From an uncultured Alphaproteobacteria bacterium (GTDB lineage Bacteria > Pseudomonadota > Alphaproteobacteria > HIMB59): 64,000 bases of DNA. The notes beneath the pieces are model-generated. The model was not told the origin of the DNA and did no database searches. It worked only from the letters and a program-made list of their open reading frames with translations. Of the stretch, positions 1 through 64,000 are shown one piece after another. The stretch lies in contig CACBDV010000001.1 in NCBI GenBank assembly GCA_902538085.1, positions 231,766-295,765 on the forward strand, given 5' to 3'. Made by a program: the position numbers and the translations under genes. Each line of letters starts with the position of its first letter. Position 1 is the first letter of the stretch.

Positions 1-538
1 CCTTGCAATGTTAAATGCCTATAAAGAGTTTAGAATTGAAGCTTCTAAATATAAATTCAAACATTTTTTAGAAGTATTCAATTCCCCAATTGATCTAAAT
101 ATGAACATAAGACAAATGGGTGATTACGTTAACGATTGCATTATAAAAGCAATAGCTGGGCAGACTAAAGATGAGAGACCTCTTTTTTTGAAAATAGCTT
201 ACAATGGTCCAAAAGCAATGGAGGAGCTAGCCAGCTTCGATCCTGAAAATCTTATTGTTGGCATTCTTGGGGGTAGCAAAGGCACAACAAGAGATTGTTT
301 TGAATTAATAAAAAAAGCCAGTCAATATGGTGCAAAAGTAGCTTTGTTTGGTAGAAAAATAAACTTAGCTGAAGATCCCATCTTATTAGTAAAAATTATG
401 AGAGAAGTTGTTGAAAATAACATTAAACCTATAGATGCTGTTAAATTTTACCATTCTGAATTAAAGAAAAATAAACTCATACCTGACAGGAAGCTTTTAA
501 AAGACGTTGAGATCACTGAAAAAGTTTTAAAATTATAA
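1..538 (+). CDS. Aldolase-like TIM-barrel protein, C-terminal part (5' end outside window)
   Basis: The reading frame is open from base 2, with sense codons before the first ATG at position 8, so this is the C-terminal part of a longer protein. About 178 residues are visible. The segment LFLKIAYNGPKAMEEL, then VGILGGSKGTTRDCFEL and ALFGRKINLAEDP, resembles the C-terminal half of class I aldolase-like barrels found in bacterial sugar clusters; the lysine in FLKIAYNG could be functional. This is family-level pattern recognition only. Its stop codon abuts and overlaps the convergent PfkB kinase (TTATAA at 533-538). With the kinase and isomerase next door, cleavage of a phosphorylated ketose is a plausible role, but the substrate is unknown. 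Confidence 0.6.
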   Translation, partial: LAMLNAYKEFRIEASKYKFKHFLEVFNSPIDLNMNIRQMGDYVNDCIIKAIAGQTKDERPLFLKIAYNGPKAMEELASFDPENLIVGILGGSKGTTRDCFELIKKASQYGAKVALFGRKINLAEDPILLVKIMREVVENNIKPIDAVKFYHSELKKNKLIPDRKLLKDVEITEKVLKL

Positions 539-1510
539 TTTAGATATATTAGGTAAATTTCCAGAGGAAGCATTAACTTTCATCATAGATGTCCCAGCTG
601 CATGAGCCTTTTTGAGAGTTTTTTTTATGTCCCAATTTTCATGTATTCCAAATATAAACGCTGCACAAAAAGCATCTCCAGCTCCAACCGAATTTATTAC
701 TCTGCTTTTTGGTAAAACCTTTGATTTAGTATAAATTTTTTTTGATCTATCAAAATAGAGCGACTCAGTTGGACTATGAATAACAACTCCTCTAATAATG
801 CCCTTTTTGAAAACTTTACTAATTAACTCAGTTAAGATTTTTTGATTAAGTTTTTTATTGAAGTCGTAAATTTTTTTATTAAATAGTATCTCTGCTTCAA
901 TTTCATTCAAAAGCAAATAATCGGTAAATGGCAATGAGCTTTCAATAATATTTTTGTATTTAGGGTGCTTATTTGAAACTAAATCTAAAACTGTTATCAC
1001 ATTTTTACTTTTAGCTTTTTTTAAAACTTTTGATAAACGAGTTTTTTTGTCAACATCAAATTTGTCCAATTTACCTAGTAGTGTAATATATCCGACATAA
1101 AGAACTTTAGGTGCAGTTTTTAATTGGTTTATTTTAAAATGTTTTTTGTCAAGTAAACTGTTTGCCCCTGGATAATATAAAAAAGTTCTTTCTTTTTGTT
1201 TTTCAAACATACAAACGGTATGAGAAGTAGAAATTTGCTTTGATACAATCAAATATTTAGTCTCTATTTTATTTTCTCTACAATGTTTCTTTATAATTGA
1301 TGCATCTGTATCAAGTCCAATTGATCCCATTGCGTACATTGGATGTTTAAATCCTAAAGAATTTAAATCTGTTAAAACATTTGATGGACCTCCACCTACG
1401 CATTGAAAAGTATTCGAAATTGGCTCTAATTTACCTCTCTCAGGTAAATTATCTATTTTGTAAGTGGTATCTACACACCACATTCCAAGGCCAATTATAC
1501 CTCTTTGCAT
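533..1510 (-). CDS. PfkB-family carbohydrate kinase
   Basis: A 325-residue protein of normal PfkB (ribokinase superfamily) length. The N-terminal substrate region has the glycine-rich GGGPSNV around residues 39-45. The C-terminal anion-hole/catalytic motif GAGDAF sits near residues 276-281, with Asp279 as the expected catalytic base. It should phosphorylate a sugar or related polyol with ATP in the cytoplasm; the substrate cannot be read from sequence. The gene directly follows the lyxose-isomerase-family gene: its ATG uses base 1510, the last base of that gene's stop. The two are therefore almost certainly one transcript, suggesting isomerisation to a ketose followed by phosphorylation. Confidence 0.85.
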   Translation of the reverse strand: MQRGIIGLGMWCVDTTYKIDNLPERGKLEPISNTFQCVGGGPSNVLTDLNSLGFKHPMYAMGSIGLDTDASIIKKHCRENKIETKYLIVSKQISTSHTVCMFEKQKERTFLYYPGANSLLDKKHFKINQLKTAPKVLYVGYITLLGKLDKFDVDKKTRLSKVLKKAKSKNVITVLDLVSNKHPKYKNIIESSLPFTDYLLLNEIEAEILFNKKIYDFNKKLNQKILTELISKVFKKGIIRGVVIHSPTESLYFDRSKKIYTKSKVLPKSRVINSVGAGDAFCAAFIFGIHENWDIKKTLKKAHAAGTSMMKVNASSGNLPNISKL

Positions 1511-2175
1511 TATATTTCATTCCAGAGAGGATGAATCGCAACTTCATCTTCTTCAATTTCAGTAAACCTTCCTACACTTTCTAAAAAATAGTTATCTTTA
1601 TTATCATCGTTGACTTGAGAAACCTCTCCTGCCATAACCATTCCTGAACCCTCAGCTGAGTAAAATTTATGATATATGTTTCTTTCAACAGTGACGCTCT
1701 GACCTCTTTTTAAAATTAAGGGTTCTCTTGGTGCTACGGAAACTATTTCACCATCAACAAGAACATCAATTTTAGAGTTTAATTCAATTTGATTTGAGTC
1801 GACTTCTAAAAATTCAATTACTAATTCCCCGCCTCCCCGATTAATTATATCCTCTAGTTTTACCTTATGGCTATGAAAAGGAATTTCTTGACCTTCTCTC
1901 ATAAACAATAACTTTTCAGCATAGGGTTTGTCATCGTTATTACCCTGTATTCCATTCCTTATACAAAACAAGGTGATACCTTTTTTTTCAAATTCGCCTT
2001 TACCAAAATCAGTAACATCCCAGCCCATTTGATGATTTTTTAAATAATTTTTTAAGTTAGGATTATTGTTGTACTCTTCTTTAGACCAATAGCCCCATTT
2101 AGGTAGAACCCACGAATATCTATCGATCATGTCTTTAGCTTCAGATATTGCGGCATTTATTTCAGATCTTTTCAT
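1510..2175 (-). CDS. D-lyxose ketol-isomerase family cupin (DUF1498)
   Basis: A 221-residue cupin of the D-lyxose isomerase family (EcSI-type). The metal ligands expected from characterised members are present: His101 and His103 in FHSHK, Glu108 in KLEDI, and His169 in NIYHKFYS. Known members interconvert D-lyxose/D-xylulose and D-mannose/D-fructose with Mn2+, so an aldose-ketose isomerase role is well supported while the real substrate is inferred. First gene of a minus-strand pair with the PfkB kinase. A GATAAT box lies 10 bases upstream of the ATG (minus strand, 2186-2191), leaving room for only a very short leader. Confidence 0.85.
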   Translation of the reverse strand: MKRSEINAAISEAKDMIDRYSWVLPKWGYWSKEEYNNNPNLKNYLKNHQMGWDVTDFGKGEFEKKGITLFCIRNGIQGNNDDKPYAEKLLFMREGQEIPFHSHKVKLEDIINRGGGELVIEFLEVDSNQIELNSKIDVLVDGEIVSVAPREPLILKRGQSVTVERNIYHKFYSAEGSGMVMAGEVSQVNDDNKDNYFLESVGRFTEIEEDEVAIHPLWNEI

Positions 2176-2209
2176 TTAAACTTAGATTATCAAAAAAATA
2201 AATAATTGA

Positions 2210-2215
2210 TATAAT
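2210..2215 (+). promoter_or_regulatory. TATAAT -10 box placed for a leaderless transcript
   Basis: A consensus TATAAT hexamer ends 6 bases before the ATG at 2222. The usual distance from a -10 box to the transcription start would put +1 on the start codon itself. No Shine-Dalgarno is visible. In DNA this A+T-rich a chance match is possible. Confidence 0.45.
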
Positions 2216-2221
2216 CAAGTA

Positions 2222-3238
2222 ATGAAGACAATAATTGTTGATCCTTTTCCAAGACAAATGAATCTTATTTTCTCTAAAGATAAGCTTGTTTATTTAAAAA
2301 AAAATTTCAAACTTATTAACGCACCAATAAAAAATAAAAAAAAATTTTATCAAAACAATATATCAAAAGCAGATTTTATAATTGGACAACCTGATCTTCC
2401 GAATTCAATTTTAAAAAAGGCAGCAAAACTTAAAGCTATATTCAATGTTGAGAGCAACTTCATGGACAATATGGATTATGAATATTGTTTTAGAAATAGT
2501 ATCTATATTCTATCCACTGCTCCTGTTTTTGCTCAAACAGTTGCTGAAATAGCAGTTGGTTTTACTTTATCTCTCAAAAGGGAAATTCATCAATCACATA
2601 TTGATTTTATTAATAATAAAGAAAAATATGGATTGGAAAGTAATATGAATTCTAGTTTATTGCAGAATAACACTGTCAGTTTTATTGGTTTTGGAGATCT
2701 GGCCAAAAAGTTAAAACCCTTGTTAGAGCCTTTCACAAATAATTTTCTTGCATACGACCCTTGGCTTCCAAGAAAGTTGCTTGAAGATAATAATTGTAAA
2801 ATTAATTCTCTTAATGAAATATTTAAAAAATCAGATGTGATATATGTTCTAAGTTCGATCACGACAAAAAACAAACATATGATTGATAAAAAGCTACTGA
2901 ATCTGATGAAACAAAATTCTTGTTTACTAATTCTAAGTAGGGCTAATGTAGTGAATTTTAAAGACCTGCTAAAAATTTCAAAAAAAAGAAAAATAAAAGT
3001 TGCAACAGATGTATTTCCCGAAGAACCAGTAAAAAAAGATGATCCCATACGTAAATCAAAAAATATTCTTTTCTCAGCACATAGAGCGGGAGCTCTAGAG
3101 TCTGTATTTTATGAAATGGGCGAAATAGTGTTTGAAGATTTAAAACTTATAAATAAAGGTCTCCCTCCAAAGCTTTGCAGGAAAGCAGAGCTAGAGACTG
3201 TCAGAAAGCTAAGATCCAAACCAGTGAAGATTAATTAA
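2222..3238 (+). CDS. D-isomer-specific 2-hydroxyacid dehydrogenase family protein
   Basis: A 338-residue NAD(P)-dependent D-2-hydroxyacid dehydrogenase homologue. The cofactor domain begins with VSFIGFGDLAKKL (about residues 152-164); the third glycine of the usual GxGxxG is replaced by Ala161. The catalytic triad positions are recognisable: Arg240 in ILSRANVV, Glu in FPEEP (267/268) and His287 in SAHRAG. It likely interconverts a 2-hydroxyacid and a 2-oxoacid, for example hydroxypyruvate/glycerate, but the substrate is not determined. It heads a plus-strand group of sugar genes and is divergent from the isomerase-kinase pair across a 46-base gap. Confidence 0.8.
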   Translation: MKTIIVDPFPRQMNLIFSKDKLVYLKKNFKLINAPIKNKKKFYQNNISKADFIIGQPDLPNSILKKAAKLKAIFNVESNFMDNMDYEYCFRNSIYILSTAPVFAQTVAEIAVGFTLSLKREIHQSHIDFINNKEKYGLESNMNSSLLQNNTVSFIGFGDLAKKLKPLLEPFTNNFLAYDPWLPRKLLEDNNCKINSLNEIFKKSDVIYVLSSITTKNKHMIDKKLLNLMKQNSCLLILSRANVVNFKDLLKISKKRKIKVATDVFPEEPVKKDDPIRKSKNILFSAHRAGALESVFYEMGEIVFEDLKLINKGLPPKLCRKAELETVRKLRSKPVKIN

Positions 3239-3277
3239 TTAAGTTGAATTCAAGGAATTAATTTAGTTCTATATACC

Positions 3278-3736
3278 ATGCTTATTAATATTGATCCTAT
3301 TCTCGGTCCAGAGGTTTTGCACACTCTAAGAGCAATGGGACATGGAGATAAATTAATTTTATGTGACTCAAATTTTCCTGCCTATTCGATGAACTCCAGA
3401 GTTCATCGTATTGATGGTGTAAATGCTTCAAGAGCCGCCGAGGCTATACTCTCCGTATTTCCTCTAGATAGCTTTGTTGACTCTCCTATTCAAAGGATGG
3501 AAATTGATGGAAATCCAGATCAGTTAAATGAAGTTCACCAAGAAATAATTGACATAACTAAGAAAATCTCAGGAGAAAATTGGAAAATTTCATCTATTGA
3601 GAGGTTTAAATTTTATGATGAAGCCAAGAAAGCATTTGCCATAATCACAACAAACGAAACTAGACCATTTGGATGCTTTATCTTAACTAAAGGAGTTGTC
3701 AAACCTGATGGTACTGTTTGGGTACTAGATAAGTGA
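3278..3736 (+). CDS. RbsD/FucU family sugar mutarotase
   Basis: A 152-residue protein of the RbsD/FucU family, which interconverts anomers of ribose or fucose so that a kinase or isomerase receives the right form. The FucU-like N terminus ends in ALRAMGHGDKL, with His22 and Asp24 at the conserved active-site positions, followed by DSNFPA. It is slightly longer than E. coli FucU (140). The stop TGA at 3734-3736 overlaps the GTG start of the ribokinase-like gene, indicating translational coupling. The pairing with a ribokinase mimics rbsD-rbsK, so ribose is one possible substrate, but the sequence looks closer to FucU. Confidence 0.8.
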   Translation: MLINIDPILGPEVLHTLRAMGHGDKLILCDSNFPAYSMNSRVHRIDGVNASRAAEAILSVFPLDSFVDSPIQRMEIDGNPDQLNEVHQEIIDITKKISGENWKISSIERFKFYDEAKKAFAIITTNETRPFGCFILTKGVVKPDGTVWVLDK

Positions 3737-4638
3737 GTATTTGTGTATTTGGGATATTCGTTGCAGATCTATGTTTTTTTGCAAATGATATTCCAATTCC
3801 AGGTCAAACAATATTAGGAAAAAAATATATTATCGGACCAGGTGGTAAGGGATCTAACCAAGCAATTGCAGCAGCAAGAGCTGGGGGTAATGTATCTTTT
3901 ATAAGCAAAGTAGGTAAAGATAACTATGCCGATCTTGCAATTTCTTTATATGAGAGAGATAAAATAAATTATGATGGTTTGGTTATCTCTGAAAATGAAT
4001 CAACTGGTGCTGCAGGTATTTTGATTAATGAAAAAACTGGGCAAAATGCAATAAATGTTGTTCCAGGAGCTGCTGGTACAATTGATGAAAAGTTAATCGA
4101 CTCAAAGTTAAATATAATAGAGTCTTCTCATGTTTTCTTAACTCAGTTAGAGACACCAAAAGAGGTAACACTCTATGCTATAAAAAAAGCAAAGAATTTT
4201 AATTGTACAACAATTCTAAATCCAGCACCCGCCAGTGAAATAACCGATGATAACTTTCAATATTTTGATTTTTTTACCCCCAATGAAACGGAAGCGAGTT
4301 TTTATTACGGTCAATCAATTAAAAATGAGGAAGACTGTAAAAAAGCAGGAAATTTTTTTTTAGATAAAGGGATAAAGAATATAATTATTACACTTGGAGA
4401 AAATGGTTGTTATTTTAAAAACAATAAAGAGGAGTTTATAGTACCTGCTTCTAATTTAAAAAAACCAGTAGTTGACACAACAGGTGCGGGAGATGCATTT
4501 AATGGGGCTTTAAGTGTGGCAATCTCTCAAAATAAAAACTACAAAGAAGCTATTGAGTTTGCTAATCTTGTGGCAGGTGTTTCTGTTACAATGGAGGGAG
4601 CAGCAAATTCAATGCCATACAAAGAGGAATTACTTTAA
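3733..4638 (+). CDS. rbsK: Ribokinase-like PfkB sugar kinase
   Basis: A 301-residue ribokinase-type protein. The substrate-binding loop GPGGKGSNQAIAAARAGG lies near residues 36-53 and the catalytic DTTGAGDAFNGA near 248-259, with Asp254 as the base. The GGKGSNQA form is typical of true ribokinases, which make ribose-5-phosphate from ribose with ATP. It starts with GTG at 3733, overlapping the mutarotase stop by four bases. The ORF ends 2 bases before the aldo-keto reductase. Ribose as substrate is the best guess; other pentoses or deoxyribose cannot be excluded. Confidence 0.8.
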   Translation: MSICVFGIFVADLCFFANDIPIPGQTILGKKYIIGPGGKGSNQAIAAARAGGNVSFISKVGKDNYADLAISLYERDKINYDGLVISENESTGAAGILINEKTGQNAINVVPGAAGTIDEKLIDSKLNIIESSHVFLTQLETPKEVTLYAIKKAKNFNCTTILNPAPASEITDDNFQYFDFFTPNETEASFYYGQSIKNEEDCKKAGNFFLDKGIKNIIITLGENGCYFKNNKEEFIVPASNLKKPVVDTTGAGDAFNGALSVAISQNKNYKEAIEFANLVAGVSVTMEGAANSMPYKEELL

Positions 4639-4640
4639 AA

Positions 4641-5666
4641 ATGCCATATATTTCAGACAAAAATCGCTATCAAAAAATGCATTATAGAAACTGTGGTGAT
4701 AGTGGTTTAAAACTACCTGTCTTGTCAATAGGGTTATGGCATAACTTTGGTGGCAATGGAATGGCTTCAGAGTCTAAAAAAATTCTTTTTGAGTCTTTTG
4801 ATGCAGGAATTACTCATTTTGATTTAGCAAATAATTATGGACCACCTTATGGCAGTGCTGAGTCTAATTTTGGAAAAGTCATGAAAAGTGATCTTGGAAA
4901 ATACCGTGATGAGTTAATTATATCGTCTAAAGCAGGTTACGATATGTGGGATGGACCCTATGGTGAATGGGGTTCAAAAAAACATGTAATTGCTAGTTGC
5001 GATCAAAGTTTAAAGAGGATGAAACTGGATTATGTAGATATATTTTATTCTCATCGTTTTGATCCAAATACACCTCTTGAGGAAACAGCTGACGCTTTAG
5101 AAAGTATCTATAAAGCTGGTAAGGCCCTGTATATTGGTGTCTCTTCTTACTCCTCCAACAAGACAAATAAAATGATTTCAATTTTAAAGAGCAAAGGAAT
5201 CAAATTATTAATTCATCAACCTTCTTATTCATTAATCAATAGATGGATTGAAAAAGATTTAACAAGAACTCTAATAAAAAAAGGGGTTGGTTGTATCGCC
5301 TTTTCTCCACTAGCCCAAGGTTTTTTGTCTAATAAATATTTGAAAGGAATTCCCAAAGTTTCAAGGGTTAATGAAAATAGCTCTTTCAGCAAAGATTTAA
5401 TAACGAAAAAAAATACTAAAATTATTAATGAACTCAATAAAATTGCAAAAAGAAGAAATCAATCTCTATCCCAAATGGCTATAGCATGGGTATTAAATAA
5501 TCGTGCAATAACTTCTGCTTTAATTGGAGCTAGAACCGTAAAACAGCTTAAAGAAAACTTAGCTGCACTTGATAATTTAAAATTTTCAAAAAAAGAAATA
5601 AAAGAAATAAATAAAGCTGCAAAAGAGGGTGATATAAATATATGGGCTCCTTCTAGTGCCCATTGA
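4641..5666 (+). CDS. Aldo-keto reductase, YghZ/Gpr (AKR14) type
   Basis: A 341-residue aldo-keto reductase closely resembling E. coli YghZ (L-glyceraldehyde 3-phosphate reductase): it shares the N-terminal RYQKMHYRNCG and GLWHNFG, then DLANNYGPP, MWDGPYGEWGS and LDYVDIFYSHR. The catalytic tetrad is intact: Asp61, Tyr66, Lys97 and His138. Members reduce aldehydes with NADPH in the cytoplasm, and YghZ homologues have been linked to detoxifying L-glyceraldehyde 3-phosphate or methylglyoxal. It is the last gene of the 2222-5666 plus-strand group and is separated by 33 bases from a convergent Gfo/Idh gene. Confidence 0.85.
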   Translation: MPYISDKNRYQKMHYRNCGDSGLKLPVLSIGLWHNFGGNGMASESKKILFESFDAGITHFDLANNYGPPYGSAESNFGKVMKSDLGKYRDELIISSKAGYDMWDGPYGEWGSKKHVIASCDQSLKRMKLDYVDIFYSHRFDPNTPLEETADALESIYKAGKALYIGVSSYSSNKTNKMISILKSKGIKLLIHQPSYSLINRWIEKDLTRTLIKKGVGCIAFSPLAQGFLSNKYLKGIPKVSRVNENSSFSKDLITKKNTKIINELNKIAKRRNQSLSQMAIAWVLNNRAITSALIGARTVKQLKENLAALDNLKFSKKEIKEINKAAKEGDINIWAPSSAH

Positions 5667-5699
5667 TTAATTCAACTTTTTTATTATCTCACTAATAAA

Positions 5700-6707
5700 T
5701 TAAATTTTAATCCACTTTTTTTTCTTAATAGACATAAAAATTGCATCTAATACTTTCATATTTTTTTTTGCATCTAATAATCCATAATCTATTTTAGTTT
5801 TATAAATTAATTCATTAGAAAATTTTGTAACTTGATGTTCATATTGATCAGTCGCTGGAAATACTTTTATTGTGTTGTCTTTTCGATAGATTGATTTTCC
5901 ATTGTAGATAACAAATGTAGTTGGTTTATTCGCAATTGCATTGAAAGGATTTTCAATAACAACTGTTTTTTTTGTGCCAAGAATTACTACTTGTTGTGAA
6001 TATGTGCTTTGTGTAGCAACTGTAAAGGTTGAGAAAATATCTCCAAAATCTAACAATGCAGATGATAAAATATCTGTTTTAAATTTTTTATCATTTTTAG
6101 AAGTTGCAATAACTCTTTTTGGTTCTTTATCTAATAGAAATCTTGATATGACAGTCGGATAACATCCAATGTCATAGATGGCCCCTCCACCAAATTTTTT
6201 GATATTTCTGATATTTTTTGGATTTTTATTATTGTATGAAAACACTGTTGATATACTTGATATTGATCCGATCTTACCTGATTTTATATATTCTTTAACC
6301 CATCGCCATTGAGGATGATGCCTGACCATAAATGCTTCTTTAACTATAACTTTATTTTGTGAGGCAATTTTTATTAATGGATCTATATCTTTTGATTTTA
6401 AAGATAATGGTTTCTCTAATAGGAGATTTTTTTTATTTTTACAGGCCTCAATACTTGATTTTATATGTAAGTGGTTAGGAAGAGGATTATAAATTACATC
6501 TACATCTTTATCTTCATATAACTCTTTATAAGAACCATAGCTTTTTGGTATTTTAAATTTTTTTGTAAGAGCCGTTGCTCTGGATAAATTTCTACTAGCG
6601 AGCGCTATAACCTGACTATTTTTAGATTTTTTTATTGCAGGTATTACGTGCTCCCAACCAATTTTAGCAGTGCTTAATATGCCCCAATTAATAATTCTTT
6701 TTTTCAT
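5700..6707 (-). CDS. Gfo/Idh/MocA family oxidoreductase
   Basis: An NAD(P)-dependent sugar dehydrogenase homologue. I place the start at the ATG at 6707 (335 residues, beginning MKKRIINWGIL), because the Rossmann strand normally begins within the first ten residues; an in-frame ATG at 6740 would add 11 unlikely residues. The conserved EKPLSL is at 98-103 and GGGAIYDIGCYP spans about 173-184, with Asp179 and Tyr183 in the usual catalytic region. Substrate unknown; relatives act on inositol, sugars and dihydrodiols. It is divergent from the ROK kinase and convergent with the aldo-keto reductase. Confidence 0.8.
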   Translation of the reverse strand: MKKRIINWGILSTAKIGWEHVIPAIKKSKNSQVIALASRNLSRATALTKKFKIPKSYGSYKELYEDKDVDVIYNPLPNHLHIKSSIEACKNKKNLLLEKPLSLKSKDIDPLIKIASQNKVIVKEAFMVRHHPQWRWVKEYIKSGKIGSISSISTVFSYNNKNPKNIRNIKKFGGGAIYDIGCYPTVISRFLLDKEPKRVIATSKNDKKFKTDILSSALLDFGDIFSTFTVATQSTYSQQVVILGTKKTVVIENPFNAIANKPTTFVIYNGKSIYRKDNTIKVFPATDQYEHQVTKFSNELIYKTKIDYGLLDAKKNMKVLDAIFMSIKKKKWIKI

Positions 6708-6797
6708 AAAAAAATTTAAACTTATTTGACTACAATCCATACATATATTTAAAAGATTTCATACATATATTTTATAACTTATGGTATCTATTTAAAA

Positions 6798-7721
6798 ATG
6801 AGTGATTTTAAAATAGGCATTGATTACGGTGGTACCAAAATTGAGGGTATTTTAATAGACTCAAATGGTAAAGAAATTCTGAGAAAAAGATCTACTTATG
6901 AAAAAAATTACGAAAGTGGTTTAAATACCGTAAAAACTTTAGTTTCAGAATTTGATAAATTTACAGATCAACAAAATTCTGTAGGGGTTTGCATACCAGG
7001 ATTTTCTTCATATGAAACTGGCTTAGTAAATAACGCTAATTGTATATGGATTAATGACAAACCATTTCATAAAGACTTAGAAAAAAGTTTAAACAGAGAA
7101 ATTCGTATCATGAATGATGCTAACTGTTTTGCATTATCTGAAGCTATCGATGGCTCCGGGGCAAATTATAAATCAGTTTGGGGTGTAATTATTGGATCTG
7201 GTTTTGGCGGATCATTTGTTTATGAAAAGAGAGTAATTGAGGGCGTTAACCAAATTGCAGGAGATTGGGGACATCAACCATTACCCTATCCTACTGAGGA
7301 GGAAATTAATTCTAATGTCCAATGTAATGTAGGGAATTGCAAAAGACCCTTATGTGCTGAGCAATTTATATCAGGAATAGGTTTTACAAAATTATTTAAC
7401 GAGAAATATGGCACCAGTTTAAGAACAAGAGAAATAGTCGCTTTGGAAGCAAATGGAGATGAAAGAGCAAAAAAAGAATTTGAATTATATGAAGATCGTT
7501 TTGCCAGATTAATATCTGTAATGATAGGTATCGTTGACCCTGAAGTAATAGTTTTTGGTGGAGGTATGTCAAACGTTGGTAGACTTTATGACAATATACC
7601 TAAATTACTTCCTAAATACACATTTAGTGATAAGATAAGAAATAAGATCTTACGGAATACTCACGGTGACTCCAGCGGTGTTAGAGGGGCAGCGTGGTTG
7701 TGGGACTCAGATAAATTTTAA
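6798..7721 (+). CDS. ROK-family sugar kinase (fructokinase-like)
   Basis: A 307-residue ROK kinase. The ATP phosphate loop DYGGTK is at residues 9-14, the catalytic Asp107 sits in MNDANC, and the ROK zinc site is formed by His159 (DWGHQPLP) with Cys176, Cys181 and Cys186. The GHQPLPYP-to-cysteine arrangement resembles the Mak-type manno(fructo)kinases, so phosphorylation of fructose (or mannose/glucose) at C6 is the likely reaction. The stop codon directly precedes the ATG of phosphofructokinase with no gap. The pair would take free fructose to fructose-1,6-bisphosphate. Confidence 0.82.
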   Translation: MSDFKIGIDYGGTKIEGILIDSNGKEILRKRSTYEKNYESGLNTVKTLVSEFDKFTDQQNSVGVCIPGFSSYETGLVNNANCIWINDKPFHKDLEKSLNREIRIMNDANCFALSEAIDGSGANYKSVWGVIIGSGFGGSFVYEKRVIEGVNQIAGDWGHQPLPYPTEEEINSNVQCNVGNCKRPLCAEQFISGIGFTKLFNEKYGTSLRTREIVALEANGDERAKKEFELYEDRFARLISVMIGIVDPEVIVFGGGMSNVGRLYDNIPKLLPKYTFSDKIRNKILRNTHGDSSGVRGAAWLWDSDKF

Positions 7722-8804
7722 ATGAAAAAAATTGGAATTCTTACTAGTGGTGGAGACTGTGGTGGTTTAAACGCGGCAGTTAGATCGATATTTTTTAGAG
7801 CTAAAAATACATATCAGATGGAAGTTATGGGTATTCGTGATGGCACTGTTGGTTTAATGCAAAGACCAGTTGCTTATGTTCCATTAGACTATCAAACTTT
7901 TAGCGGTTCTCTTCTAAGACAAGGTGGGACATTTTTGGGAACAACAAGTAAAGGTAATCCTTTTAAATTTCCCATGCCAGATGGTAAATACAAAGATAGA
8001 TCCCAAGACATTATTGATGGTTACAAAGAATTAGGTCTTGATGGGCTTATTGTTATAGGCGGAGATGGAAGCATGTCAATATTAACTGAAATTGCAAAAA
8101 GAGGTGACTTAAATATTGTAGCCATACCTAAAACAATTGACAATGATGTGGGAGCAACTGAAAGCTCCATAGGGTTTAATACAGCTGTAAACGTTGCTAC
8201 CCAAGCACTAGATAACTTACAAACAACTGCTGCAAGTCATCAAAGAACGATGATTTTAGAAGTAATGGGGAGAGACGCAGGACACATAGCTATTAACGCA
8301 GGCATTGCAGGTGGAGCAGATGTAATCCTAATTCCTGAATTAAATTACTCTATCAAAGGAATTGTCAATAAACTCACTGAAATGAAAAATAGAGGAATAG
8401 TTCATTCGCTGATTGTAGTAGCAGAGGCAGTAAAAACAGAAAATGGAAAAAGTTATACTGTTGAATATGCTGATGGTCAAAAAAGATTAGGCGGAATAGG
8501 TAATTATCTTTCAGAGGAAATAATGAAAAGCACTGATATAGAGTGTAGGGTTACTTCTTTGGGGCATGTTCAACGAGGTGCACCTCCTACTCCACGTGAT
8601 AGAATTTTAGCTAGTGCTTTTGGAGTTTATGCTGTTGATTTAATAGCAAAAGGAAAATATGGAAGAATGGTTGCCTGGAGAGATAGGAAAGTTGTTGATG
8701 TTCCAATTAGTGAAGGAATTTCTACTTATAAAGTTGTAGATAGATCCGATCCTCTAATTGAAACTGCTTTAGCACTTGGGGTATATGTTGGTGATATAAA
8801 GTGA
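7722..8804 (+). CDS. pfkA: 6-phosphofructokinase
   Basis: A 360-residue phosphofructokinase of the PfkA superfamily. It carries GILTSGGDCGGLNAAVR at residues 5-21, IGGDGS at 112-117, PKTIDND at 136-142 (catalytic Asp140), and MGRDAGH near 196. The donor-specificity positions are Gly116 (equivalent to E. coli Gly104, the ATP type) and Lys137 (equivalent to Gly124, where Lys is seen in PPi enzymes and in group III ATP enzymes). Gly plus Lys favours ATP as in actinobacterial group III enzymes, but this is inference. It catalyses the committing step of glycolysis, which many streamlined marine alphaproteobacteria lack. It abuts the ROK kinase upstream and the oxygenase downstream. Confidence 0.88.
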   Translation: MKKIGILTSGGDCGGLNAAVRSIFFRAKNTYQMEVMGIRDGTVGLMQRPVAYVPLDYQTFSGSLLRQGGTFLGTTSKGNPFKFPMPDGKYKDRSQDIIDGYKELGLDGLIVIGGDGSMSILTEIAKRGDLNIVAIPKTIDNDVGATESSIGFNTAVNVATQALDNLQTTAASHQRTMILEVMGRDAGHIAINAGIAGGADVILIPELNYSIKGIVNKLTEMKNRGIVHSLIVVAEAVKTENGKSYTVEYADGQKRLGGIGNYLSEEIMKSTDIECRVTSLGHVQRGAPPTPRDRILASAFGVYAVDLIAKGKYGRMVAWRDRKVVDVPISEGISTYKVVDRSDPLIETALALGVYVGDIK

Positions 8805-9635
8805 ATGTTTATACCAATAGAAAAAATTTCAAATCTTCAAGAATTTAAAAAAGATATTTTTAGTGGAAAAGTTTTTGTATTTCAAAAATCAAAAACTTCA
8901 AATGATTTAATAACTCAAATTAAAAATAAAATACAAAATATTTATGATGGTGAAATAGAAAAAATACACTATTTAAAAAATTCTGAGGATATAAGTAAGG
9001 ATATTGTATCAAAATTAAAAAACCATGAAGATTTCAGAAAAATATTTTCTAACTTTTTAGATGAAATTGGATTTAATAAAGGTGGAACTTTCTGGGATCG
9101 ATTTGTGGTAAGAGTAGCACCAGCAGAAAATAACTTACCTTATAGAGAAGCATCTAGAATAAATATTCATCGTGATACTTGGGGCACAAATTTGTATCAA
9201 CAAATTAATTGGTGGGCACCAGTAAGCAACATAGAGGAAAAAAATACTATGATTTTTTATCCAGATTATTTTGATGTTCCTGTTAAAAACACTACTTCGA
9301 CTTGGGATTTAAACATTTATTTAGCCAATAGAAAAAAAGGGGATTTTTCTTATCCCTCTGCCCCGCAATTAAAGCAGGATTTACCAAGCAATACTAAAAT
9401 GGTACCTGTAACTATTAAACCAGGAGAAATTTTATGTTTTTCAGGTGCCCACTTACATAGTTCATCAAAAGAAAAGTCTGAAAATACAAGGATAAGCTTT
9501 GAAATTAGAACAATATGTGAAAACGACATAAATAGTTCAGCTCAAGCCCCTAATGTAGACTGTGATTTGCAGTGGAAGTTCCCAAAAATTTTTAAAAAAA
9601 TTAACGACAATTCGCCCCTGAAAATAACTAGCTGA
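8805..9635 (+). CDS. Putative Fe(II)/2-oxoglutarate-dependent oxygenase
   Basis: A 276-residue protein I cannot assign to a named enzyme. The HxD metal motif appears as IHRDTW (His122, Asp124). A distal GEILCFSGAHLHSSS (His216 or His218) is followed by Arg229 in ENTRISFEIRT, the order and spacing expected for Fe(II)/2-oxoglutarate oxygenases of the phytanoyl-CoA dioxygenase-like group. The ATG begins right after the phosphofructokinase stop (TGA 8802-8804), so it is probably co-transcribed with the two sugar kinases. A hydroxylation role on a sugar-related or small-molecule substrate is only a guess. Confidence 0.65.
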   Translation: MFIPIEKISNLQEFKKDIFSGKVFVFQKSKTSNDLITQIKNKIQNIYDGEIEKIHYLKNSEDISKDIVSKLKNHEDFRKIFSNFLDEIGFNKGGTFWDRFVVRVAPAENNLPYREASRINIHRDTWGTNLYQQINWWAPVSNIEEKNTMIFYPDYFDVPVKNTTSTWDLNIYLANRKKGDFSYPSAPQLKQDLPSNTKMVPVTIKPGEILCFSGAHLHSSSKEKSENTRISFEIRTICENDINSSAQAPNVDCDLQWKFPKIFKKINDNSPLKITS

Positions 9636-9663
9636 TTATTTTATTTTTTGCTAATTTGCTGAT

Positions 9664-10914
9664 GTGAAAAAAAAATATTCAATATTTAGCCTCGCAAAGA
9701 ACGCACTATCTGGCCATAAAGATTGGCAAAAAATGTGGAGAAGTCCTGAACCAAGAGAGTTTTATGATGTCATAATAATTGGTGGTGGGGGCCATGGACT
9801 TGGAACTGCTTATTATTTAGCAAAAGAACATGGATTAAAAAATATTGCTGTAATTGAAAAAGGATGGCTTGGTGGAGGTAACACAGGAAGAAATACCACT
9901 ATTATAAGATCAAATTATTTATGGGATGATAGTGCTCATTTGTACGAACACTCTTTGAAGTTATGGGAAAACCTATCAAGTGAACTCAATTACAATGTGA
10001 TGTTTAGTCAAAGAGGAGTTATGAATTTAGCCCATAACGAACATGATATTAAAGAGATTAAAAGAAGAGTGAGTGCAAATAATTTAAATGGCATTGACTC
10101 ATTTTGGTTATCTAAAGAAGAAATTCAAAAAAAGGTTCCTATCATGAACACTGACAATCTTCGATATCCAGTACTTGGTGCGTCTTACCAACCTCGTGGT
10201 GGTGTAGCAAGACACGATGCAATAGCATGGGGTTTTGCAATGCGTGCTGATGAGATGGGAGTTGATATAATTCAAAATTGTGAGGCACATCAAATAAGGA
10301 CTAAAAATGGAACAATAGAAGGTGTAGAAACTTCCAAGGGTTTTTTAAGGGCAAATAAAGTTGGAGTTGTTGCTTCAGGTCATACTGGTGTTTTAGCAGA
10401 GAGTGCGGGTATCAGATTACCTTTACAGAGTAAACCACTTCAGGCACTTGTTTCTGAGCCAATCAAACCTATTATTGATACAGTGGTAATGTCATCTGCA
10501 GTTCATGCTTATGTCAGTCAATCTGATAAAGGTGAATTAGTTATTGGAGCAGGAACCGATAGTTATAATTCTTTCACTCAAAGAGGTGGTTTTAATATTA
10601 TTGAAGATACTATAAGAGCTATGGTCGAGCTTTATCCAGTATTTGGCAAAATGAAAATGCTTCGTCAATGGGGCGGTATTGTTGATATCTGCCCAGATGC
10701 TAGTCCTATTATTAGTAAATGTGACATTGATGGTTTATTTTTTAATTGCGGCTGGGGCACAGGTGGTTTTAAAGCTACTCCTGGAAGTGCAAATGTTTTC
10801 GCACATACCATTGCAAAAAATGAACCTCATCAAATTAATAGTGCTTTTAATCTTGATAGATTTGCAAGTGGAAGATTAGTCGACGAACACGGTGCTGCAG
10901 CCGTAGCACATTAA
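9664..10914 (+). CDS. soxB: Sarcosine oxidase beta subunit
   Basis: A 416-residue flavoprotein matching SoxB of heterotetrameric sarcosine oxidase. The FAD-binding [14 protein letters not shown] starts at residue 40, and [17 protein letters not shown] is the conserved SoxB stretch (72-88). His184 in [12 protein letters not shown] is at the position that binds FMN covalently in characterised enzymes. [12 protein letters not shown] near the C terminus completes the FAD fold. The complex oxidises sarcosine to glycine with O2 and passes the methyl carbon to tetrahydrofolate. The start is GTG at 9664. It is first in the order soxB-D-A-G. Confidence 0.93.
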
Positions 10915-10919
10915 TAAAT

Positions 10920-11270
10920 ATGCTCATAATTAATTGCCCTTATTGCGGCCCACGAGATCAATCGGAATTTTCAAATGGAGGAGAGGCGCATGTAAAAAGA
11001 CCCGATGGATCAAAAGAAATTGGTGATCGTGAGTGGGGAGAATATGTCTTTATAAGAGCAAATCCAAAAGGTTTGTTTTATGAGCGCTGGGTTCACACAC
11101 ATGGTTGTCGAAAATGGTTTAATTGTGTTAGAGATACATCTACTGATGAAATTTTGGTGACCTACAAGCTCGATGAAAAAAAACCAAATTTAAATAATTT
11201 CAAAAGTGTTGTTAAAACACCATCTGGGGAACCAGAAGTTGGTTCAGGTAATTTTACGGTTGAGAAATGA
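10920..11270 (+). CDS. soxD: Sarcosine oxidase delta subunit
   Basis: A 116-residue SoxD. The zinc site known from bacterial sarcosine oxidase is fully conserved by position: Cys6 and Cys9 in NCPYCG, His59 and Cys63 in WVHTHGCRKW. The middle RPDGSKEIGDREWGEY and FIRANPKG are typical of the family. It is a small structural subunit of the SoxBDAG complex. The stop overlaps the soxA start in an ATGA (11267-11270), implying coupled translation. Confidence 0.93.
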   Translation: MLIINCPYCGPRDQSEFSNGGEAHVKRPDGSKEIGDREWGEYVFIRANPKGLFYERWVHTHGCRKWFNCVRDTSTDEILVTYKLDEKKPNLNNFKSVVKTPSGEPEVGSGNFTVEK

Positions 11271-14245
11271 AATCTATAAATTTAAAAGAAAATCAATTTA
11301 TTCAGTTTCATCAAAAAATTAGCTTCAAGTTTGATGGGGTCAAATATTTTGGCTACAAAGGTGATACTATAGCCTCAGCTCTATTAAGAAATAATATTAA
11401 CCTTGTCGGTAGAAGTTTTAAGTACCATAGGCCAAGAGGAATTTATACATGTGGTATAGAAGAACCAAACGCTCTAGTCCAAATAATTAGTGAATATTCC
11501 GAACCAAACACAAGAGCAACTATAAAAAAAATTTATGAAGGTATGGAAATTGAAAGTCAAAACAGATGGCCTTCTCTTGAAAACGATTTTGGAAGTATCA
11601 ATAACTTATTTTCTCCAATTTTTACTGCTGGTTTTTACTATAAAACATTCATGGGGCCGCATAAGAAATTTTGGAAAAATTTGTATGAACCCCTTATTAG
11701 AAGGGCCGCTGGATTGGGTAAACCTCCCAAAGATTTCAAAGGCATAAGCAATCATATCCATCACAACGTCGATGTTACAATTATAGGGGGAGGATTAAAT
11801 GGACTTCTTGCAGCTAAATCTTTCATCAACTCAAATTATGATGTGCTATTAATTGAATTTGAAGAGCAACTTGGCGGCATTATCAATAATTCAAACAAAA
11901 TTTCATTAATAGATAATAAAGAGCCTAAAGATTGGTTAAAAGAAACTATACAAGAAATAGAAGAATCCAAGAATGTAAAGATTTTAAAGAACACACTTGT
12001 TACAACTTATAATTATATAAATCATCTTATAGCCATTGAAGATAGATTTGTTGGCTATAAACCGATAGAAGGAAAAGTTAATAGCACTTTACATAAGATA
12101 CGCACAGGTCACACAATATTATGTAATGGACACATTGAGAGATTTTTATCTTTTCAAAATAATGATCTCCCAGGCATAATGTTAAGTTCTTCCTTTGAAA
12201 AATATATGTGCCGATATGGACTAGCACCTTCTAAAGAACCTGTTATTTTCAGTAATAATTCGAATTCAAACAGCTTAGTTTATAGTCTTATAAAAGCTGG
12301 TTTAAAACCAAAAGCATATGTCGACTCACGATCCGGGGAAGAAATTGAGCCAAATTTGTTTGACTTGATAAGAAAAAATGATGTTCCTCTCTATACAAAT
12401 TCACAAATAAAAGGGGCATTTGGAAACAAAAAAATTGAAAAAATTCTTGTTGAGGATAGTTCTGGTGCTTTAAATGAAATTAAATGTGACTGCTTATGTT
12501 TGTCAGGTGGAATAAATCCAGATGTTCACTTGTTTACTCAATCAAAAGGTTTATTAGATTGGGATGAGAAAGATTTAACTTACAAACCATCAAAACCTTT
12601 TCAACCTACCATAACTCTTGGTTCTGCTTCAGGACAATTTAATTTTGATAATTTAAATTCTGATGTAAATGAAAAATTGAAAACTTTTAAAGTCAAAAAA
12701 TTAGACGTAAAGCTCGAATTAAATACAAACACTAAGTATAACATTGAAAAATTGTGGGAAGTCTCTCCGCAAAAGAAATCATTATGGGCTAAATCATTTA
12801 TTGACTTACAAAATGATGTAACAACTAAAGATATCCGTCAAGCAATAACAGAGGGCTTTGATAGAATTGAACATTTAAAAAGATATACAACAAATAGTAT
12901 GGGAACCGATCAAGGTAAAATAAGTAGTATTAACGCACTGGGAATAGTTTCTGATCTTCTGGATAAAAAAGTAAATGAAGTTGGCACAACTATTTATCGA
13001 CCACCCTATGCTCCTTTAAGTTTTTCTGCAATAGCCGGCAGAAATTGCTATGAGTTTTATGACCCAGAGAGAAAATCACCAATACATAGTTGGCACTTAA
13101 AAAATGGTGCAATTTTTGAGGATGTCGGGCAATGGAAAAGGCCATGGTATTTTCAAATTAATAAAGATGAGTCTATGCATGATGCTGTTCAACGAGAGAG
13201 CATAAATGTAAGAGAAAACGCAGGTATTTTAGATGGTAGCACATTAGGAAAAATTGAGATCAAAGGTGAGGATGCGTTGGAATTTATGAATTTAATTTAC
13301 ACAAACAGTTTTACTAAGATGAAACAAGGTTCTGCAAGGTATGCTCTTATGTTGGGGGAAGATGGAATGGTAAAAGATGACGGGATAATTTGTAAAATTT
13401 CTGATCAGCATTTTATTGCCACTACAACTACTGGAGGTGCTGCTACTGTTTTAGGTTGCATGGAAGAATATGCTCAAACAGAGTGGCCAAATTTAAAAGT
13501 TTTTATGAACTCGATTACAGAGCAATATGCAACTTTCAACATTAGTGGACCAAAAACCAGAGAAATTATGAAAAAAGCCTTTCCAAATATCAATTTTAGC
13601 AATGAGGAGTTTCCTTTTATGACTTTCCAATTTCATGAATTTAATGGTATTCCAATACGAATTCTTAGAGCAAGCTTTACCGGGGAATTGGGTTACGAAA
13701 TATATATTCCGTCAAATAGTGCCCCTAAAATTTGGGATAACATTCAAAGTGTTGGAAAAGAATTTGGTCTTGCTCCCTACGGCACAGAGGCAATGCATCT
13801 TCTAAGAGCAGAAAAAGGTTACATTATTGTTGGCCAAGACACAGATGGTTCTATAACGCCTATAGATTTGGGACTTAGCTGGATGATTGGTAAATCAAAA
13901 AAAGATTTTTTAGGTAAAAGATCACTTACTCGGTCTGATACTATAAGAGAAGATAGAAAACAACTTGTTGGTATAATTCCCTCGAATAAAGCTGATAAAC
14001 TAGAGGAAGGACAACATATCATTCTTGATAAAGAAATTAAATCTCCTGTCCCAATGCTTGGTCATATTACATCCTGTTATTATAGTTCTACTTTAGGTCA
14101 TGATTTTGCATTAGCTGTTATAAAAAATGGCCACTCAATGATTGGAACAAAAGCTTACGCTTCTACATCAAGTATGAGTACAACTGGTGTGGATATAGTA
14201 AAACCCGTTTTTTATGATGAAGATAATAAAAGGTTAGTTTCATGA
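11267..14245 (+). CDS. soxA: Sarcosine oxidase alpha subunit
   Basis: A 992-residue SoxA of the expected length. The N-terminal ferredoxin-fold region contains SFKYHRPRGIYTCGIEEPNA (about 49-68). A dinucleotide-binding domain begins with VTIIGGGLNGLLAAKS near residue 170. From about residue 600 to the end is a GcvT-like folate domain that accepts the methyl carbon as 5,10-methylene-tetrahydrofolate, with TGELGYEIYIP close to 805. It works in the cytoplasm with SoxB, SoxD and SoxG. ATGA overlaps link it to soxD upstream and soxG downstream. Confidence 0.93.
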   Translation: MKSINLKENQFIQFHQKISFKFDGVKYFGYKGDTIASALLRNNINLVGRSFKYHRPRGIYTCGIEEPNALVQIISEYSEPNTRATIKKIYEGMEIESQNRWPSLENDFGSINNLFSPIFTAGFYYKTFMGPHKKFWKNLYEPLIRRAAGLGKPPKDFKGISNHIHHNVDVTIIGGGLNGLLAAKSFINSNYDVLLIEFEEQLGGIINNSNKISLIDNKEPKDWLKETIQEIEESKNVKILKNTLVTTYNYINHLIAIEDRFVGYKPIEGKVNSTLHKIRTGHTILCNGHIERFLSFQNNDLPGIMLSSSFEKYMCRYGLAPSKEPVIFSNNSNSNSLVYSLIKAGLKPKAYVDSRSGEEIEPNLFDLIRKNDVPLYTNSQIKGAFGNKKIEKILVEDSSGALNEIKCDCLCLSGGINPDVHLFTQSKGLLDWDEKDLTYKPSKPFQPTITLGSASGQFNFDNLNSDVNEKLKTFKVKKLDVKLELNTNTKYNIEKLWEVSPQKKSLWAKSFIDLQNDVTTKDIRQAITEGFDRIEHLKRYTTNSMGTDQGKISSINALGIVSDLLDKKVNEVGTTIYRPPYAPLSFSAIAGRNCYEFYDPERKSPIHSWHLKNGAIFEDVGQWKRPWYFQINKDESMHDAVQRESINVRENAGILDGSTLGKIEIKGEDALEFMNLIYTNSFTKMKQGSARYALMLGEDGMVKDDGIICKISDQHFIATTTTGGAATVLGCMEEYAQTEWPNLKVFMNSITEQYATFNISGPKTREIMKKAFPNINFSNEEFPFMTFQFHEFNGIPIRILRASFTGELGYEIYIPSNSAPKIWDNIQSVGKEFGLAPYGTEAMHLLRAEKGYIIVGQDTDGSITPIDLGLSWMIGKSKKDFLGKRSLTRSDTIREDRKQLVGIIPSNKADKLEEGQHIILDKEIKSPVPMLGHITSCYYSSTLGHDFALAVIKNGHSMIGTKAYASTSSMSTTGVDIVKPVFYDEDNKRLVS

Positions 14246-14763
14246 CTGAAGTAATCCGATCTGATGGTATTGAAATAAAAAAAAAAGTTATTCAACAAAT
14301 TCTGTTAAGAGGATCTGGTGACTCAAAATTTAATAATCACATAAACAAATCTTTAAAACTTTTACCACCATCAGATAATTTAAGGATAATTTCAAATGAT
14401 AATTATACTTTAGCAAAAATGTCTTTTGATCAATGGAATTTAATATTTGAGAAAGAAATTGAAATTAAAAAGCTCAACAAAATATTAGATGATTTAAATA
14501 AATCACCCTTAATATTAGCTACAAATATTTCTGACTCACAAGTATTTTTTGAAATTCAAGGTAAAAATAGTTTTGACATATTAAATAAATTAACCCATTT
14601 TGACTTTAGAGAAAAATCCTTTAAAAAATCCACTGCCGCGCAAACATTATTAGCTAGAGTAGACTGTTCTATTTTTAATCTTGATCTTAAATTATTACTT
14701 AGTTGTAATCGATCATTTGCTGACTATCTTGAGGATCGTCTTATTGACGCGGTTAACTTTTAA
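14242..14763 (+). CDS. soxG: Sarcosine oxidase gamma subunit
   Basis: A 173-residue SoxG, assigned from its position after soxA, its size and its weak GcvT-like pattern (IRGKNSFDIL-type strand, here FEIQGKNSFDIL near residues 107-118). SoxG is the least conserved of the four subunits, so similarity is limited, but gene order and the ATGA overlap with soxA make the call firm. It completes the tetrameric complex. The gap to the next gene is 58 bases and carries a possible new promoter. Confidence 0.85.
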   Translation: MTEVIRSDGIEIKKKVIQQILLRGSGDSKFNNHINKSLKLLPPSDNLRIISNDNYTLAKMSFDQWNLIFEKEIEIKKLNKILDDLNKSPLILATNISDSQVFFEIQGKNSFDILNKLTHFDFREKSFKKSTAAQTLLARVDCSIFNLDLKLLLSCNRSFADYLEDRLIDAVNF

Positions 14764-14776
14764 GTTTTTTTTCATA

Positions 14777-14806
14777 TTGACATCAAATTTTGGAACTGAT
14801 TAGGTA
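14777..14806 (+). promoter_or_regulatory. Possible promoter for the dimethylglycine-dehydrogenase-like gene
   Basis: A perfect TTGACA -35 hexamer is at 14777-14782, and a weak -10 candidate (TAGGTA) lies 18 bases downstream at 14801-14806. The following AAGGGA at 14812-14817 is a fair ribosome binding site for the ATG at 14822. The -10 match is poor, so this is tentative. Confidence 0.35.
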
Positions 14807-14821
14807 TTTTTAAGGGAATAA

Positions 14822-17296
14822 ATGGCAAGAAAATCAAGAATAATAATCGTTGGTAGTGGTATTGTTGGAGCGAGCACTGCCTATCATTTAGCTCAATTGG
14901 GTTGGAAAGATATGGTTATACTTGATCAAGGGCCATTGTTTGAAACTGGAGGCTCTACCAGTCATGCACCAGGAGGTGTTTTTCAAACTAATCCTTCACG
15001 AATGATGTGTAAATTTGCACAGTACACAGTTGACTTACTTAGATCCTTATCATTTGAGGGAAAACCTTGTTTTCATACTGTTGGAGGAATTGAAGTATCA
15101 AAGACAAAAGAGAGACATCAAGACCTTTATCGAAAACTTGGTATAGCTCACAGTTATGGATTAACTGATGCAAAAATAATTACTCCAGATGAAGTTTTAA
15201 AAATGAGCCCCTATATTGACCCAGAAAAAATTCACGGGGGATATTATGTTCCAACTGATGGTTTAGCAGCACCTGTAAGAGCAGTACGAGCAATGGCAAA
15301 ATATGTCACTGATTTAAAAGCAGGGGAATTCTTTGGTGATACAGCAGTTAATGGATTTAAAATTCAGAATAATCAAATTCGTGGAGTTCAAACATCTAAG
15401 GGAGATTATGAAGCCGATATTGTACTTGTCTCAACTGGTATCTGGGCTCCAAAAATGGGAAGGCTTGCAAACATATCATTACCTCTAGTTCCCTGCGAAC
15501 ATCAAATGGTGTGGTTAGAACCATTTGAAGAATTGAAAGAATTTAAAGCTGATCATAAAGAAGCTTTGGTTGAACACGCATTGATGCGTCACCAAGATTA
15601 TAGTCTCTATTTCAGACAATGGAATGATACTTATGTTATTGGGAATTATCGACATGAACCAAGAATTTTAGAGTCAGAAGAATTAAAGAAACCTGAAGAT
15701 GCTGAAGAAATGCCCTCTTTGGTGGACTTTAGACCTGATGATTTTGAAGGTGCACATAAAGAGTCGAATTGGTTGTTCCCAAGATTTTCAGAAAAAAAAC
15801 TTACAAAAAAAATTAATGGAATTTTTTCATTTACAACAGATGGTAACCCTTTGATGGGCGAGACAAGTGTAAAAGGTTTGTGGACCGCTAATGCTGTATG
15901 GATAACACATGCTGGTGGTGTTGGAAAAGCTATGGCAGAGTGGATAGTGAATGGTGAACCTGAACTTGATGTTCGTCAAGGAGATATCAATCGTTTTCAT
16001 CAACATCATCATGTCAGGAAATATCTAAGGTCAAGAGGTAAGCAGAATTATAAAGAGGTATATGATATTATTCACCCACTTCAACAAATGGAGCAGCCAA
16101 GACCATTAAGAAGAAGTCCATTTTATGCAAGGTTAGAAGGACAAAAAGCACATTTCTTTGAGACTATGGGCTGGGAAAGACCTCAATGGTATGAGTCAAA
16201 TGCTGAATTAATGAAAGGTAAAAACTTTCCAAATAGGACAGGCTGGGCTGCAAAATATTGGTCACCAATTCAAGCAGCTGAACATCTTGTAACAAGACAA
16301 ACGGGTGCCCTTTTTGATATTACAGGATTTGTGAAAATTGAAGTAAGTGGAAAAGGTGCTCTAAAATTATTACAGAAAGTTTGCACAAATAATATTGATG
16401 TTGCCGTAGGTAAAGTTGTTTATAGCGTAATTTCTAATATGTATGGTGGTATAAAGAGTGATCTTACAATTAGTAGACTTGAGGAAAATAAATTTTGGGT
16501 CCTGGCAGGAGCTGGGAATGGAATGATTGATATTAGTTGGCTTCGAGCAAATGCTCCTGATGACGGAAGTGTTCAGATCATAGATTGGACATCCGCTTTT
16601 GCGGGTATCGGCTTATGGGGGCCAAATTCAAGATCTGTTCTTGAAAAACTGTGTGATGATGATGATGTATCTAACGAAGGTTTTCCATTTTTCCATATTA
16701 AAAAGATTTCAATCAGTAACATTCCCTGTGTTGCTGTAAGAATATCTTACATAGGTGAATTAGGTTGGGAAATATATACACCTACTGAGTATGGGCTATC
16801 ATTATGGGATGAACTTCGAGAAACCTCAAGAGAGTTCAACATGATTTGCTCAGGTGCTGGTGCTTTTGAGTCACTCAGATTGGAGAAAGGCTATAGATCA
16901 CTGGGTACAGATATTCATACTAATTACAACCCTTATGAGTCAGGCTTAGGCTTTACGGTAAAGCTTAAAAAAAATGATGAGTTTATCGGTAAGAATGCAC
17001 TTCAAAAAATAAAAGAAAAACCAATTGAAAAGAGACTTACTTGTATGATTATTGACGACCCTGAAGGAATGGCCTTGGGCACAGAACCGATTTATTCAAA
17101 TGGTAAGGCTGTAGGGTACGTTACAAGTACAAATTATGGCTATTTTGTTGATAAACACATTGTTTATGGATATTTACCAACAGAATTGTCAGAAAAAGGA
17201 AATAAGTTAGAGGTCGAGTACTTTGGCAAAAGGTATCCATTAACAGTTACAGAGGAACCTTTGCTCGACCCAGAAAATAATAGATTAAAGTCTTAA
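14822..17296 (+). CDS. Dimethylglycine/sarcosine dehydrogenase-like flavoprotein with GcvT domain
   Basis: An 824-residue protein with the two-domain plan of dimethylglycine dehydrogenase. The N-terminal FAD-binding oxidoreductase starts with IIIVGSGIVGASTAYHLA (residues 7-24). The sequence GGSTSHAPGG contains a His at the position of the covalent-FAD histidine of mammalian DMGDH. The C-terminal part, from about residue 440, is a GcvT-type folate-binding domain with YIGELGWEIYTP near 644. The enzyme likely demethylates dimethylglycine or a related N-methyl compound and transfers the one-carbon unit to tetrahydrofolate. It sits between sarcosine oxidase and a MetF-like gene. DMGDH versus sarcosine dehydrogenase cannot be decided here. 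Confidence 0.85.
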   Translation: MARKSRIIIVGSGIVGASTAYHLAQLGWKDMVILDQGPLFETGGSTSHAPGGVFQTNPSRMMCKFAQYTVDLLRSLSFEGKPCFHTVGGIEVSKTKERHQDLYRKLGIAHSYGLTDAKIITPDEVLKMSPYIDPEKIHGGYYVPTDGLAAPVRAVRAMAKYVTDLKAGEFFGDTAVNGFKIQNNQIRGVQTSKGDYEADIVLVSTGIWAPKMGRLANISLPLVPCEHQMVWLEPFEELKEFKADHKEALVEHALMRHQDYSLYFRQWNDTYVIGNYRHEPRILESEELKKPEDAEEMPSLVDFRPDDFEGAHKESNWLFPRFSEKKLTKKINGIFSFTTDGNPLMGETSVKGLWTANAVWITHAGGVGKAMAEWIVNGEPELDVRQGDINRFHQHHHVRKYLRSRGKQNYKEVYDIIHPLQQMEQPRPLRRSPFYARLEGQKAHFFETMGWERPQWYESNAELMKGKNFPNRTGWAAKYWSPIQAAEHLVTRQTGALFDITGFVKIEVSGKGALKLLQKVCTNNIDVAVGKVVYSVISNMYGGIKSDLTISRLEENKFWVLAGAGNGMIDISWLRANAPDDGSVQIIDWTSAFAGIGLWGPNSRSVLEKLCDDDDVSNEGFPFFHIKKISISNIPCVAVRISYIGELGWEIYTPTEYGLSLWDELRETSREFNMICSGAGAFESLRLEKGYRSLGTDIHTNYNPYESGLGFTVKLKKNDEFIGKNALQKIKEKPIEKRLTCMIIDDPEGMALGTEPIYSNGKAVGYVTSTNYGYFVDKHIVYGYLPTELSEKGNKLEVEYFGKRYPLTVTEEPLLDPENNRLKS

Positions 17297-17314
17297 CTAT
17301 TATATTTTAAAAAT

Positions 17315-18196
17315 ATGATCAAAGAAAATATTGTTTCTTTAGTTGATGGCTTTACCGTAGAGCTTAACCCAAAAGTAAGACACAAACTAACGTCGATACC
17401 TTTAGATAAAAAAAATAATGTCTACATAACATATCTACCTGATGCTACAGAAAACGACATTTTAGAAACTGTTGATTTTGTATCTAAACAAGAATTAACT
17501 CCTATTACTCATTTGCCTGCAAGGACAATGAAAGATTTAGATCATGTTTCAGACTTCCTAAAAGAACTTAGAAATAGAACGGATAGCAAAAAAATTCTTG
17601 TTATAGGTGGTGGAGGTAATCAAAATGGATCAGTATCATCTTCTCTGGAAATACTAGAGTGTGGTTTATTAAAAGATAATGATTTTGAAGAGATAGGAAT
17701 AGCTGGACACCCAGAGGGCTCACCTGATATTGATCAAAATACTGTGAACGAATTTTTGAACAAAAAATATAAATTATCAAAAGATAAGGATTTAAATTTA
17801 GAACTTGTTACTCAATTTTTTTTTAATGCCGAACCATTTATTAAATGGTGTAAATTTTTAGATAATTCAAATATAAAATTACCCGTCAGAGTAGGCTTTC
17901 CAGGCCCGGCATCTTTTAAAACACTTCTTAATTTTGGCATAATGAGTGGTGTTGGAAATTCATTAAGTTTTTTGAAAAAGAACTCATCTAAAGTAACTGA
18001 CCTTTTAACAAAAACTTCAAACGATGAAATGTTTATTGAATTAGCAAACTTCTCTAAAGAACAAAGTTCATTTAAAAATTTTCACTGCTTTCCTTTTGGT
18101 GGCTTCGAGAAGACCTGTCATTGGTTAAATGCTCTTCAAAATGGTGATTTTACAATGGAAAATGACAAAATAGTCCTCCACAACAAAATCTTTTAA
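17315..18196 (+). CDS. Methylenetetrahydrofolate reductase (MetF)-like protein
   Basis: A 293-residue MetF-family protein. Recognisable segments are ITHLPARTM (substrate/FAD strand), IGIAGHPEGSPD (the family's AGYPEGHP-like motif) and LVTQFFFNAEPF. The family interconverts 5,10-methylene- and 5-methyl-tetrahydrofolate with FAD. Because it lies between a dimethylglycine-dehydrogenase homologue and a GcvT/DmdA-like methyltransferase, the reverse direction, oxidising methyl-tetrahydrofolate made by demethylases, is a reasonable inference. It appears to be a specialised paralogue rather than the biosynthetic MetF, since no methionine genes are near. Confidence 0.75.
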   Translation: MIKENIVSLVDGFTVELNPKVRHKLTSIPLDKKNNVYITYLPDATENDILETVDFVSKQELTPITHLPARTMKDLDHVSDFLKELRNRTDSKKILVIGGGGNQNGSVSSSLEILECGLLKDNDFEEIGIAGHPEGSPDIDQNTVNEFLNKKYKLSKDKDLNLELVTQFFFNAEPFIKWCKFLDNSNIKLPVRVGFPGPASFKTLLNFGIMSGVGNSLSFLKKNSSKVTDLLTKTSNDEMFIELANFSKEQSSFKNFHCFPFGGFEKTCHWLNALQNGDFTMENDKIVLHNKIF

Positions 18197-18266
18197 GTTC
18201 TAATTTTTCGATTGCATAGACCCTAAAAAGAAATTAATTTTCAAAAATTGCTACTGCATTTTTTAT

Positions 18267-18272
18267 AGGAGG
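18267..18272 (+). promoter_or_regulatory. Strong Shine-Dalgarno (AGGAGG)
   Basis: A perfect AGGAGG four bases before the ATG at 18277. Most genes in this window have no such site, so this gene is probably highly translated. Confidence 0.8.
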
Positions 18273-18276
18273 ATAT

Positions 18277-19581
18277 ATGAAGCTAAAGCAACCAAGTTCA
18301 GTGGACCAATCTGACAGAAAAGTCCCATTTAATTTAAGGCAATCAGGACCAACACCTCAACAAATGCTTATATCTACTAGAGTTAGAAAAAATCCTTATT
18401 GGCATTTATCAGTCGAAGCAGGATGTTGGAGATGCACCGTATACAATAGAATGTATCATCCTAGAGGTTATGTAAAACCAGAGGATGGTGGTGCAATGGT
18501 TGAATATGATGCATTAGTTAATCACGTAACAATGTGGAATGTAGCAGTTGAAAGACAAATTCGTGTAAAAGGACCAGATGCGTTAAAATTTACAAATTTT
18601 GTTATCACAAGAGATGCAACAAGAATTGAAGTAATGAAAGGAAAATATGTAATCCTTTGTAATGACAAAGGAGGGGTGTTAAATGATCCTATATTACTCA
18701 GAATTGCAGAGGATGAATTTTGGTTTTCACTTTCTGACTCCGATATTATGTTTTTTCTTCAAGGCGTAAATCACGATAAAAAATTTAATGTAGAAATTGA
18801 TGAAATAGATGTATCTCCTGTTCAAATTCAAGGACCAAAGTCAATTGATCTTATGGCAGATTTAGTTGGAGATGCTGTTAGAGACATTCCTTACTATGGA
18901 TTAATGGCAGCAAAAGTTGGAGGGAGAGATTGTATTATTTCCCAAACAGGTTTTACTGGGGAAAAGGGATATGAAATCTACCTCAGAGATGCAACTTTAT
19001 ATGCGGATGATATGTGGAATGCTGTTTTAGAGGCTGGAAAGAAACACAATCTAAAAGTAATAGCACCTGCACACCATAGAAGAATAGCTGCAGGAATTTT
19101 ATCATGGGGTCAAGATCTTGACTCCGAAACTTATCCATTTCAATGTAACCTTGGCTACCAGGTTCCAAGAAAAAAACAAGGGGATTACATTGGTAAGCAA
19201 GCATTAGAGGCTATGAGAGCAAAAATCGAAGCAGGAGAAAAACCGTACAGTAACCAACTTGTTGGATTTAGATTAGGGGGTAAGCCAATTGATGAATATG
19301 CACCTGATTTTTGGCTCATATCTGAAGATGGATCAACACCAATAGGTTATCTAACATCTCCTTGGTATTCTCCAGAATTGGAAACTAATATAGCAATGGG
19401 ATATGTTCCTTATGAAAAAAAGGATATTGGTAATAAGTTTAAATTTCATCTCCCTGATCAATATTGTGATACACCTGGAACACCAGTTGATGGAGAGATA
19501 GTTGAAATTCCGTTTAGACCATCTGTTAATCCAAATGCACGTGAAATTGCAAAGGATGACGGAAGAGACTCAGCCTACTAA
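18277..19581 (+). CDS. GcvT/DmdA-like tetrahydrofolate-dependent methyltransferase
   Basis: A 434-residue stand-alone GcvT-fold protein. Segments such as VEYDALVNHVTMWNVAVERQ, IRVKGPDALKF, NDKGGVLNDPIL and SQTGFTGEKGYEIYL are typical of the aminomethyltransferase/DmdA superfamily, in which tetrahydrofolate accepts a methyl or aminomethyl group. No glycine-cleavage partners lie nearby, so it is more likely a demethylase. DMSP (DmdA type) or a betaine-type compound are candidate substrates. At 434 residues it is longer than SAR11 DmdA (about 370). It has the clearest Shine-Dalgarno here and its own terminator, both consistent with high expression. Confidence 0.75.
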   Translation: MKLKQPSSVDQSDRKVPFNLRQSGPTPQQMLISTRVRKNPYWHLSVEAGCWRCTVYNRMYHPRGYVKPEDGGAMVEYDALVNHVTMWNVAVERQIRVKGPDALKFTNFVITRDATRIEVMKGKYVILCNDKGGVLNDPILLRIAEDEFWFSLSDSDIMFFLQGVNHDKKFNVEIDEIDVSPVQIQGPKSIDLMADLVGDAVRDIPYYGLMAAKVGGRDCIISQTGFTGEKGYEIYLRDATLYADDMWNAVLEAGKKHNLKVIAPAHHRRIAAGILSWGQDLDSETYPFQCNLGYQVPRKKQGDYIGKQALEAMRAKIEAGEKPYSNQLVGFRLGGKPIDEYAPDFWLISEDGSTPIGYLTSPWYSPELETNIAMGYVPYEKKDIGNKFKFHLPDQYCDTPGTPVDGEIVEIPFRPSVNPNAREIAKDDGRDSAY

Positions 19582-19593
19582 ACTATATATATC

Positions 19594-19626
19594 AAGCCCA
19601 GTTTATGTACCTGGGCTTTTTATATT
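19594..19626 (+). terminator. Intrinsic terminator after the GcvT/DmdA-like gene
   Basis: An 8-bp perfect stem, AAGCCCAG (19594-19601) and CTGGGCTT (19611-19618), closes a 9-base loop and is followed by a T-rich tract. It lies 13 bases after the stop codon. It is the clearest rho-independent terminator in the window. Confidence 0.85.
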
Positions 19627-19659
19627 TGAATTTTAAAATCTAGCTGTAATAATCTAATT

Positions 19660-20025
19660 ATGAATGTATCAAACATAATAAATAGTAAAAAGCTCTACAA
19701 TCTATATGACCAAATTTTTGATTACTTTAACTTAGCTATTTACGATTTAGAGTCTAAAATTGATACAAGCTTTGACTATAAAAACATTAAGCATAAATTA
19801 GAGACCTTTGCCGATAAACATTTTAAATGTGCCCTTAATGAATTCAATAGAGAAATATCCTTGTTAAAAGATCAAATTCCTGATGATTTCTCAAAAATTG
19901 AAGAATTAAGTAACGAAATAAGAACATACTTCAACTCATTTTTAGAAAAAAAACTTTTTGATTATAAAAAAATTAATGATTTAAAAGATAATCTTAAAAA
20001 GAGTATTGATAAAATTTATTCTTAA
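19660..20025 (+). CDS. Hypothetical protein, predicted helical
   Basis: A 121-residue protein I do not recognise. It is rich in Lys, Asp, Ile and Phe with heptad-like hydrophobic spacing, no cysteine motif and no signal peptide, so a soluble helical or coiled-coil protein is likely. It follows the terminator at 19594 and an AT-rich -10-like TAATAAT (19647-19653) that lies 6 bases before the ATG. It precedes rmuC by 20 bases on the same strand and may be co-transcribed with it. Confidence 0.6.
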   Translation: MNVSNIINSKKLYNLYDQIFDYFNLAIYDLESKIDTSFDYKNIKHKLETFADKHFKCALNEFNREISLLKDQIPDDFSKIEELSNEIRTYFNSFLEKKLFDYKKINDLKDNLKKSIDKIYS

Positions 20026-20045
20026 AAAGAATTAAAATTTAAATT

Positions 20046-21008
20046 ATGAATTTGGAAATCATTATATTTGGAGGTCTTATAATTGTTATCATTCTTTTAT
20101 TAATAACTATAAAAAAAATTAATGAAAAACATAAAAATAATCAAGATGTAGATCTTGATAAAATAAGTCAAAATTTAGAAAATTTATTTAATAAAACATT
20201 GGAGCAATCTGGTTACGTCAATTCAAAAATAGATGAAATTGGCCACTTAACAAAAAAAATGACTAATGCCATGACAGCCAATATAGCTGATATGGGGAAT
20301 ATGGGAGAGGCAATACTAGAAAATATTCTACAAGATTGTGGAATGACTAAAGATAGAGATTACAAAACACAATATACTGACAAAAATGATGAGGGACAAA
20401 GCTTTAGACCAGATGTCGTTATTTTTCTTCCAGATAAAAGAAATATAATAATTGACTCCAAAGTTCCTATGAAAGATTGGTATGAATTTCAAAATACTGA
20501 TGATATTAAAATAAAAGAAAATTCGATTAGAAATTTTATAACTGCATTAAAAAATCACATTAACTCAATTAGCAAAAAAGATTATACAAATCTTTTAAAA
20601 ATTAATTCTCCGGACTACGTTTTCATATTCATGCCACATGAACATGCACTAATTACTGCACAAAGATACGATCAAAATATTGCTAATTATGCTCAGCAAA
20701 AACATGTAATTATAGTGGGACCATCAACATTAATAATGTGTATGAAATTAGTTGAAAGCATTTGGCGCCTAGAAAAACAAAATAAAAACTCTAAAGAGAT
20801 TGCAGATATAGCTGGGAATATGTTTGACCAAATAGCTAAAACAATAAATTTGTTAGAAAAAACTGAATCATCTATCACTAAATCTCTGGAAAATATAAGT
20901 ACTACTAAAAATTATATTAAAGAAGGTAGAGGTAGTTTATACAGTAGAGCTAATCAAATGAAAGAGCTGGGTGCAAAGACAAAAATTGAAATTGATATAA
21001 AAGAATGA
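20046..21008 (+). CDS. rmuC: RmuC-family protein
   Basis: A 320-residue RmuC homologue. A single N-terminal membrane segment spans residues 4-22 (IIIFGGLIIVIILLLI), followed by a charged helical linker. The RmuC domain carries GNMGEAILENILQDCGM, FRPDVVIFLPD, IIIDSKVP and DYVFIFMPHE. The Asp-rich DSK pattern fits the nuclease-like fold proposed for the family, which limits recombination at inverted repeats in E. coli. It is shorter than E. coli RmuC (475) because the coiled coil is reduced. Its stop overlaps the next gene's ATG (21005-21008). Confidence 0.85.
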   Translation: MNLEIIIFGGLIIVIILLLITIKKINEKHKNNQDVDLDKISQNLENLFNKTLEQSGYVNSKIDEIGHLTKKMTNAMTANIADMGNMGEAILENILQDCGMTKDRDYKTQYTDKNDEGQSFRPDVVIFLPDKRNIIIDSKVPMKDWYEFQNTDDIKIKENSIRNFITALKNHINSISKKDYTNLLKINSPDYVFIFMPHEHALITAQRYDQNIANYAQQKHVIIVGPSTLIMCMKLVESIWRLEKQNKNSKEIADIAGNMFDQIAKTINLLEKTESSITKSLENISTTKNYIKEGRGSLYSRANQMKELGAKTKIEIDIKE

Positions 21009-21973
21009 AAATTCTTGTTTACAGTTTTAATGATAAATTAGGTGACGGTTTACAAAAAATATCATTTCTTCAAAAGTTAAAAAAAATATACCCCTCTTCT
21101 TCTATTACTTACACTACGACAAACACAACAACACTTAAAAAAATACTCAACCCTCTTTTAACAAATATCATAGATGAGTTTATCGAGGAAAATAATATAA
21201 GATCATCTTTTTTTGATTTATTTAAAACAAATAAAAGATTTAAGAATACTCATTTTGACTTAATTATTGATCTTCAAAAAGTTGTTTTGAGAACATTGAA
21301 TTTAAAAAAAATTAGCCACAAAGTATTTTTTAGTGCGTCAGCAAATTTTTTGTTTTCAGACGTAAAAAATAACCAAAATTTAAAATTTAAAGGGATATAT
21401 ATTGAGAGATTTTATTATAATATATTGAGTCTGATCAATAATGAGTATTTTGAAGATATAGAAAATATTAATGTGCCATATATAGAGGCACCTAAAATAA
21501 TTAATCAGAAAAATAAGAAAATAATTGGCATAGCACCAGGTGCAGGAAATCCCATAAGGGAATGGGGATTTAAAAATTATTTAGAAGTGGCAAAAAAATT
21601 AAGGCAAGATGATTATCGTGTCGTATTTTTCTTAGGGCCAAACGAAAAACATTATTTAGATTTATGTAAAACAAATAATTTTGATTGCCCAGAATGGAAT
21701 GAGAAATCTATGATCTCGAAAAGTATTCTATTTATTATGAATTTAGCAAAACAAGTCGATTGCTTATTATGTAATGACGGTGGAACCTCATGGATCTTTG
21801 AATTTGCTGGTATAAAGACATTCAAAATTTTTGGAGTTACCAATGAAAAAAAATTTGCAAGACCAAATTATTGTAAAACATTACAAGTAAAAGATTATGG
21901 CTATAACTCTTTACAATCTTTCCCCACTGACCTATACATAGAAGAGTTAAACATTTATTTGAAAACTATATGA
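21005..21973 (+). CDS. Glycosyltransferase family 9 protein (heptosyltransferase-like)
   Basis: A 322-residue GT9/ADP-heptose:LPS heptosyltransferase-like protein. The nucleotide-sugar half has IGIAPGAGNPIREWGFKNY near residue 173, where APGAG...W is the family signature. LLCNDGGTSWIFEFAG near 256 matches the NDTGP region, with DGG instead of the usual DTG. It probably adds a sugar to LPS core or another surface glycan at the inner membrane. The ATGA overlap with the following epimerase gene and with rmuC upstream shows an operon. The exact sugar and acceptor are unknown. Confidence 0.7.
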   Translation: MKILVYSFNDKLGDGLQKISFLQKLKKIYPSSSITYTTTNTTTLKKILNPLLTNIIDEFIEENNIRSSFFDLFKTNKRFKNTHFDLIIDLQKVVLRTLNLKKISHKVFFSASANFLFSDVKNNQNLKFKGIYIERFYYNILSLINNEYFEDIENINVPYIEAPKIINQKNKKIIGIAPGAGNPIREWGFKNYLEVAKKLRQDDYRVVFFLGPNEKHYLDLCKTNNFDCPEWNEKSMISKSILFIMNLAKQVDCLLCNDGGTSWIFEFAGIKTFKIFGVTNEKKFARPNYCKTLQVKDYGYNSLQSFPTDLYIEELNIYLKTI

Positions 21974-22860
21974 TTAAGAAAAATATTCTTATAACTGGCG
22001 GTGCGGGATTTATAGGTTCAAATCTAGTTAAATTTATATTAAAGAAAAATATTGCAAGAAAAATTATTGTTTTAGATAACTATTCATCTGGTTCAAAATT
22101 AAATCATATTTCTAATAATAAAATTACCTATATCAGAGGAGATACAAAAAATATTCTTAATAATAAAAAAATTAAAAAATCTAAAATTGATTTAATATTT
22201 CACTTAGCAGAATTTTCAAGAATTGTTCAAAGCTTTCAGTATTTTGAAAAATGTTGGGAGTCAAATATGCAAGGAACAAAAAAGGTAATAGAATTAGCGT
22301 TGATTAAAAGAGCTAAATTTATTTATTCTGCTTCATCGAGTAAATTTGGTCCGAAGACTAATGAATATCTATCACCTTACGCATGGACTAAAGCAAAAAA
22401 TGTAGAATTAATAAAATGTTACAAAGAATGGTATGGTTTAGACTATGTGATTGCATATTTTTATAATGTCTACGGACCCAATCAAATTAAAAAACACTAT
22501 ATGTCTGCAGTTATAGGAATTTTTGAGGATCAATTTATAAATAATAAACCTTTAACAGTGGTCTCTCCTGGAAACCAAAAAAGGGATTTTACACATGTAT
22601 ACGATATTGTAGAGGGGTTTATTAAAGCTGGTTTTTTAAAAAAAAATCAGGAGTATCAGTTGGCATCTGGAAAGTTGTACACGATAATGCAAGTTGCTAA
22701 GATGTTTAAAACTAAGATAAAATTAATACCTCAAAGACCAGGTGAAAGATTTTCTTCAAAAAGAGACAACTTATCTAAATCTAAAAAAGAATTAAATTTT
22801 CAAGCCAAATATGATTTAAAAAAATACATTCAGGATTTTATAAAAGAGCATAATAATTAG
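21970..22860 (+). CDS. NAD-dependent sugar epimerase/dehydratase
   Basis: A 296-residue extended short-chain dehydrogenase of the GalE/WbpP type. The cofactor loop TGGAGFIGSN is at residues 9-18, and the catalytic YxxxK is Tyr137 and Lys141 in SPYAWTKAKN. RDFTHVYDIVEGF near 205 is a typical nucleotide-sugar epimerase segment. It likely produces a nucleotide sugar for the glycosyltransferases nearby. Its TAG stop (22858-22860) directly abuts the stop of the convergent glycosyltransferase with no bases between. Confidence 0.8.
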   Translation: MIKKNILITGGAGFIGSNLVKFILKKNIARKIIVLDNYSSGSKLNHISNNKITYIRGDTKNILNNKKIKKSKIDLIFHLAEFSRIVQSFQYFEKCWESNMQGTKKVIELALIKRAKFIYSASSSKFGPKTNEYLSPYAWTKAKNVELIKCYKEWYGLDYVIAYFYNVYGPNQIKKHYMSAVIGIFEDQFINNKPLTVVSPGNQKRDFTHVYDIVEGFIKAGFLKKNQEYQLASGKLYTIMQVAKMFKTKIKLIPQRPGERFSSKRDNLSKSKKELNFQAKYDLKKYIQDFIKEHNN

Positions 22861-23682
22861 TTAAATTACTCTCTCATTTCTGATATCAGCATATGACTGT
22901 ACTAAATGATGTCTTACACGACACCCTTTCATAGAAAAAATACCCTTATTATCAAAATATACTCCTGATTGAATAATATTATCACAATCATAGTTTTCAA
23001 AATAACTTCTGACTACTTTAGTAAATTGACCAGTGGCAGTTAAACTTAATACTGCAGTTTTAGGTTTAAAAAATATTTTATTTTCATAAAATTTGTAGTC
23101 ATTTACAATATTTTCGATCATCATTTTTGGTATTAAATGATTTTTTTTAAATCCTAATCCCCAGGTCAAAAAATTATTATGTGGAAATTTTAATAATGGA
23201 AATATTTTCTCACTTGGTGGAATAATACATTCAACTGGTTCATTAGATAAAAATGCCTCCGTATCCTTTTCATGAAGAGACTTTATGGAAACTCTACACC
23301 CTTTACTAATATCAAAATAATACCCACCCCTTTCATACAAAATACAATGTCTAAATATATCAGACTTCATTACTCCAAATTTAACTTTTTTATATACATG
23401 ATGAATTTCATGAGAGGACCAGTATTTTTCCATGTATTCATCTCTTGCTGTTTTATCAAATAGGATGAAACTTAAGTCTTTATTGACATCTCTAAATTTT
23501 AAAATTTCCTGATAATGTGTTTTTCCAAAAAATTTATTTTCCCAAGTTTGATAAACACATGGCGGTATAAGTTGATTATGTGTTTCATTTGAGATTTGAT
23601 CTTTCAACTCTTTTAAAGGATATTCTGTTATTCTTTTTATGTAATAATCGAAAAATTTTTCTATCTTTTTTAAACTATTCAT
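22861..23682 (-). CDS. Glycosyltransferase family 32 (OCH1-like sugar-transfer protein)
   Basis: I take the ATG at 23682 (273 residues); an upstream in-frame ATG would place the start inside tRNA-Ser. The N-terminal part has [12 protein letters not shown], and the core contains [19 protein letters not shown] and FDIS (about 105-126), characteristic of the DXD-sugar glycosyltransferases of GT32. The motif here reads DIS rather than DxD, so one metal-ligand aspartate is replaced. It probably adds hexose to a surface polysaccharide. The ATG lies 5 bases after the CCA end of tRNA-Ser on the same strand. Confidence 0.75.
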
Positions 23683-23687
23683 AACGT

Positions 23688-23777
23688 TGGCGGAGAGAGT
23701 GGGATTCGAACCCACGATAGAGTTGCCCCTATACACGCGTTCCAGGCGTGCGCCTTAAACCACTCGGCCATCTCTCC
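23688..23777 (-). tRNA. tRNA-Ser (anticodon GGA), CCA encoded
   Basis: The minus strand gives a 90-base class II tRNA. Acceptor arms GGAGAGA and TCTCTCC pair perfectly, the discriminator is G, and CCA is encoded (plus-strand TGG at 23688-23690). The T-arm carries GGTTCGAATCC, and the anticodon arm CACGC-CTGGAAC-GCGTG gives anticodon GGA (plus-strand TCC at 23741-23743). The long variable arm and G discriminator are serine identity features. It reads UCC and UCU codons. It is 4 bases after the lepA stop and 5 bases before the GT32 start. Confidence 0.95.
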
Positions 23778-23781
23778 ATGA

Positions 23782-25581
23782 TTATTCATTATCACCTATC
23801 TTTAGTGCCTCAAAAAAAGCAGTCTGCGGAATTTCGACATTACCAAATTGTTTCATTCTTTTCTTTCCCTTTTTTTGTTTTTCCAAAAGTTTTTTCTTTC
23901 TACTCACATCTCCACCATAAAGTTTAGCAGTCACATCTTTTCTAAAAGCTTTAATAGTTTCTCTGGCTATAATTTTTCCATAAATTGCAGCCTGAATTGG
24001 TATTTGAAAGTTTTGTCTTGGGATTAAATCTTTTAGCTTATTACAAATCCTTCTACCAATTGTTTCAGCTCTTGTTTTATGAACTATATTTGAAAATGCA
24101 TCAACAGTTTCTGAATTAACAAGAATATTTAGTTTTACTAGATCTCCTTCAAAATAATCATAGACCTGATAATCAAAACTAGCATAACCTTTTGAATAAG
24201 ATTTTAATTTATCATAAAAATCTATAACGATTTCATTCAAAGGTAATTCCATTTCTAAGATAGCTCTGTTGTTTTGTATATTTAAGTTTTTTTGTTTACC
24301 TCTTTTTTCAATACAAAGTGTTATTACAGTACCCAAATAATCCTGTGGCACTATTATAGTAGATTTAACCCATGGTTCTAAAATTTTATCTATTTCAGCT
24401 GGATCAGGCAGTTCAGAGGGATTTCTAATTACAATTTCGTTTTTATTTCTGTCAATTACTTTGTATACAACTCCTGGAGCAGTAGTAATTAAATCTAAAT
24501 CAAATTCTCTTCTAAGTCTTTCTGTTGTAACCTCTAGGTGGAGCAAACCTAAAAAACCACACCTAAAACCATAACCTAAAGCAGCACTAGTTTCATTTTC
24601 ATATGTAAAACTTGAGTCATTTAAAGCAAGTTTTTCAAAACTCTCTTTAAGTCTCTCATAATCTGATGTATCAACAGGATATATCCCACAAAACACGACT
24701 GGTAATGAGGGCTTGAAACCTGGAAGTGGTTTTATTTTTTGATCATTTAATTCTGCTATTGTGTCACCGACCTTACAGTCAGCAACTGACTTTATACTAG
24801 CATTAATAAAACCTATTTCTCCTGGACCTAATTCATCACAATAATTTATTTCAGGTGTGAAATATCCAATTCTATCGATATTGTATTGTTGATTATTAGA
24901 TAAAAACTTAACCTTCATACCCTTTTTCATAACACCATCAAGAACTCTAACCAGAACCGTTACTCCTAAATAATTATCGTACCAACTGTCCACTAAGAGA
25001 GCCTTGAGATTTTTTTCATTTGTATTTGGAGAGGGTAGTTTTTCTACAATCTGGTCTAATAAATCTTCAACTCCTAGTCCAGTTTTTGCAGAAACGAGAC
25101 GAGCTTCTGAAGTATCTATTCCTATTGTTTGTTCAATGTCTTCTTTTACTCTTTCTGGCTCAGATGCAGGTAAATCTGCTTTGTTGAGAACTGGAAGTAT
25201 CTCATGATTTACATCTATTGCCTGATAAGCATTTGCGAGAGTTTGTGCCTCAACACCCTGTGTGCTGTCAACAACTAAAACTGAGCCTTCACAAGCTGAT
25301 AGTGATCTTGAAACTTCATAGGAAAAATCAACGTGTCCAGGTGTATCAAGTATATTAAGTTGATATTCATCACCTTTTTTATTTTTATAGTTTAATCGGA
25401 CTGTTTGAGCTTTTATAGTGATCCCCCTTTCTCTTTCAATCTCCATTGAATCCAAGACTTGGTCTTTTTTAGTCCTGTCATCCATCCCTCCGCAAATTTC
25501 AATTATTCTGTCCGCTAGAGTGGATTTACCATGATCAATATGAGCTATTATCGAAAAATTTCTAATTTTAGAAATTTCCAT
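23782..25581 (-). CDS. lepA: Elongation factor 4 (LepA)
   Basis: A 599-residue LepA of full length. The GTPase domain has [15 protein letters not shown] (G1, residues 11-25), ERERGITIK (G2), [13 protein letters not shown] (G3) and NKADLP (G4). The C-terminal LepA-specific domain ends with the Lys-rich segment [16 protein letters not shown]. The protein acts on ribosomes, affecting back-translocation and initiation. The start abuts the pheT stop (shared base 25581), so it is transcribed with the phenylalanyl-tRNA synthetase operon and with the tRNA-Ser behind it. Confidence 0.97.
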
Positions 25582-27974
25582 TAGCTTCTAATTTTTGCTT
25601 TAAATTTATTTGATACTTTTTCTAAAATATTTTTATGTAATTGTTCTAAATCTTTTTCTTCAAGAGTTTTTTCTTTAGATTGAATAGTAATCCTAAATGT
25701 TACACTTTTACTGTCATCACCTAAGTCTTTTGCTACATATAAATCAAAAAATTCTACATTTTTAATTAAGTTTTTATCTAAACCTTTGACGTATCTCTGA
25801 ACTTCATAGAGATTTTGCTCCTTTTCGAATAAAAAAGAAAAGTCTTTTTCACTGAACTGAAATTGGGAATCTAAGATATTTATATTATTAGCTCTACTAA
25901 TTGAATCAATTGGAAGGTTTTCAAAAAATAATTCAATTGCATAACAATTTTTAAGTTTAGAAAATTCCTCCATAATTAATGGATGAACTTTTCCATATCT
26001 AGCTATTAATTTTTTTCCCATAAATAGTTCAGCAGACTGACCTGGGTGATAAGTATTTGAAGTTGATCTTGATATGTTAAATTGTTTTATGTCAAAATTT
26101 AGTGAACTTATTAATATTGAGGTTAATTCTGTTAAAGAGTAAAAATTAAATTCTTCAGATTTGTAAATAGAGTTTGTATTTTCTTCAGTTGAAATAAGCA
26201 ATGATAGAATATTTTCTTGGGATTGAGATGAATTATAAATAGGACCTATTTCAAATAATTGAATATTTTTAAAACCTTTTTTAAAATTTAATTCTGCACT
26301 TTCTAAATGGTTAAATATCATAGAATTTCTCATATAAGATTGATCATCACTGATTGCATTTGAAATTTTTAAGGATTTATCTCCTTTAAGGATTTCTTGA
26401 GCTCTAATTGAGTGAAAAGAAAAAGTTATAACTTCAGAAATTCCATTAGATATAAGGGTTTTTTTAAGTTTTTTTATTGATTTAAATTTCTTATTTGATG
26501 ATGAATTATCAATTTTATCAATCTCATCGATTGATGCAGAGGGCACACTTTGTTTAATATTTTCATATCCATAAATTCTTATAATTTCTTCAACTATATC
26601 GATTTTGTTTTTAACATCATTCCTCCATGATGGAACTAAGACTTCACATTCCTTTTCATTGCTTTTGTTAATTTGAAATTTAAGATCTTTTAATATTTTG
26701 ATTTGTTTTTGTGGGTCAAGTTCTAAACCAATAGTCTTATTAAAGTAATCAAAATTATAATTTATTTTATGCTCAAAATTTTCTAATTTTCCAGCTTCAA
26801 TATTTTTACTTACTAAGCCCCCACATATTTTATTTATTAAATATGATGCATATTCTAAACCTTCAATGACCATATTTTTATCTAATCCTCTTTCAAAACG
26901 ATACCTAGCATCTGAATTTATTCCAAGAGATCTTCCAGTTTGCGCTACGCTATTCGGATTAAAAAGAGCAACCTCAAGAAATACATTTTTAGTATCATCT
27001 GTGCATCCGCTGAGGTCTCCTCCTATAATTCCTGCTATGGCAAGTGCATTATTTCCATCAGCTATTACGGTTGTATTTTTATCTAATGAGTATTCTTTGT
27101 TATCTAAAGCAAGAATTCTTTCGTTCGCATTTGCAAGCCTCATATCTAGTTTTTTTCCAATTTTATCTGCATCAAAAACGTGTAAAGGTCTGCCTAAATC
27201 AATAGTGATATAATTTGTTATATCTACTAAAGCGTTTATAGGTCTTAGTCCAAGGCTGATAAGTTTTTTTTGTAACCATTCTGGAGATTTAGAATTATTT
27301 ACATTTTTAAAATATCTACTTACTACATATTCACAACTATTATCATCATTGTTAATATTCCAAATGATTGGGCTTGCGAATTCTAACTGATTTATTTTTT
27401 TAAAATTTAAAGGCTTTAGTTTACCAACACCTTTAGCTGAGAGATCTCTAGCAACGCCTCTAACACCAAGGCAATCTCCTCTATTAGGTGTAATACCTAT
27501 CTCGAAAATAGGATCATTTAATTTCAAAGCTTCAACTGCTGAGGTGCCATTTTCAAAATCATCAAGTAACTCAATAATACCCTCATGATCATCACTTAAG
27601 TTAAGTTCCCTCTCAGACAAAAGCATACCCTCAGATATTTCACCTCTAATTTTTCCTTTTTTTAAATTTATCTGTGTTCCTGGAATATACATGCCATCTT
27701 TGGCAAATATTCCTTTTAATCCCTTCTTTACATTATTTGCTCCACAGATTACCTGATAGGTATTGGTTCCATCGTCAACTTTACAGATATTTAATCTATC
27801 TGCATTAGGATGTTTTCTAAAATCTTTTATGGTTGCAACTACAAACTTTGAGTATTCTGAATAGTCAGTCAAGCTCTCAAGTTCAAGACCTAAATTTGTA
27901 AGAGCTTCACCAATTTCATTTGCATTTTTATCTGTCTCTAAATGATCACACAACCAACTATAACTAAACTTCAC
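25581..27974 (-). CDS. pheT: Phenylalanyl-tRNA synthetase beta chain
   Basis: A 797-residue PheT of normal length. The N-terminal tRNA-binding (EMAP-like) domain covers about residues 40-150 ([20 protein letters not shown]). B3/B4 editing and B5 domains follow, with [18 protein letters not shown] and [29 protein letters not shown] and a C-terminal anticodon-binding ferredoxin-like domain (about 705-797) end the protein. With PheS it forms the alpha2beta2 enzyme that charges tRNA-Phe. The pheS stop and pheT start share base 27974. Confidence 0.97.
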
Positions 27975-29023
27975 TAAAATTCTCCTATGGTAAAGCCATT
28001 GCTAGCTATCCAATTTAAGTTTCCACTAAAAAATGATCTAATATCTGTAAGCCCATACTTTAACATTGTGATTCTGTCTAAGCCCACTCCAAATGCAAAA
28101 CCTTGATAGGTATTCGTATCCACATTGCAGTTCTCTAAAACTATTGGGTTCACCATTCCACATCCAAGAATCTCAAGCCAACGATCACCTTGACCTAATT
28201 GGATCTTGTTATTAACTATTTCATAAGCAATATCCATTTCAGCAGAAGGTTCAGTAAAAGGAAAGTAACTAGGTCGAAATCTTACTTTTAAATTCTGTAC
28301 ATTAAAAAATTGTTTACAGAATTCAATTAGAGTGCCCTTCAAATCTCCCATATTTGCATTTTCATTAATAAACAAACCCTCAACTTGATGAAACATTGGA
28401 GAATGTGTTGAGTCGGAGTCACACCTATATGTTCTTCCAGGAGCAATTATTTTGACTGGGGGTTTTTGATTTAATAACGTTCTAATTTGAACTGGGCTAG
28501 TGTGTGTTCGTAAAACGTAGGGCTTACCTTCTTTATCCTTGTCATCTATATAAAAAGTATCCTGCATTTCACGTGCAGGATGATTTTCAGGAATATTTAA
28601 CGCTGAAAAATTGAAAAAATCTGTCTCTATATCAGGGCCTTCGGCAACAGAGTAACCCATTGATCCAAAAATATTGATAACCTCATCAAATGTTTTTGAT
28701 ATTGGATGAGCCTTCGATGCTATAGAATTTGGTGGAGGGAAACTTATATCTAAATATTCGTTTTTTAATTTAGAGTTTATTTCTTCAATTTTTAAATCGT
28801 TAAATTTATTTTTAATAAGATTATCAACTTCAATTCTTAGTAAATTTAATTTTGAACCTGAAGATTTTTTTTCTTCTAAAGAAAGATCCTTAAGACTTTT
28901 CAATAACTCAGTTATTTTCCCCTTTTTTCCTAAGTAAGCTACTTTAACGTTTTGTAATTCTTGTTGGCTAGAGCTTTGCTCTATTTCTTTCGTAACTTCA
29001 TTTAGGACTTTTTTAATGTCCAT
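27974..29023 (-). CDS. pheS: Phenylalanyl-tRNA synthetase alpha chain
   Basis: A 349-residue PheS. The N-terminal coiled coil (about 1-90, with AYLGKKGKITELLKSLKDLS) contacts the tRNA. Class II motifs follow: HPISKTFDEVINIF, the motif 2 region RTHTSPVQIRTLL with APGRTYRCDSDSTHSPMFHQ, and the C-terminal FGVGLDRITMLKYGL motif 3 with its arginine. The gene is part of infC-rpmI-rplT-pheS-pheT, the classic order. No Shine-Dalgarno is visible before its ATG, unlike rplT and rpmI. Confidence 0.97.
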   Translation of the reverse strand: MDIKKVLNEVTKEIEQSSSQQELQNVKVAYLGKKGKITELLKSLKDLSLEEKKSSGSKLNLLRIEVDNLIKNKFNDLKIEEINSKLKNEYLDISFPPPNSIASKAHPISKTFDEVINIFGSMGYSVAEGPDIETDFFNFSALNIPENHPAREMQDTFYIDDKDKEGKPYVLRTHTSPVQIRTLLNQKPPVKIIAPGRTYRCDSDSTHSPMFHQVEGLFINENANMGDLKGTLIEFCKQFFNVQNLKVRFRPSYFPFTEPSAEMDIAYEIVNNKIQLGQGDRWLEILGCGMVNPIVLENCNVDTNTYQGFAFGVGLDRITMLKYGLTDIRSFFSGNLNWIASNGFTIGEF

Positions 29024-29030
29024 TTTTAAT

Positions 29031-29390
29031 CTAGTTGGCTAAATTAGCCTTGGCTTTCTCAACAATTGATTTAAAAGCAGCGGGTTCATGAAATGCAATT
29101 TCAGAGAGAATTTTTCTATTGATTTCAATGTTTGCTTTTTTTAATCCATCAATAAATTTTGCATAAGTGAGACCATGCTCTCTAACTCCGGCATTAATTC
29201 TTTGGATCCATAATCCTCTAAAATCTCTTTTCTTATTTCTTCTATCACGATAAGCGTATTGGAGAGCTTTATCCATACTTTGTGTTGCTACTCTATAAAC
29301 ATTTTTTCTTCTACCTCGATGACCTTTTGTAAATTCAAAAACTTTTTTATGTTTGGCTCTTGCTGTAACACCTCTTTTAACTCTTGGCAT
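29031..29390 (-). CDS. rplT: 50S ribosomal protein L20
   Basis: A 119-residue L20 of normal length, starting [16 protein letters not shown], with the conserved [20 protein letters not shown] and [20 protein letters not shown]. It binds 23S rRNA early in 50S assembly, and in other bacteria represses its own operon. Spaced 16 bases from rpmI. A strong Shine-Dalgarno precedes the ATG. Confidence 0.98.
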
Positions 29391-29397
29391 AATATCT

Positions 29398-29403
29398 CTC
29401 CTT
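29398..29403 (-). promoter_or_regulatory. Shine-Dalgarno of rplT (AAGGAG)
   Basis: The minus strand reads AAGGAG seven bases before the rplT ATG at 29390. It is one of the few clear ribosome binding sites in the window. Confidence 0.75.
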
Positions 29404-29406
29404 TAC

Positions 29407-29607
29407 CTATTTAGAATATGGCATCATTGACTCAATTATTATTGATGCAGATTTTGATAAGACCCTTGTACCTTTAGAATTTCTGATAAAAGAGTTTGTT
29501 CTTTTAGACATGCCATGGCGTTTACCAACGTTTCCGACAACTAGTTTTCCTGATGAGGATTTTTTAAAGCGTTTTTTGACGCTACTTTTTGTTTTTAGTT
29601 TGGGCAT
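29407..29607 (-). CDS. rpmI: 50S ribosomal protein L35
   Basis: A 66-residue L35 of normal length: [20 protein letters not shown], then [20 protein letters not shown]. It is a basic protein of the 50S subunit. It lies between infC and rplT as in most bacteria and is preceded by a strong Shine-Dalgarno. Confidence 0.98.
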
Positions 29608-29612
29608 TTCAT

Positions 29613-29618
29613 CTCCTT
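29613..29618 (-). promoter_or_regulatory. Shine-Dalgarno of rpmI (AAGGAG)
   Basis: The minus strand reads AAGGAG five bases before the rpmI ATG at 29607, within a longer AAAAGGAGAT. Confidence 0.75.
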
Positions 29619-29698
29619 TTGAGTAAGTTAATAAGATCTTAAGGCATACCCTTTAAAAGCCTTTTCGATCAGTTGATGTCAGTTAAATATCATAAAAT

Positions 29699-30247
29699 TT
29701 ATTTGGGTGCAACTACGAGAAAAGCTTGTCTTCCCTCGATTTTAGGTTCCATTTCAACTCTGATAAGATCTCCCAAATCTGTTTTAACCCTTTTGAGCAT
29801 ATCAATACCTAAATTAGAATGCTCCATTTCTCTACCCTTAAATCTCAAGCTGAATTTCACTCTGTTTCCCTCTTTTAAAAATTTCTGAGCATTTCTGATT
29901 TTAACTTGGTAGTCGTGCTCTCCTGTACCCGGTCTAATTTTAAGCTCTTTGGTTTCAATTACTTTTTGTTTCTTTTTTGCTTCATTTTTTTTCTTCTGTT
30001 CTTGATACTTAAATTTTCCATAGTCTACTATTTTACAAACTGGAGGATTATTATTTGGAGCTATCTCTACTAAATCCATACCTCTACCTTTAGCAATGTC
30101 TATAGCTTCATTTTTTTTCATAACTCCTAATTGCTCCCCATCATCAAGAATAACCCTAACATCCGCCGCAGAAATAAAATTATTTATCTTATGGAGATCT
30201 TTTTTGCCACGAAAGTTATTATTTCTTTGGTAAGGTTTATTCAAAAT
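29699..30247 (-). CDS. infC: Translation initiation factor IF-3, non-ATG start
   Basis: About 182 residues. The IF-3 N domain has GVMKKNEAIDIAKGRGMDLV and PPVCKIVDYGKFKYQEQKKK; the C domain has ELKIRPGTGEHDYQVKIRNA and VKFSLRFKGREMEH. It controls start-codon selection by binding 30S subunits. No ATG lies near the N terminus. The candidates are ATT at 30247 directly followed by TTG at 30244; I extend to the ATT because infC of many bacteria starts with a rare codon (AUU in E. coli) that lets IF-3 repress itself. ATC at 30259 is a third option. No Shine-Dalgarno is visible. The exact start is uncertain; identity is firm. Confidence 0.93.
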   Translation of the reverse strand: MLNKPYQRNNNFRGKKDLHKINNFISAADVRVILDDGEQLGVMKKNEAIDIAKGRGMDLVEIAPNNNPPVCKIVDYGKFKYQEQKKKNEAKKKQKVIETKELKIRPGTGEHDYQVKIRNAQKFLKEGNRVKFSLRFKGREMEHSNLGIDMLKRVKTDLGDLIRVEMEPKIEGRQAFLVVAPK

Positions 30248-30280
30248 ATTTTGTGTGATGGAAAAGAAAGGAGGTTTGCA

Positions 30281-30286
30281 ATTATA
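30281..30286 (-). promoter_or_regulatory. Candidate -10 box for the infC operon (TATAAT)
   Basis: The minus strand carries TATAAT about 33 bases upstream of the infC start region, in a 110-base gap after the upstream glycosyltransferase gene. No convincing -35 hexamer is seen 16-18 bases away. The rest of the gap holds nothing else recognisable. Confidence 0.4.
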
Positions 30287-30358
30287 AATGTCCTAGTGAT
30301 TGCTTTAATAAAATCATCTAAGGATTATTAGCAAAGATAGATCAATTGTAAATATAAA

Positions 30359-31267
30359 TTATTTTAATATTTGTTCTATTTTATTGATAATAATGTTCAC
30401 ACTAATATTTTTTACGTTAGATGCCGTGATTTTATGTAAATTATTCCCTAGAGGGTAACATGATCGAGAAATTTCGTTATCATTTGCTAACCAAATTACG
30501 TTTTTATTTGTTAAACCTGCAATATGGGCTGGTCCTGTGTCATTTGTAATGACTAACTCAGAAGAATTACATAATTGATAGAAATCCTCAATCTTTGATT
30601 CATTAATTTTATTTTTAGACTCTGGACACAATCTAATTATTTCATTAATTGTATCTAAATCCAAATCAGAGCCGGTTAGATAAACTTCATAGTTTCTACC
30701 AACTAAATACTTTGCTACTTGGGCATATTTATCCGAAGGCCATTTTTTATATTCTCCAGATTTAGATGTCCCTGGTATAAAAATTACTTTATTTGATGGT
30801 TTTGTATTACCTTTAAGCATCCAATTTAAATCAGGTTGTGAGTAATTATTTATTTTCAGATATTTTAATTGTTCTTGATGGTTTTTAGTGATGTGTTGAA
30901 TACCAAGTTTTTTTTGCTTATATTTGAAACTTGAAAATTTTCTTGCAGATAAGATTTTACATTTAGTAAACATCTTAATAAAAAAATTATAAATTTCTGT
31001 TCTATTTGAATTTTGTAAATCAATTAATAAATCTATTTTTTTTTCTTTAACTTTTTTCAAAATATTTTTTATTGAAGGGAAAATTGATATCCTATTATCA
31101 ACTAAAATTTCATTAACATAAGGTAAGTTTTTAAAAATTTGTTTATAGTTAGACTGAGTAAGTAAATATATGTTCGAGTTTGGATAATTTTCTCTTAAAG
31201 TTTTAATAGCTCCAAATGATAAGACTAAATCACCAAGTGAACCATGTTTAATTACTAGAATATTCAT
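30359..31267 (-). CDS. Glycosyltransferase family 9 protein
   Basis: A 302-residue GT9 (heptosyltransferase-like) protein. It starts MNILVIKHGSLGDLVLSFGA, the N-terminal signature with GDLV. The donor half has FIPGTSKSGEYKKWPSDKY and the conserved LVITNDTGPAHIAGL near residue 243. It is a better match to classic heptosyltransferases than the GT9 gene at 21005. It likely extends LPS core. An ATGA overlap (31264-31267) couples it to the upstream GT4 gene. Local DNA is extremely A+T-rich (for example 13% G+C across 30961-31020). Confidence 0.8.
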   Translation of the reverse strand: MNILVIKHGSLGDLVLSFGAIKTLRENYPNSNIYLLTQSNYKQIFKNLPYVNEILVDNRISIFPSIKNILKKVKEKKIDLLIDLQNSNRTEIYNFFIKMFTKCKILSARKFSSFKYKQKKLGIQHITKNHQEQLKYLKINNYSQPDLNWMLKGNTKPSNKVIFIPGTSKSGEYKKWPSDKYAQVAKYLVGRNYEVYLTGSDLDLDTINEIIRLCPESKNKINESKIEDFYQLCNSSELVITNDTGPAHIAGLTNKNVIWLANDNEISRSCYPLGNNLHKITASNVKNISVNIIINKIEQILK

Positions 31268-32358
31268 GAATTTATTAAATTTTTATAAATGTCCAAAGTT
31301 TTTCTGCACATAAGATCAGATGAGTAATTTTTTTCTACATAAGATCTTCCTTTTTTTGATATTTCTTTATAATTTTTTAAAGCATATTTAAAAGTTTTTT
31401 GGAATGATTTAAAAGAATTAACATCAAATAACAAATTTTTATTAAATTTAAGAAGTTGCTCTTTAGTACCACCTTGATTAGGCGCTATAACAACTTTAGA
31501 TACGGATAATGCCTCAGAAACAGTTCTACCAAACCCTTCGGGTCTCTTAGAGATATTTACAACCAAGTATGCCCCTTGATACAGTTTTTTTACATCTAAT
31601 GTAGGTTTATGAATTATAATTTTTTTTGATATATTTAATTTATTAATTAGTAATTGTATTTTTTTTTCTTCTTTACTTTTATTTAAAGATACAATGTGAA
31701 TATTGAATGTGTCTTTGTGCTTTTGCTGCAATAATGAGAAGTAATTTAGTAATAATTCGTGCCCTTTCCAACTTGAAATCCTCGAGGGTATGAAAATACT
31801 TTTACTCACAAGTTTTTTTCTCGATGGTGAAAAGTAATTTGTATCTACACCTCTTGGAATAACATGTAGTTTAGTTTTATCATTAAATTTATGCTCATAT
31901 GTTTTTTTGACAAAATTTGAGTTAAAAATAATAGCATCACCTTTCAATAAAAAACTGTTATACCAATCTTTTAAAAATGACTTAGACTCATATTTGTTGT
32001 GAACACTTGTAACAACTTTTATATTTAAATTTTTAATGTATTTAATAAGAAAAAAAGCTGGTGCTCTTGAAGAGATATGTACTAAGTTTATTCTTTTTTG
32101 TTTAATTAATTGCTTTATTTGGATTTTGATTTTGCTTTGATCTAAAAAATTTTTAAATTTGCAATTATCTAATTTTATTATTTTTAAACCTTTAGTATTA
32201 AAATTTTTATTGCTATTTTCACATAAAATATAGTTATTAATTTTTTTTTTATTGAGATATTTTGCAATATCTCTCACACCAGTCTCAATACCTCCAATGC
32301 CCATGGATGGAATTATTTGTAAACAAGTTATTTTTTTTGTATTTTTAATATGTGTCAA
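31264..32358 (-). CDS. Glycosyltransferase family 4 protein
   Basis: A 364-residue GT-B glycosyltransferase. The N-terminal acceptor domain has LQIIPSMGIGGIETGVRDIA. The C-terminal donor domain has IFIPSRISSWKGHELLLNYF, then RPEGFGRTVSEALSVSK with the two glutamates of the EX7E motif, and APNQGGTKEQLL. It probably transfers a hexose onto LPS or another envelope glycan. The likely start is TTG at 32358; no ATG precedes the first beta strand. That start overlaps by 7 bases the GTG start of the divergent hydrolase gene. Confidence 0.8.
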   Translation of the reverse strand: MTHIKNTKKITCLQIIPSMGIGGIETGVRDIAKYLNKKKINNYILCENSNKNFNTKGLKIIKLDNCKFKNFLDQSKIKIQIKQLIKQKRINLVHISSRAPAFFLIKYIKNLNIKVVTSVHNKYESKSFLKDWYNSFLLKGDAIIFNSNFVKKTYEHKFNDKTKLHVIPRGVDTNYFSPSRKKLVSKSIFIPSRISSWKGHELLLNYFSLLQQKHKDTFNIHIVSLNKSKEEKKIQLLINKLNISKKIIIHKPTLDVKKLYQGAYLVVNISKRPEGFGRTVSEALSVSKVVIAPNQGGTKEQLLKFNKNLLFDVNSFKSFQKTFKYALKNYKEISKKGRSYVEKNYSSDLMCRKTLDIYKNLINS

Positions 32359-33077
32359 AACTAAGCTTTTATAAAAAAGATGATGTTAAAATATCTTATA
32401 GATATTACAAAAGAAGTAAAAAAACTCTGATCTTTTTACATGGCCTATTATCAGATATGAGTGGTAAAAAGTCTAATTTTTTAAATAATTATTGCAAAAT
32501 AAATAAAATATCATATTTGTGTTTTGACTTTCAAGGGCATGGTAGATCTAGTGGTGAATTTACTAACTTTGGTATTAGTGATTGGTATAATGATTTAAAC
32601 GATATTATAAAATACCTAAAAATAAAAAATTTCATTCTAGTTGGCAGCAGTATGGGTGGATGGGTTGCAATAATATATGCTTTGATACACCCAAAAAAAG
32701 TTACAAAACTTATAGGCATTGCCCCTGCGCCAGATTTTACTACAAAGTTAATTTGGAAAAATTTTAATAATCATCAAAAAAATAAAATTAAAAATAATAA
32801 GATTGTTAAACAAAAGGTTAGTTCTGATTTTGCTTATTATTACTCTCCAGCACTTTTTGAAAGAAGTAAAAAATATCTAATTAAAAAAATTAAGGGTAAT
32901 TTTTTAGGAGAAACTATTTTCCTTCATGGGGGCCAAGATAAAGCTGTTCCATATGGATATAATGACAGTTTCAATTTTAGTAAAAAATTTAAAAACTTTA
33001 AGAATATTTTAATTAAGCATGCAGATCATAGTCTGTCTGATAAAGAGAGTTTAATAACACTATCTAAATTTATTTAA
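32352..33077 (+). CDS. Alpha/beta hydrolase
   Basis: A 241-residue alpha/beta hydrolase. The oxyanion HG is at residues 30-31, FQGHGRSSGEF at 60-70, and the nucleophile elbow GSSMGGW has Ser100. The acid is Asp196 in GGQDKAVP and the base His226 in HADHSLSD. It resembles small acyl-ester or carboxylesterase-type hydrolases; the substrate is unknown. The start is GTG at 32352. Its stop shares a TTAA (33074-33077) with the convergent gltB. Confidence 0.8.
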   Translation: MSKLSFYKKDDVKISYRYYKRSKKTLIFLHGLLSDMSGKKSNFLNNYCKINKISYLCFDFQGHGRSSGEFTNFGISDWYNDLNDIIKYLKIKNFILVGSSMGGWVAIIYALIHPKKVTKLIGIAPAPDFTTKLIWKNFNNHQKNKIKNNKIVKQKVSSDFAYYYSPALFERSKKYLIKKIKGNFLGETIFLHGGQDKAVPYGYNDSFNFSKKFKNFKNILIKHADHSLSDKESLITLSKFI

Positions 33078-36000
33078 GCTATTTTTGATTTTTTTGTAAC
33101 TGGAAATTCTAGTTTATCAATAACTTCATCAGGAACGACGTGAGCAAATTTTTTGATCTCAGAGTCATAATTTTCAATAATAAACTCAGCTCTTTTTGAT
33201 TTAGTCTCTTTATAGAAATCATTTAAAAGATCTAGGAGGTAGTTTTTCCATTCTTTGTTATCTACTTCATAAAGTCCAATGGTTTCCATGTTCATCAAAT
33301 CAGAAATATTCTTTTGTTCAGAGTAAATAAATGCAGATCCACCGGTCATTCCAGCACCAAAGTTATCGCCAACATCGCCTAAAATAATTACAGACCCACC
33401 TGTCATATACTCACAGCCATTAGCACCACATCCCTCTACAATTGCTAATGCGCCGGAATTTCTGACACAAAATCTGTCACCTGCTTGACCAGAAGCATAT
33501 AACCTTCCATCAGTCGCTCCATAGAGGGTGACATTTCCAATAATTACATTTTCATGACTAGGTTGAGTAAATGAATTTCTTGGCTGAACGATAATCTTTC
33601 CTCCAGAGAGACCTTTGCCTACATAATCATTAGCATCTCCAAATACTTTTAAAGTAAGACCCTTGACGGCAAATGCTCCCAAGGACTGACCAGCAGAGCC
33701 TCTTAGCTTTAGAGTAACATGGTCCTCAGATAAGGTATTCATTCCATATTTTCTTGTGATGATGGATGAAATTTTAGTTCCTATTGTTCTTAACGTATTT
33801 TGTATATTATATGTTAGTTCAATTTTTTGACCTGAGTTAATAAAGTCTTTTCCATCTTTTTCAAACTGATCGTCGAGTGTTTTTGGTACTTCATTTCGTT
33901 TTTTTGGTGAATGGTAATCATAAATTTTGCCATCATCAATCTTTGTTAATATTGGATTTAAGTCGAGATTATCTAAATCACTGGATCCATAATGAATTTG
34001 AGATAGTAATTCAGTTTTACCAATAATATCCTTTAAAGACTTGTAACCTAAAGAAGCGAGAATTTCTCTGACTTCTTCGGCAATAAATGAAAACAAATTT
34101 ACAACTTTTTCAGGAGTACCACCAAATTTTTCACGAAGTTTTTCATCTTGAGTACATACACCAACTGGACATGTATTTGAGTGACATTGTCTAACCATAA
34201 TACATCCCATTGCTACCAACGATGCTGTACCAATTCCATATTCCTCAGCTCCTAATATTGCAGCAATAACAATATCTTTTCCTGTTTTAATACCTCCATC
34301 TGTTCTCAAAAGAACTTTGTCTCTTAAACCATTCAAAGCTAAAATTTGGTGAACCTCACTTATTCCCAACTCCCATGGAAGGCCAACATACTTAATACTT
34401 GACTGAGGGCTTGCCCCTGTTCCACCAGAGTGTCCTGAAACTAAAATTACATCAGCTTTTGCTTTTGCAACACCAGCAGCAACAGTTCCAATTCCTGATT
34501 GAGCAACTAGTTTTACACAAACTTTTGCAATTGGATTTATTTGTTTTAAATCGTAAATAAGTTGAGCAAGATCCTCTATAGAATAAATATCATGATGTGG
34601 AGGGGGACTAATAAGCGTTACACCTTTTGTGCTATGTCTTAATTTAGCAATTAAATCAGTGACCTTAAACCCAGGTAATTGTCCACCTTCTCCGGGCTTA
34701 GCACCTTGGGCAATTTTAATTTCTAATTCTGAACAGTTATTCAAATATTCTGCGGTCACACCAAATCTTCCGCTTGCAACTTGTTTAATTGCTGAACTTG
34801 GATTATCGCCATTTTTTAATTTGGAATATCTTCTTGAGTCCTCTCCTCCTTCTCCGCTATCTGACTTTGAACCTATTCTATTCATTGCTATAGCTAAAGT
34901 TTCATGTGCCTCAGGGCTAAGAGCACCAAGTGAAATTCCTGGAGATACAAAACTTTTTCTTATTTCAGAAATACTTTCTACATTATCCAAATTTAGAGAA
35001 TTAGTACTTTCATTAAATTGAAGTAAATCCCTTATTTGAATGGGTTTGGAGCTATAAATTCTTGAAGTGTATTTTTTATATAGATTATATGAGTCTCTGG
35101 TTACAGCCTCTTGAAGCATATGTATTGAAACACCCTCATAAGCGTGTGCTTCACTATTAGCTCTAAATCTATATTCACCGCCTATATCTAAAATTACATT
35201 ATTAGATTTAAATGACAGCTCATGCTGTCTTCTTACTCTATTTTCTAAACCATCTAATCCAATACCAGAAATTCTAGAGGACATACCTGGAAAAAAACTC
35301 TCTACCATGCTTCTGCTTAAGCCAATAATTTCAAAATTTCTTCCACCACGATATGAACTGATTACTGAAATTCCCATTTTACTGATAATTTTTCTTAGTC
35401 CTTTCTCTATAGATTTTTTAAAGTTTTTAATTAGTTGAGGATAATCAGTATTCTGATAAATGTTTTTTTTATACCTATTTGAAATGAGTTTTTCCACTAA
35501 TGAAGCATTAACAGTAGTAGCACCAACACCAATAAGTACTGCAAAGTAGTGTACATCAAGACACTCTTTTGAAGAGACGTTTAAAGAAGTAAAAGTCCTT
35601 AAATTATTTTTAATTAAATAACTATGCACAGCACTAGTTGCAAGTATCATTGGTAAAGCAATTCTGTCTTTATTAATATTATTATCAGTAATAATTAGAT
35701 GTTGAGAACCAGACCTGACTGCCTGTTCAGCCTCAGAACATATTCTTTGGATTTCATTTAAGAAGTTAGTTTCATCATTTAATTTGTAAGTACAGTCAAT
35801 CTCTGTTGTATGTTTTGATAAATGACTTTTTAATGTTTGCAATTCATTATCTAATAATAATGGACTCTCTAAAAGTACCAAATTACATTGTTCAGAGTCT
35901 TCTTCTACAATATTTCCAAGGTTTCCAAGCCTAGTTTTTAAACTCATTACAACTTGTTCCCTAAGGCTATCAATTGGAGGGTTTGTTACTTGAGCAAAAT

Positions 36001-37588
36001 TTTGTTTAAAGAAACTATGAAGACCTCGGTATCTTTCAGTGAGTACACTTAATGGTGCGTCGTCTCCCATTGATCCAATAGCCTCTTGTCCTGTTTTAAC
36101 CATAGGATCTAAAATTAAATCAAGAGTTTCTAATGTTAAATTAAATGATTTTGCAATTTGAAAAACATTTTCTTCATCATCTGGTGATGGTTCATATATT
36201 TTGTCATTAGATAAGATGTTATCTAACATTATAGTTTTTTGATTCCAATCTGAGTAATTATTACGTTTACTAAGTAACTCTTTTAATTCAAAGCTCTCAT
36301 AAAACTTATTCTCTTTATAATTCACTGCTATAAGTTCACCAGGCCCAACTCTGCCTTTTTTTGTAATATTTTTCTCGTCTATATTAATCATTCCAACTTC
36401 AGACCCTGAAATTAGTAGATCGTCATCCGTTAATATGTATCGAAGAGGCCTTAACCCATTTCTGTCCATACCAGAAATTATCCAATCTCCAAAATTTCCG
36501 CAGACAGCTGCTGGTCCGTCCCATGGTTCAATGACAGCGTTACAATAAGCATACATGGCCTTTAATTGATTAGATAAATCAGACCGATTAGACCAAGACT
36601 CAGGTATTATCATTGATTTTGCCATCGGCATGTCTCTATCAGTTTGAACAAAGAGTTCAAAAGCAGCATCAAGCGATGCAGAGTCAGAGGCATCTGGGTC
36701 AAGTATCGGTTTTAAATCATTAATTCTCTCTTTAAAAAAGGGGTGTGTAATTCTTGGTTCATGTGCACTCATCCAATTTATATTTCCCTTTAAGGTATTA
36801 ATTTCACCGTTATGAGCTAAAACTCGAAATGGTTGTGCCAAAGACCATGTAGGAAATGTGTTGGTAGAATATCTTTGATGATAAATGGCAAATTTAGATT
36901 TAAATTCATTATCAAGCAAATCTGGATAAAACTCAGATAGCTGTTCAGCTAAAAACATACCTTTGTAAACAATTGTTTGTGTTGATAGAGAGCAGACATA
37001 AAAATCATTAATACTCTGTGCTTTAATTTTGTTCTCTATCCTTTTTCTTGTTAAATAAAGTTTCTTTTCGATATCAGGTGTTGTTTCTTTAGGTGAGAAA
37101 ATTATTTGTTCAATTTCTGGTTTAGTGTAGTTAGCTTTTTCACCGATGATCTCTGTATTAACAGGAACCTGCCTCCATCCAAATAGATTCATTCCAGATT
37201 TTATTATTTCATATTCAACAATAGCTCTGCATTTTTCTTGGGCTCCAAAATCTCTTTTTGGCAAAAATATCATACCCACACCCAACACAGAGTCTTTGGT
37301 TGTTCTGTGACCCATTTTTAAAACTTGTTTGCTGAAGAAAGAATTTGAAACCTCCAACATAATACCAGCGCCATCTCCAGTTTTGCCATCGGCATCAACC
37401 GCACCTCTATGAAATACTGCTTTAAGTGCCTCAATTCCTTTTTCAACTATGTCTCTTCTTGACTCACCTTTTATTGAGGCAACTAAACCTACACCACAAT
37501 TATCATGTTCATATTTTTCATTATAGACATAGTTATCTTTAAGTTTTTGTCTATTTATTTTGAAAATTTCTAATGAATTGTCTTTCAT
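33074..37588 (-). CDS. gltB: Glutamate synthase (NADPH) large subunit
   Basis: A 1504-residue GltB of normal length. The class II glutamine amidotransferase domain would begin at Cys31 (NCGVGLVAS) after removal of a 30-residue propeptide. The central and FMN-binding synthase domains include GAKPGEGGQLPG, VILVSGHSGGTGASP and GAEEYGIGTASL. The 3Fe-4S cluster cysteines are in MVRQCHSNTCPVGVCT. A C-terminal beta-helix GXGXG domain holds GLSGGKIIV and GANGCEYMTGG. With GltD it makes two glutamates from glutamine and 2-oxoglutarate. An ATGA overlap joins it to gltD. Confidence 0.97.
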   Translation of the reverse strand: MKDNSLEIFKINRQKLKDNYVYNEKYEHDNCGVGLVASIKGESRRDIVEKGIEALKAVFHRGAVDADGKTGDGAGIMLEVSNSFFSKQVLKMGHRTTKDSVLGVGMIFLPKRDFGAQEKCRAIVEYEIIKSGMNLFGWRQVPVNTEIIGEKANYTKPEIEQIIFSPKETTPDIEKKLYLTRKRIENKIKAQSINDFYVCSLSTQTIVYKGMFLAEQLSEFYPDLLDNEFKSKFAIYHQRYSTNTFPTWSLAQPFRVLAHNGEINTLKGNINWMSAHEPRITHPFFKERINDLKPILDPDASDSASLDAAFELFVQTDRDMPMAKSMIIPESWSNRSDLSNQLKAMYAYCNAVIEPWDGPAAVCGNFGDWIISGMDRNGLRPLRYILTDDDLLISGSEVGMINIDEKNITKKGRVGPGELIAVNYKENKFYESFELKELLSKRNNYSDWNQKTIMLDNILSNDKIYEPSPDDEENVFQIAKSFNLTLETLDLILDPMVKTGQEAIGSMGDDAPLSVLTERYRGLHSFFKQNFAQVTNPPIDSLREQVVMSLKTRLGNLGNIVEEDSEQCNLVLLESPLLLDNELQTLKSHLSKHTTEIDCTYKLNDETNFLNEIQRICSEAEQAVRSGSQHLIITDNNINKDRIALPMILATSAVHSYLIKNNLRTFTSLNVSSKECLDVHYFAVLIGVGATTVNASLVEKLISNRYKKNIYQNTDYPQLIKNFKKSIEKGLRKIISKMGISVISSYRGGRNFEIIGLSRSMVESFFPGMSSRISGIGLDGLENRVRRQHELSFKSNNVILDIGGEYRFRANSEAHAYEGVSIHMLQEAVTRDSYNLYKKYTSRIYSSKPIQIRDLLQFNESTNSLNLDNVESISEIRKSFVSPGISLGALSPEAHETLAIAMNRIGSKSDSGEGGEDSRRYSKLKNGDNPSSAIKQVASGRFGVTAEYLNNCSELEIKIAQGAKPGEGGQLPGFKVTDLIAKLRHSTKGVTLISPPPHHDIYSIEDLAQLIYDLKQINPIAKVCVKLVAQSGIGTVAAGVAKAKADVILVSGHSGGTGASPQSSIKYVGLPWELGISEVHQILALNGLRDKVLLRTDGGIKTGKDIVIAAILGAEEYGIGTASLVAMGCIMVRQCHSNTCPVGVCTQDEKLREKFGGTPEKVVNLFSFIAEEVREILASLGYKSLKDIIGKTELLSQIHYGSSDLDNLDLNPILTKIDDGKIYDYHSPKKRNEVPKTLDDQFEKDGKDFINSGQKIELTYNIQNTLRTIGTKISSIITRKYGMNTLSEDHVTLKLRGSAGQSLGAFAVKGLTLKVFGDANDYVGKGLSGGKIIVQPRNSFTQPSHENVIIGNVTLYGATDGRLYASGQAGDRFCVRNSGALAIVEGCGANGCEYMTGGSVIILGDVGDNFGAGMTGGSAFIYSEQKNISDLMNMETIGLYEVDNKEWKNYLLDLLNDFYKETKSKRAEFIIENYDSEIKKFAHVVPDEVIDKLEFPVTKKSKIA

Positions 37589-38997
37589 GATGCTTTTTTA
37601 ATTTTCGAACTCTGTAAAAAATTATGAATTGATTTTGCAACTTCTCGGCCATCATGTATTGCCCATACAACCAGAGAAGCGCCCCTAACAATATCCCCTG
37701 CAGCAAAAATCTTTGGGTTGCTAGTTTGAAACTTTTTAAAATCTACTTTAACTGTTTTCCAGCTGGTTAATTCAATATTTGTTTTGAAATTATGGTTCAA
37801 ATCTTCAGGCTCAAATCCCAGAGCTTGGATAATTAAGTCACTTTTTATTTGTTTTTCAACACCAGTATCAATTGGTTTTCTTCTTCCACTTTCGTCTACC
37901 TCACCTAATGTGGCAACTTTGTATGTCATACTTGTAGCAGTAAAATTATCGCTGATAATTTTGGAAGGAACAGATAACCAATTAAATTTTATGCCTTCTT
38001 GCTCTGCATTTAAAACTTCTCTTGCTGATCCAGGCATATTTTCTTTGTTTCTTCTGTAAAGACAAGTAACCACTTTTGCTTGCTGTCTAATGGCTGTTCT
38101 AACACAATCCATAGCAGTGTCGCCTCCACCAATAACAACTACATGTTTATCTTTTGCAGTGAGATATTTATTTTTTGAGGGAGAGTCACCCAAACCAGTT
38201 CTGTTACTCTCAATTAAAAAATCCAAAGCAGGAATGCTATTTTTAACTGATGAGGTATCAACATCTAATTGTCTTGCTTTGTATACACCAGTTGCAATTA
38301 ATATAGCATCATAATCTTTCTCTAAATCTTGAAAGGAAATATTTTTTCCGACTTCCATATTTAAGTTAAATTTAACTCCACTTTCTGAAAGCCACTCTGT
38401 TCTTCTCTCAACAATTTTTTTGTCTAATTTAAAATTAGGTATACCATAAATCATCAAACCTCCAGCTCGGTCATTTTTTTCAAAAACATCTACTTGATAT
38501 CCATTTTGAATTAAATAGGCTGATGCAGCCATTCCTGCAGGGCCCGATCCTATTACTGCAACTTTCTGCTTGTATATGTTTTGTGATGATAGCTTTTTTA
38601 CCCATCCTTTATCCCATGCTATTTCTGTTAAATATTTTTCTAAGTTGCCAATTGTAATGGCTCCAAAGCCTGCTTGTTCGACAACACAATTTCCCTCACA
38701 CAAACGATCTTGCGGACAAACTCTTCCACATACCTCTGGAAATGCATTTGTAGAAGCAGATACTTGATAAGCTTCCTCTAATCGGCCTTCTGCAATATAA
38801 CGTAACCAATCTGGTATATTATTGTTTAAAGGACAATGTATTTGACAATATGGAATTCCACATTGAGAACACCTAGAGGATTGTTCAACAGAGTCGTTTT
38901 TATCAAACTGACTATAAATCTCCTGAAAATCCTTTATTCTTTTTTCAGGATCAGTTTTTGATGGATTCTTAGATTTTTTTTTGTGAAACTCTAACAT
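37585..38997 (-). CDS. gltD: Glutamate synthase small subunit
   Basis: A 470-residue GltD. The N-terminal cysteine-rich segments SRCSQCGIPYCQIHCP and EVCGRVCPQDRLCEGNC bind two 4Fe-4S clusters. FAD binding is at VAVIGSGPAGMAASAYLI (about 147-164), with NADPH binding at HVVVIGGGDTAMDC near 285. It moves electrons from NADPH to GltB. It is first in the minus-strand gltD-gltB operon, divergent from uppP across 95 bases of A+T-rich DNA with no clear regulatory motif. Confidence 0.97.
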   Translation of the reverse strand: MLEFHKKKSKNPSKTDPEKRIKDFQEIYSQFDKNDSVEQSSRCSQCGIPYCQIHCPLNNNIPDWLRYIAEGRLEEAYQVSASTNAFPEVCGRVCPQDRLCEGNCVVEQAGFGAITIGNLEKYLTEIAWDKGWVKKLSSQNIYKQKVAVIGSGPAGMAASAYLIQNGYQVDVFEKNDRAGGLMIYGIPNFKLDKKIVERRTEWLSESGVKFNLNMEVGKNISFQDLEKDYDAILIATGVYKARQLDVDTSSVKNSIPALDFLIESNRTGLGDSPSKNKYLTAKDKHVVVIGGGDTAMDCVRTAIRQQAKVVTCLYRRNKENMPGSAREVLNAEQEGIKFNWLSVPSKIISDNFTATSMTYKVATLGEVDESGRRKPIDTGVEKQIKSDLIIQALGFEPEDLNHNFKTNIELTSWKTVKVDFKKFQTSNPKIFAAGDIVRGASLVVWAIHDGREVAKSIHNFLQSSKIKKAS

Positions 38998-39092
38998 GAT
39001 AATAAAATATTACTTTATTCTCCTACAAATAAATTGGATTGTATTTTTACAGAGATTTTTTAGCTTAGTAAACTCATAAATGATAATAAATT

Positions 39093-39848
39093 ATGACTAA
39101 TGATAGTATTTTTTACTTTTTTTATAGTTTAATTCAGGGAATTACAGAATTTATCCCCATTAGTTCAAGCGGACACCTTAATATTCTTGAAATAATTTAC
39201 AAAAACATAGAATCTAGAAATTATTTATATGAAACATCAGCCCACTTTGCCTCATTATTGGCTTTATTAATCTATTTATTTGCTAATAAACATTTTTCAA
39301 AATCAAATATTCAAGCTTACTCTATGATTTTAATTTATGCCACCATACCAGCTGTTTTTCTTGGCATGATAATTAAGTTTTATAATGTGAGTTTTATTAG
39401 TTTAAAGTTAATAGGATATACTTCAATTGCTGGAGCAGTATTGATCTATATTGCAGATAAGTCGAAAAAAATAAAATTAAATATTAAAAACAAAAATACC
39501 AAATTTATGCTAGCTGGTATTTTCCAGTGTTTAGCTTTTTTACCGGGTTTTAGTAGAGCAGGAAGTTGCATTATTGCTTTTAGACTTTTTGGTGAAGATA
39601 GAAAAAATTCTTCTATTTATAGTTTATATATGGGTATACCCATAATTTTTTTATCTTTCTTTTCAAATTTAAAAGATTTTCAAATTTTTACAATTGATAG
39701 GAATTTAATAATTATTTTTATTACAACATTTTTAGCAGCCTACTTCACAATATTTTTATTTATTAAAGTGATTAATAGAATTGGGTTTACGCCTTTTGTA
39801 ATTTACAGAATTTTAATAGGTATAGCCCTACTAGTGTATATTAATTAA
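39093..39848 (+). CDS. uppP: Undecaprenyl-diphosphatase
   Basis: A 251-residue UppP/BacA integral membrane protein. Both family motifs are present: the first in QGITEFIPISSSGHLNIL (residues 15-32) and the second in FLPGFSRAGSCII (about 149-161). Several membrane helices follow. It recycles undecaprenyl pyrophosphate for peptidoglycan and surface polysaccharide synthesis. A GATAAT box (39082-39087) sits 5 bases before the ATG. The stop TTAA at 39845-39848 is shared with the convergent epimerase gene. Confidence 0.92.
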   Translation: MTNDSIFYFFYSLIQGITEFIPISSSGHLNILEIIYKNIESRNYLYETSAHFASLLALLIYLFANKHFSKSNIQAYSMILIYATIPAVFLGMIIKFYNVSFISLKLIGYTSIAGAVLIYIADKSKKIKLNIKNKNTKFMLAGIFQCLAFLPGFSRAGSCIIAFRLFGEDRKNSSIYSLYMGIPIIFLSFFSNLKDFQIFTIDRNLIIIFITTFLAAYFTIFLFIKVINRIGFTPFVIYRILIGIALLVYIN

Positions 39849-40774
39849 ACTTTGTCTATAAACTTTTTAAGATATTCTGACGTAATAATTTTCATATTTG
39901 ATAAGTCTTGGTTCAATATTTCAGTAATTAATTTTTGACTTCCATCCGAAATGCTATCATGAGAGAGGGTGACGTACTGGTCATAAGTAAATAAAGGTTT
40001 CGGTAATTTCTCTAATAACTTACCTTGAAGGATTGCCAGAAAAGAAGGTATATAAAAAAATCTTTCCTTTTTTTTCATTGACAAAAATATATGACTCAAG
40101 ATTTCTTTAAATGTGAATATATCATTACCAACCGCTGCCAAATTAGAATTTTTGTATTTATCAAAATTATTTAATAAATTAAAAATTAATAGAGACAAAT
40201 CATTAACATATATTGGTTGAAATCTTGTTGTCCCATTTTTAATTAGTGGAAGAAATGGTAGAAGTTTTGCCATCTTTCCGAATAAATTAAAGAAATTATC
40301 TTCTTCTCCATAAACAGTACTTGGTCTTATAACAATGTAGTTATTATTATTATTTTCGATAAATCTCTCTCCCATTTTTTTACTTATTAAATAATTTGAT
40401 TTAGTTTGAAAAGTTGAACCTAAACTTGATATATGTATAAATGGTTTTTTATATAATTCACAATAGCTAGCAATTTTTTTTGGAAGTAAATAATGAACAA
40501 GTTCAAATGATAAATTATTTTTTTCATACAGAATTCCGACTAAATTAATAACAAAATCAGATTTTTTGATATAATTTTTTATTTCGTCTAAATTATGAAT
40601 ATCAAAATTGACTACATCTATTTGACCGATATCTCCTGAGAGGATGTTTCTTTTAACTCTTCGAGCGTTTCTTACTGGACATATCAATTTGTCACCGTTT
40701 TGTAATAGTCTTTTAGTAATACTTCTTCCTATAAAGCCTGTGGAACCAAAAACTAATACATTTTTGTTTTTCAT
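39845..40774 (-). CDS. NAD(P)-binding epimerase-like protein (NDUFA9 type)
   Basis: I choose the ATG at 40774 (309 residues, MKNKNVLVFGSTGFIGRSI); an in-frame ATG at 40846 would add 24 residues before the Rossmann strand and run into the divergent RNase D gene. GSTGFIG is at residues 10-16. YLISKKMGERF around 130 carries a YxxxK, and VIRPSTVYGEEDNFFNLF follows. The pattern matches the atypical short-chain dehydrogenases related to the complex I subunit NDUFA9, common in alphaproteobacteria. Function in bacteria is unclear; roles in respiration or quinone chemistry have been suggested for the family. Confidence 0.75.
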   Translation of the reverse strand: MKNKNVLVFGSTGFIGRSITKRLLQNGDKLICPVRNARRVKRNILSGDIGQIDVVNFDIHNLDEIKNYIKKSDFVINLVGILYEKNNLSFELVHYLLPKKIASYCELYKKPFIHISSLGSTFQTKSNYLISKKMGERFIENNNNNYIVIRPSTVYGEEDNFFNLFGKMAKLLPFLPLIKNGTTRFQPIYVNDLSLLIFNLLNNFDKYKNSNLAAVGNDIFTFKEILSHIFLSMKKKERFFYIPSFLAILQGKLLEKLPKPLFTYDQYVTLSHDSISDGSQKLITEILNQDLSNMKIITSEYLKKFIDKV

Positions 40775-40809
40775 TGTAATATCTATCTTATATAAATATA
40801 TGTTCAACA

Positions 40810-41442
40810 ATGTCAAATTATCAATTATTTCATAATGACCTACCAAGCAAAATTCTTAAATCTTTTAAAGGGGATATATCTATTGACACTGAGACATTGG
40901 GGTTAAATATCAAAAGAGATAGATTATGCCTTATTCAGTTAAGAAACGAAATTAATAAAAAAGTTTATTTAATAAAATTTGAAGAGGACTTATCTCCTAA
41001 ATTATCAAAAAATATCAAATTGCTACTTGAGAATAAAAATCTTACCAAAATTTTTCATTTTGGAAGATTTGATATGGGGGTACTAAAAGAAAATTTAAGA
41101 ATTAATGTAAAAAATATTTTTTGTACTAAGGTTGCATCAAAATTAACTCGTACATACTCCTCAGAGCACGGTCTTAAGGATCTAGTTTCTGAGATATTAA
41201 ATATACAATTGGATAAAACAGAGCAGTCATCTGATTGGAGTAGAAAAAAACTAACAAAAAAACAAATTGAATATGCTATGAATGATGTTTTGTATTTATC
41301 AGAAATTAAAAAATCTCTTAATGAAAAATTAATTGTTCAAAATAGATTAAAGTTGTTCAAATCAATTATGAAATTTATGGAAATAAGAGTGGATTTGGAC
41401 TTACAGGGTTGGGAAGGTGTAGATATATTTGCACACAAATAA
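40810..41442 (+). CDS. Ribonuclease D-like 3'-5' exonuclease
   Basis: A 210-residue single-domain DEDDy exonuclease. The catalytic residues are Asp26 and Glu28 (SIDTETLG), Asp88 (HFGRFDMGVL), and Tyr155 with Asp159 (YAMNDVLYL). It lacks the HRDC domains of E. coli RNase D (375 residues), which is normal for the short alphaproteobacterial form. It probably trims stable RNA 3' ends. It is 3 bases upstream of kdsD, the typical position before LPS genes in this class. Confidence 0.88.
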   Translation: MSNYQLFHNDLPSKILKSFKGDISIDTETLGLNIKRDRLCLIQLRNEINKKVYLIKFEEDLSPKLSKNIKLLLENKNLTKIFHFGRFDMGVLKENLRINVKNIFCTKVASKLTRTYSSEHGLKDLVSEILNIQLDKTEQSSDWSRKKLTKKQIEYAMNDVLYLSEIKKSLNEKLIVQNRLKLFKSIMKFMEIRVDLDLQGWEGVDIFAHK

Positions 41443-41445
41443 TCT

Positions 41446-42393
41446 ATGAATAAATCTAAAATTATAAAAATAGGACAAGATGTATTAAAATTGGAGTCTC
41501 AAGCCCTTGATAGGCTTTCACAAAGTTTGAATAAGAATTTTGTCAAAGCTGTTGAATTAATATCTCAACTAAATGGAAAATTAATTATTACTGGAGTTGG
41601 GAAAAGTGGGAATATCTCTGCGAAAATAGCTGCGTCTTTTACTTCGACTGGTATACCTGCAATTTATTTAAATCCTGTGGATGCAAGTCATGGGGATATG
41701 GGTATTGTTGAAAATAAAGATGTCCTAATTGTATTATCTAATTCAGGAGAAACACACGAGCTAGCAGATTTGATAAACTTTAGTAAAAAGAAAAAGATTA
41801 AAATAATTTCAATTACATCAAAAAATAAAAGTCTTTTAACAAAAAATTCAGATATTAATTTAATTTTACCTAATCATAAAGAAGCTGATAAGTTGCAAAC
41901 AATACCTACAACATCTACGACAATGTCCCTAGCTCTTGGAGATGCACTTTGTTGCTCTGTGTTAAGTTTAAGAGAGTTTGATAAAAAATCATTTAGAGAA
42001 CTTCATCCTGGAGGGAAAATAGGGAAAAAATTAAAAACAATTAGTGAAATTATGGACACTGATATTCCTACAATAAGCCATAACTCTTCGATAGTCGATG
42101 CTGTATTAATTATGACAGAAAAAAAATATGGTTGTGTTGTTGTTCTTGGTAAAGACAAAAAAATAAAAGGCATAATAACAGATGGGGATCTCAGAAGATC
42201 TATCTCTTCAATAGATATTAAAGAAAAAGCAACTAAAATTATGAAAAGTAAACCAATAGTAGCAACTGGTGACCTATTAATATCATCTGCTATAGTTCTC
42301 ATGAACAAACATTCAATCACAAGTCTGATAATTGTCAGAAATAATAAACCAGTTGGCATTGTCAATATAAAAAAATGTCTAGATAATGATTAA
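41446..42393 (+). CDS. kdsD: Arabinose-5-phosphate isomerase
   Basis: A 315-residue KdsD. The sugar isomerase (SIS) domain covers about 30-180 with ITGVGKSGNISAKIAASFTS and VLSNSGETHEL. A pair of CBS domains occupies about 200-315 (MDTDIPTISHNSSI; GIITDGDLRRSI). It makes arabinose-5-phosphate from ribulose-5-phosphate for Kdo synthesis. The end overlaps lptC by 8 bases. Kdo-8-phosphate phosphatase (kdsC), often next in line, is not here. Confidence 0.93.
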   Translation: MNKSKIIKIGQDVLKLESQALDRLSQSLNKNFVKAVELISQLNGKLIITGVGKSGNISAKIAASFTSTGIPAIYLNPVDASHGDMGIVENKDVLIVLSNSGETHELADLINFSKKKKIKIISITSKNKSLLTKNSDINLILPNHKEADKLQTIPTTSTTMSLALGDALCCSVLSLREFDKKSFRELHPGGKIGKKLKTISEIMDTDIPTISHNSSIVDAVLIMTEKKYGCVVVLGKDKKIKGIITDGDLRRSISSIDIKEKATKIMKSKPIVATGDLLISSAIVLMNKHSITSLIIVRNNKPVGIVNIKKCLDND

Positions 42394-42811
42394 TATATTA
42401 ACTAAAAAATTATTTGTTATTTTAATTATATTTTTATTTGGGATTCAAATATCAATTTACTTATATAATCAAAAACCATCTTATGAAAATTTTAGTGAAA
42501 AAAGTATAACAGTTGAAAATTTTTCTAGCATAGTTCTCAGTAATTCTGGTATTACTAAAATCGGCTCGGAAAAATTAAATAAAGTTGACGAAAACAATAT
42601 TTTTTTATTTGGAAAATCCTATTTAGAAAATAAAGAATATAAAATCTATGGTAAAAATATTTATATAAATCTTAAAGAAGAAATATCAAACAGTGATGAA
42701 AATGTAAAAGTCATTAATTCAATGGGTGTATTAAATGCAAAAGGTTTTAGAAATCTTGATTATGATGGTAAAATAATTTTTGAAGGTGAGGTGGAGTTTG
42801 TTATTGATTAA
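42386..42811 (+). CDS. lptC: LPS export protein LptC
   Basis: A 141-residue LptC-like protein. An N-terminal membrane anchor (about 9-27, LFVILIIFLFGIQISIYL) is followed by a periplasmic beta-rich domain. The sequence is divergent and was named mainly from its place between kdsD and lptA, its size and its topology. LptC links the LptBFG transporter to LptA in the periplasm. It overlaps kdsD (8 bases) and lptA (32 bases), showing tight coupling. Confidence 0.8.
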   Translation: MINILTKKLFVILIIFLFGIQISIYLYNQKPSYENFSEKSITVENFSSIVLSNSGITKIGSEKLNKVDENNIFLFGKSYLENKEYKIYGKNIYINLKEEISNSDENVKVINSMGVLNAKGFRNLDYDGKIIFEGEVEFVID

Positions 42812-43268
42812 TAAATGTTTAATCTTTTTTATAATCCTATTTATATTTTCTAAATTAAATGCTGAAAGTTATGTTAAAGCAGATGACAGTCTTATATGGG
42901 ACTCTGAAAATAAAAACTACGTTGCAAAAGGAAATGTTGAATTTAAAAATGAAAGGTTTATAGCCTTTTCTGATAAAATGATTGCAAAGTATATTGAGGA
43001 AAATAATGAAGAAATTTTTACAATAATTGAACTTTTTGAAAATGTAAAAATTGAATTTGAAGATGAAATATTCACAGGAAATTACGCTATATATACCCGC
43101 AAAGATAATATAATAAAACTCACAGGAGATGTATCTATTAAGTCCCCAAGCAGATTACTTACAGGTTATGAGTTGATCGCTGATATTGATAATAACAAAA
43201 GGATACTTAATTCAGATGACAAAGAGACTCTCGTGGAAGTTTTATTAGAAAATAATGCAAACAATTAA
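42780..43268 (+). CDS. lptA: LPS transport periplasmic protein LptA
   Basis: A 162-residue LptA/OstA-fold protein. A signal peptide (LLLINKCLIFFIILFIF, cleavage probably after SKLNA) precedes a beta-jellyroll domain with NYVAKGNVEFKNERF and YTRKDNIIKLTGDVSI repeats. It carries LPS across the periplasm. The start is uncertain: TTG at 42780 or GTG at 42786, both inside lptC; no ATG is available. It overlaps lptB by 14 bases. Confidence 0.85.
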   Translation: MKVRWSLLLINKCLIFFIILFIFSKLNAESYVKADDSLIWDSENKNYVAKGNVEFKNERFIAFSDKMIAKYIEENNEEIFTIIELFENVKIEFEDEIFTGNYAIYTRKDNIIKLTGDVSIKSPSRLLTGYELIADIDNNKRILNSDDKETLVEVLLENNANN

Positions 43269-43971
43269 ATTAATTGATGTAAGTAAGAGCTTTAAATCAA
43301 AAAAAGCTTTAAATAAAATTAGTATTGAATTTAGCAATAACAGAATAAATGGCTTACTTGGGCCAAATGGTAGTGGCAAGACAACTCTGTTTAACATAGT
43401 AGCTGGCTTTTTATCTCCAGATGTTGGCAAAGTTTTATTAGATAACGAAACTTTGAATGAAAAGAGTCTTAGTTTAAGATCTAAATTAGGTATCTCATAT
43501 TTACCTCAAGAAGCATCAATTTTTAGAGATTTAACTGTTTATGATAATATTTTTTCAATTGCAGAGCTATTTCACAACAAAAATGACTCAATAAGAATAA
43601 CAGGAAATTTAATTAAACAATTTTCGTTACAAGATTTTCAAAAAACAAAAGGAAAATTGCTCTCTGGGGGTGAAAGAAGAAGAACAGAAATTGCTAGAGC
43701 TTTAGCCAGTAAGCCAAAGTTTATTTTACTTGATGAACCTTTTGCTGGAATAGATCCAATTGCAATTGAAGAGGTTAAATTAACTATTTCTTTATTAAAA
43801 AAAATGAATATTGGTATAATAATTACTGACCACAACGTAAAAGAAGCATTAAGTATAGTTGAATATGGTTATATAATTTATAACGGAGAAATTATTAAAT
43901 CTGGAAGTCCAAAAGATATTATCTCTGATAAATTTGTTAAAAAAATCTATTTAGGTAAAAGTTATAGTTAG
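43255..43971 (+). CDS. lptB: LPS export ABC transporter ATPase LptB
   Basis: A 238-residue ABC ATPase. Walker A is GPNGSGKTT (about 36-44), the Q-loop segment YLPQEASIFRDLTVYDN, the signature LLSGGERRRTEIARAL (about 138) and Walker B FILLDEPFAGIDP. The YLPQEASIF-R-LTV and PFAGIDP forms are typical of LptB. It powers LPS extraction with LptFG, which are not in this window. In many proteobacteria rpoN follows lptB; here aroA follows after 4 bases. Confidence 0.95.
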   Translation: MQTIKLIDVSKSFKSKKALNKISIEFSNNRINGLLGPNGSGKTTLFNIVAGFLSPDVGKVLLDNETLNEKSLSLRSKLGISYLPQEASIFRDLTVYDNIFSIAELFHNKNDSIRITGNLIKQFSLQDFQKTKGKLLSGGERRRTEIARALASKPKFILLDEPFAGIDPIAIEEVKLTISLLKKMNIGIIITDHNVKEALSIVEYGYIIYNGEIIKSGSPKDIISDKFVKKIYLGKSYS

Positions 43972-43975
43972 CTTA

Positions 43976-45274
43976 ATGCCTATTAATAACCACAATATCA
44001 TAAGAGGTAATTATCAACCCCCAGGAGATAAATCAATAAGCCATAGAATATTAATACTATCAGGACAAGCGATTGGTAAATCTGAAATATTTAATTTATT
44101 GGAAGGTGAAGACGTTATTAATACATTAAAAGCAATGAAACTATTAGGTGTTCAAATAAAGAAAAAAAATAATAAATACCATGTTTATGGTGTGCCGAGT
44201 GGTGGGTTAATTGAACCGAGAAGAAAGATAGATTTTGGTAACTCTGGTACAGGAATTAGACTAATCTCAGGATTAATTTCATCAAATAATATCAAAGTAA
44301 ATTTAATTGGTGATTCATCATTGAGTAAACGACCTATGAAAAGGGTTACTGAACACCTATCAAAAATCGGTGCTAAGATAAAATTAAAAAATGATTTATA
44401 TCCACCAATTGAAATAAAAGGTACTGGAGCTGCAATACCACTAACATTCGATATCATTATTCCATCAGCACAAATCAAAAGTGCGATTATGCTCTCTGCT
44501 TTAAATACAAATGGATCTGTAAAAATTAAAGAGTTGAATTCAACAAGAGACCATACAGAAAATATGCTCAAATCAATGGGGTACAATATAAAAGTAAGAG
44601 AAAATAAATCTCACAGGTTTATAGAGATGAAAAATAATAAAGAGCTCAAAAGTATTAATTATAATGTACCAGGTGACCCATCATCAGCAGCTTTTTTAAT
44701 TACAGCTGCTTGCTTGAGACCAGGTTCAAGATTAATTGTTAAAAATATGCTTTTTAATAAAACCAGAGTAGGTTTTATTAAAACATTAAAAAAAATGGGA
44801 GGGAATATTAAAATAATTAAAAAAAGAAAAATTCATAATGAATTGATTGCTGATCTCAAAATTGAACAAAATAAAGTTTTAAAATCAATTAAATTGAATT
44901 CTATAGATATTCCCTTACAAATTGATGAAATACCAATCTTGTCCATTGCCGCATCATTTGCACAAGGCACAAGTGTATTTAAAGGATTAAAAGAATTAAC
45001 AGTTAAAGAAAGCAATAGGCTTTTACTTATTCATAAGAATTTGAAAAGAATTGGGGTCAAATCCATAATTAAAAAGTATGATTTATATATACTCGGAAAT
45101 AATGATTTAAAAAAAGGTGGTGCTGTTATTAAACATGATAATGATCATAGAATTTTAATGTCTTTTTTTATTTCAAATATGATTTGTAAAAAAAATAATT
45201 TATTTAAAGATAAATCATGTGTAAAAACAAGCTATCCAACGTTTTTCAAACATATTACAAAATTTAGTCATTAA
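43976..45274 (+). CDS. aroA: 3-phosphoshikimate 1-carboxyvinyltransferase (EPSP synthase)
   Basis: A 432-residue EPSP synthase with GDKSISHRILILSG (PEP/shikimate-binding Lys and Arg), DFGNSGTGIRL, LIGDSSLSKRPMKRV (Arg pair), PSAQIKSAIMLSAL and GDPSSAAFLI. The catalytic Asp-Glu region is LQIDEIPILS, and ELTVKESNRL follows. It makes EPSP for aromatic amino acids and folate. Upstream spacing is 4 bases from lptB. The cytidylate kinase gene that normally follows aroA is absent; rpsA comes next after 67 bases. Confidence 0.96.
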   Translation: MPINNHNIIRGNYQPPGDKSISHRILILSGQAIGKSEIFNLLEGEDVINTLKAMKLLGVQIKKKNNKYHVYGVPSGGLIEPRRKIDFGNSGTGIRLISGLISSNNIKVNLIGDSSLSKRPMKRVTEHLSKIGAKIKLKNDLYPPIEIKGTGAAIPLTFDIIIPSAQIKSAIMLSALNTNGSVKIKELNSTRDHTENMLKSMGYNIKVRENKSHRFIEMKNNKELKSINYNVPGDPSSAAFLITAACLRPGSRLIVKNMLFNKTRVGFIKTLKKMGGNIKIIKKRKIHNELIADLKIEQNKVLKSIKLNSIDIPLQIDEIPILSIAASFAQGTSVFKGLKELTVKESNRLLLIHKNLKRIGVKSIIKKYDLYILGNNDLKKGGAVIKHDNDHRILMSFFISNMICKKNNLFKDKSCVKTSYPTFFKHITKFSH

Positions 45275-45334
45275 TTTTCTTGAAAAACATTAATAAAACT
45301 TTAAAAAAACCTAACTATTTTTGAAAGGTAAACA

Positions 45335-45352
45335 ATGAAATATGATATCTAA
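45335..45352 (+). other. Possible 5-codon upstream ORF overlapping the rpsA start
   Basis: The best Shine-Dalgarno (GAAAGG, 45323-45328) is 6 bases from an ATG at 45335 that encodes only MKYDI and stops at 45352, ten bases into rpsA. The rpsA ATG at 45342 is 13 bases from the same site. It may be a regulatory leader or chance. Confidence 0.3.
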
Positions 45353-47039
45353 TGACGAGTATAGCAAATTGTTAGACCAACAATTTGAATCTAAAAACAA
45401 GATTACTGCAAATAAAATTATTTCTGGAACAATATTAAAAATAAACGATCAACATATTACTGTTGATGTTGGTTATAAAAGTGAAGGTCAAATACCCAAA
45501 GAAGAGTTTCTTAACACTGGTTCATCTGATGACTTAAAAACAGGTCAGATAATTGAGGTTTTTGTTGAAAAATTAGAAGATAGAGAAGGTAACATTAAAG
45601 TTTCTCATGAAAAAGCAATTAAAATGAAGTCGTGGGAAAAACTTCAAGAATTATATGATAACAAACAGAGGGTAAAAGGTTTTATTGTTGGTAAAGCTAA
45701 AGCCGGTCTTTATGTAAAAATTATGGGAACTAATGCTTTCTTGCCCCTTAGTCAAATTGATGTTCGACCAGTGCGAGATGTAAGTCACTTAATTAAAACA
45801 GAAGAAACATTTGAAATCCTCAAAATGGATTATTCAAAAGGAAATATTGTTGTATCAAGAAAAGCAATTCTTGAAGAGAAACAAAAAAAGATAAAAAATG
45901 AAATTTTAGAGAAATCTCAAAGTAATTCCGTTGTATCGGGCAAAGTAAAAACTTTTACTGACTATGGTGCTTTTGTCGATCTTGGAGGAATAGATGGATT
46001 AGTTCATTTAAGTGATATTTCTTGGAGTAGGATTAGTCATCCCTCAGACGTGCTAGAAGTTGGAAAAAAATATGAATTCAAAATACTCAAAGTCTCAGAT
46101 GACTCAGACAAAATTAGTTTAGGATATAAACAATTAAAAGATGATCCCTGGGAAAAAATTGAAGAGAAAATTACTTTAAATGAAATCTATGATGGAAAGA
46201 TCACTCATATAACTGATTATGGGGCATTCGTTCAACTTACAGAAAAAGATTTAGAAGGCTTAGTGCATTCAAATGATATAAGCTGGACGAAAAAGAATAT
46301 ACATCCAAATAAAATATTAGAGGTAGGATTTAATATTAGAGTTAAAGTTTTAGAAATAGATAAAGAAAAGAAAAGGATAAGCCTCGGTATTAAGCAAACT
46401 GAGCCTAATCCATGGGAAAATATTCTTAATGAATATAAAAAAGATCAAATTATTGATACCGAAATAAAAAATATTACAGAATTTGGAATATTCGCAAAGC
46501 TTAATGAAAATATTGACGGATTAATTCATAAAAACGATTTATCATGGACAGACTCTAATGGCGATAGAACTTTAAAAAAATACCAGAAAGGTCAAAATAT
46601 TCAGGTTAAAATTTTAGAAATTGATCCAGAAAAAGAAAAAATAAGCTTTGGAATAAAACAACTATCTACAGACCCATTTAATGAATTTTTCAAAGACAAA
46701 TCTAAAGGAGATGTTGTATCAGCAACTATTACTAAAATTAACAATAATGGGATTGATGTAGAAGTAGCTAGCTTTATTGAGACTACAATACGAAGAAAAG
46801 AGCTTTCTAAAAATAAAGAAGAGCAGAATATTTCTAGATACAATGAAGGTCAAAAAATAGACGCTAAAATTACTTCCATTGATCTAACAAATAGAAAGTT
46901 TGCTCTTTCAATAAGACAACTTGAGATTGATGAGGAGCAAAGTTTGTTGGAAAAATACGGTTCTAAATCCTCAGGTTCAGTTTTAGGTGATATTCTAGGT
47001 AAGGCTTTGGATGAGGATAAGGACTCCAAAGAAGAATAA
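45342..47039 (+). CDS. rpsA: 30S ribosomal protein S1
   Basis: A 565-residue S1 with about six tandem S1 (OB-fold) repeats: roughly residues 20-90, 105-175, 195-262, 280-350, 365-435 and 450-520. Repeats three to five share TDYGAFVDLGGIDGLVHLSD, TDYGAFVQL and TEFGIFAKL patterns. It binds mRNA on the 30S subunit and helps initiation on messages without strong Shine-Dalgarno, which fits the general lack of such sites here. The ATG at 45342 is taken because the other nearby ATG frame stops at once. The 3' end overlaps ihfB by 29 bases. Confidence 0.96.
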   Translation: MISNDEYSKLLDQQFESKNKITANKIISGTILKINDQHITVDVGYKSEGQIPKEEFLNTGSSDDLKTGQIIEVFVEKLEDREGNIKVSHEKAIKMKSWEKLQELYDNKQRVKGFIVGKAKAGLYVKIMGTNAFLPLSQIDVRPVRDVSHLIKTEETFEILKMDYSKGNIVVSRKAILEEKQKKIKNEILEKSQSNSVVSGKVKTFTDYGAFVDLGGIDGLVHLSDISWSRISHPSDVLEVGKKYEFKILKVSDDSDKISLGYKQLKDDPWEKIEEKITLNEIYDGKITHITDYGAFVQLTEKDLEGLVHSNDISWTKKNIHPNKILEVGFNIRVKVLEIDKEKKRISLGIKQTEPNPWENILNEYKKDQIIDTEIKNITEFGIFAKLNENIDGLIHKNDLSWTDSNGDRTLKKYQKGQNIQVKILEIDPEKEKISFGIKQLSTDPFNEFFKDKSKGDVVSATITKINNNGIDVEVASFIETTIRRKELSKNKEEQNISRYNEGQKIDAKITSIDLTNRKFALSIRQLEIDEEQSLLEKYGSKSSGSVLGDILGKALDEDKDSKEE

Positions 47040-47316
47040 GTCTGATATTTTAAAGACTTATTTGCAATCAGAAACTGATTTAACATCTAAAATAAACAAA
47101 GACATATTTAATAGGTTCTTTAATATTTTAGAAAAAAATATTTCTAATCACATTTCTGTGGAGCTAAGAAATTTTGGCACATTTAAGTCTAAATTTATGG
47201 AACCTAGATATGGCTCTGATCCCAGAAATAAGAAAAAAATTTATATTCCCTCTAAATGGAAGGTTTTATTCAAAGCTAGTAGAATTGTAAATAAAAAGTT
47301 AAATGAAAAAACTTAA
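47011..47316 (+). CDS. ihfB: Integration host factor beta-like HU-family protein
   Basis: A 101-residue HU/IHF protein. KSDILKTYLQ aligns with the usual TKSELIERL start, then VELRNFGTFKSKFMEPRYGSD and the DNA-binding arm region. The arm tip reads YGSDP rather than the common GRNP. IHF bends DNA in recombination, replication and transcription. The ATG at 47011 gives seven extra N-terminal residues and lies inside rpsA; no later start fits. The position after rpsA supports ihfB. It overlaps pyrF by 14 bases. Confidence 0.85.
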   Translation: MRIRTPKKNKSDILKTYLQSETDLTSKINKDIFNRFFNILEKNISNHISVELRNFGTFKSKFMEPRYGSDPRNKKKIYIPSKWKVLFKASRIVNKKLNEKT

Positions 47317-48010
47317 ATCTTTTATAGCCCTAGACCTAAAATCAAATGTTCAAAATATTAGTATTGTTAAAAAACTATTCCCCCACGTTTATGGTTTTAA
47401 AGTAGGGTATAGATCTTTTTATAATAATCGTTCAAACGAGCTAATTTCGGAAATTAAAAAGTCGAAATGTAAATTATTCCTTGATTTAAAACTTCATGAT
47501 ATACCGAACACAGTTAGTAGTGCAATAGACACTTTATCGAAGATAAATCCTGATTTTCTCACCTTGCATATATCAGGAGGTAACGAGATGATGAAAGCTG
47601 CAGTAAAATCCATTAAAAAAAATAAACTTAAAACTAAAATACTAGGAGTAACTTTATTGACGAGCCTAGATGGAAAAGATAGTAATAAAATATATAAAGA
47701 GAGAAATACAAAAAAACTTGTAAAAAAATTTGCTGAAATTGCAAATAACGTAAGTATTTATGGGCTAATTTGTTCAGGTAATGACCTGAAAGTTTTAGGA
47801 AAATATAATAAATTAATAAAAATAACACCTGGTGTGAAAATGTTTGCTAGAAATGATGATCAAAAAAGAGTTACTTTTGCTCATAATGCTTTACAAGATG
47901 GTGCAAGCTTTGTTGTAATAGGTAGAGAATTAATAGAGAGTAAAAGACCTTTAGATTTATTAAAAAAGTATGGCGAACAACATAAAAATAAAAATTTGTG
48001 GACAAAATAA
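47303..48010 (+). CDS. pyrF: Orotidine 5'-phosphate decarboxylase
   Basis: A 235-residue OMP decarboxylase. The catalytic Asp-Lys-Asp set is in FLDLKLHDIPNT (Asp61, Lys63, Asp66), FIALDLKS forms the first strand, and ITPGVKM and VVIGRELI close the phosphate site. It performs the last step of UMP synthesis. It overlaps ihfB (14 bases) and trpF (41 bases). Confidence 0.94.
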   Translation: MKKLKSFIALDLKSNVQNISIVKKLFPHVYGFKVGYRSFYNNRSNELISEIKKSKCKLFLDLKLHDIPNTVSSAIDTLSKINPDFLTLHISGGNEMMKAAVKSIKKNKLKTKILGVTLLTSLDGKDSNKIYKERNTKKLVKKFAEIANNVSIYGLICSGNDLKVLGKYNKLIKITPGVKMFARNDDQKRVTFAHNALQDGASFVVIGRELIESKRPLDLLKKYGEQHKNKNLWTK

Positions 48011-48596
48011 TCCAGCTATAATTAATCACTGTCTTGATTTAAATATTTCTTATCAAGGATTAATTTTTTACCAAAAGAGCCCAAGGTTAATAGATATGGA
48101 TACACTAGCTCTTATTAACCAATATTTTAAATCACACAAAGATAAATTTGTGGGTGTTTTTGTGAATCCATCAATTAATGAAATTAAAAATAAATTAGAA
48201 GTTTTTGATTTTGATACTATTCAACTTCATGGTAATGAAGATCAAAACTTTATAAGTGAGGTTAAAAGTAATTTTGAGAAAAAGATATACAAATCCATAT
48301 CCCCAGAAGATTTTAAAACAACTGAGTTAATTGATGTAGATAAGTTCCTCATCGAAGCGAAACCCTCTTTAAATCAGATGCCTGGAGGAAACAACAAAAC
48401 TTGGGATTGGTCTGATTTTAAAAATATTAAAAATCTTCCTTATATTTTATCAGGTGGTCTAAATGTCACTAATATCAAAAAGGCAATTAGCTTAACAGGT
48501 GCGGATTTTGTTGATATAAACTCTGGTGTAGAGGAGCAACCAGGTGAAAAAAACCTTACTTTGATAGATGGTATTATTTCATCAATTTATAATTAA
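47970..48596 (+). CDS. trpF: Phosphoribosylanthranilate isomerase
   Basis: A 208-residue [13 protein letters not shown] carries the catalytic Cys (usually KICG), [12 protein letters not shown] follows, and IQLHGNEDQ and [13 protein letters not shown] lead to the C-terminal [14 protein letters not shown]. It isomerises phosphoribosyl-anthranilate in tryptophan synthesis. The ATG is 41 bases inside pyrF; later starts would remove the catalytic region. The stop shares base 48596 with the trpB start. Confidence 0.93.
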
Positions 48597-49801
48597 TGAA
48601 AACATATAAACAACCGAACACTGTTGGAAGATTTGGTGAGTTTGGTGGAATGTATGTTTCAGAAACATTAATGCCCTTATTATTAAAATTAGATAAATCG
48701 TACAAAAAAATCCAAAAGGATAAAAAATTTAAAAAAGAGTTAAACGAACTTTTTAAAAACTATGTGGGGAGGCCCTCCTCTTTGCACTACGCTAAAAATT
48801 TATCTAAATATATTAATGGTCCAAAAGTATATTTTAAAAGAGATGAGCTAAATCATACAGGGGCCCATAAAATCAATAATTGCCTTGGACAGATACTCCT
48901 CGCAAAAAAAATGGGCAAAAGAAGAATTATTGCAGAAACTGGTGCTGGACAACATGGTGTTGCAACAGCTACTGTTTGTGCTCTTTTTGGTCTTCCGTGT
49001 TATATTTACATGGGGTCTAAAGATATTGAAAGACAAAAACCTAATGTTTTTAGAATGAAGCTTCTAGGTGCCACCATTATTCCTGTTGAGTCTGGTAGTA
49101 AATCTTTAAAAGATGCGATGAATGAAGCTTTGAGAGATTGGATTAAAAACGTTAGAGATACTTTTTATATTATCGGTTCTACCGCAGGCCCTCATCCCTA
49201 TCCAAAAATGGTAAGAGATTTTCAATCTGTAATTGGAAAAGAGGCGAGAGAACAAATATTAAAAGTAGAGAAAAAACTACCAGATTATTTGATAGCTTGT
49301 GTTGGAGGTGGATCAAATGCCATGGGTTTATTTTATCCATTTTTGAATGATAAAAAGGTAAAGATCATTGGTGTTGAGGCAGCTGGTAGAGGTGCTAAAA
49401 CAGAAGAGACAGCTGCTACAATGACCTCTGGAACTCCGGGTATTTTACATGGTAGTTATAGTTATGTCTTACAAGACAATGATGGACAAATAAAAGAAGC
49501 TCATTCAATTTCTGCCGGTCTCGATTATCCTGGCGTAGGCCCTGAACATTCCTACTTAAAAGATATTAAAAGAGTTGAGTACTTTGGTATTACTGACAAA
49601 GAAGCTCTTGAAGCATTTCAAACATGTTCAAAACTAGAGGGAATTATTCCTGCATTAGAGCCTTCTCATGCCCTAGCCTACTTAATTAAAGCATTTAAAA
49701 ATAAGCATAAAAACAAAGTCGTAATTTTAAATATGTGTGGACGAGGTGATAAAGATTTATTTACTGCAGCTAAAGCAATAGGATTTGATGCAGATGAATA
49801 A
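48596..49801 (+). CDS. trpB: Tryptophan synthase beta chain
   Basis: A 401-residue TrpB. The PLP lysine is Lys92 in [13 protein letters not shown], with [15 protein letters not shown] forming the active-site loop and [13 protein letters not shown] the phosphate-binding glycine loop. It joins indole and serine to form tryptophan. Start and stop overlap neighbours in the trpF-trpB-trpA run. The first trp genes (trpE, G, D, C) are outside the window. Confidence 0.97.
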
Positions 49802-50570
49802 TCTAGACTCTCTTCCTAAGAAAAAAATACTCTCATTATTTATGACATGTGGGTTTCCAACACTGAATCAAAGTAAAAAAATTTTTAATGAAATTTTGTC
49901 TCATCAACCTGATATTATTGAATTTGGACTTCCTTTTTCTGATCCAATGGCAGACGGGCCTATTATCCAAGAGGCAAACAAACTTGCACTTAGATCAAAA
50001 TTATCGACACAACAATCACTTAATTTAATCAAAGAATTGAGTAAATCTAAAAATAATACTTCATTTGTCATAATGTGTTATTTAAATACAGTACGTAAAT
50101 TTGGATTAAATAAATTCATCAAAAATATTAAAAGTATCGTCGATGGCATAATAATTGTTGATTTACCTTTTGAAGAAGAAGGCGAAATCAAAAAGTCATT
50201 ATCTGAAAATAATATACATTTGATCAAGTTAATCTCCCCTATGACAGATAAGAAAAGATCTCAGAAACTTTTAGAAGGCTCAAAAGGGTTTATTTATTAT
50301 ATATCAGCAACAGGAATTACAGGTTCAAATAAATTAGATTACTTAGATATAAATAAAAATGTTCATTCAATTAAAAAAATGTCTTCTGTTCCCGTTTTAG
50401 TTGGATTTGGTATAAAGTCTAAAAAAGATGTGATTAACATATCAAGGAAAACTAAAGCAGATGGTGTTATAATTGGCTCAGCTCTTATTCAAAAATACTT
50501 TGACCTAAAAATGGATTTTAATAAATATCTTAAAAACCTAAAAAAATTTATCATGGAGGTTAAGATTTAA
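49788..50570 (+). CDS. trpA: Tryptophan synthase alpha chain
   Basis: About 260 residues. The catalytic glutamate and aspartate are in [27 protein letters not shown] and [11 protein letters not shown] form the phosphate site. It cleaves indole-3-glycerol phosphate and channels indole to TrpB. Three starts are possible, TTG 49785, ATG 49788 and ATG 49794, all inside the end of trpB; I use 49788. Confidence 0.94.
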
Positions 50571-50572
50571 AA

Positions 50573-51418
50573 ATGAATTGGCTAACTGATTTTGTTAAAC
50601 CTAAACTTAGCTCATTAGTTACAAGAAAAGATTCACCTTCAGATCTTTGGACTAACTGTAATAAATGTAATCTAATGTTATATAAATCTGAACATAAAGA
50701 TAATTTATTTGTTTGTTCGCATTGTGATAATCACATGAACATGGATGTAGAAAATAGATTAAATAGCTTATTTGATGAAAAAACATACGAAATGATTAAT
50801 GTCCCATTTGAAAATAATGATCCCCTTAAATTTAAGGATCTTAAAAAGTACTCAGATCGAATGAAAGCAGCACAAAAAAAAACTGACCAAAAAGACGCCG
50901 CAATTGTAGCAAAAGGCAATATAGGAAATATAGAAGTAGTTGTTTTCATTTTGGATTTTAATTTTATGGGCGGTTCTATGGGTCAGTTTGTAGGTGAAGC
51001 TTTTAAGATTGCCTGTGAAAAGTCAGTTGAACTTAAATGTCCGTTTATATCCGTTTCATCCTCCGGAGGTGCAAGGATGCAAGAGGGCATTGTCAGTTTA
51101 ATGCAGTTGCCAAAAACAGTTGCAGCTGTGAATGTGTTAGATCAACATAAAATTCCTTACATTAGTGTACTCACTCATCCTACTACAGGAGGTGTAAGTG
51201 CTTCGTTTGCTATGTTGGGAGATATTATTATTGCTGAAAAAGGAAGCATGATTGGTTTTGCTGGAAAAAGAGTTATCGAAGAGACAATTAAAGAACAATT
51301 ACCTGAGGATTTTCAAACTGCTGAATACCTTCTAGATCATGGAATGATTGATATGGTTGTGCATCGAAAAGAATTAAGCCAAACACTTTCAAAAGTCTTA
51401 TCATTTGTAAAAAAATAA
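50573..51418 (+). CDS. accD: Acetyl-CoA carboxylase carboxyltransferase beta subunit
   Basis: A 281-residue AccD. The N-terminal zinc ribbon is NCNKCNLML and VCSHCDNHM. The carboxyltransferase core has GGSMGQFVGEAF, SVSSSGGARMQEGI, TGGVSASFAMLGDI and IGFAGKRVIEETI. It transfers CO2 from biotin to acetyl-CoA for fatty acid synthesis. It lies 2 bases after trpA and 4 before folC, the usual trpA-accD-folC order. Confidence 0.96.
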   Translation: MNWLTDFVKPKLSSLVTRKDSPSDLWTNCNKCNLMLYKSEHKDNLFVCSHCDNHMNMDVENRLNSLFDEKTYEMINVPFENNDPLKFKDLKKYSDRMKAAQKKTDQKDAAIVAKGNIGNIEVVVFILDFNFMGGSMGQFVGEAFKIACEKSVELKCPFISVSSSGGARMQEGIVSLMQLPKTVAAVNVLDQHKIPYISVLTHPTTGGVSASFAMLGDIIIAEKGSMIGFAGKRVIEETIKEQLPEDFQTAEYLLDHGMIDMVVHRKELSQTLSKVLSFVKK

Positions 51419-51422
51419 ATCC

Positions 51423-52670
51423 TTGAAAGATCCTATTTTTCAAAGGCTACTAAATCTTCATCCCAAGTTTTCAGATTTATCTTTAGGAAGAATAAAAAAA
51501 CTTTTAAAAAAAATAGATTTTGATGAAAATCGGCTTCCAAAAGTAATTCATATAGCTGGCACAAATGGTAAAGGCTCTACAGCAGCTATTTTAAAGTCAA
51601 TTTTCAACCACCATGGTTATTCAACACATGTATACTCCACTCCTCACCTAATAAATTTTAATGAAAGGATTCAATTAAGATCTAAAGACATCTCTAATCA
51701 AAAATTATTAAAATATTTGAAGTTTTGCGAAAATAAAAATCAAGGAAATTTAATAACATTTTTCGAAATTACAACTGCAGCAGCGTTAAAAGCATTTCAA
51801 GATCACAAAGCAGACTATTTAATTTTAGAAGTTGGACTTGGAGGAAGATTTGATGCTACAAATATCTTAAAAAATCCAAAGTATGCAGCTATAACTCCTA
51901 TATCTTTAGATCATCAGGATTATTTAGGGAATTCTTTAAATCAAATTGCTTTTGAAAAATTAGGAATATTAAATTCAAAAAGTACGATTTTTATTAATCG
52001 ACAGAAAACGAATGTTATGAAATTTATTAAGTCACAATTAAATAAAAGAAAATTGACTGCAAACCTATTTAATACGCATTGGAAAATAAAATCTAATTTT
52101 TATTTATCGAATGATATAAAAGTTTGTTTATCAAAATTAAGTTTACAAGGATCACATCAATTAATTAATGCTGGATTAGCAATACATTTAGCGAGGAATA
52201 TATTGAAAGAAAAATTTGTAATAGAAAAAACAGAAAAAGCGTTGATGAATTGTGAATGGCCTGGGAGATTACAACAAATTAAGAGTGGGCATTTAAATAA
52301 AAAAATAATGAAATATAAAAATATTTATTTAGATGGATTTCACAATATCGATGGAATGAAAGCATTAATTAAGTCATTACCAAAAAATAGGAAAATGCTC
52401 GTATGCTCTTTTTTAAATAATAAAAAATATACTCATATGCTCTCTAGCTTATCAAATCACTTTAATAAAATAATTGTTGTTAAAATGAACGAGGAAAACT
52501 CCATTACTGAAGATCTATTACCAAAATATCTGAAGCTCTATTTTGCAAATTCCTTAACAGATTCATTTAAAATAATTAATAAACTTTCATCAAACCAGAC
52601 CTCAATTTATTTTGGAGGATCATTATATTTTATTGGTGAAGTGATAAAATTAAGTCGTTTAAAAAATTAG
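51423..52670 (+). CDS. folC: Folylpolyglutamate/dihydrofolate synthase
   Basis: A 415-residue FolC. The ATP loop is IAGTNGKGSTAA (about 44-55), followed by STPHLINFNERI, EVGLGGRFDATN and ISLDHQDYLGN, the Mur-ligase-family signatures. It adds glutamate to folates and makes dihydrofolate. The start is TTG at 51423. It ends the long plus-strand run from 40810. Confidence 0.93.
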   Translation: MKDPIFQRLLNLHPKFSDLSLGRIKKLLKKIDFDENRLPKVIHIAGTNGKGSTAAILKSIFNHHGYSTHVYSTPHLINFNERIQLRSKDISNQKLLKYLKFCENKNQGNLITFFEITTAAALKAFQDHKADYLILEVGLGGRFDATNILKNPKYAAITPISLDHQDYLGNSLNQIAFEKLGILNSKSTIFINRQKTNVMKFIKSQLNKRKLTANLFNTHWKIKSNFYLSNDIKVCLSKLSLQGSHQLINAGLAIHLARNILKEKFVIEKTEKALMNCEWPGRLQQIKSGHLNKKIMKYKNIYLDGFHNIDGMKALIKSLPKNRKMLVCSFLNNKKYTHMLSSLSNHFNKIIVVKMNEENSITEDLLPKYLKLYFANSLTDSFKIINKLSSNQTSIYFGGSLYFIGEVIKLSRLKN

Positions 52671-52779
52671 ATTTTCTCCCTATATAGTTCAAATAGCAAA
52701 AATACCCCCATTTACTAAGATATTGATTGATCTAAATTTTCTCAGGAAAGTAATATTCAATAACTAACCTTAATCCTCC

Positions 52780-52815
52780 AGAACCATTCTTGTGGTTTTC
52801 TTCAAGAATGGTTCT
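52780..52815. terminator. 13-bp inverted repeat between convergent genes, likely bidirectional terminator
   Basis: AGAACCATTCTTG (52780-52792) and CAAGAATGGTTCT (52803-52815) are perfect reverse complements around a 10-base loop. The right arm overlaps the stop of the convergent DCC-family gene (52814-52816). A T-rich stretch follows on the plus side after about 9 bases; the minus side lacks one. The remainder of the roughly 145-base gap after folC holds nothing else recognisable. Confidence 0.55.
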
Positions 52816-53152
52816 ACTCAATCTTCTTTTTGTTTTTCAAATAAAGTAGTAAAGCTAATACTTCGTATGCAATTTTCCATAGTTGTCTAAATAATGGTAG
52901 CTTCAATAATAAAGACAGGTATCTCCATCTTGGAATTGTATCCCATAAAACTAAAAAAGACTCTGATCCAGAAAAAATTTTTCCATCATGATATACATGC
53001 ATTCTTCTAAATAAATCTTTTTTGGAGAGATGATTTATATGCTCATCTTTATTTTTTGAAATATCAACATAGTTTATATTAAAGGTTTTCTTTTTATAGT
53101 GACTTATCTCTGCATTACAAATATTACATGAACCATTAAAGTATACTTTCAT
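52814..53152 (-). CDS. DCC-family thiol-disulfide protein (DUF393)
   Basis: A 112-residue DUF393/DCC-like protein. The N-terminal motif here is FNGSCNIC (Cys9, Cys12), where the family usually has DGxCxxC, so the aspartate is replaced by asparagine. VDISKNKDEHINHLSKKD, MHVYHDGKIFSGSESFLVLW and a C-terminal hydrophobic stretch follow the family pattern. It is predicted to be a thiol-disulfide oxidoreductase. It sits 5 bases after the glutathione S-transferase gene, a sensible redox pairing. Confidence 0.75.
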   Translation of the reverse strand: MKVYFNGSCNICNAEISHYKKKTFNINYVDISKNKDEHINHLSKKDLFRRMHVYHDGKIFSGSESFLVLWDTIPRWRYLSLLLKLPLFRQLWKIAYEVLALLLYLKNKKKIE

Positions 53153-53157
53153 TTTGA

Positions 53158-53772
53158 TTACGCGGGTGGTGGTATTGAGCCATCTTTAAATAGATCATAT
53201 CCCTTTAAGACAGCAGGTCTAAGTGATATTTGATTATACCAACGCAATAGATTGATGTATTTATTCAGACCTATATCGTGAATTGGATGTCTAGCGATCC
53301 AAGGAAATGTTGCTATATCTGCAATTGAATATTCATTTGCCAAATATTCATTTATAGATAAATGATCATCTAAATTTTTGTATATCGTTTCTGCAATTTT
53401 AAAATATCTATCTTCACCAAAATCACTTTTACCAGGATTATAATGATGAAATTGATGATGCTGACCTAACATAGGGCCTATATAACCCATTTGAGCCATC
53501 AACCACTGGGTTGTTAAACTTTGATTTGAGCCATAAAATTCTCCTGATAAATTTGCCAAGTAAATTAAGATAGCACCAGACTCAAATATGGTCTTATTAT
53601 CATGTCTTAAAACAGGAATTTTTGAAAATGGAGAAATTTTTTTAAACTCCTCGTTGAATTGTTCACCCTTATTTAAATTAATTAAAGTCAAATCATAACT
53701 CTCATTAATCTCCTCTAACATTATTGAAATTTTTCTTGCATTTGGAGTTGAGTCTGCAAATAACTCAAACAT
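53158..53772 (-). CDS. Glutathione S-transferase family protein
   Basis: A 204-residue GST. The N-terminal thioredoxin-like domain (1-80) has FADSTPNARKISIMLEEI, KISPFSKIPVLRHD with the cis-Pro of the GSH site, and TIFESGAILIYLA with the Glu-Ser pair. The helical C domain includes YSIADIATFPWIARH, the usual N-capping box. It is close to the YfcG/Ure2-like group, which has disulfide-bond reductase activity. Physiological role unknown. Confidence 0.85.
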   Translation of the reverse strand: MFELFADSTPNARKISIMLEEINESYDLTLINLNKGEQFNEEFKKISPFSKIPVLRHDNKTIFESGAILIYLANLSGEFYGSNQSLTTQWLMAQMGYIGPMLGQHHQFHHYNPGKSDFGEDRYFKIAETIYKNLDDHLSINEYLANEYSIADIATFPWIARHPIHDIGLNKYINLLRWYNQISLRPAVLKGYDLFKDGSIPPPA

Positions 53773-54108
53773 TCAAATTAAACTCATAATATATTTATGA
53801 ACAAAATATCCTATTACGAGTAAAGTCAAACCAATCAAGTAAATTAACCAAAAATTCATATTGAGATTTTTTGCAAAGAAAAAAGGTAAGAAAAATAAAT
53901 ATGAAACAGGTACTCCAATAAGAATGCTTTTTGCAAATATTACAGTATTTTCAGTATTTTTATGCTCTAAGAAAGAGAAGGCTATGGCTATTATACTTGC
54001 TATTGGAAGAGCAATAATAAATCCAGATAGCTCAGGTTTTTTACCGGAAAGCCAACTTGCAAATGCAATTACAAGAGCAGCTAATAAAACTTTTAAAGCA
54101 AAAATCAT
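53773..54108 (-). CDS. Small membrane protein (DUF3147-like)
   Basis: A 111-residue protein with four predicted membrane helices (about 4-20, 28-47, 59-80, 86-106). LSGKKPELSGFIIALPIASI resembles DUF3147-type membrane proteins, but I am unsure of the family. No function can be read. It is directly before the GST gene on the same strand. Confidence 0.6.
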   Translation of the reverse strand: MIFALKVLLAALVIAFASWLSGKKPELSGFIIALPIASIIAIAFSFLEHKNTENTVIFAKSILIGVPVSYLFFLPFFFAKNLNMNFWLIYLIGLTLLVIGYFVHKYIMSLI

Positions 54109-54138
54109 AATTATCTATTTTATACTAATTAATAATAA

Positions 54139-54972
54139 TTAAAGATTATTTTCAGGTATTAAGAAAGTTGTTGATGCCCAATCACTATGCCAGATTGGCT
54201 CATTTTTTTCTGGGTCTGCTTTTAATGGATAAATCACAACTGAGTCTAAAAGATATTCCCTTCCTGGTTCAATATCAAAAGTGAATTTTCCTTTATCATC
54301 CGTTATGGTATTTACAATTGATAACTTTGTATTTTTATATTTCGAAAAAATTGTAACAAGATTTTTTTTTAGTGGTTTTTTTTTGTAATATAAAGTTCCA
54401 CTCATTTGCTTTGAATTCAATTCTTTGTAAGGATTTTGGTCTAAAACAAATTCAAATAGAAGTCCTGTTTTTTTATCCTTCCCCTCACTGCCATTTAGTG
54501 TAATAAGAGATTTTGCATAACGACGATAACTCTCAATAAAATTACTTTTGGGAAATCCTTTCTCAAAATGAGTATCGATTAGTTGCTGGTAACCTTTTTC
54601 ATTAACAAAATCCTCGAATTTTTGAAACTTTTTATAATCAACATATTTATCTTTAGTTTCATGATAAATAATTAATAAATTGTCTAAATTAGTCGTTATA
54701 TTAATTGCAGGCACATCACCTAGTATGCCCTTTATTTTTTCTTTTTTATTTTTGGAACCAGATAAAATTTTAAATGTTTTAAAATCTTGTGGATTATACA
54801 TTAAAACCATACCTTGAAATTCTTGTCCTACCCTCAAGTGAGCATTTATTAAGTCATCATTAAGTTGATATTGCGTAGGCTCAATCCAAAATTCATGAGC
54901 GTTTGCTCTAATAGAATAAGCAATAAGGAGCAAAAAAATATAAAGAATTTTTAGATGAATTTTGGTAAACAT
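54139..54972 (-). CDS. DUF4198-family periplasmic protein
   Basis: A 277-residue protein with a signal peptide (1-25, cleavage near RANA|HEFW). AHEFWIEPTQYQL is the typical start of DUF4198 proteins, and a C-terminal region (about 190-265) reads like a carboxypeptidase-regulatory/NikM-like beta domain (DKGKFTFDIEPGREYLLDS). Some DUF4198 proteins sit in nickel or cobalt uptake clusters. It is divergent from a HupE/UreJ-type protein with only 6 bases between the two ATGs, a pairing that supports a role in metal uptake, though the metal is unknown. Confidence 0.75.
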   Translation of the reverse strand: MFTKIHLKILYIFLLLIAYSIRANAHEFWIEPTQYQLNDDLINAHLRVGQEFQGMVLMYNPQDFKTFKILSGSKNKKEKIKGILGDVPAINITTNLDNLLIIYHETKDKYVDYKKFQKFEDFVNEKGYQQLIDTHFEKGFPKSNFIESYRRYAKSLITLNGSEGKDKKTGLLFEFVLDQNPYKELNSKQMSGTLYYKKKPLKKNLVTIFSKYKNTKLSIVNTITDDKGKFTFDIEPGREYLLDSVVIYPLKADPEKNEPIWHSDWASTTFLIPENNL

Positions 54973-54978
54973 GACCGA

Positions 54979-56082
54979 ATGATTAAGTACTTATTTTTTC
55001 TAATTTTAATATTGAGCTCTCCTCTGCATTCACACGAAATTAAACCCGCGGTGATGGATATTACCATTATTGAAGGAAATGCATCAATCGAATTTAAATT
55101 AAATGCAGAAACTGTTCTTTCTGAAATTGATGCCTCTTTATATCAGGATACCAACGACTCACCTCAATCTCAAAAATATGATGCGTTACGGGCCCTTTCC
55201 ACTGAAGAAGTAGAGAAAATGGTCATAGAAAATGAAAACAAATTTACGGATAAGATTAAAATCAATATCGGAGATGAAAGTATTCCGCTTTCTTTAAGAA
55301 ATGTAGATACTTTTCAAGAAATAAACGATGAATTTCCCAGAGATACAACTTTAAACATAGGTTTTGAAATAAAAGATGAGTCTTTTACCATTCAATTTGA
55401 AAAAGAATTGGGTCCCGTGGTAATTAGACATTTTGAGGATTTATCAAAAGAGTCTGTTTTATTTACAACTTATTTACAACCTGCTGAAAGATCATCACTC
55501 ATATCTCAACAGACACGGTCTTCAGCTTTAAGTACAACAATTGAATATTTAGTTTTAGGGATAGAGCATATTGTTCCTAAGGGACTTGACCATATCTTAT
55601 TCATAATAGGTATCTTTTTTTACGCCATCAAATTTAAACCTTTATTACTTCAAGTCACAATGTTTACAGTTGCGCATTCAATCACACTTATTCTAGCTAG
55701 TTTTAATTTAATTTTTATACCTGCTACTATTGTTGAACCGTTAATAGCATTGTCTATAAGCTATGTTGCAATTGAGAATATATTTAAAAGACGTTCAACT
55801 TTACTTCGGTATTTAATAATTTTTATTTTTGGATTAATTCATGGTTTAGGTTTTGCGTTTGTGCTGGGAGATATTGGGTTAAATACTAGTCAACTTGTTT
55901 TAAGTTTAATCTCATTTAACATTGGTGTAGAAATAGCACAGATAGCAATTATTATCTTAGCATCAATTATCTTTATAATACCTTCACGTCAAAGTTGGTA
56001 TAGAGCATTTTTGCAAATTCCTATTTCGATTATAATTTCAATGATTGGTTTATATTGGTTTATTGAAAGAGTATTCTTTTAA
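54979..56082 (+). CDS. HupE/UreJ-family membrane protein
   Basis: I use the ATG at 54979 (367 residues), which starts the signal peptide directly; the in-frame ATG at 54955 would overlap the divergent gene. A periplasmic beta-rich N half (SHEIKPAVMDITI) is followed by about six C-terminal helices with GIEHIVPKGLDHILFIIGIF, TVAHSITLILASF and GLIHGLGFAFVL, the His-rich motifs of HupE/UreJ proteins (putative nickel/cobalt or copper transporters). The stop shares TTAA with the convergent phosphatase gene. Confidence 0.8.
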   Translation: MIKYLFFLILILSSPLHSHEIKPAVMDITIIEGNASIEFKLNAETVLSEIDASLYQDTNDSPQSQKYDALRALSTEEVEKMVIENENKFTDKIKINIGDESIPLSLRNVDTFQEINDEFPRDTTLNIGFEIKDESFTIQFEKELGPVVIRHFEDLSKESVLFTTYLQPAERSSLISQQTRSSALSTTIEYLVLGIEHIVPKGLDHILFIIGIFFYAIKFKPLLLQVTMFTVAHSITLILASFNLIFIPATIVEPLIALSISYVAIENIFKRRSTLLRYLIIFIFGLIHGLGFAFVLGDIGLNTSQLVLSLISFNIGVEIAQIAIIILASIIFIIPSRQSWYRAFLQIPISIIISMIGLYWFIERVFF

Positions 56083-56636
56083 AAATTTATTTTAATAGTG
56101 CCAAGAACTGATAGAGATTTATCTGTTATCACCATTTCTCCTGAACTTGGATAATAATCAAGAAAACCACCAACAATTACATAATGGGTTACAAAAATTA
56201 AATTACCTTGACTGTCGTCCCAATTTTTTATGAATTGATGTAATTCAGACATTTGTTTTGAATGGTTATTTTGATAATCAGCTGAAAATGTTGAATTTAA
56301 GGCACTTAAACTCTCAAAATTCCCAAATGCCAGACGAGCGGTTTCTTCGCAGCGACACCATTGGCTGGAATAAACAAAGTCTATTGGAATAGAATATTTA
56401 GAAAATAATATACCCATTCGTTTAGATTGATTAATTCCTTGTTCATTTAAATTTCTTTGTGTTGAACAATCGTATAATTCAAAATTATTGGGATCACCGC
56501 CTCCGGGAGCATATGCGTGACGAATAAAAACTACCTTACCGCCCTCTTTTAATAATTCCCAACTTGTTGTTTCATTAGATAAGGAACTAAATGTAAAAAA
56601 TATAGAAATTAAGAAAAAGAAATTAACAATTTTCAT
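56079..56636 (-). CDS. Periplasmic histidine phosphatase-family protein
   Basis: A 185-residue protein with a signal peptide (1-20). FIRHAYAPGGGDP contains the catalytic Arg39 and His40. SSQWCRCEETARLAFG holds the second Arg, and FVTHYVIVGG the distal His. It resembles bacterial histidine phosphatases of unknown substrate (Ais-like). The ATGA overlap (56633-56636) shows translation coupled to the cyclotransferase-like gene upstream. Confidence 0.78.
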   Translation of the reverse strand: MKIVNFFFLISIFFTFSSLSNETTSWELLKEGGKVVFIRHAYAPGGGDPNNFELYDCSTQRNLNEQGINQSKRMGILFSKYSIPIDFVYSSQWCRCEETARLAFGNFESLSALNSTFSADYQNNHSKQMSELHQFIKNWDDSQGNLIFVTHYVIVGGFLDYYPSSGEMVITDKSLSVLGTIKINF

Positions 56637-57130
56637 TGTTGAGAGAGGTATTGATGATATGCCTGCTTTTTTACGTCATTCCAATATTGATCTGCCTCTT
56701 CAGCTGTATATTTTCCATAAAGTTGCATCCAAAGATCAGTTGTCACTAAGGACAAAGCTTCCTCTTTTTCTTTCCACTCATCATAGAACCAAGGATCTAA
56801 AGAGGGCTCAACTCCTTTTTGTGAAAAATAATTGACCTCTTCATGAATTCCCCCTATGTCTATAATCATTGTTTTAGGAGAAAACTCTACATCCTCGAAA
56901 AAACGTATACGTGCTATATCTTCTTCTCTTAATCCTTTAACCACTATACCCTCAACGCCAGAATAATTTTCACCGAAGATTATTACAGGGAAGTTTTCAT
57001 TAATGACTAAACGCAATTCACTTTTTGGTGCAAAAGCTGGGGTTATCTTTAAGTGATCAGTTTTACTTCCTATAACCTTCTCTAATATTGCAATAGAGCG
57101 AAGAGTGCCGTAAAAAAAATAATTATTCAT
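56633..57130 (-). CDS. Gamma-glutamylcyclotransferase-like (AIG2/GGCT) protein
   Basis: A 165-residue GGCT/AIG2-fold protein. NYFFYGTLRS (3-12) is the phosphate/substrate loop, and IRFFEDVEFSP carries a glutamate (Glu79) at the catalytic position. Family members release 5-oxoproline from gamma-glutamyl compounds. It follows pxpA by 7 bases on the same strand, and PxpABC hydrolyses 5-oxoproline, so the functional link is strong. Some relatives are fused to NUDIX domains; this one is not. Confidence 0.7.
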   Translation of the reverse strand: MNNYFFYGTLRSIAILEKVIGSKTDHLKITPAFAPKSELRLVINENFPVIIFGENYSGVEGIVVKGLREEDIARIRFFEDVEFSPKTMIIDIGGIHEEVNYFSQKGVEPSLDPWFYDEWKEKEEALSLVTTDLWMQLYGKYTAEEADQYWNDVKKQAYHQYLSQQ

Positions 57131-57137
57131 TTTAGTC

Positions 57138-57914
57138 TTAGAAAAATTCTGGTAGAGCTGCTTTTTTTATCTTCATTTCATGAAGGAGTATGCAAATTTG
57201 TTCAGAAATTTCAACACTATTTGGCGTATCACTATGAACACACACTGAATGAATGTTTGTTTTGAGAGTATTCCCATAACGTGAAATAATCCCTTCTTGT
57301 ATAAGCATGGCTTTTACATGCTCCTTGGCGCTTCTAGGATCTGTTATCAAAGAGTCATTAATGGAACGAGGTGTTAAAGTAGCATCATCCTCATATGTGC
57401 GATCTGCAAAAACTTCAAGGGCAGTGGGTATGTTGCAATTCATACCGATTTTAGCAAGTTCACTTAAAGCTGGTGCAAGTAATATCATTGATGGGTAATT
57501 TTTTTTTAAAACATCTACTATTTCACTAGAAAGGTCTTGGTCAACGCATGCCATATTACTCAAAGCTCCATGAAGCTTAACATGTGTTAATGGAAAATTA
57601 ATATTAGAGGCAAGATTATGCATAAACATTAACTGGTCTTTGACAATTTCTTGGATTAATTTTTTGTTCCAATTAATTTTTGTGCGCCCAAAATTATCTC
57701 TATCTAAAAAAGAAATATGCGCACCAACTGAAACACTTTTTGTTTTACAGTAATTTAGTGCTTTAAAAACAACGTCTTCTGACCCCCCATGATATAAACA
57801 GGAAAGATTAGCAGAGCTAATTTTATTTATTAACTGCGCATCAACAGTATCAAAAAAACTAAGATCTTTTTCTGCGATATCAGAATTTAAATTAATTTTA
57901 TTCAAATGCACCAA
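57138..57914 (-). CDS. pxpA: 5-oxoprolinase subunit A
   Basis: A 258-residue LamB/YcsF-family protein. INLNSDIAE is the start motif, followed by ANLSCLYHGGSEDVVF, VGAHISFLDRDNFGR, VKLHGALSN and ALEVFADRTYEDDATLTPRS, all characteristic of PxpA. With PxpB and PxpC it cleaves 5-oxoproline to glutamate using ATP. The start is TTG at 57914 or GTG at 57911; no ATG is available. It is divergent from pxpB across 20 bases. Confidence 0.92.
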   Translation of the reverse strand: MVHLNKINLNSDIAEKDLSFFDTVDAQLINKISSANLSCLYHGGSEDVVFKALNYCKTKSVSVGAHISFLDRDNFGRTKINWNKKLIQEIVKDQLMFMHNLASNINFPLTHVKLHGALSNMACVDQDLSSEIVDVLKKNYPSMILLAPALSELAKIGMNCNIPTALEVFADRTYEDDATLTPRSINDSLITDPRSAKEHVKAMLIQEGIISRYGNTLKTNIHSVCVHSDTPNSVEISEQICILLHEMKIKKAALPEFF

Positions 57915-57920
57915 AGTTAC

Positions 57921-57926
57921 ATTATG
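57921..57926 (-). promoter_or_regulatory. -10 box for pxpA (CATAAT), leaderless spacing
   Basis: The minus strand reads CATAAT with exactly 6 bases (GTAACT) before the TTG start at 57914. It overlaps the -10 box of pxpB on the other strand. Confidence 0.5.
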
Positions 57927-57928
57927 AT
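57923..57928 (+). promoter_or_regulatory. -10 box for pxpBC (TATGAT), leaderless spacing
   Basis: TATGAT is followed by exactly 6 bases (ATTACC) and the GTG start at 57935. The whole gap between the divergent genes is 20 bases, so no leader or Shine-Dalgarno fits. Confidence 0.5.
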
Positions 57929-57934
57929 ATTACC

Positions 57935-58654
57935 GTGTATTTCAAAGGAATAAATTCTTATGGGGATCGAGGTTTAGTCTTAGATTTTGGGAATGAAACC
58001 TCAAAATCTATATCACAGGAGGTAAATGAGACATTTTTAAATATTTCAAACCTTAATCTTCAATCACTAAACATTATTCCTTCATTCAATAAAATAGTTG
58101 TAATTTTTGAAAATTCAAAAATTAGAGATCAAAACAAAGACAAAATTATTATGAAAATGAAAGATACAAACTCTCAAACTAACAAAAAAGTCACTAAAAC
58201 ATGGAAAATACCGGCATGTTATAATGAAGATTTTGCTTTAGATATAAAGATCATCCAAAAAATACACCAGATTACAAAAGAAGAGGTTATCAATCTTCAC
58301 TCATCAGTTCGTTACTATACATATTATATAGGCTTCATGCCGGGATTTCCATATTTAGGGGATGTTCCCTCCCAATTAATCACACCACGGTTAGCTACTC
58401 CAAGGGTAAAAATTCCTGCTAGATCCATTGGCATTGCAAAAAACCATACCTGTATATATCCAAAAGTTTCACCTGGAGGTTGGAATATAATTGGACAAAT
58501 ACCATTTGATATTTTTGATTTACAAAGTTCTTACCCTTCCCTTTTTCTTCCAGGTGATAGAGTAAAATTTTACTCCGTATCACTTTCAGAGTTTGAAAAA
58601 ATTAGAAAATATAATTTTTCATTAAATGAATTGATCAAGGAATACTCGTCATGA
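57935..58654 (+). CDS. pxpB: 5-oxoprolinase subunit B
   Basis: A 239-residue PxpB/KipI protein. YYIGFMPGFPYLGDVP and TPRLATPRVKIPARSIGIA are family signatures, and SPGGWNIIGQIPFDIFD follows. It forms the ATP-dependent 5-oxoprolinase with PxpA and PxpC. The start is GTG at 57935. The ATGA at 58651-58654 couples it to pxpC. Confidence 0.92.
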   Translation: MYFKGINSYGDRGLVLDFGNETSKSISQEVNETFLNISNLNLQSLNIIPSFNKIVVIFENSKIRDQNKDKIIMKMKDTNSQTNKKVTKTWKIPACYNEDFALDIKIIQKIHQITKEEVINLHSSVRYYTYYIGFMPGFPYLGDVPSQLITPRLATPRVKIPARSIGIAKNHTCIYPKVSPGGWNIIGQIPFDIFDLQSSYPSLFLPGDRVKFYSVSLSEFEKIRKYNFSLNELIKEYSS

Positions 58655-59529
58655 ACTCAATCATAATCACTCGTGCAGGGACTCATTCAACGATTCAAGA
58701 CTTTGGAAGATTTCAATATCAGCACTTAGGAGTTTCACCAAGTGGAGCAATGGACCAAAGAATTATTACAGAGCTACAAAAAATTATACCCAATCATCAA
58801 AATCAATTTCTAGAATTTGCTTATGTGGGGCCTTCAATAAAAGTAAAAGAAGGATCTGTTAAGATTTGTGTTGGTGGTAATTGTAATATGAGTATTCAGA
58901 AAAATAACAACAGCCAGCTTGAGTGCCAGCCCTATAAAAGTATTAATTTATTTGAGGGCGATGAATTGATTATTCACAATACAATAGACTCAGTATATGG
59001 ATACATAGCTTTTGAGCATGGACTTGGGTTAGAGCCTTGTCTTAATAGCTACTCTACTGACACAAAAGCAGGAATAGGTTCGATTAATCGACCTTTAAAT
59101 GATGAAGATATATTTCACATTAGCAAAGATGTAAGCTCTTGGGATCTTATCTCTATACCAAAACCTGATTTAGAAAAGGTAACCAACTTCAAAGTATATC
59201 CCGGTCCTCAACTTCAATATTTCTCAGACAATACTCTACAATCTTTTATTAGTAGTGTTTTTACAATAACTAATCAAAGTGATCGAATGGGTATCAGACT
59301 CAAAGGTGAGAGTCTCATTAGTTCTAAGTCTCATGATATTTTGTCTGAAGGAATATTACCAGGTTCTATTCAAGTGCCAAGTGATGGGCAACCCATTGTA
59401 TTAATGCGGGACATTCCTTGTACTGGCGGGTATCCAAAAATTGCTATTTTAAGTGAAGTGGATATTTCAAGAATCTCTCAGCTCCCCCCTGAAACCAAAA
59501 TCACCTTCGATTTACAAACAATCTATTAG
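58651..59529 (+). CDS. pxpC: 5-oxoprolinase subunit C
   Basis: A 292-residue PxpC/KipA protein. Signatures include TRAGTHSTIQDFGRFQYQHL, GVSPSGAMDQR, VYPGPQLQYF and SDGQPIVLMRDIPCTGGYPK. It partners PxpB in the 5-oxoprolinase. The stop is 24 bases before the photolyase-domain gene, which may share the transcript. Confidence 0.92.
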   Translation: MNSIIITRAGTHSTIQDFGRFQYQHLGVSPSGAMDQRIITELQKIIPNHQNQFLEFAYVGPSIKVKEGSVKICVGGNCNMSIQKNNNSQLECQPYKSINLFEGDELIIHNTIDSVYGYIAFEHGLGLEPCLNSYSTDTKAGIGSINRPLNDEDIFHISKDVSSWDLISIPKPDLEKVTNFKVYPGPQLQYFSDNTLQSFISSVFTITNQSDRMGIRLKGESLISSKSHDILSEGILPGSIQVPSDGQPIVLMRDIPCTGGYPKIAILSEVDISRISQLPPETKITFDLQTIY

Positions 59530-59553
59530 CACAGATTTTATGTATAATTAAAA

Positions 59554-60291
59554 GTGAAAATCTCAAGTGTTCAAGATCTAATACCAATATCGAAAAATTC
59601 GAATAGCTCCATATTATCAAGACATGATGCACTGGAAAAATTCAATTCTTTTAATCCTGCTCTCTATGCAAAAACAAGAAACTTTTTGAATGGACAAATT
59701 TCAAGATTATCAGCCCATATAAAATATGGAATCATCACTAACAAAGAGCTCTATCAATATATTCGAGAAAAATATAATTTTGTTGAGAGTGAAAAGTTTA
59801 TTCAAGAATTAGCATGGAGAGATTTTTGGAGAAGCTATGCCTACCATCATCCTGATCAACTATGGACAGATGTAGAAGAATATAAAACTGGATTTGAAGC
59901 TCAAGAATATCAAGATAACTTGCCTGAGGATATTATGTCAGCAACAACACCAACACAGATTATTAATATTTTCATCGAGCAACTCACTAGCACTGGGTAC
60001 CTTCATAACCATGCACGTATGTATTTGGCTTCTTATATTATTCACTTTAGAAGAGTGAAGTGGCAAGCTGGAGCGAAGTTTTTTTTGAGTCATTTACTGG
60101 ATGGAGATATTGCAAGTAATAACTTCTCTTGGCAGTGGATCGCGAGTACCTTTGCAGGAAAACCTTATATATTTAATTTAGAAAATGTTCACAAATATTG
60201 TCACAAAAGCATAGATATTATACCTGAGAAGAATAGAGAAATAGATGGCAGCTATGAAGAAATTAGCTCTAGGCTCTTTCCCAATTTATGA
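59554..60291 (+). CDS. Stand-alone photolyase/cryptochrome FAD-binding domain
   Basis: A 245-residue protein that is only the helical C-terminal domain of a DNA photolyase. ISRLSAHIKYGII (49-61) matches the conserved SRLSPHLAFGLIS. FIQELAWRDFWR (82-93) keeps Glu85, Trp88 and Arg89 of the CPD site. HNHARM (151-156) matches HNRLRM with one Arg changed to His. LLDGDIASNN (181-190) and WQW (193-195) are the FAD-binding and Trp-chain segments, and Trp170 aligns with the second chain tryptophan. The GKTGYP..DA motif is missing. Start GTG at 59554. An ATGA overlap joins it to the next gene, which looks like its missing N-terminal half. Confidence 0.82.
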   Translation: MKISSVQDLIPISKNSNSSILSRHDALEKFNSFNPALYAKTRNFLNGQISRLSAHIKYGIITNKELYQYIREKYNFVESEKFIQELAWRDFWRSYAYHHPDQLWTDVEEYKTGFEAQEYQDNLPEDIMSATTPTQIINIFIEQLTSTGYLHNHARMYLASYIIHFRRVKWQAGAKFFLSHLLDGDIASNNFSWQWIASTFAGKPYIFNLENVHKYCHKSIDIIPEKNREIDGSYEEISSRLFPNL

Positions 60292-60683
60292 ACTTAATTT
60301 ATTTATATGACGAGTTTATGAGAGTGCCAGCCGGTATTGAGGGTAATCCTGTTTACATCTTTGATGATACTTTAACTGAAGGCTATGAGCTTAGTGACAA
60401 AATCATTGAAAATAGATACTTTTTAGCCAAAGAGGCAGGGGCTGAAATCTATAGAGGTAATACATATGAGATATTGCAAGAAATTCATAACCAAAACACC
60501 ATATCCAAAATTATAACAAAATCTACTTTTAGACCTATTTATCAAAATTTATTTCAAAAATTAGGTGAAAAATATGATTTAGAGCAGTTACCCGATTACT
60601 TCTTATTGCAGGAGAATTATCTTCATCCAGCAAAAAGATTTTTTCAGTATTGGAACAAAATTAAGAAAAATTTAAAATATTAG
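60288..60683 (+). CDS. Photolyase N-terminal alpha/beta domain as a separate protein
   Basis: A 131-residue protein that aligns by eye over its length with the photolyase N-terminal domain: MNLIYLYDEFMR like LVWFRxDLR, NPVYIFDDTLTEG, then a helix ending in FLAKEAGAEIYRGNTYEIL like ALxEKGIPLLFRE. The C-terminal HPAKRFFQYWNKIKKNL is like MYKVFTPFKNAWLKRL. This domain usually binds the antenna cofactor. It is encoded immediately after the FAD domain gene with a 4-base overlap, in reverse of the normal domain order. The match is by pattern, not by a search. Confidence 0.65.
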   Translation: MNLIYLYDEFMRVPAGIEGNPVYIFDDTLTEGYELSDKIIENRYFLAKEAGAEIYRGNTYEILQEIHNQNTISKIITKSTFRPIYQNLFQKLGEKYDLEQLPDYFLLQENYLHPAKRFFQYWNKIKKNLKY

Positions 60684-60685
60684 TC

Positions 60686-60886
60686 ATGGCTGAGAAATGC
60701 AAATATTGCGAGGGAGAGTTATCAGTCATGGACAGTGTGTATATTGAATCTGAAATTCGAACAGCACCTAAGAAAGTTCAAAATTTAATTAAAAGTCATC
60801 ATAATCTTGTCTGTTACATGTGTTATAAAAAACTAAAAGCTATTAAAGTGATAAATACTGAAGATAAAAATAAAAAATTAAATTAA
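60686..60886 (+). CDS. Cys4 zinc-ribbon mini-protein, unknown function
   Basis: A 66-residue protein with two CxxC pairs, Cys5/Cys8 (KCKYCEG) and Cys43/Cys46 (VCYMCYKK), spaced like a small zinc ribbon. It has no known family to me. It lies 2 bases after the photolyase N-domain gene and would be the third gene of that operon. The stop shares TTAA (60883-60886) with the convergent ligase gene. Confidence 0.6.
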   Translation: MAEKCKYCEGELSVMDSVYIESEIRTAPKKVQNLIKSHHNLVCYMCYKKLKAIKVINTEDKNKKLN

Positions 60887-62508
60887 AGATTTTTCACTGT
60901 TTCTCTTAACTCGTACTTTTGAATTTTACCAGTTGATGTTTTTGGTAGGACCTGAAATACAAAAGTTTTAGGCATTTTAAAACCAGCTAAGTGCTCTCTA
61001 CAAAATTTCTTTAACTCATCTTCTTCTACTGTTTGACCTTCAATTAACTCTATAAAAGCACAGGGTGTCTCACCCCATTTTTCATCAGGTCTAGCAACAA
61101 CTGCTGCTAATGATACTGCAGGGTGCTTTGTAATAATATTTTCAATCTCTACAGATGATATATTTTCACCACCACTAATAATGATATCTTTTGATCGATC
61201 TTTAACTTGAATATACCCACTAGGGTGCATTACTGCTAAGTCGCCCGAATGAAACCATCCACTTTTCATTGACTCTTGAGTAGCTTCTTCATTTTTGTAG
61301 TACCCCATCATGACAGTATTTCCTCGGATCATAATCTCCCCCATAGTTTCTCCATCGGATGGGACAGGTTCAAGTGTTTCTGGGTTCATCACCGATACCA
61401 TTTCTGTGTGTGGGTAGCGAACTCCTTGATAGGCTTTTAGCTCAGATCGCTTTTCATCTGCTAGATTATCCCAGTCCTTATTCCATGCACAATGAACAAC
61501 ATGACCGTAAGTTTCAGTCAGTCCATATACATGCATAACCTCAAAGCCTAAAGACTCCATTTTCTGAAGAATTGAACTAGGAGGCGGTGCACCAGCAGTC
61601 ATAACATAAACCTTATTTTTCAGTGCTTTTTGATCATCTGCAGGGGCATTTGCTATCATATTTAACACGATAGGAGCACCTCCAAAATGAGTCACCTCAT
61701 ATTCATCGATTAATTCGAAAATTTCTTTAACAACTATATTTCGTATAAATATTACACGGGCATGAAGCATCGCCAAAGTCCATGGATACCCCCAGCCATT
61801 ACAGTGAAACATTGGCACTGTATATAAATAGGTGAGCCGGTTAGGCATATTCCATGCAGTGATACTTCCCATTGACATTAAATAAGACCCTCTGTGATGG
61901 TACACAACACCTTTTGGGTTTCCTGTCGTTCCGGATGTATAATTAAGCGAAATAGCCTGCCACTCATCATCAGGTCTTATCCATTCAAACCCCACATCAC
62001 CTGTTTGTAGGAAACTTTCATACTCTAATTTTCCGATTGATGGAATATCTCCTAAACCTGCTTGTTTGTCATCAATATCAATAACGATGATCTCTCGATT
62101 GACTTGAGCAATAGCATCAATTGCTACATTGTGAAATTGTCGATCCACTATAAAAACTTTACAGTCACTATGATCTAGTATGTAGGCGACTGTTCTGGTG
62201 TCTAAACGAGTATTAATTGTGTTAACAACACCTCCTGTCATGGGAACAGAATAATGCGCTTCAAATAATTCAGGTGTGTTTGCTGCCATAATAGAAACAA
62301 CATCACCTTTACCAATTCCAACCTTTGTTAAGGCACTGGCAAATCGAGTACATCGATCGTAAACCTGTCTCCAAGAGTATTTTCTCTCTTTATATACTAT
62401 GGCTTCATAGTCAGGGTATACGTCTTTTATTCGATCAAGGAAACTGATGGGAGTCAAAGGAACAAAGTTTGCATCATTTTTATGCATTCCCTGTTCAAAA
62501 TTATTCAT
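60883..62508 (-). CDS. AMP-dependent acyl-CoA ligase
   Basis: A 541-residue ANL-superfamily ligase. The phosphate loop is YTSGTTGNPKGV (about 190-201), with VYGLTETYGHV, SGWFHSGDLAV and the C-terminal catalytic lysine in TSTGKIQKYEL. It is close in pattern to medium-chain fatty-acid and methylmercaptopropionate ligases (AlkK/DmdB group), activating a carboxylate with CoA and ATP. Substrate not determinable. The start codon shares base 62508 with the stop of the dehydrogenase/hydratase gene, so the two are one operon. Confidence 0.85.
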   Translation of the reverse strand: MNNFEQGMHKNDANFVPLTPISFLDRIKDVYPDYEAIVYKERKYSWRQVYDRCTRFASALTKVGIGKGDVVSIMAANTPELFEAHYSVPMTGGVVNTINTRLDTRTVAYILDHSDCKVFIVDRQFHNVAIDAIAQVNREIIVIDIDDKQAGLGDIPSIGKLEYESFLQTGDVGFEWIRPDDEWQAISLNYTSGTTGNPKGVVYHHRGSYLMSMGSITAWNMPNRLTYLYTVPMFHCNGWGYPWTLAMLHARVIFIRNIVVKEIFELIDEYEVTHFGGAPIVLNMIANAPADDQKALKNKVYVMTAGAPPPSSILQKMESLGFEVMHVYGLTETYGHVVHCAWNKDWDNLADEKRSELKAYQGVRYPHTEMVSVMNPETLEPVPSDGETMGEIMIRGNTVMMGYYKNEEATQESMKSGWFHSGDLAVMHPSGYIQVKDRSKDIIISGGENISSVEIENIITKHPAVSLAAVVARPDEKWGETPCAFIELIEGQTVEEDELKKFCREHLAGFKMPKTFVFQVLPKTSTGKIQKYELRETVKNL

Positions 62509-64000
62509 TAGTTTTTTAGTCTTCTCCCCGTAGACAACATTGCATGGATCCTATCCCTCGTCTTATTGGATTGTATTAAATTTATCAAAGACTGTCGCTC
62601 TAAATTATAAAGATCAGCTTCCGACAATTCTTTTGATTTAGTTGTATCACCCCCGCTAAGTACGGTTGCTAAATGAAGACCAATATCAACATCATAGCCA
62701 AAAATGATCTTTTTTTGCTCTAAATCCAATAAAACTTGGTGCATTTTCTCTTTTACCTCAGGTCCGCTTAGTGTGAACTTTGGCTTTTCAGGAGCTGAAT
62801 ATCCATTCTTTAATAATGATACTTGATTAAAGGCCTCCACAAGAAGATTATCTCTATTCAATACAAAAATATCATCATCTAGAAAAAATTTATGCTTTTT
62901 GGCTTGCAATGGGGAATGAGCCATTAGGCCATATCCTATAATATCAAATACTTGAAGAGCTGCTTGATCATGGTCATTGACATATTTTTTGTCTTGCACC
63001 CATCTCCATAATAATTCTTTACACCCACCACCGCCTGGAACAAGGCCGACACCTGTTTCTACTAAACCTAAAGTGCTATTCATGTGAGCAACCATCTTAG
63101 AAGTTTGACATGCTACTTCAAAACCACCACCAATAGCTAATCCAGCTACGGCACTAACTGTTGGTTTCGATGCATATTTCATTTTCATACATGCAGATTG
63201 AAAATCAGAGAGATATTTATCGATACCTTTCCAATCTTTCACGTCAGCTAAACCAATCATGGTATTTAAATCAGCACCTGCAGAAAAATTCATAGCCTCA
63301 TTATAAACTACAAGCCCTTGATAATTATCTTGCTCAAGACGATCTACTGACTCCTCTAAAATTTTCATGGCATCTGCGTTCAGAGCATTAGCCTTGGTGT
63401 GAAATTCACAACATAGTATCTTCTGTTCTCGTGGCTCATCATTAAATTGCCAAATGGTGGCAGCAAAATTTCGAGATAATGGATTTGCATATTTTTTGTG
63501 GTCACCTAATCGGCGAACTCCCACTCCTCTAGAAATAAACTTCATTCCTGATTCATGATTATAAGCTCGTGAAGAAGTAGAGTCATAAGGCTCTTGTTTT
63601 AATCTAAACATGGTTGTAAGTAATTCTGGTACATCTATTTTTTCGTCTTGAAGTCGCTGGACAAATTTAGTGAGTCCGTACTCATTTAATAATTCAAATG
63701 GCCCCTCGTTCCAGTTAAATCCCATACGAAGTGCATCATCTATATCTGTTACCTTTGATGAAACCTCGGGAATGCAAAAGGCGCTATAATTAATAATTTT
63801 AGCTAATACTGCAAAAGCATATCGACCATACTCACTATCATCATCAAGTAGTGCTTTGATGCCCTCTTTCTCAACTATTCTAGCGATTTCCAAATCTACT
63901 TTATCAAAATCATAATAACTCATGTCTGAAGTATTCATGGCTTTGACATGTTCATCACCCTCAACAATTGTTGTTTGATAAAAACCACCAGGGCCCTTAT
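62508..64000 (-). CDS. 3-hydroxyacyl-CoA dehydrogenase/enoyl-CoA hydratase, C-terminal part (5' end outside window)
   Basis: About 497 residues are visible. The frame stays open beyond the first internal ATG (63938) to the window end, and the extra residues include KGPGGFYQ, typical of the 3-hydroxyacyl-CoA dehydrogenase C domain. A second dehydrogenase C-terminal segment (DDALRMGFNWNEGPFELL) follows. From about residue 190 there is an enoyl-CoA hydratase-type crotonase domain with FSAGADLN, AIGGGFEVACQ and GLVPGGGGCKELL. The order dehydrogenase-then-hydratase is the alphaproteobacterial FadJ-like plan. It is a beta-oxidation-type bifunctional enzyme. Confidence 0.85.
   Translation of the reverse strand, partial: KGPGGFYQTTIVEGDEHVKAMNTSDMSYYDFDKVDLEIARIVEKEGIKALLDDDSEYGRYAFAVLAKIINYSAFCIPEVSSKVTDIDDALRMGFNWNEGPFELLNEYGLTKFVQRLQDEKIDVPELLTTMFRLKQEPYDSTSSRAYNHESGMKFISRGVGVRRLGDHKKYANPLSRNFAATIWQFNDEPREQKILCCEFHTKANALNADAMKILEESVDRLEQDNYQGLVVYNEAMNFSAGADLNTMIGLADVKDWKGIDKYLSDFQSACMKMKYASKPTVSAVAGLAIGGGFEVACQTSKMVAHMNSTLGLVETGVGLVPGGGGCKELLWRWVQDKKYVNDHDQAALQVFDIIGYGLMAHSPLQAKKHKFFLDDDIFVLNRDNLLVEAFNQVSLLKNGYSAPEKPKFTLSGPEVKEKMHQVLLDLEQKKIIFGYDVDIGLHLATVLSGGDTTKSKELSEADLYNLERQSLINLIQSNKTRDRIHAMLSTGRRLKN

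Follow-up and report, generated by a model that had tools for sequence, protein, structure and literature searches.

Two adjacent genes of an uncultured alphaproteobacterium probably encode the two subunits of one photolyase whose domains stand in the reverse of the usual order, an enzyme of the SPL and Phr4-Phr5 kind. They lie in the window, by which we mean the whole stretch of 64,000 nucleotides that was analyzed. That the two chains dock, contain FAD and perhaps an antenna chromophore, and repair cyclobutane pyrimidine dimers (CPDs) we infer from the family to which they belong. What is new here is the occurrence in Alphaproteobacteria of a two-gene form that lacks the four Fe-S cysteines, together with a strict pairing of the two halves. 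The features of the locus, in window coordinates, are these:

59543..59548, + strand: TATAAT box, 5 bases 5' of the P1 start; possibly a promoter of its own
59554..60291, + strand: P1, FAD-domain subunit (SPL/Phr4-like), 245 aa, GTG start
60288..60291, + strand: ATGA overlap of the P1 stop and the P2 start; probable translational coupling
60288..60683, + strand: P2, alpha/beta (antenna-type) subunit (Phr5-like), 131 aa
60686..60886, + strand: P3, 66-aa protein with two CxxC motifs; judged to lie outside the enzyme

A preliminary description of this locus had read it as a photolyase whose domains, in reversed order, are encoded by two separate genes, with a Cys4 mini-protein following. Its layout of the open reading frames is exact: a frame of 245 aa is followed by one of 131 aa that overlaps it by ATGA, and the 66-aa frame starts 2 bases past the end of P2. 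The split and the reversed order also hold, as P1 matches PF03441 and the P2 family matches both PF00875 and, in hhalign, the N-domains of conventional photolyases. The pair is one of four photolyase-family loci in the window's genome. The three further PF03441 loci (L001, L002 and L004) have open frames of 474, 479 and 302 aa, the last of which is cut by a contig end.

P1 matches the FAD_binding_7 model (PF03441) with 86 bits against a cut-off of 27, over profile positions 1-134 of 203, and the photolyases 1tez and 1owl in the PDB with E about 1e-22 (range 1e-21 to 1e-22). The final third of the PF03441 model has no counterpart in P1, and the GKTGYP motif is missing; the absence of this motif, already noted in the preliminary description, is borne out by the alignment to the PDB photolyases. 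The residues singled out there are likewise present: E85, W88, DGD at 183-185, NN at 189-190, WQW at 193-195 and HNH at 151-153. The last of these had been taken for a departure from the conserved HNR. P1 does have HNH, but this is no departure, as YLHNH or YVHNH occurs in 86/86 family loci and the second His in 87/87 family rows. Positions E85, W88, R89, N152, W170, D183, N189 and W195 are conserved in 86 or 87 of the 87 family rows; four of them (E85, W88, N152 and W195) are, we presume, lesion-contact positions. PMC9426592 lists 13 FAD-contact positions; by a hand count on the alignment to 1owl, the A. nidulans enzyme, P1 is identical at 9 of them. Of the tryptophans of the electron-transfer chain, W170 is kept in every family row and W193 in 83/87. 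The third (the W314 position) is variable among the 87 rows, in a part where the alignment is loose, and it appears to be missing from P1. All four Fe-S cysteines are found in 52/87 family rows and in 0/7 rows from the window's genus. Within its own chain, P1 is a FAD domain alone, with no N-terminal alpha/beta domain, which is how an SPL is defined, and P1-type proteins of similar length occur in many phyla. Plasmid and phage collections (168 and 10 records) held no P1 relative at 60% identity or above; fused Deinococcus forms were among the P1 relatives in the plasmid collection.

Is P2 the alpha/beta domain that is absent from the P1 chain? Queried alone, the window's P2 returned nothing significant from Pfam, NCBIfam, PDB sequences or phmmer. 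DUF3567 or BTH_I0359 (E 0.01-0.03) and an S6-kinase (E 0.2) were all below the cut-off and were dropped as candidates. A profile iterated from P2 gathered relatives that stand beside a FAD gene in several phyla. Of 44 family members, 17 match PF00875 (best E 2e-7), the window's P2 not being among them, and three have weak Usp matches (best E 0.0053). The best matches of the P2 profile among PDB sequences are cryptochrome N-domains (first E 3.6e-4). When compared by hhalign with the N-domains of five conventional photolyase-family proteins, the P2 family scored 97.9% (E 3.2e-13, 131 columns); the control, the FAD domain, gave 0.7%. In 289 alphaproteobacterial genomes, the profile weakly matched nine longer ORFs (E 8e-6 to 7e-4), and the four of these that were inspected are all N-domain-first photolyases. 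The AlphaFold model of P2 (pLDDT 85.6, pTM 0.74) is built of five strands with helices alternating between them. A domain of a universal stress protein is its top Foldseek match (E 2.3e-4), and photolyases or cryptochromes make up 37 of the 50 matches listed, all at E 0.012 or weaker. On fold alone, a photolyase N-domain and a universal stress protein could not be told apart; the sequence profiles settle the choice. The resemblance of P2 to the photolyase N-terminal domain, as originally proposed, is thus upheld by the family and not by P2 alone. At the level of sequence, P2 is supported as an alpha/beta (antenna-type) domain separate from P1.

P1 is present in 18/25 same-genus genomes searched, the window's own counted; the seven genomes without it are bins that are 54-93% complete. 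The gene order expected of relatives was found: in 18/18 loci P2 comes directly after P1 and overlaps it by ATGA, the ATG start of P2 is intact in 18/18, and pxpC lies upstream of P1 in 18/18. P3 comes next, with an acyl-CoA synthetase gene downstream, in 17/18, and the remaining contig ends there. The identical block is found in G069, a 1.4-Mb single-contig genome of the genus. For both P1 and P2, dN/dS is 0.05-0.09 in pairs with dS of 1.2-1.7, other pairs being saturated; in one close pair, the values are 0.24 (P1) and 0.04 (P2). Both genes are under purifying selection.

Upstream, genes resembling pxpB and pxpC (5-oxoprolinase) occupy 57935-59529 on the same strand and end 24 bases short of P1, and P1-P3 may be co-transcribed with them. 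The TATAAT box is in register in all 18 same-genus loci (TATAAT in 13, TATAAC in 2 and TATAAA in 3). As a candidate promoter, it could give rise to a leaderless P1-P2-P3 message separate from pxpBC.

The Cys4 mini-protein, which the preliminary description had named together with the pair, is judged not to be part of the enzyme. P3 was detected only in same-genus genomes (18 of the 40 searched), and among the other loci scanned it was found at three, all of the window's genus, being absent beside P1/P2 in the rest. Moreover, G023, a genome of the same genus without P1 and P2, has a 61-aa homologue with two CxxC motifs (L134:2365-2550), three genes from the acyl-CoA synthetase gene. Because it is limited to the genus and is kept in G023 in the absence of P1/P2, P3 is a genus-level neighbor and not a core part, and its candidacy as a third subunit was dropped.

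The relationship between the two halves was surveyed at 80 loci, the best 80 of at least 594 candidates. As this list is not a random draw, drawn samples of 289 alphaproteobacterial and 146 cyanobacterial genomes were added. Among the best 80 loci, P2 is directly downstream of the P1-type gene in 53, with a 4-base overlap in 21 of these 53 (starts chosen by rule). Ten others are fused single ORFs of 391-499 aa. In the other 17 the genes are non-adjacent, and P2 is found elsewhere in the same genome in 17/17; some of these contigs end beside P1. When the ten single ORFs are aligned, the C-terminal part of the alignment scores 99.0% (E 2.8e-18) against the P2 family in hhalign. For the C-terminal parts of seven fused proteins of the Burkholderiales type, the figure is 91.4% (E 8.9e-7); compared directly with conventional N-domains, the same parts gave no match (0.7%).

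In the alphaproteobacterial draw, a P1-type gene (E 1e-111 or better) is present in 9/289 genomes, the next matches being at E 4e-51 and weaker and mostly to longer single ORFs. The identical nine genomes have a strong match to P2 as well (E 2e-29 or better), and in 9/9 it lies directly downstream. In the cyanobacterial draw, 25/146 genomes have a P1-type gene (E 1e-114 or better), and the same 25 carry P2: within 400 bases in 13, farther away on the same contig in 8 (at least 35 kb away in 5 of these) and on other contigs in 4. Both halves are therefore present in 34/34 two-gene genomes of the two draws, and the definition of an SPL as having no alpha/beta domain at all does not describe them. 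This consistent pairing, often of non-adjacent genes in cyanobacteria, suggests that this class does possess an antenna-type lobe, one that acts in trans.

A tree of 94 rows, with five conventional photolyases, was used to place P1; two incomplete sequences (L062 and L089) were left out, as were four others (L044, L045, L049 and L051) because rows were selected by DGD only. A 100/100 split sets P1-type and NewPHL-type proteins apart from the five conventional photolyases. The rows of the NewPHL type make up a single clade, also at 100/100, that is separate from P1; for L024-L038, this label was assigned from organism and layout. The window's P1 falls in a 19-row clade of split forms (97/95) that also holds SAR116, other Alpha- and Gammaproteobacteria, an Acidobacterium, Chloroflexi and a Clostridia bin. 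On well-supported branches, at least three changes are required to explain the fused state. Deep placement is unsure, since the program flagged long branches. A sister family and G023 (loci L024-L032, with L025) have single-chain, reverse-order proteins of the NewPHL type (379-408 aa) instead of P1/P2. We considered whether those of 380-398 aa could be unsplit versions of P1 and P2 and rejected the idea: they belong to the separate clade, and the NewPHL-type C-terminus has no detectable match to P2 (hhalign 0.6%). A model of one fused relative, L110 (pLDDT 92.8, pTM 0.91), matches photolyases and cryptochromes over 206-293 columns among the 50 matches listed; these say nothing about the packing of the lobes, because a structure search that follows chain order is unable to reveal that domains have changed places.

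How does the pair compare with known systems? The preliminary description had put it forward as undescribed, which cannot be maintained. A two-gene pair was noted, and a heterodimer suggested, in 2012 (PMC3441193), and, for marine Synechococcus and Cyanobium, Haney et al. 2022 (PMC9426592) report phr4 and phr5 side by side and a fused gene, phr6, all in reverse order with the FAD domain first. The window shares with Phr4/Phr5 the FAD-domain gene in first place, the separate, adjacent alpha/beta-domain gene in second and the existence of fused forms; its P1 is in the same family as proteins of Nostocales, and Nostoc has the same gene set as described there (PMC9426592). The tree was built without RS9916 Phr4, and RS9916 was compared by its published description. 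Unlike Phr4 and Phr6, which have four Fe-S cysteines (PMC9426592), the window's P1 is without a complete site, and its junction is a 4-base overlap where Phr4/Phr5 have a 7-bp spacing. Because the stated four-cysteine feature is lacking, we call the window's pair a variant of Phr4/Phr5.

P1 also fits the published description of SPLs as a FAD domain without an alpha/beta domain (PMC9178010, PMC9649867, PMC9498864, PMC13274461), a further reason that it cannot be called undescribed. Compared by description with the SPLs of Xu et al. 2021 (PMC9178010, PMC9649867, PMC9498864), P1 likewise has no N-terminal alpha/beta domain; the difference is that here such a domain does exist, whether encoded by the following gene, joined to the C-terminus or located at another place in the genome. 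In the open-access literature that we searched, we found no statement that SPL genes pair with an alpha/beta partner across phyla, although the original SPL and NewPHL papers may say more. With NewPHL/Phr7 (Emmerich et al. 2020), the pair has in common the leading FAD domain and the Trp dyad (PMC9426592, PMC13274461, PMC8948257), and the YLHNH motif also occurs in the NewPHL-type proteins compared here. NewPHL/Phr7 is, in contrast, a single chain with a C-terminal Z-domain, which P2 does not match. Finally, both domains are homologous to those of class I CPD photolyases (E. coli PhrB, A. nidulans), which differ in having one chain with the alpha/beta domain first, HNR and GKTGYP.

Reasoning from the family, we picture the enzyme as follows. 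P1 would hold the FAD and the DNA-lesion pocket, and P2 would correspond to the alpha/beta lobe found N-terminal to the FAD domain in the single chain of an ordinary photolyase. Probably translated directly after P1 by way of the ATGA overlap, P2 would dock on P1 as a second polypeptide, either carrying an antenna chromophore or closing the FAD pocket. Blue or UV-A light would then excite the reduced FAD, and an electron would pass from it to a UV photoproduct, of which a CPD is the likeliest. The physical complex, its chromophores and its lesion specificity are predictions of this scheme.

One SPL reportedly repairs CPDs alone, and we counted this toward an alternative in which P1 by itself makes up a minimal but complete photolyase with no antenna domain and P2 is a universal-stress-protein-like operon-mate with a separate function. 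The best Foldseek match of P2 points the same way. We nevertheless think it unlikely, given the profile homology of P2 to photolyase N-domains, the fusion to the FAD domain in 10 of the best 80 loci and the identical genome sets of both halves in two draws. The pair could also be a cryptochrome-like blue-light sensor and no repair enzyme; the apparent lack of the third Trp would be in keeping with this, as would the other three photolyase-family loci of the genome, which may make repair redundant. What makes a sensor quite unlikely is the near-invariance of the presumed lesion contacts, as well as the finding that, in the window, there is no output domain and no signaling gene beside P1/P2. 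Further, the D. shibae NewPHL, which is called a photolyase, has only a Trp dyad as well (PMC8948257), and a Synechococcus phr4 mutant is UV-C sensitive (PMC9426592). A repair enzyme is thus the better guess.

Ribosomal frameshifting has been suggested for phr4/phr5 (PMC9426592), and a programmed frameshift at the P1/P2 junction would yield one fused chain. The overlap kept in every same-genus locus and the existence of natural fusions accord with such a mechanism, but P2 has retained its own start codon in all 18. In addition, the genes are non-adjacent in 12/25 cyanobacterial genomes, where two separate polypeptides must suffice; fusion by frameshifting is impossible wherever the genes are far apart, an argument that bears on those genomes and leaves the window's genus aside. 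We consider frameshifting at this junction very unlikely and argue that it is not obligatory in this split-photolyase family. That P1 and P2 are decaying remnants of a photolyase gene is scarcely credible: the truncated PF03441 match and the missing GKTGYP could be so construed, but the low dN/dS, the intact state of 18/18 genus loci and the similar length of P1-type proteins in many phyla all argue otherwise.

Several points do count against a two-subunit photolyase. The window's P2 has no family match of its own, a universal stress protein heads its Foldseek matches, and 7/25 same-genus genomes are without P1, although several of these are incomplete. The C-terminal parts of the Burkholderiales-type fused proteins, too, fail to match conventional N-domains directly. 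According to PMC9426592, phr4/phr5 protected E. coli after UV-C independently of light, and the Synechococcus phr4 mutant showed no UV-B effect. Last, there is the P1 dN/dS of 0.24 in the one close pair.

According to one proposal (PMC9649867, PMC9498864), SPLs may represent an antenna-less ancestral state from which all photolyases and cryptochromes descend. The pairing described above leads us to a different view, which we offer tentatively and with more doubt than conviction: the SPL class might be an obligate two-component photolyase whose free-standing alpha/beta lobe was joined to the C-terminus several times. The antenna-less ancestral photolyase would then be an illusion created by examining a single gene, and the familiar enzyme may descend from two proteins, originally separate, that became fused in the opposite order. 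A naturally split photolyase provides a system for asking what the alpha/beta lobe does.

Three minor observations concern individual records. Burkholderiales-type fused proteins were encountered in G369, a further genome of the cyanobacterial draw besides the 25 with two genes, and at L111, in a bin titled Klebsiella pneumoniae; in both cases, the title or the bin is probably wrong. At a site where related proteins have two or three asparagines, the NewPHL-type protein encoded by G032 (L031:2511-3737) has a long asparagine tract, which is either a repeat expansion or an assembly fault.
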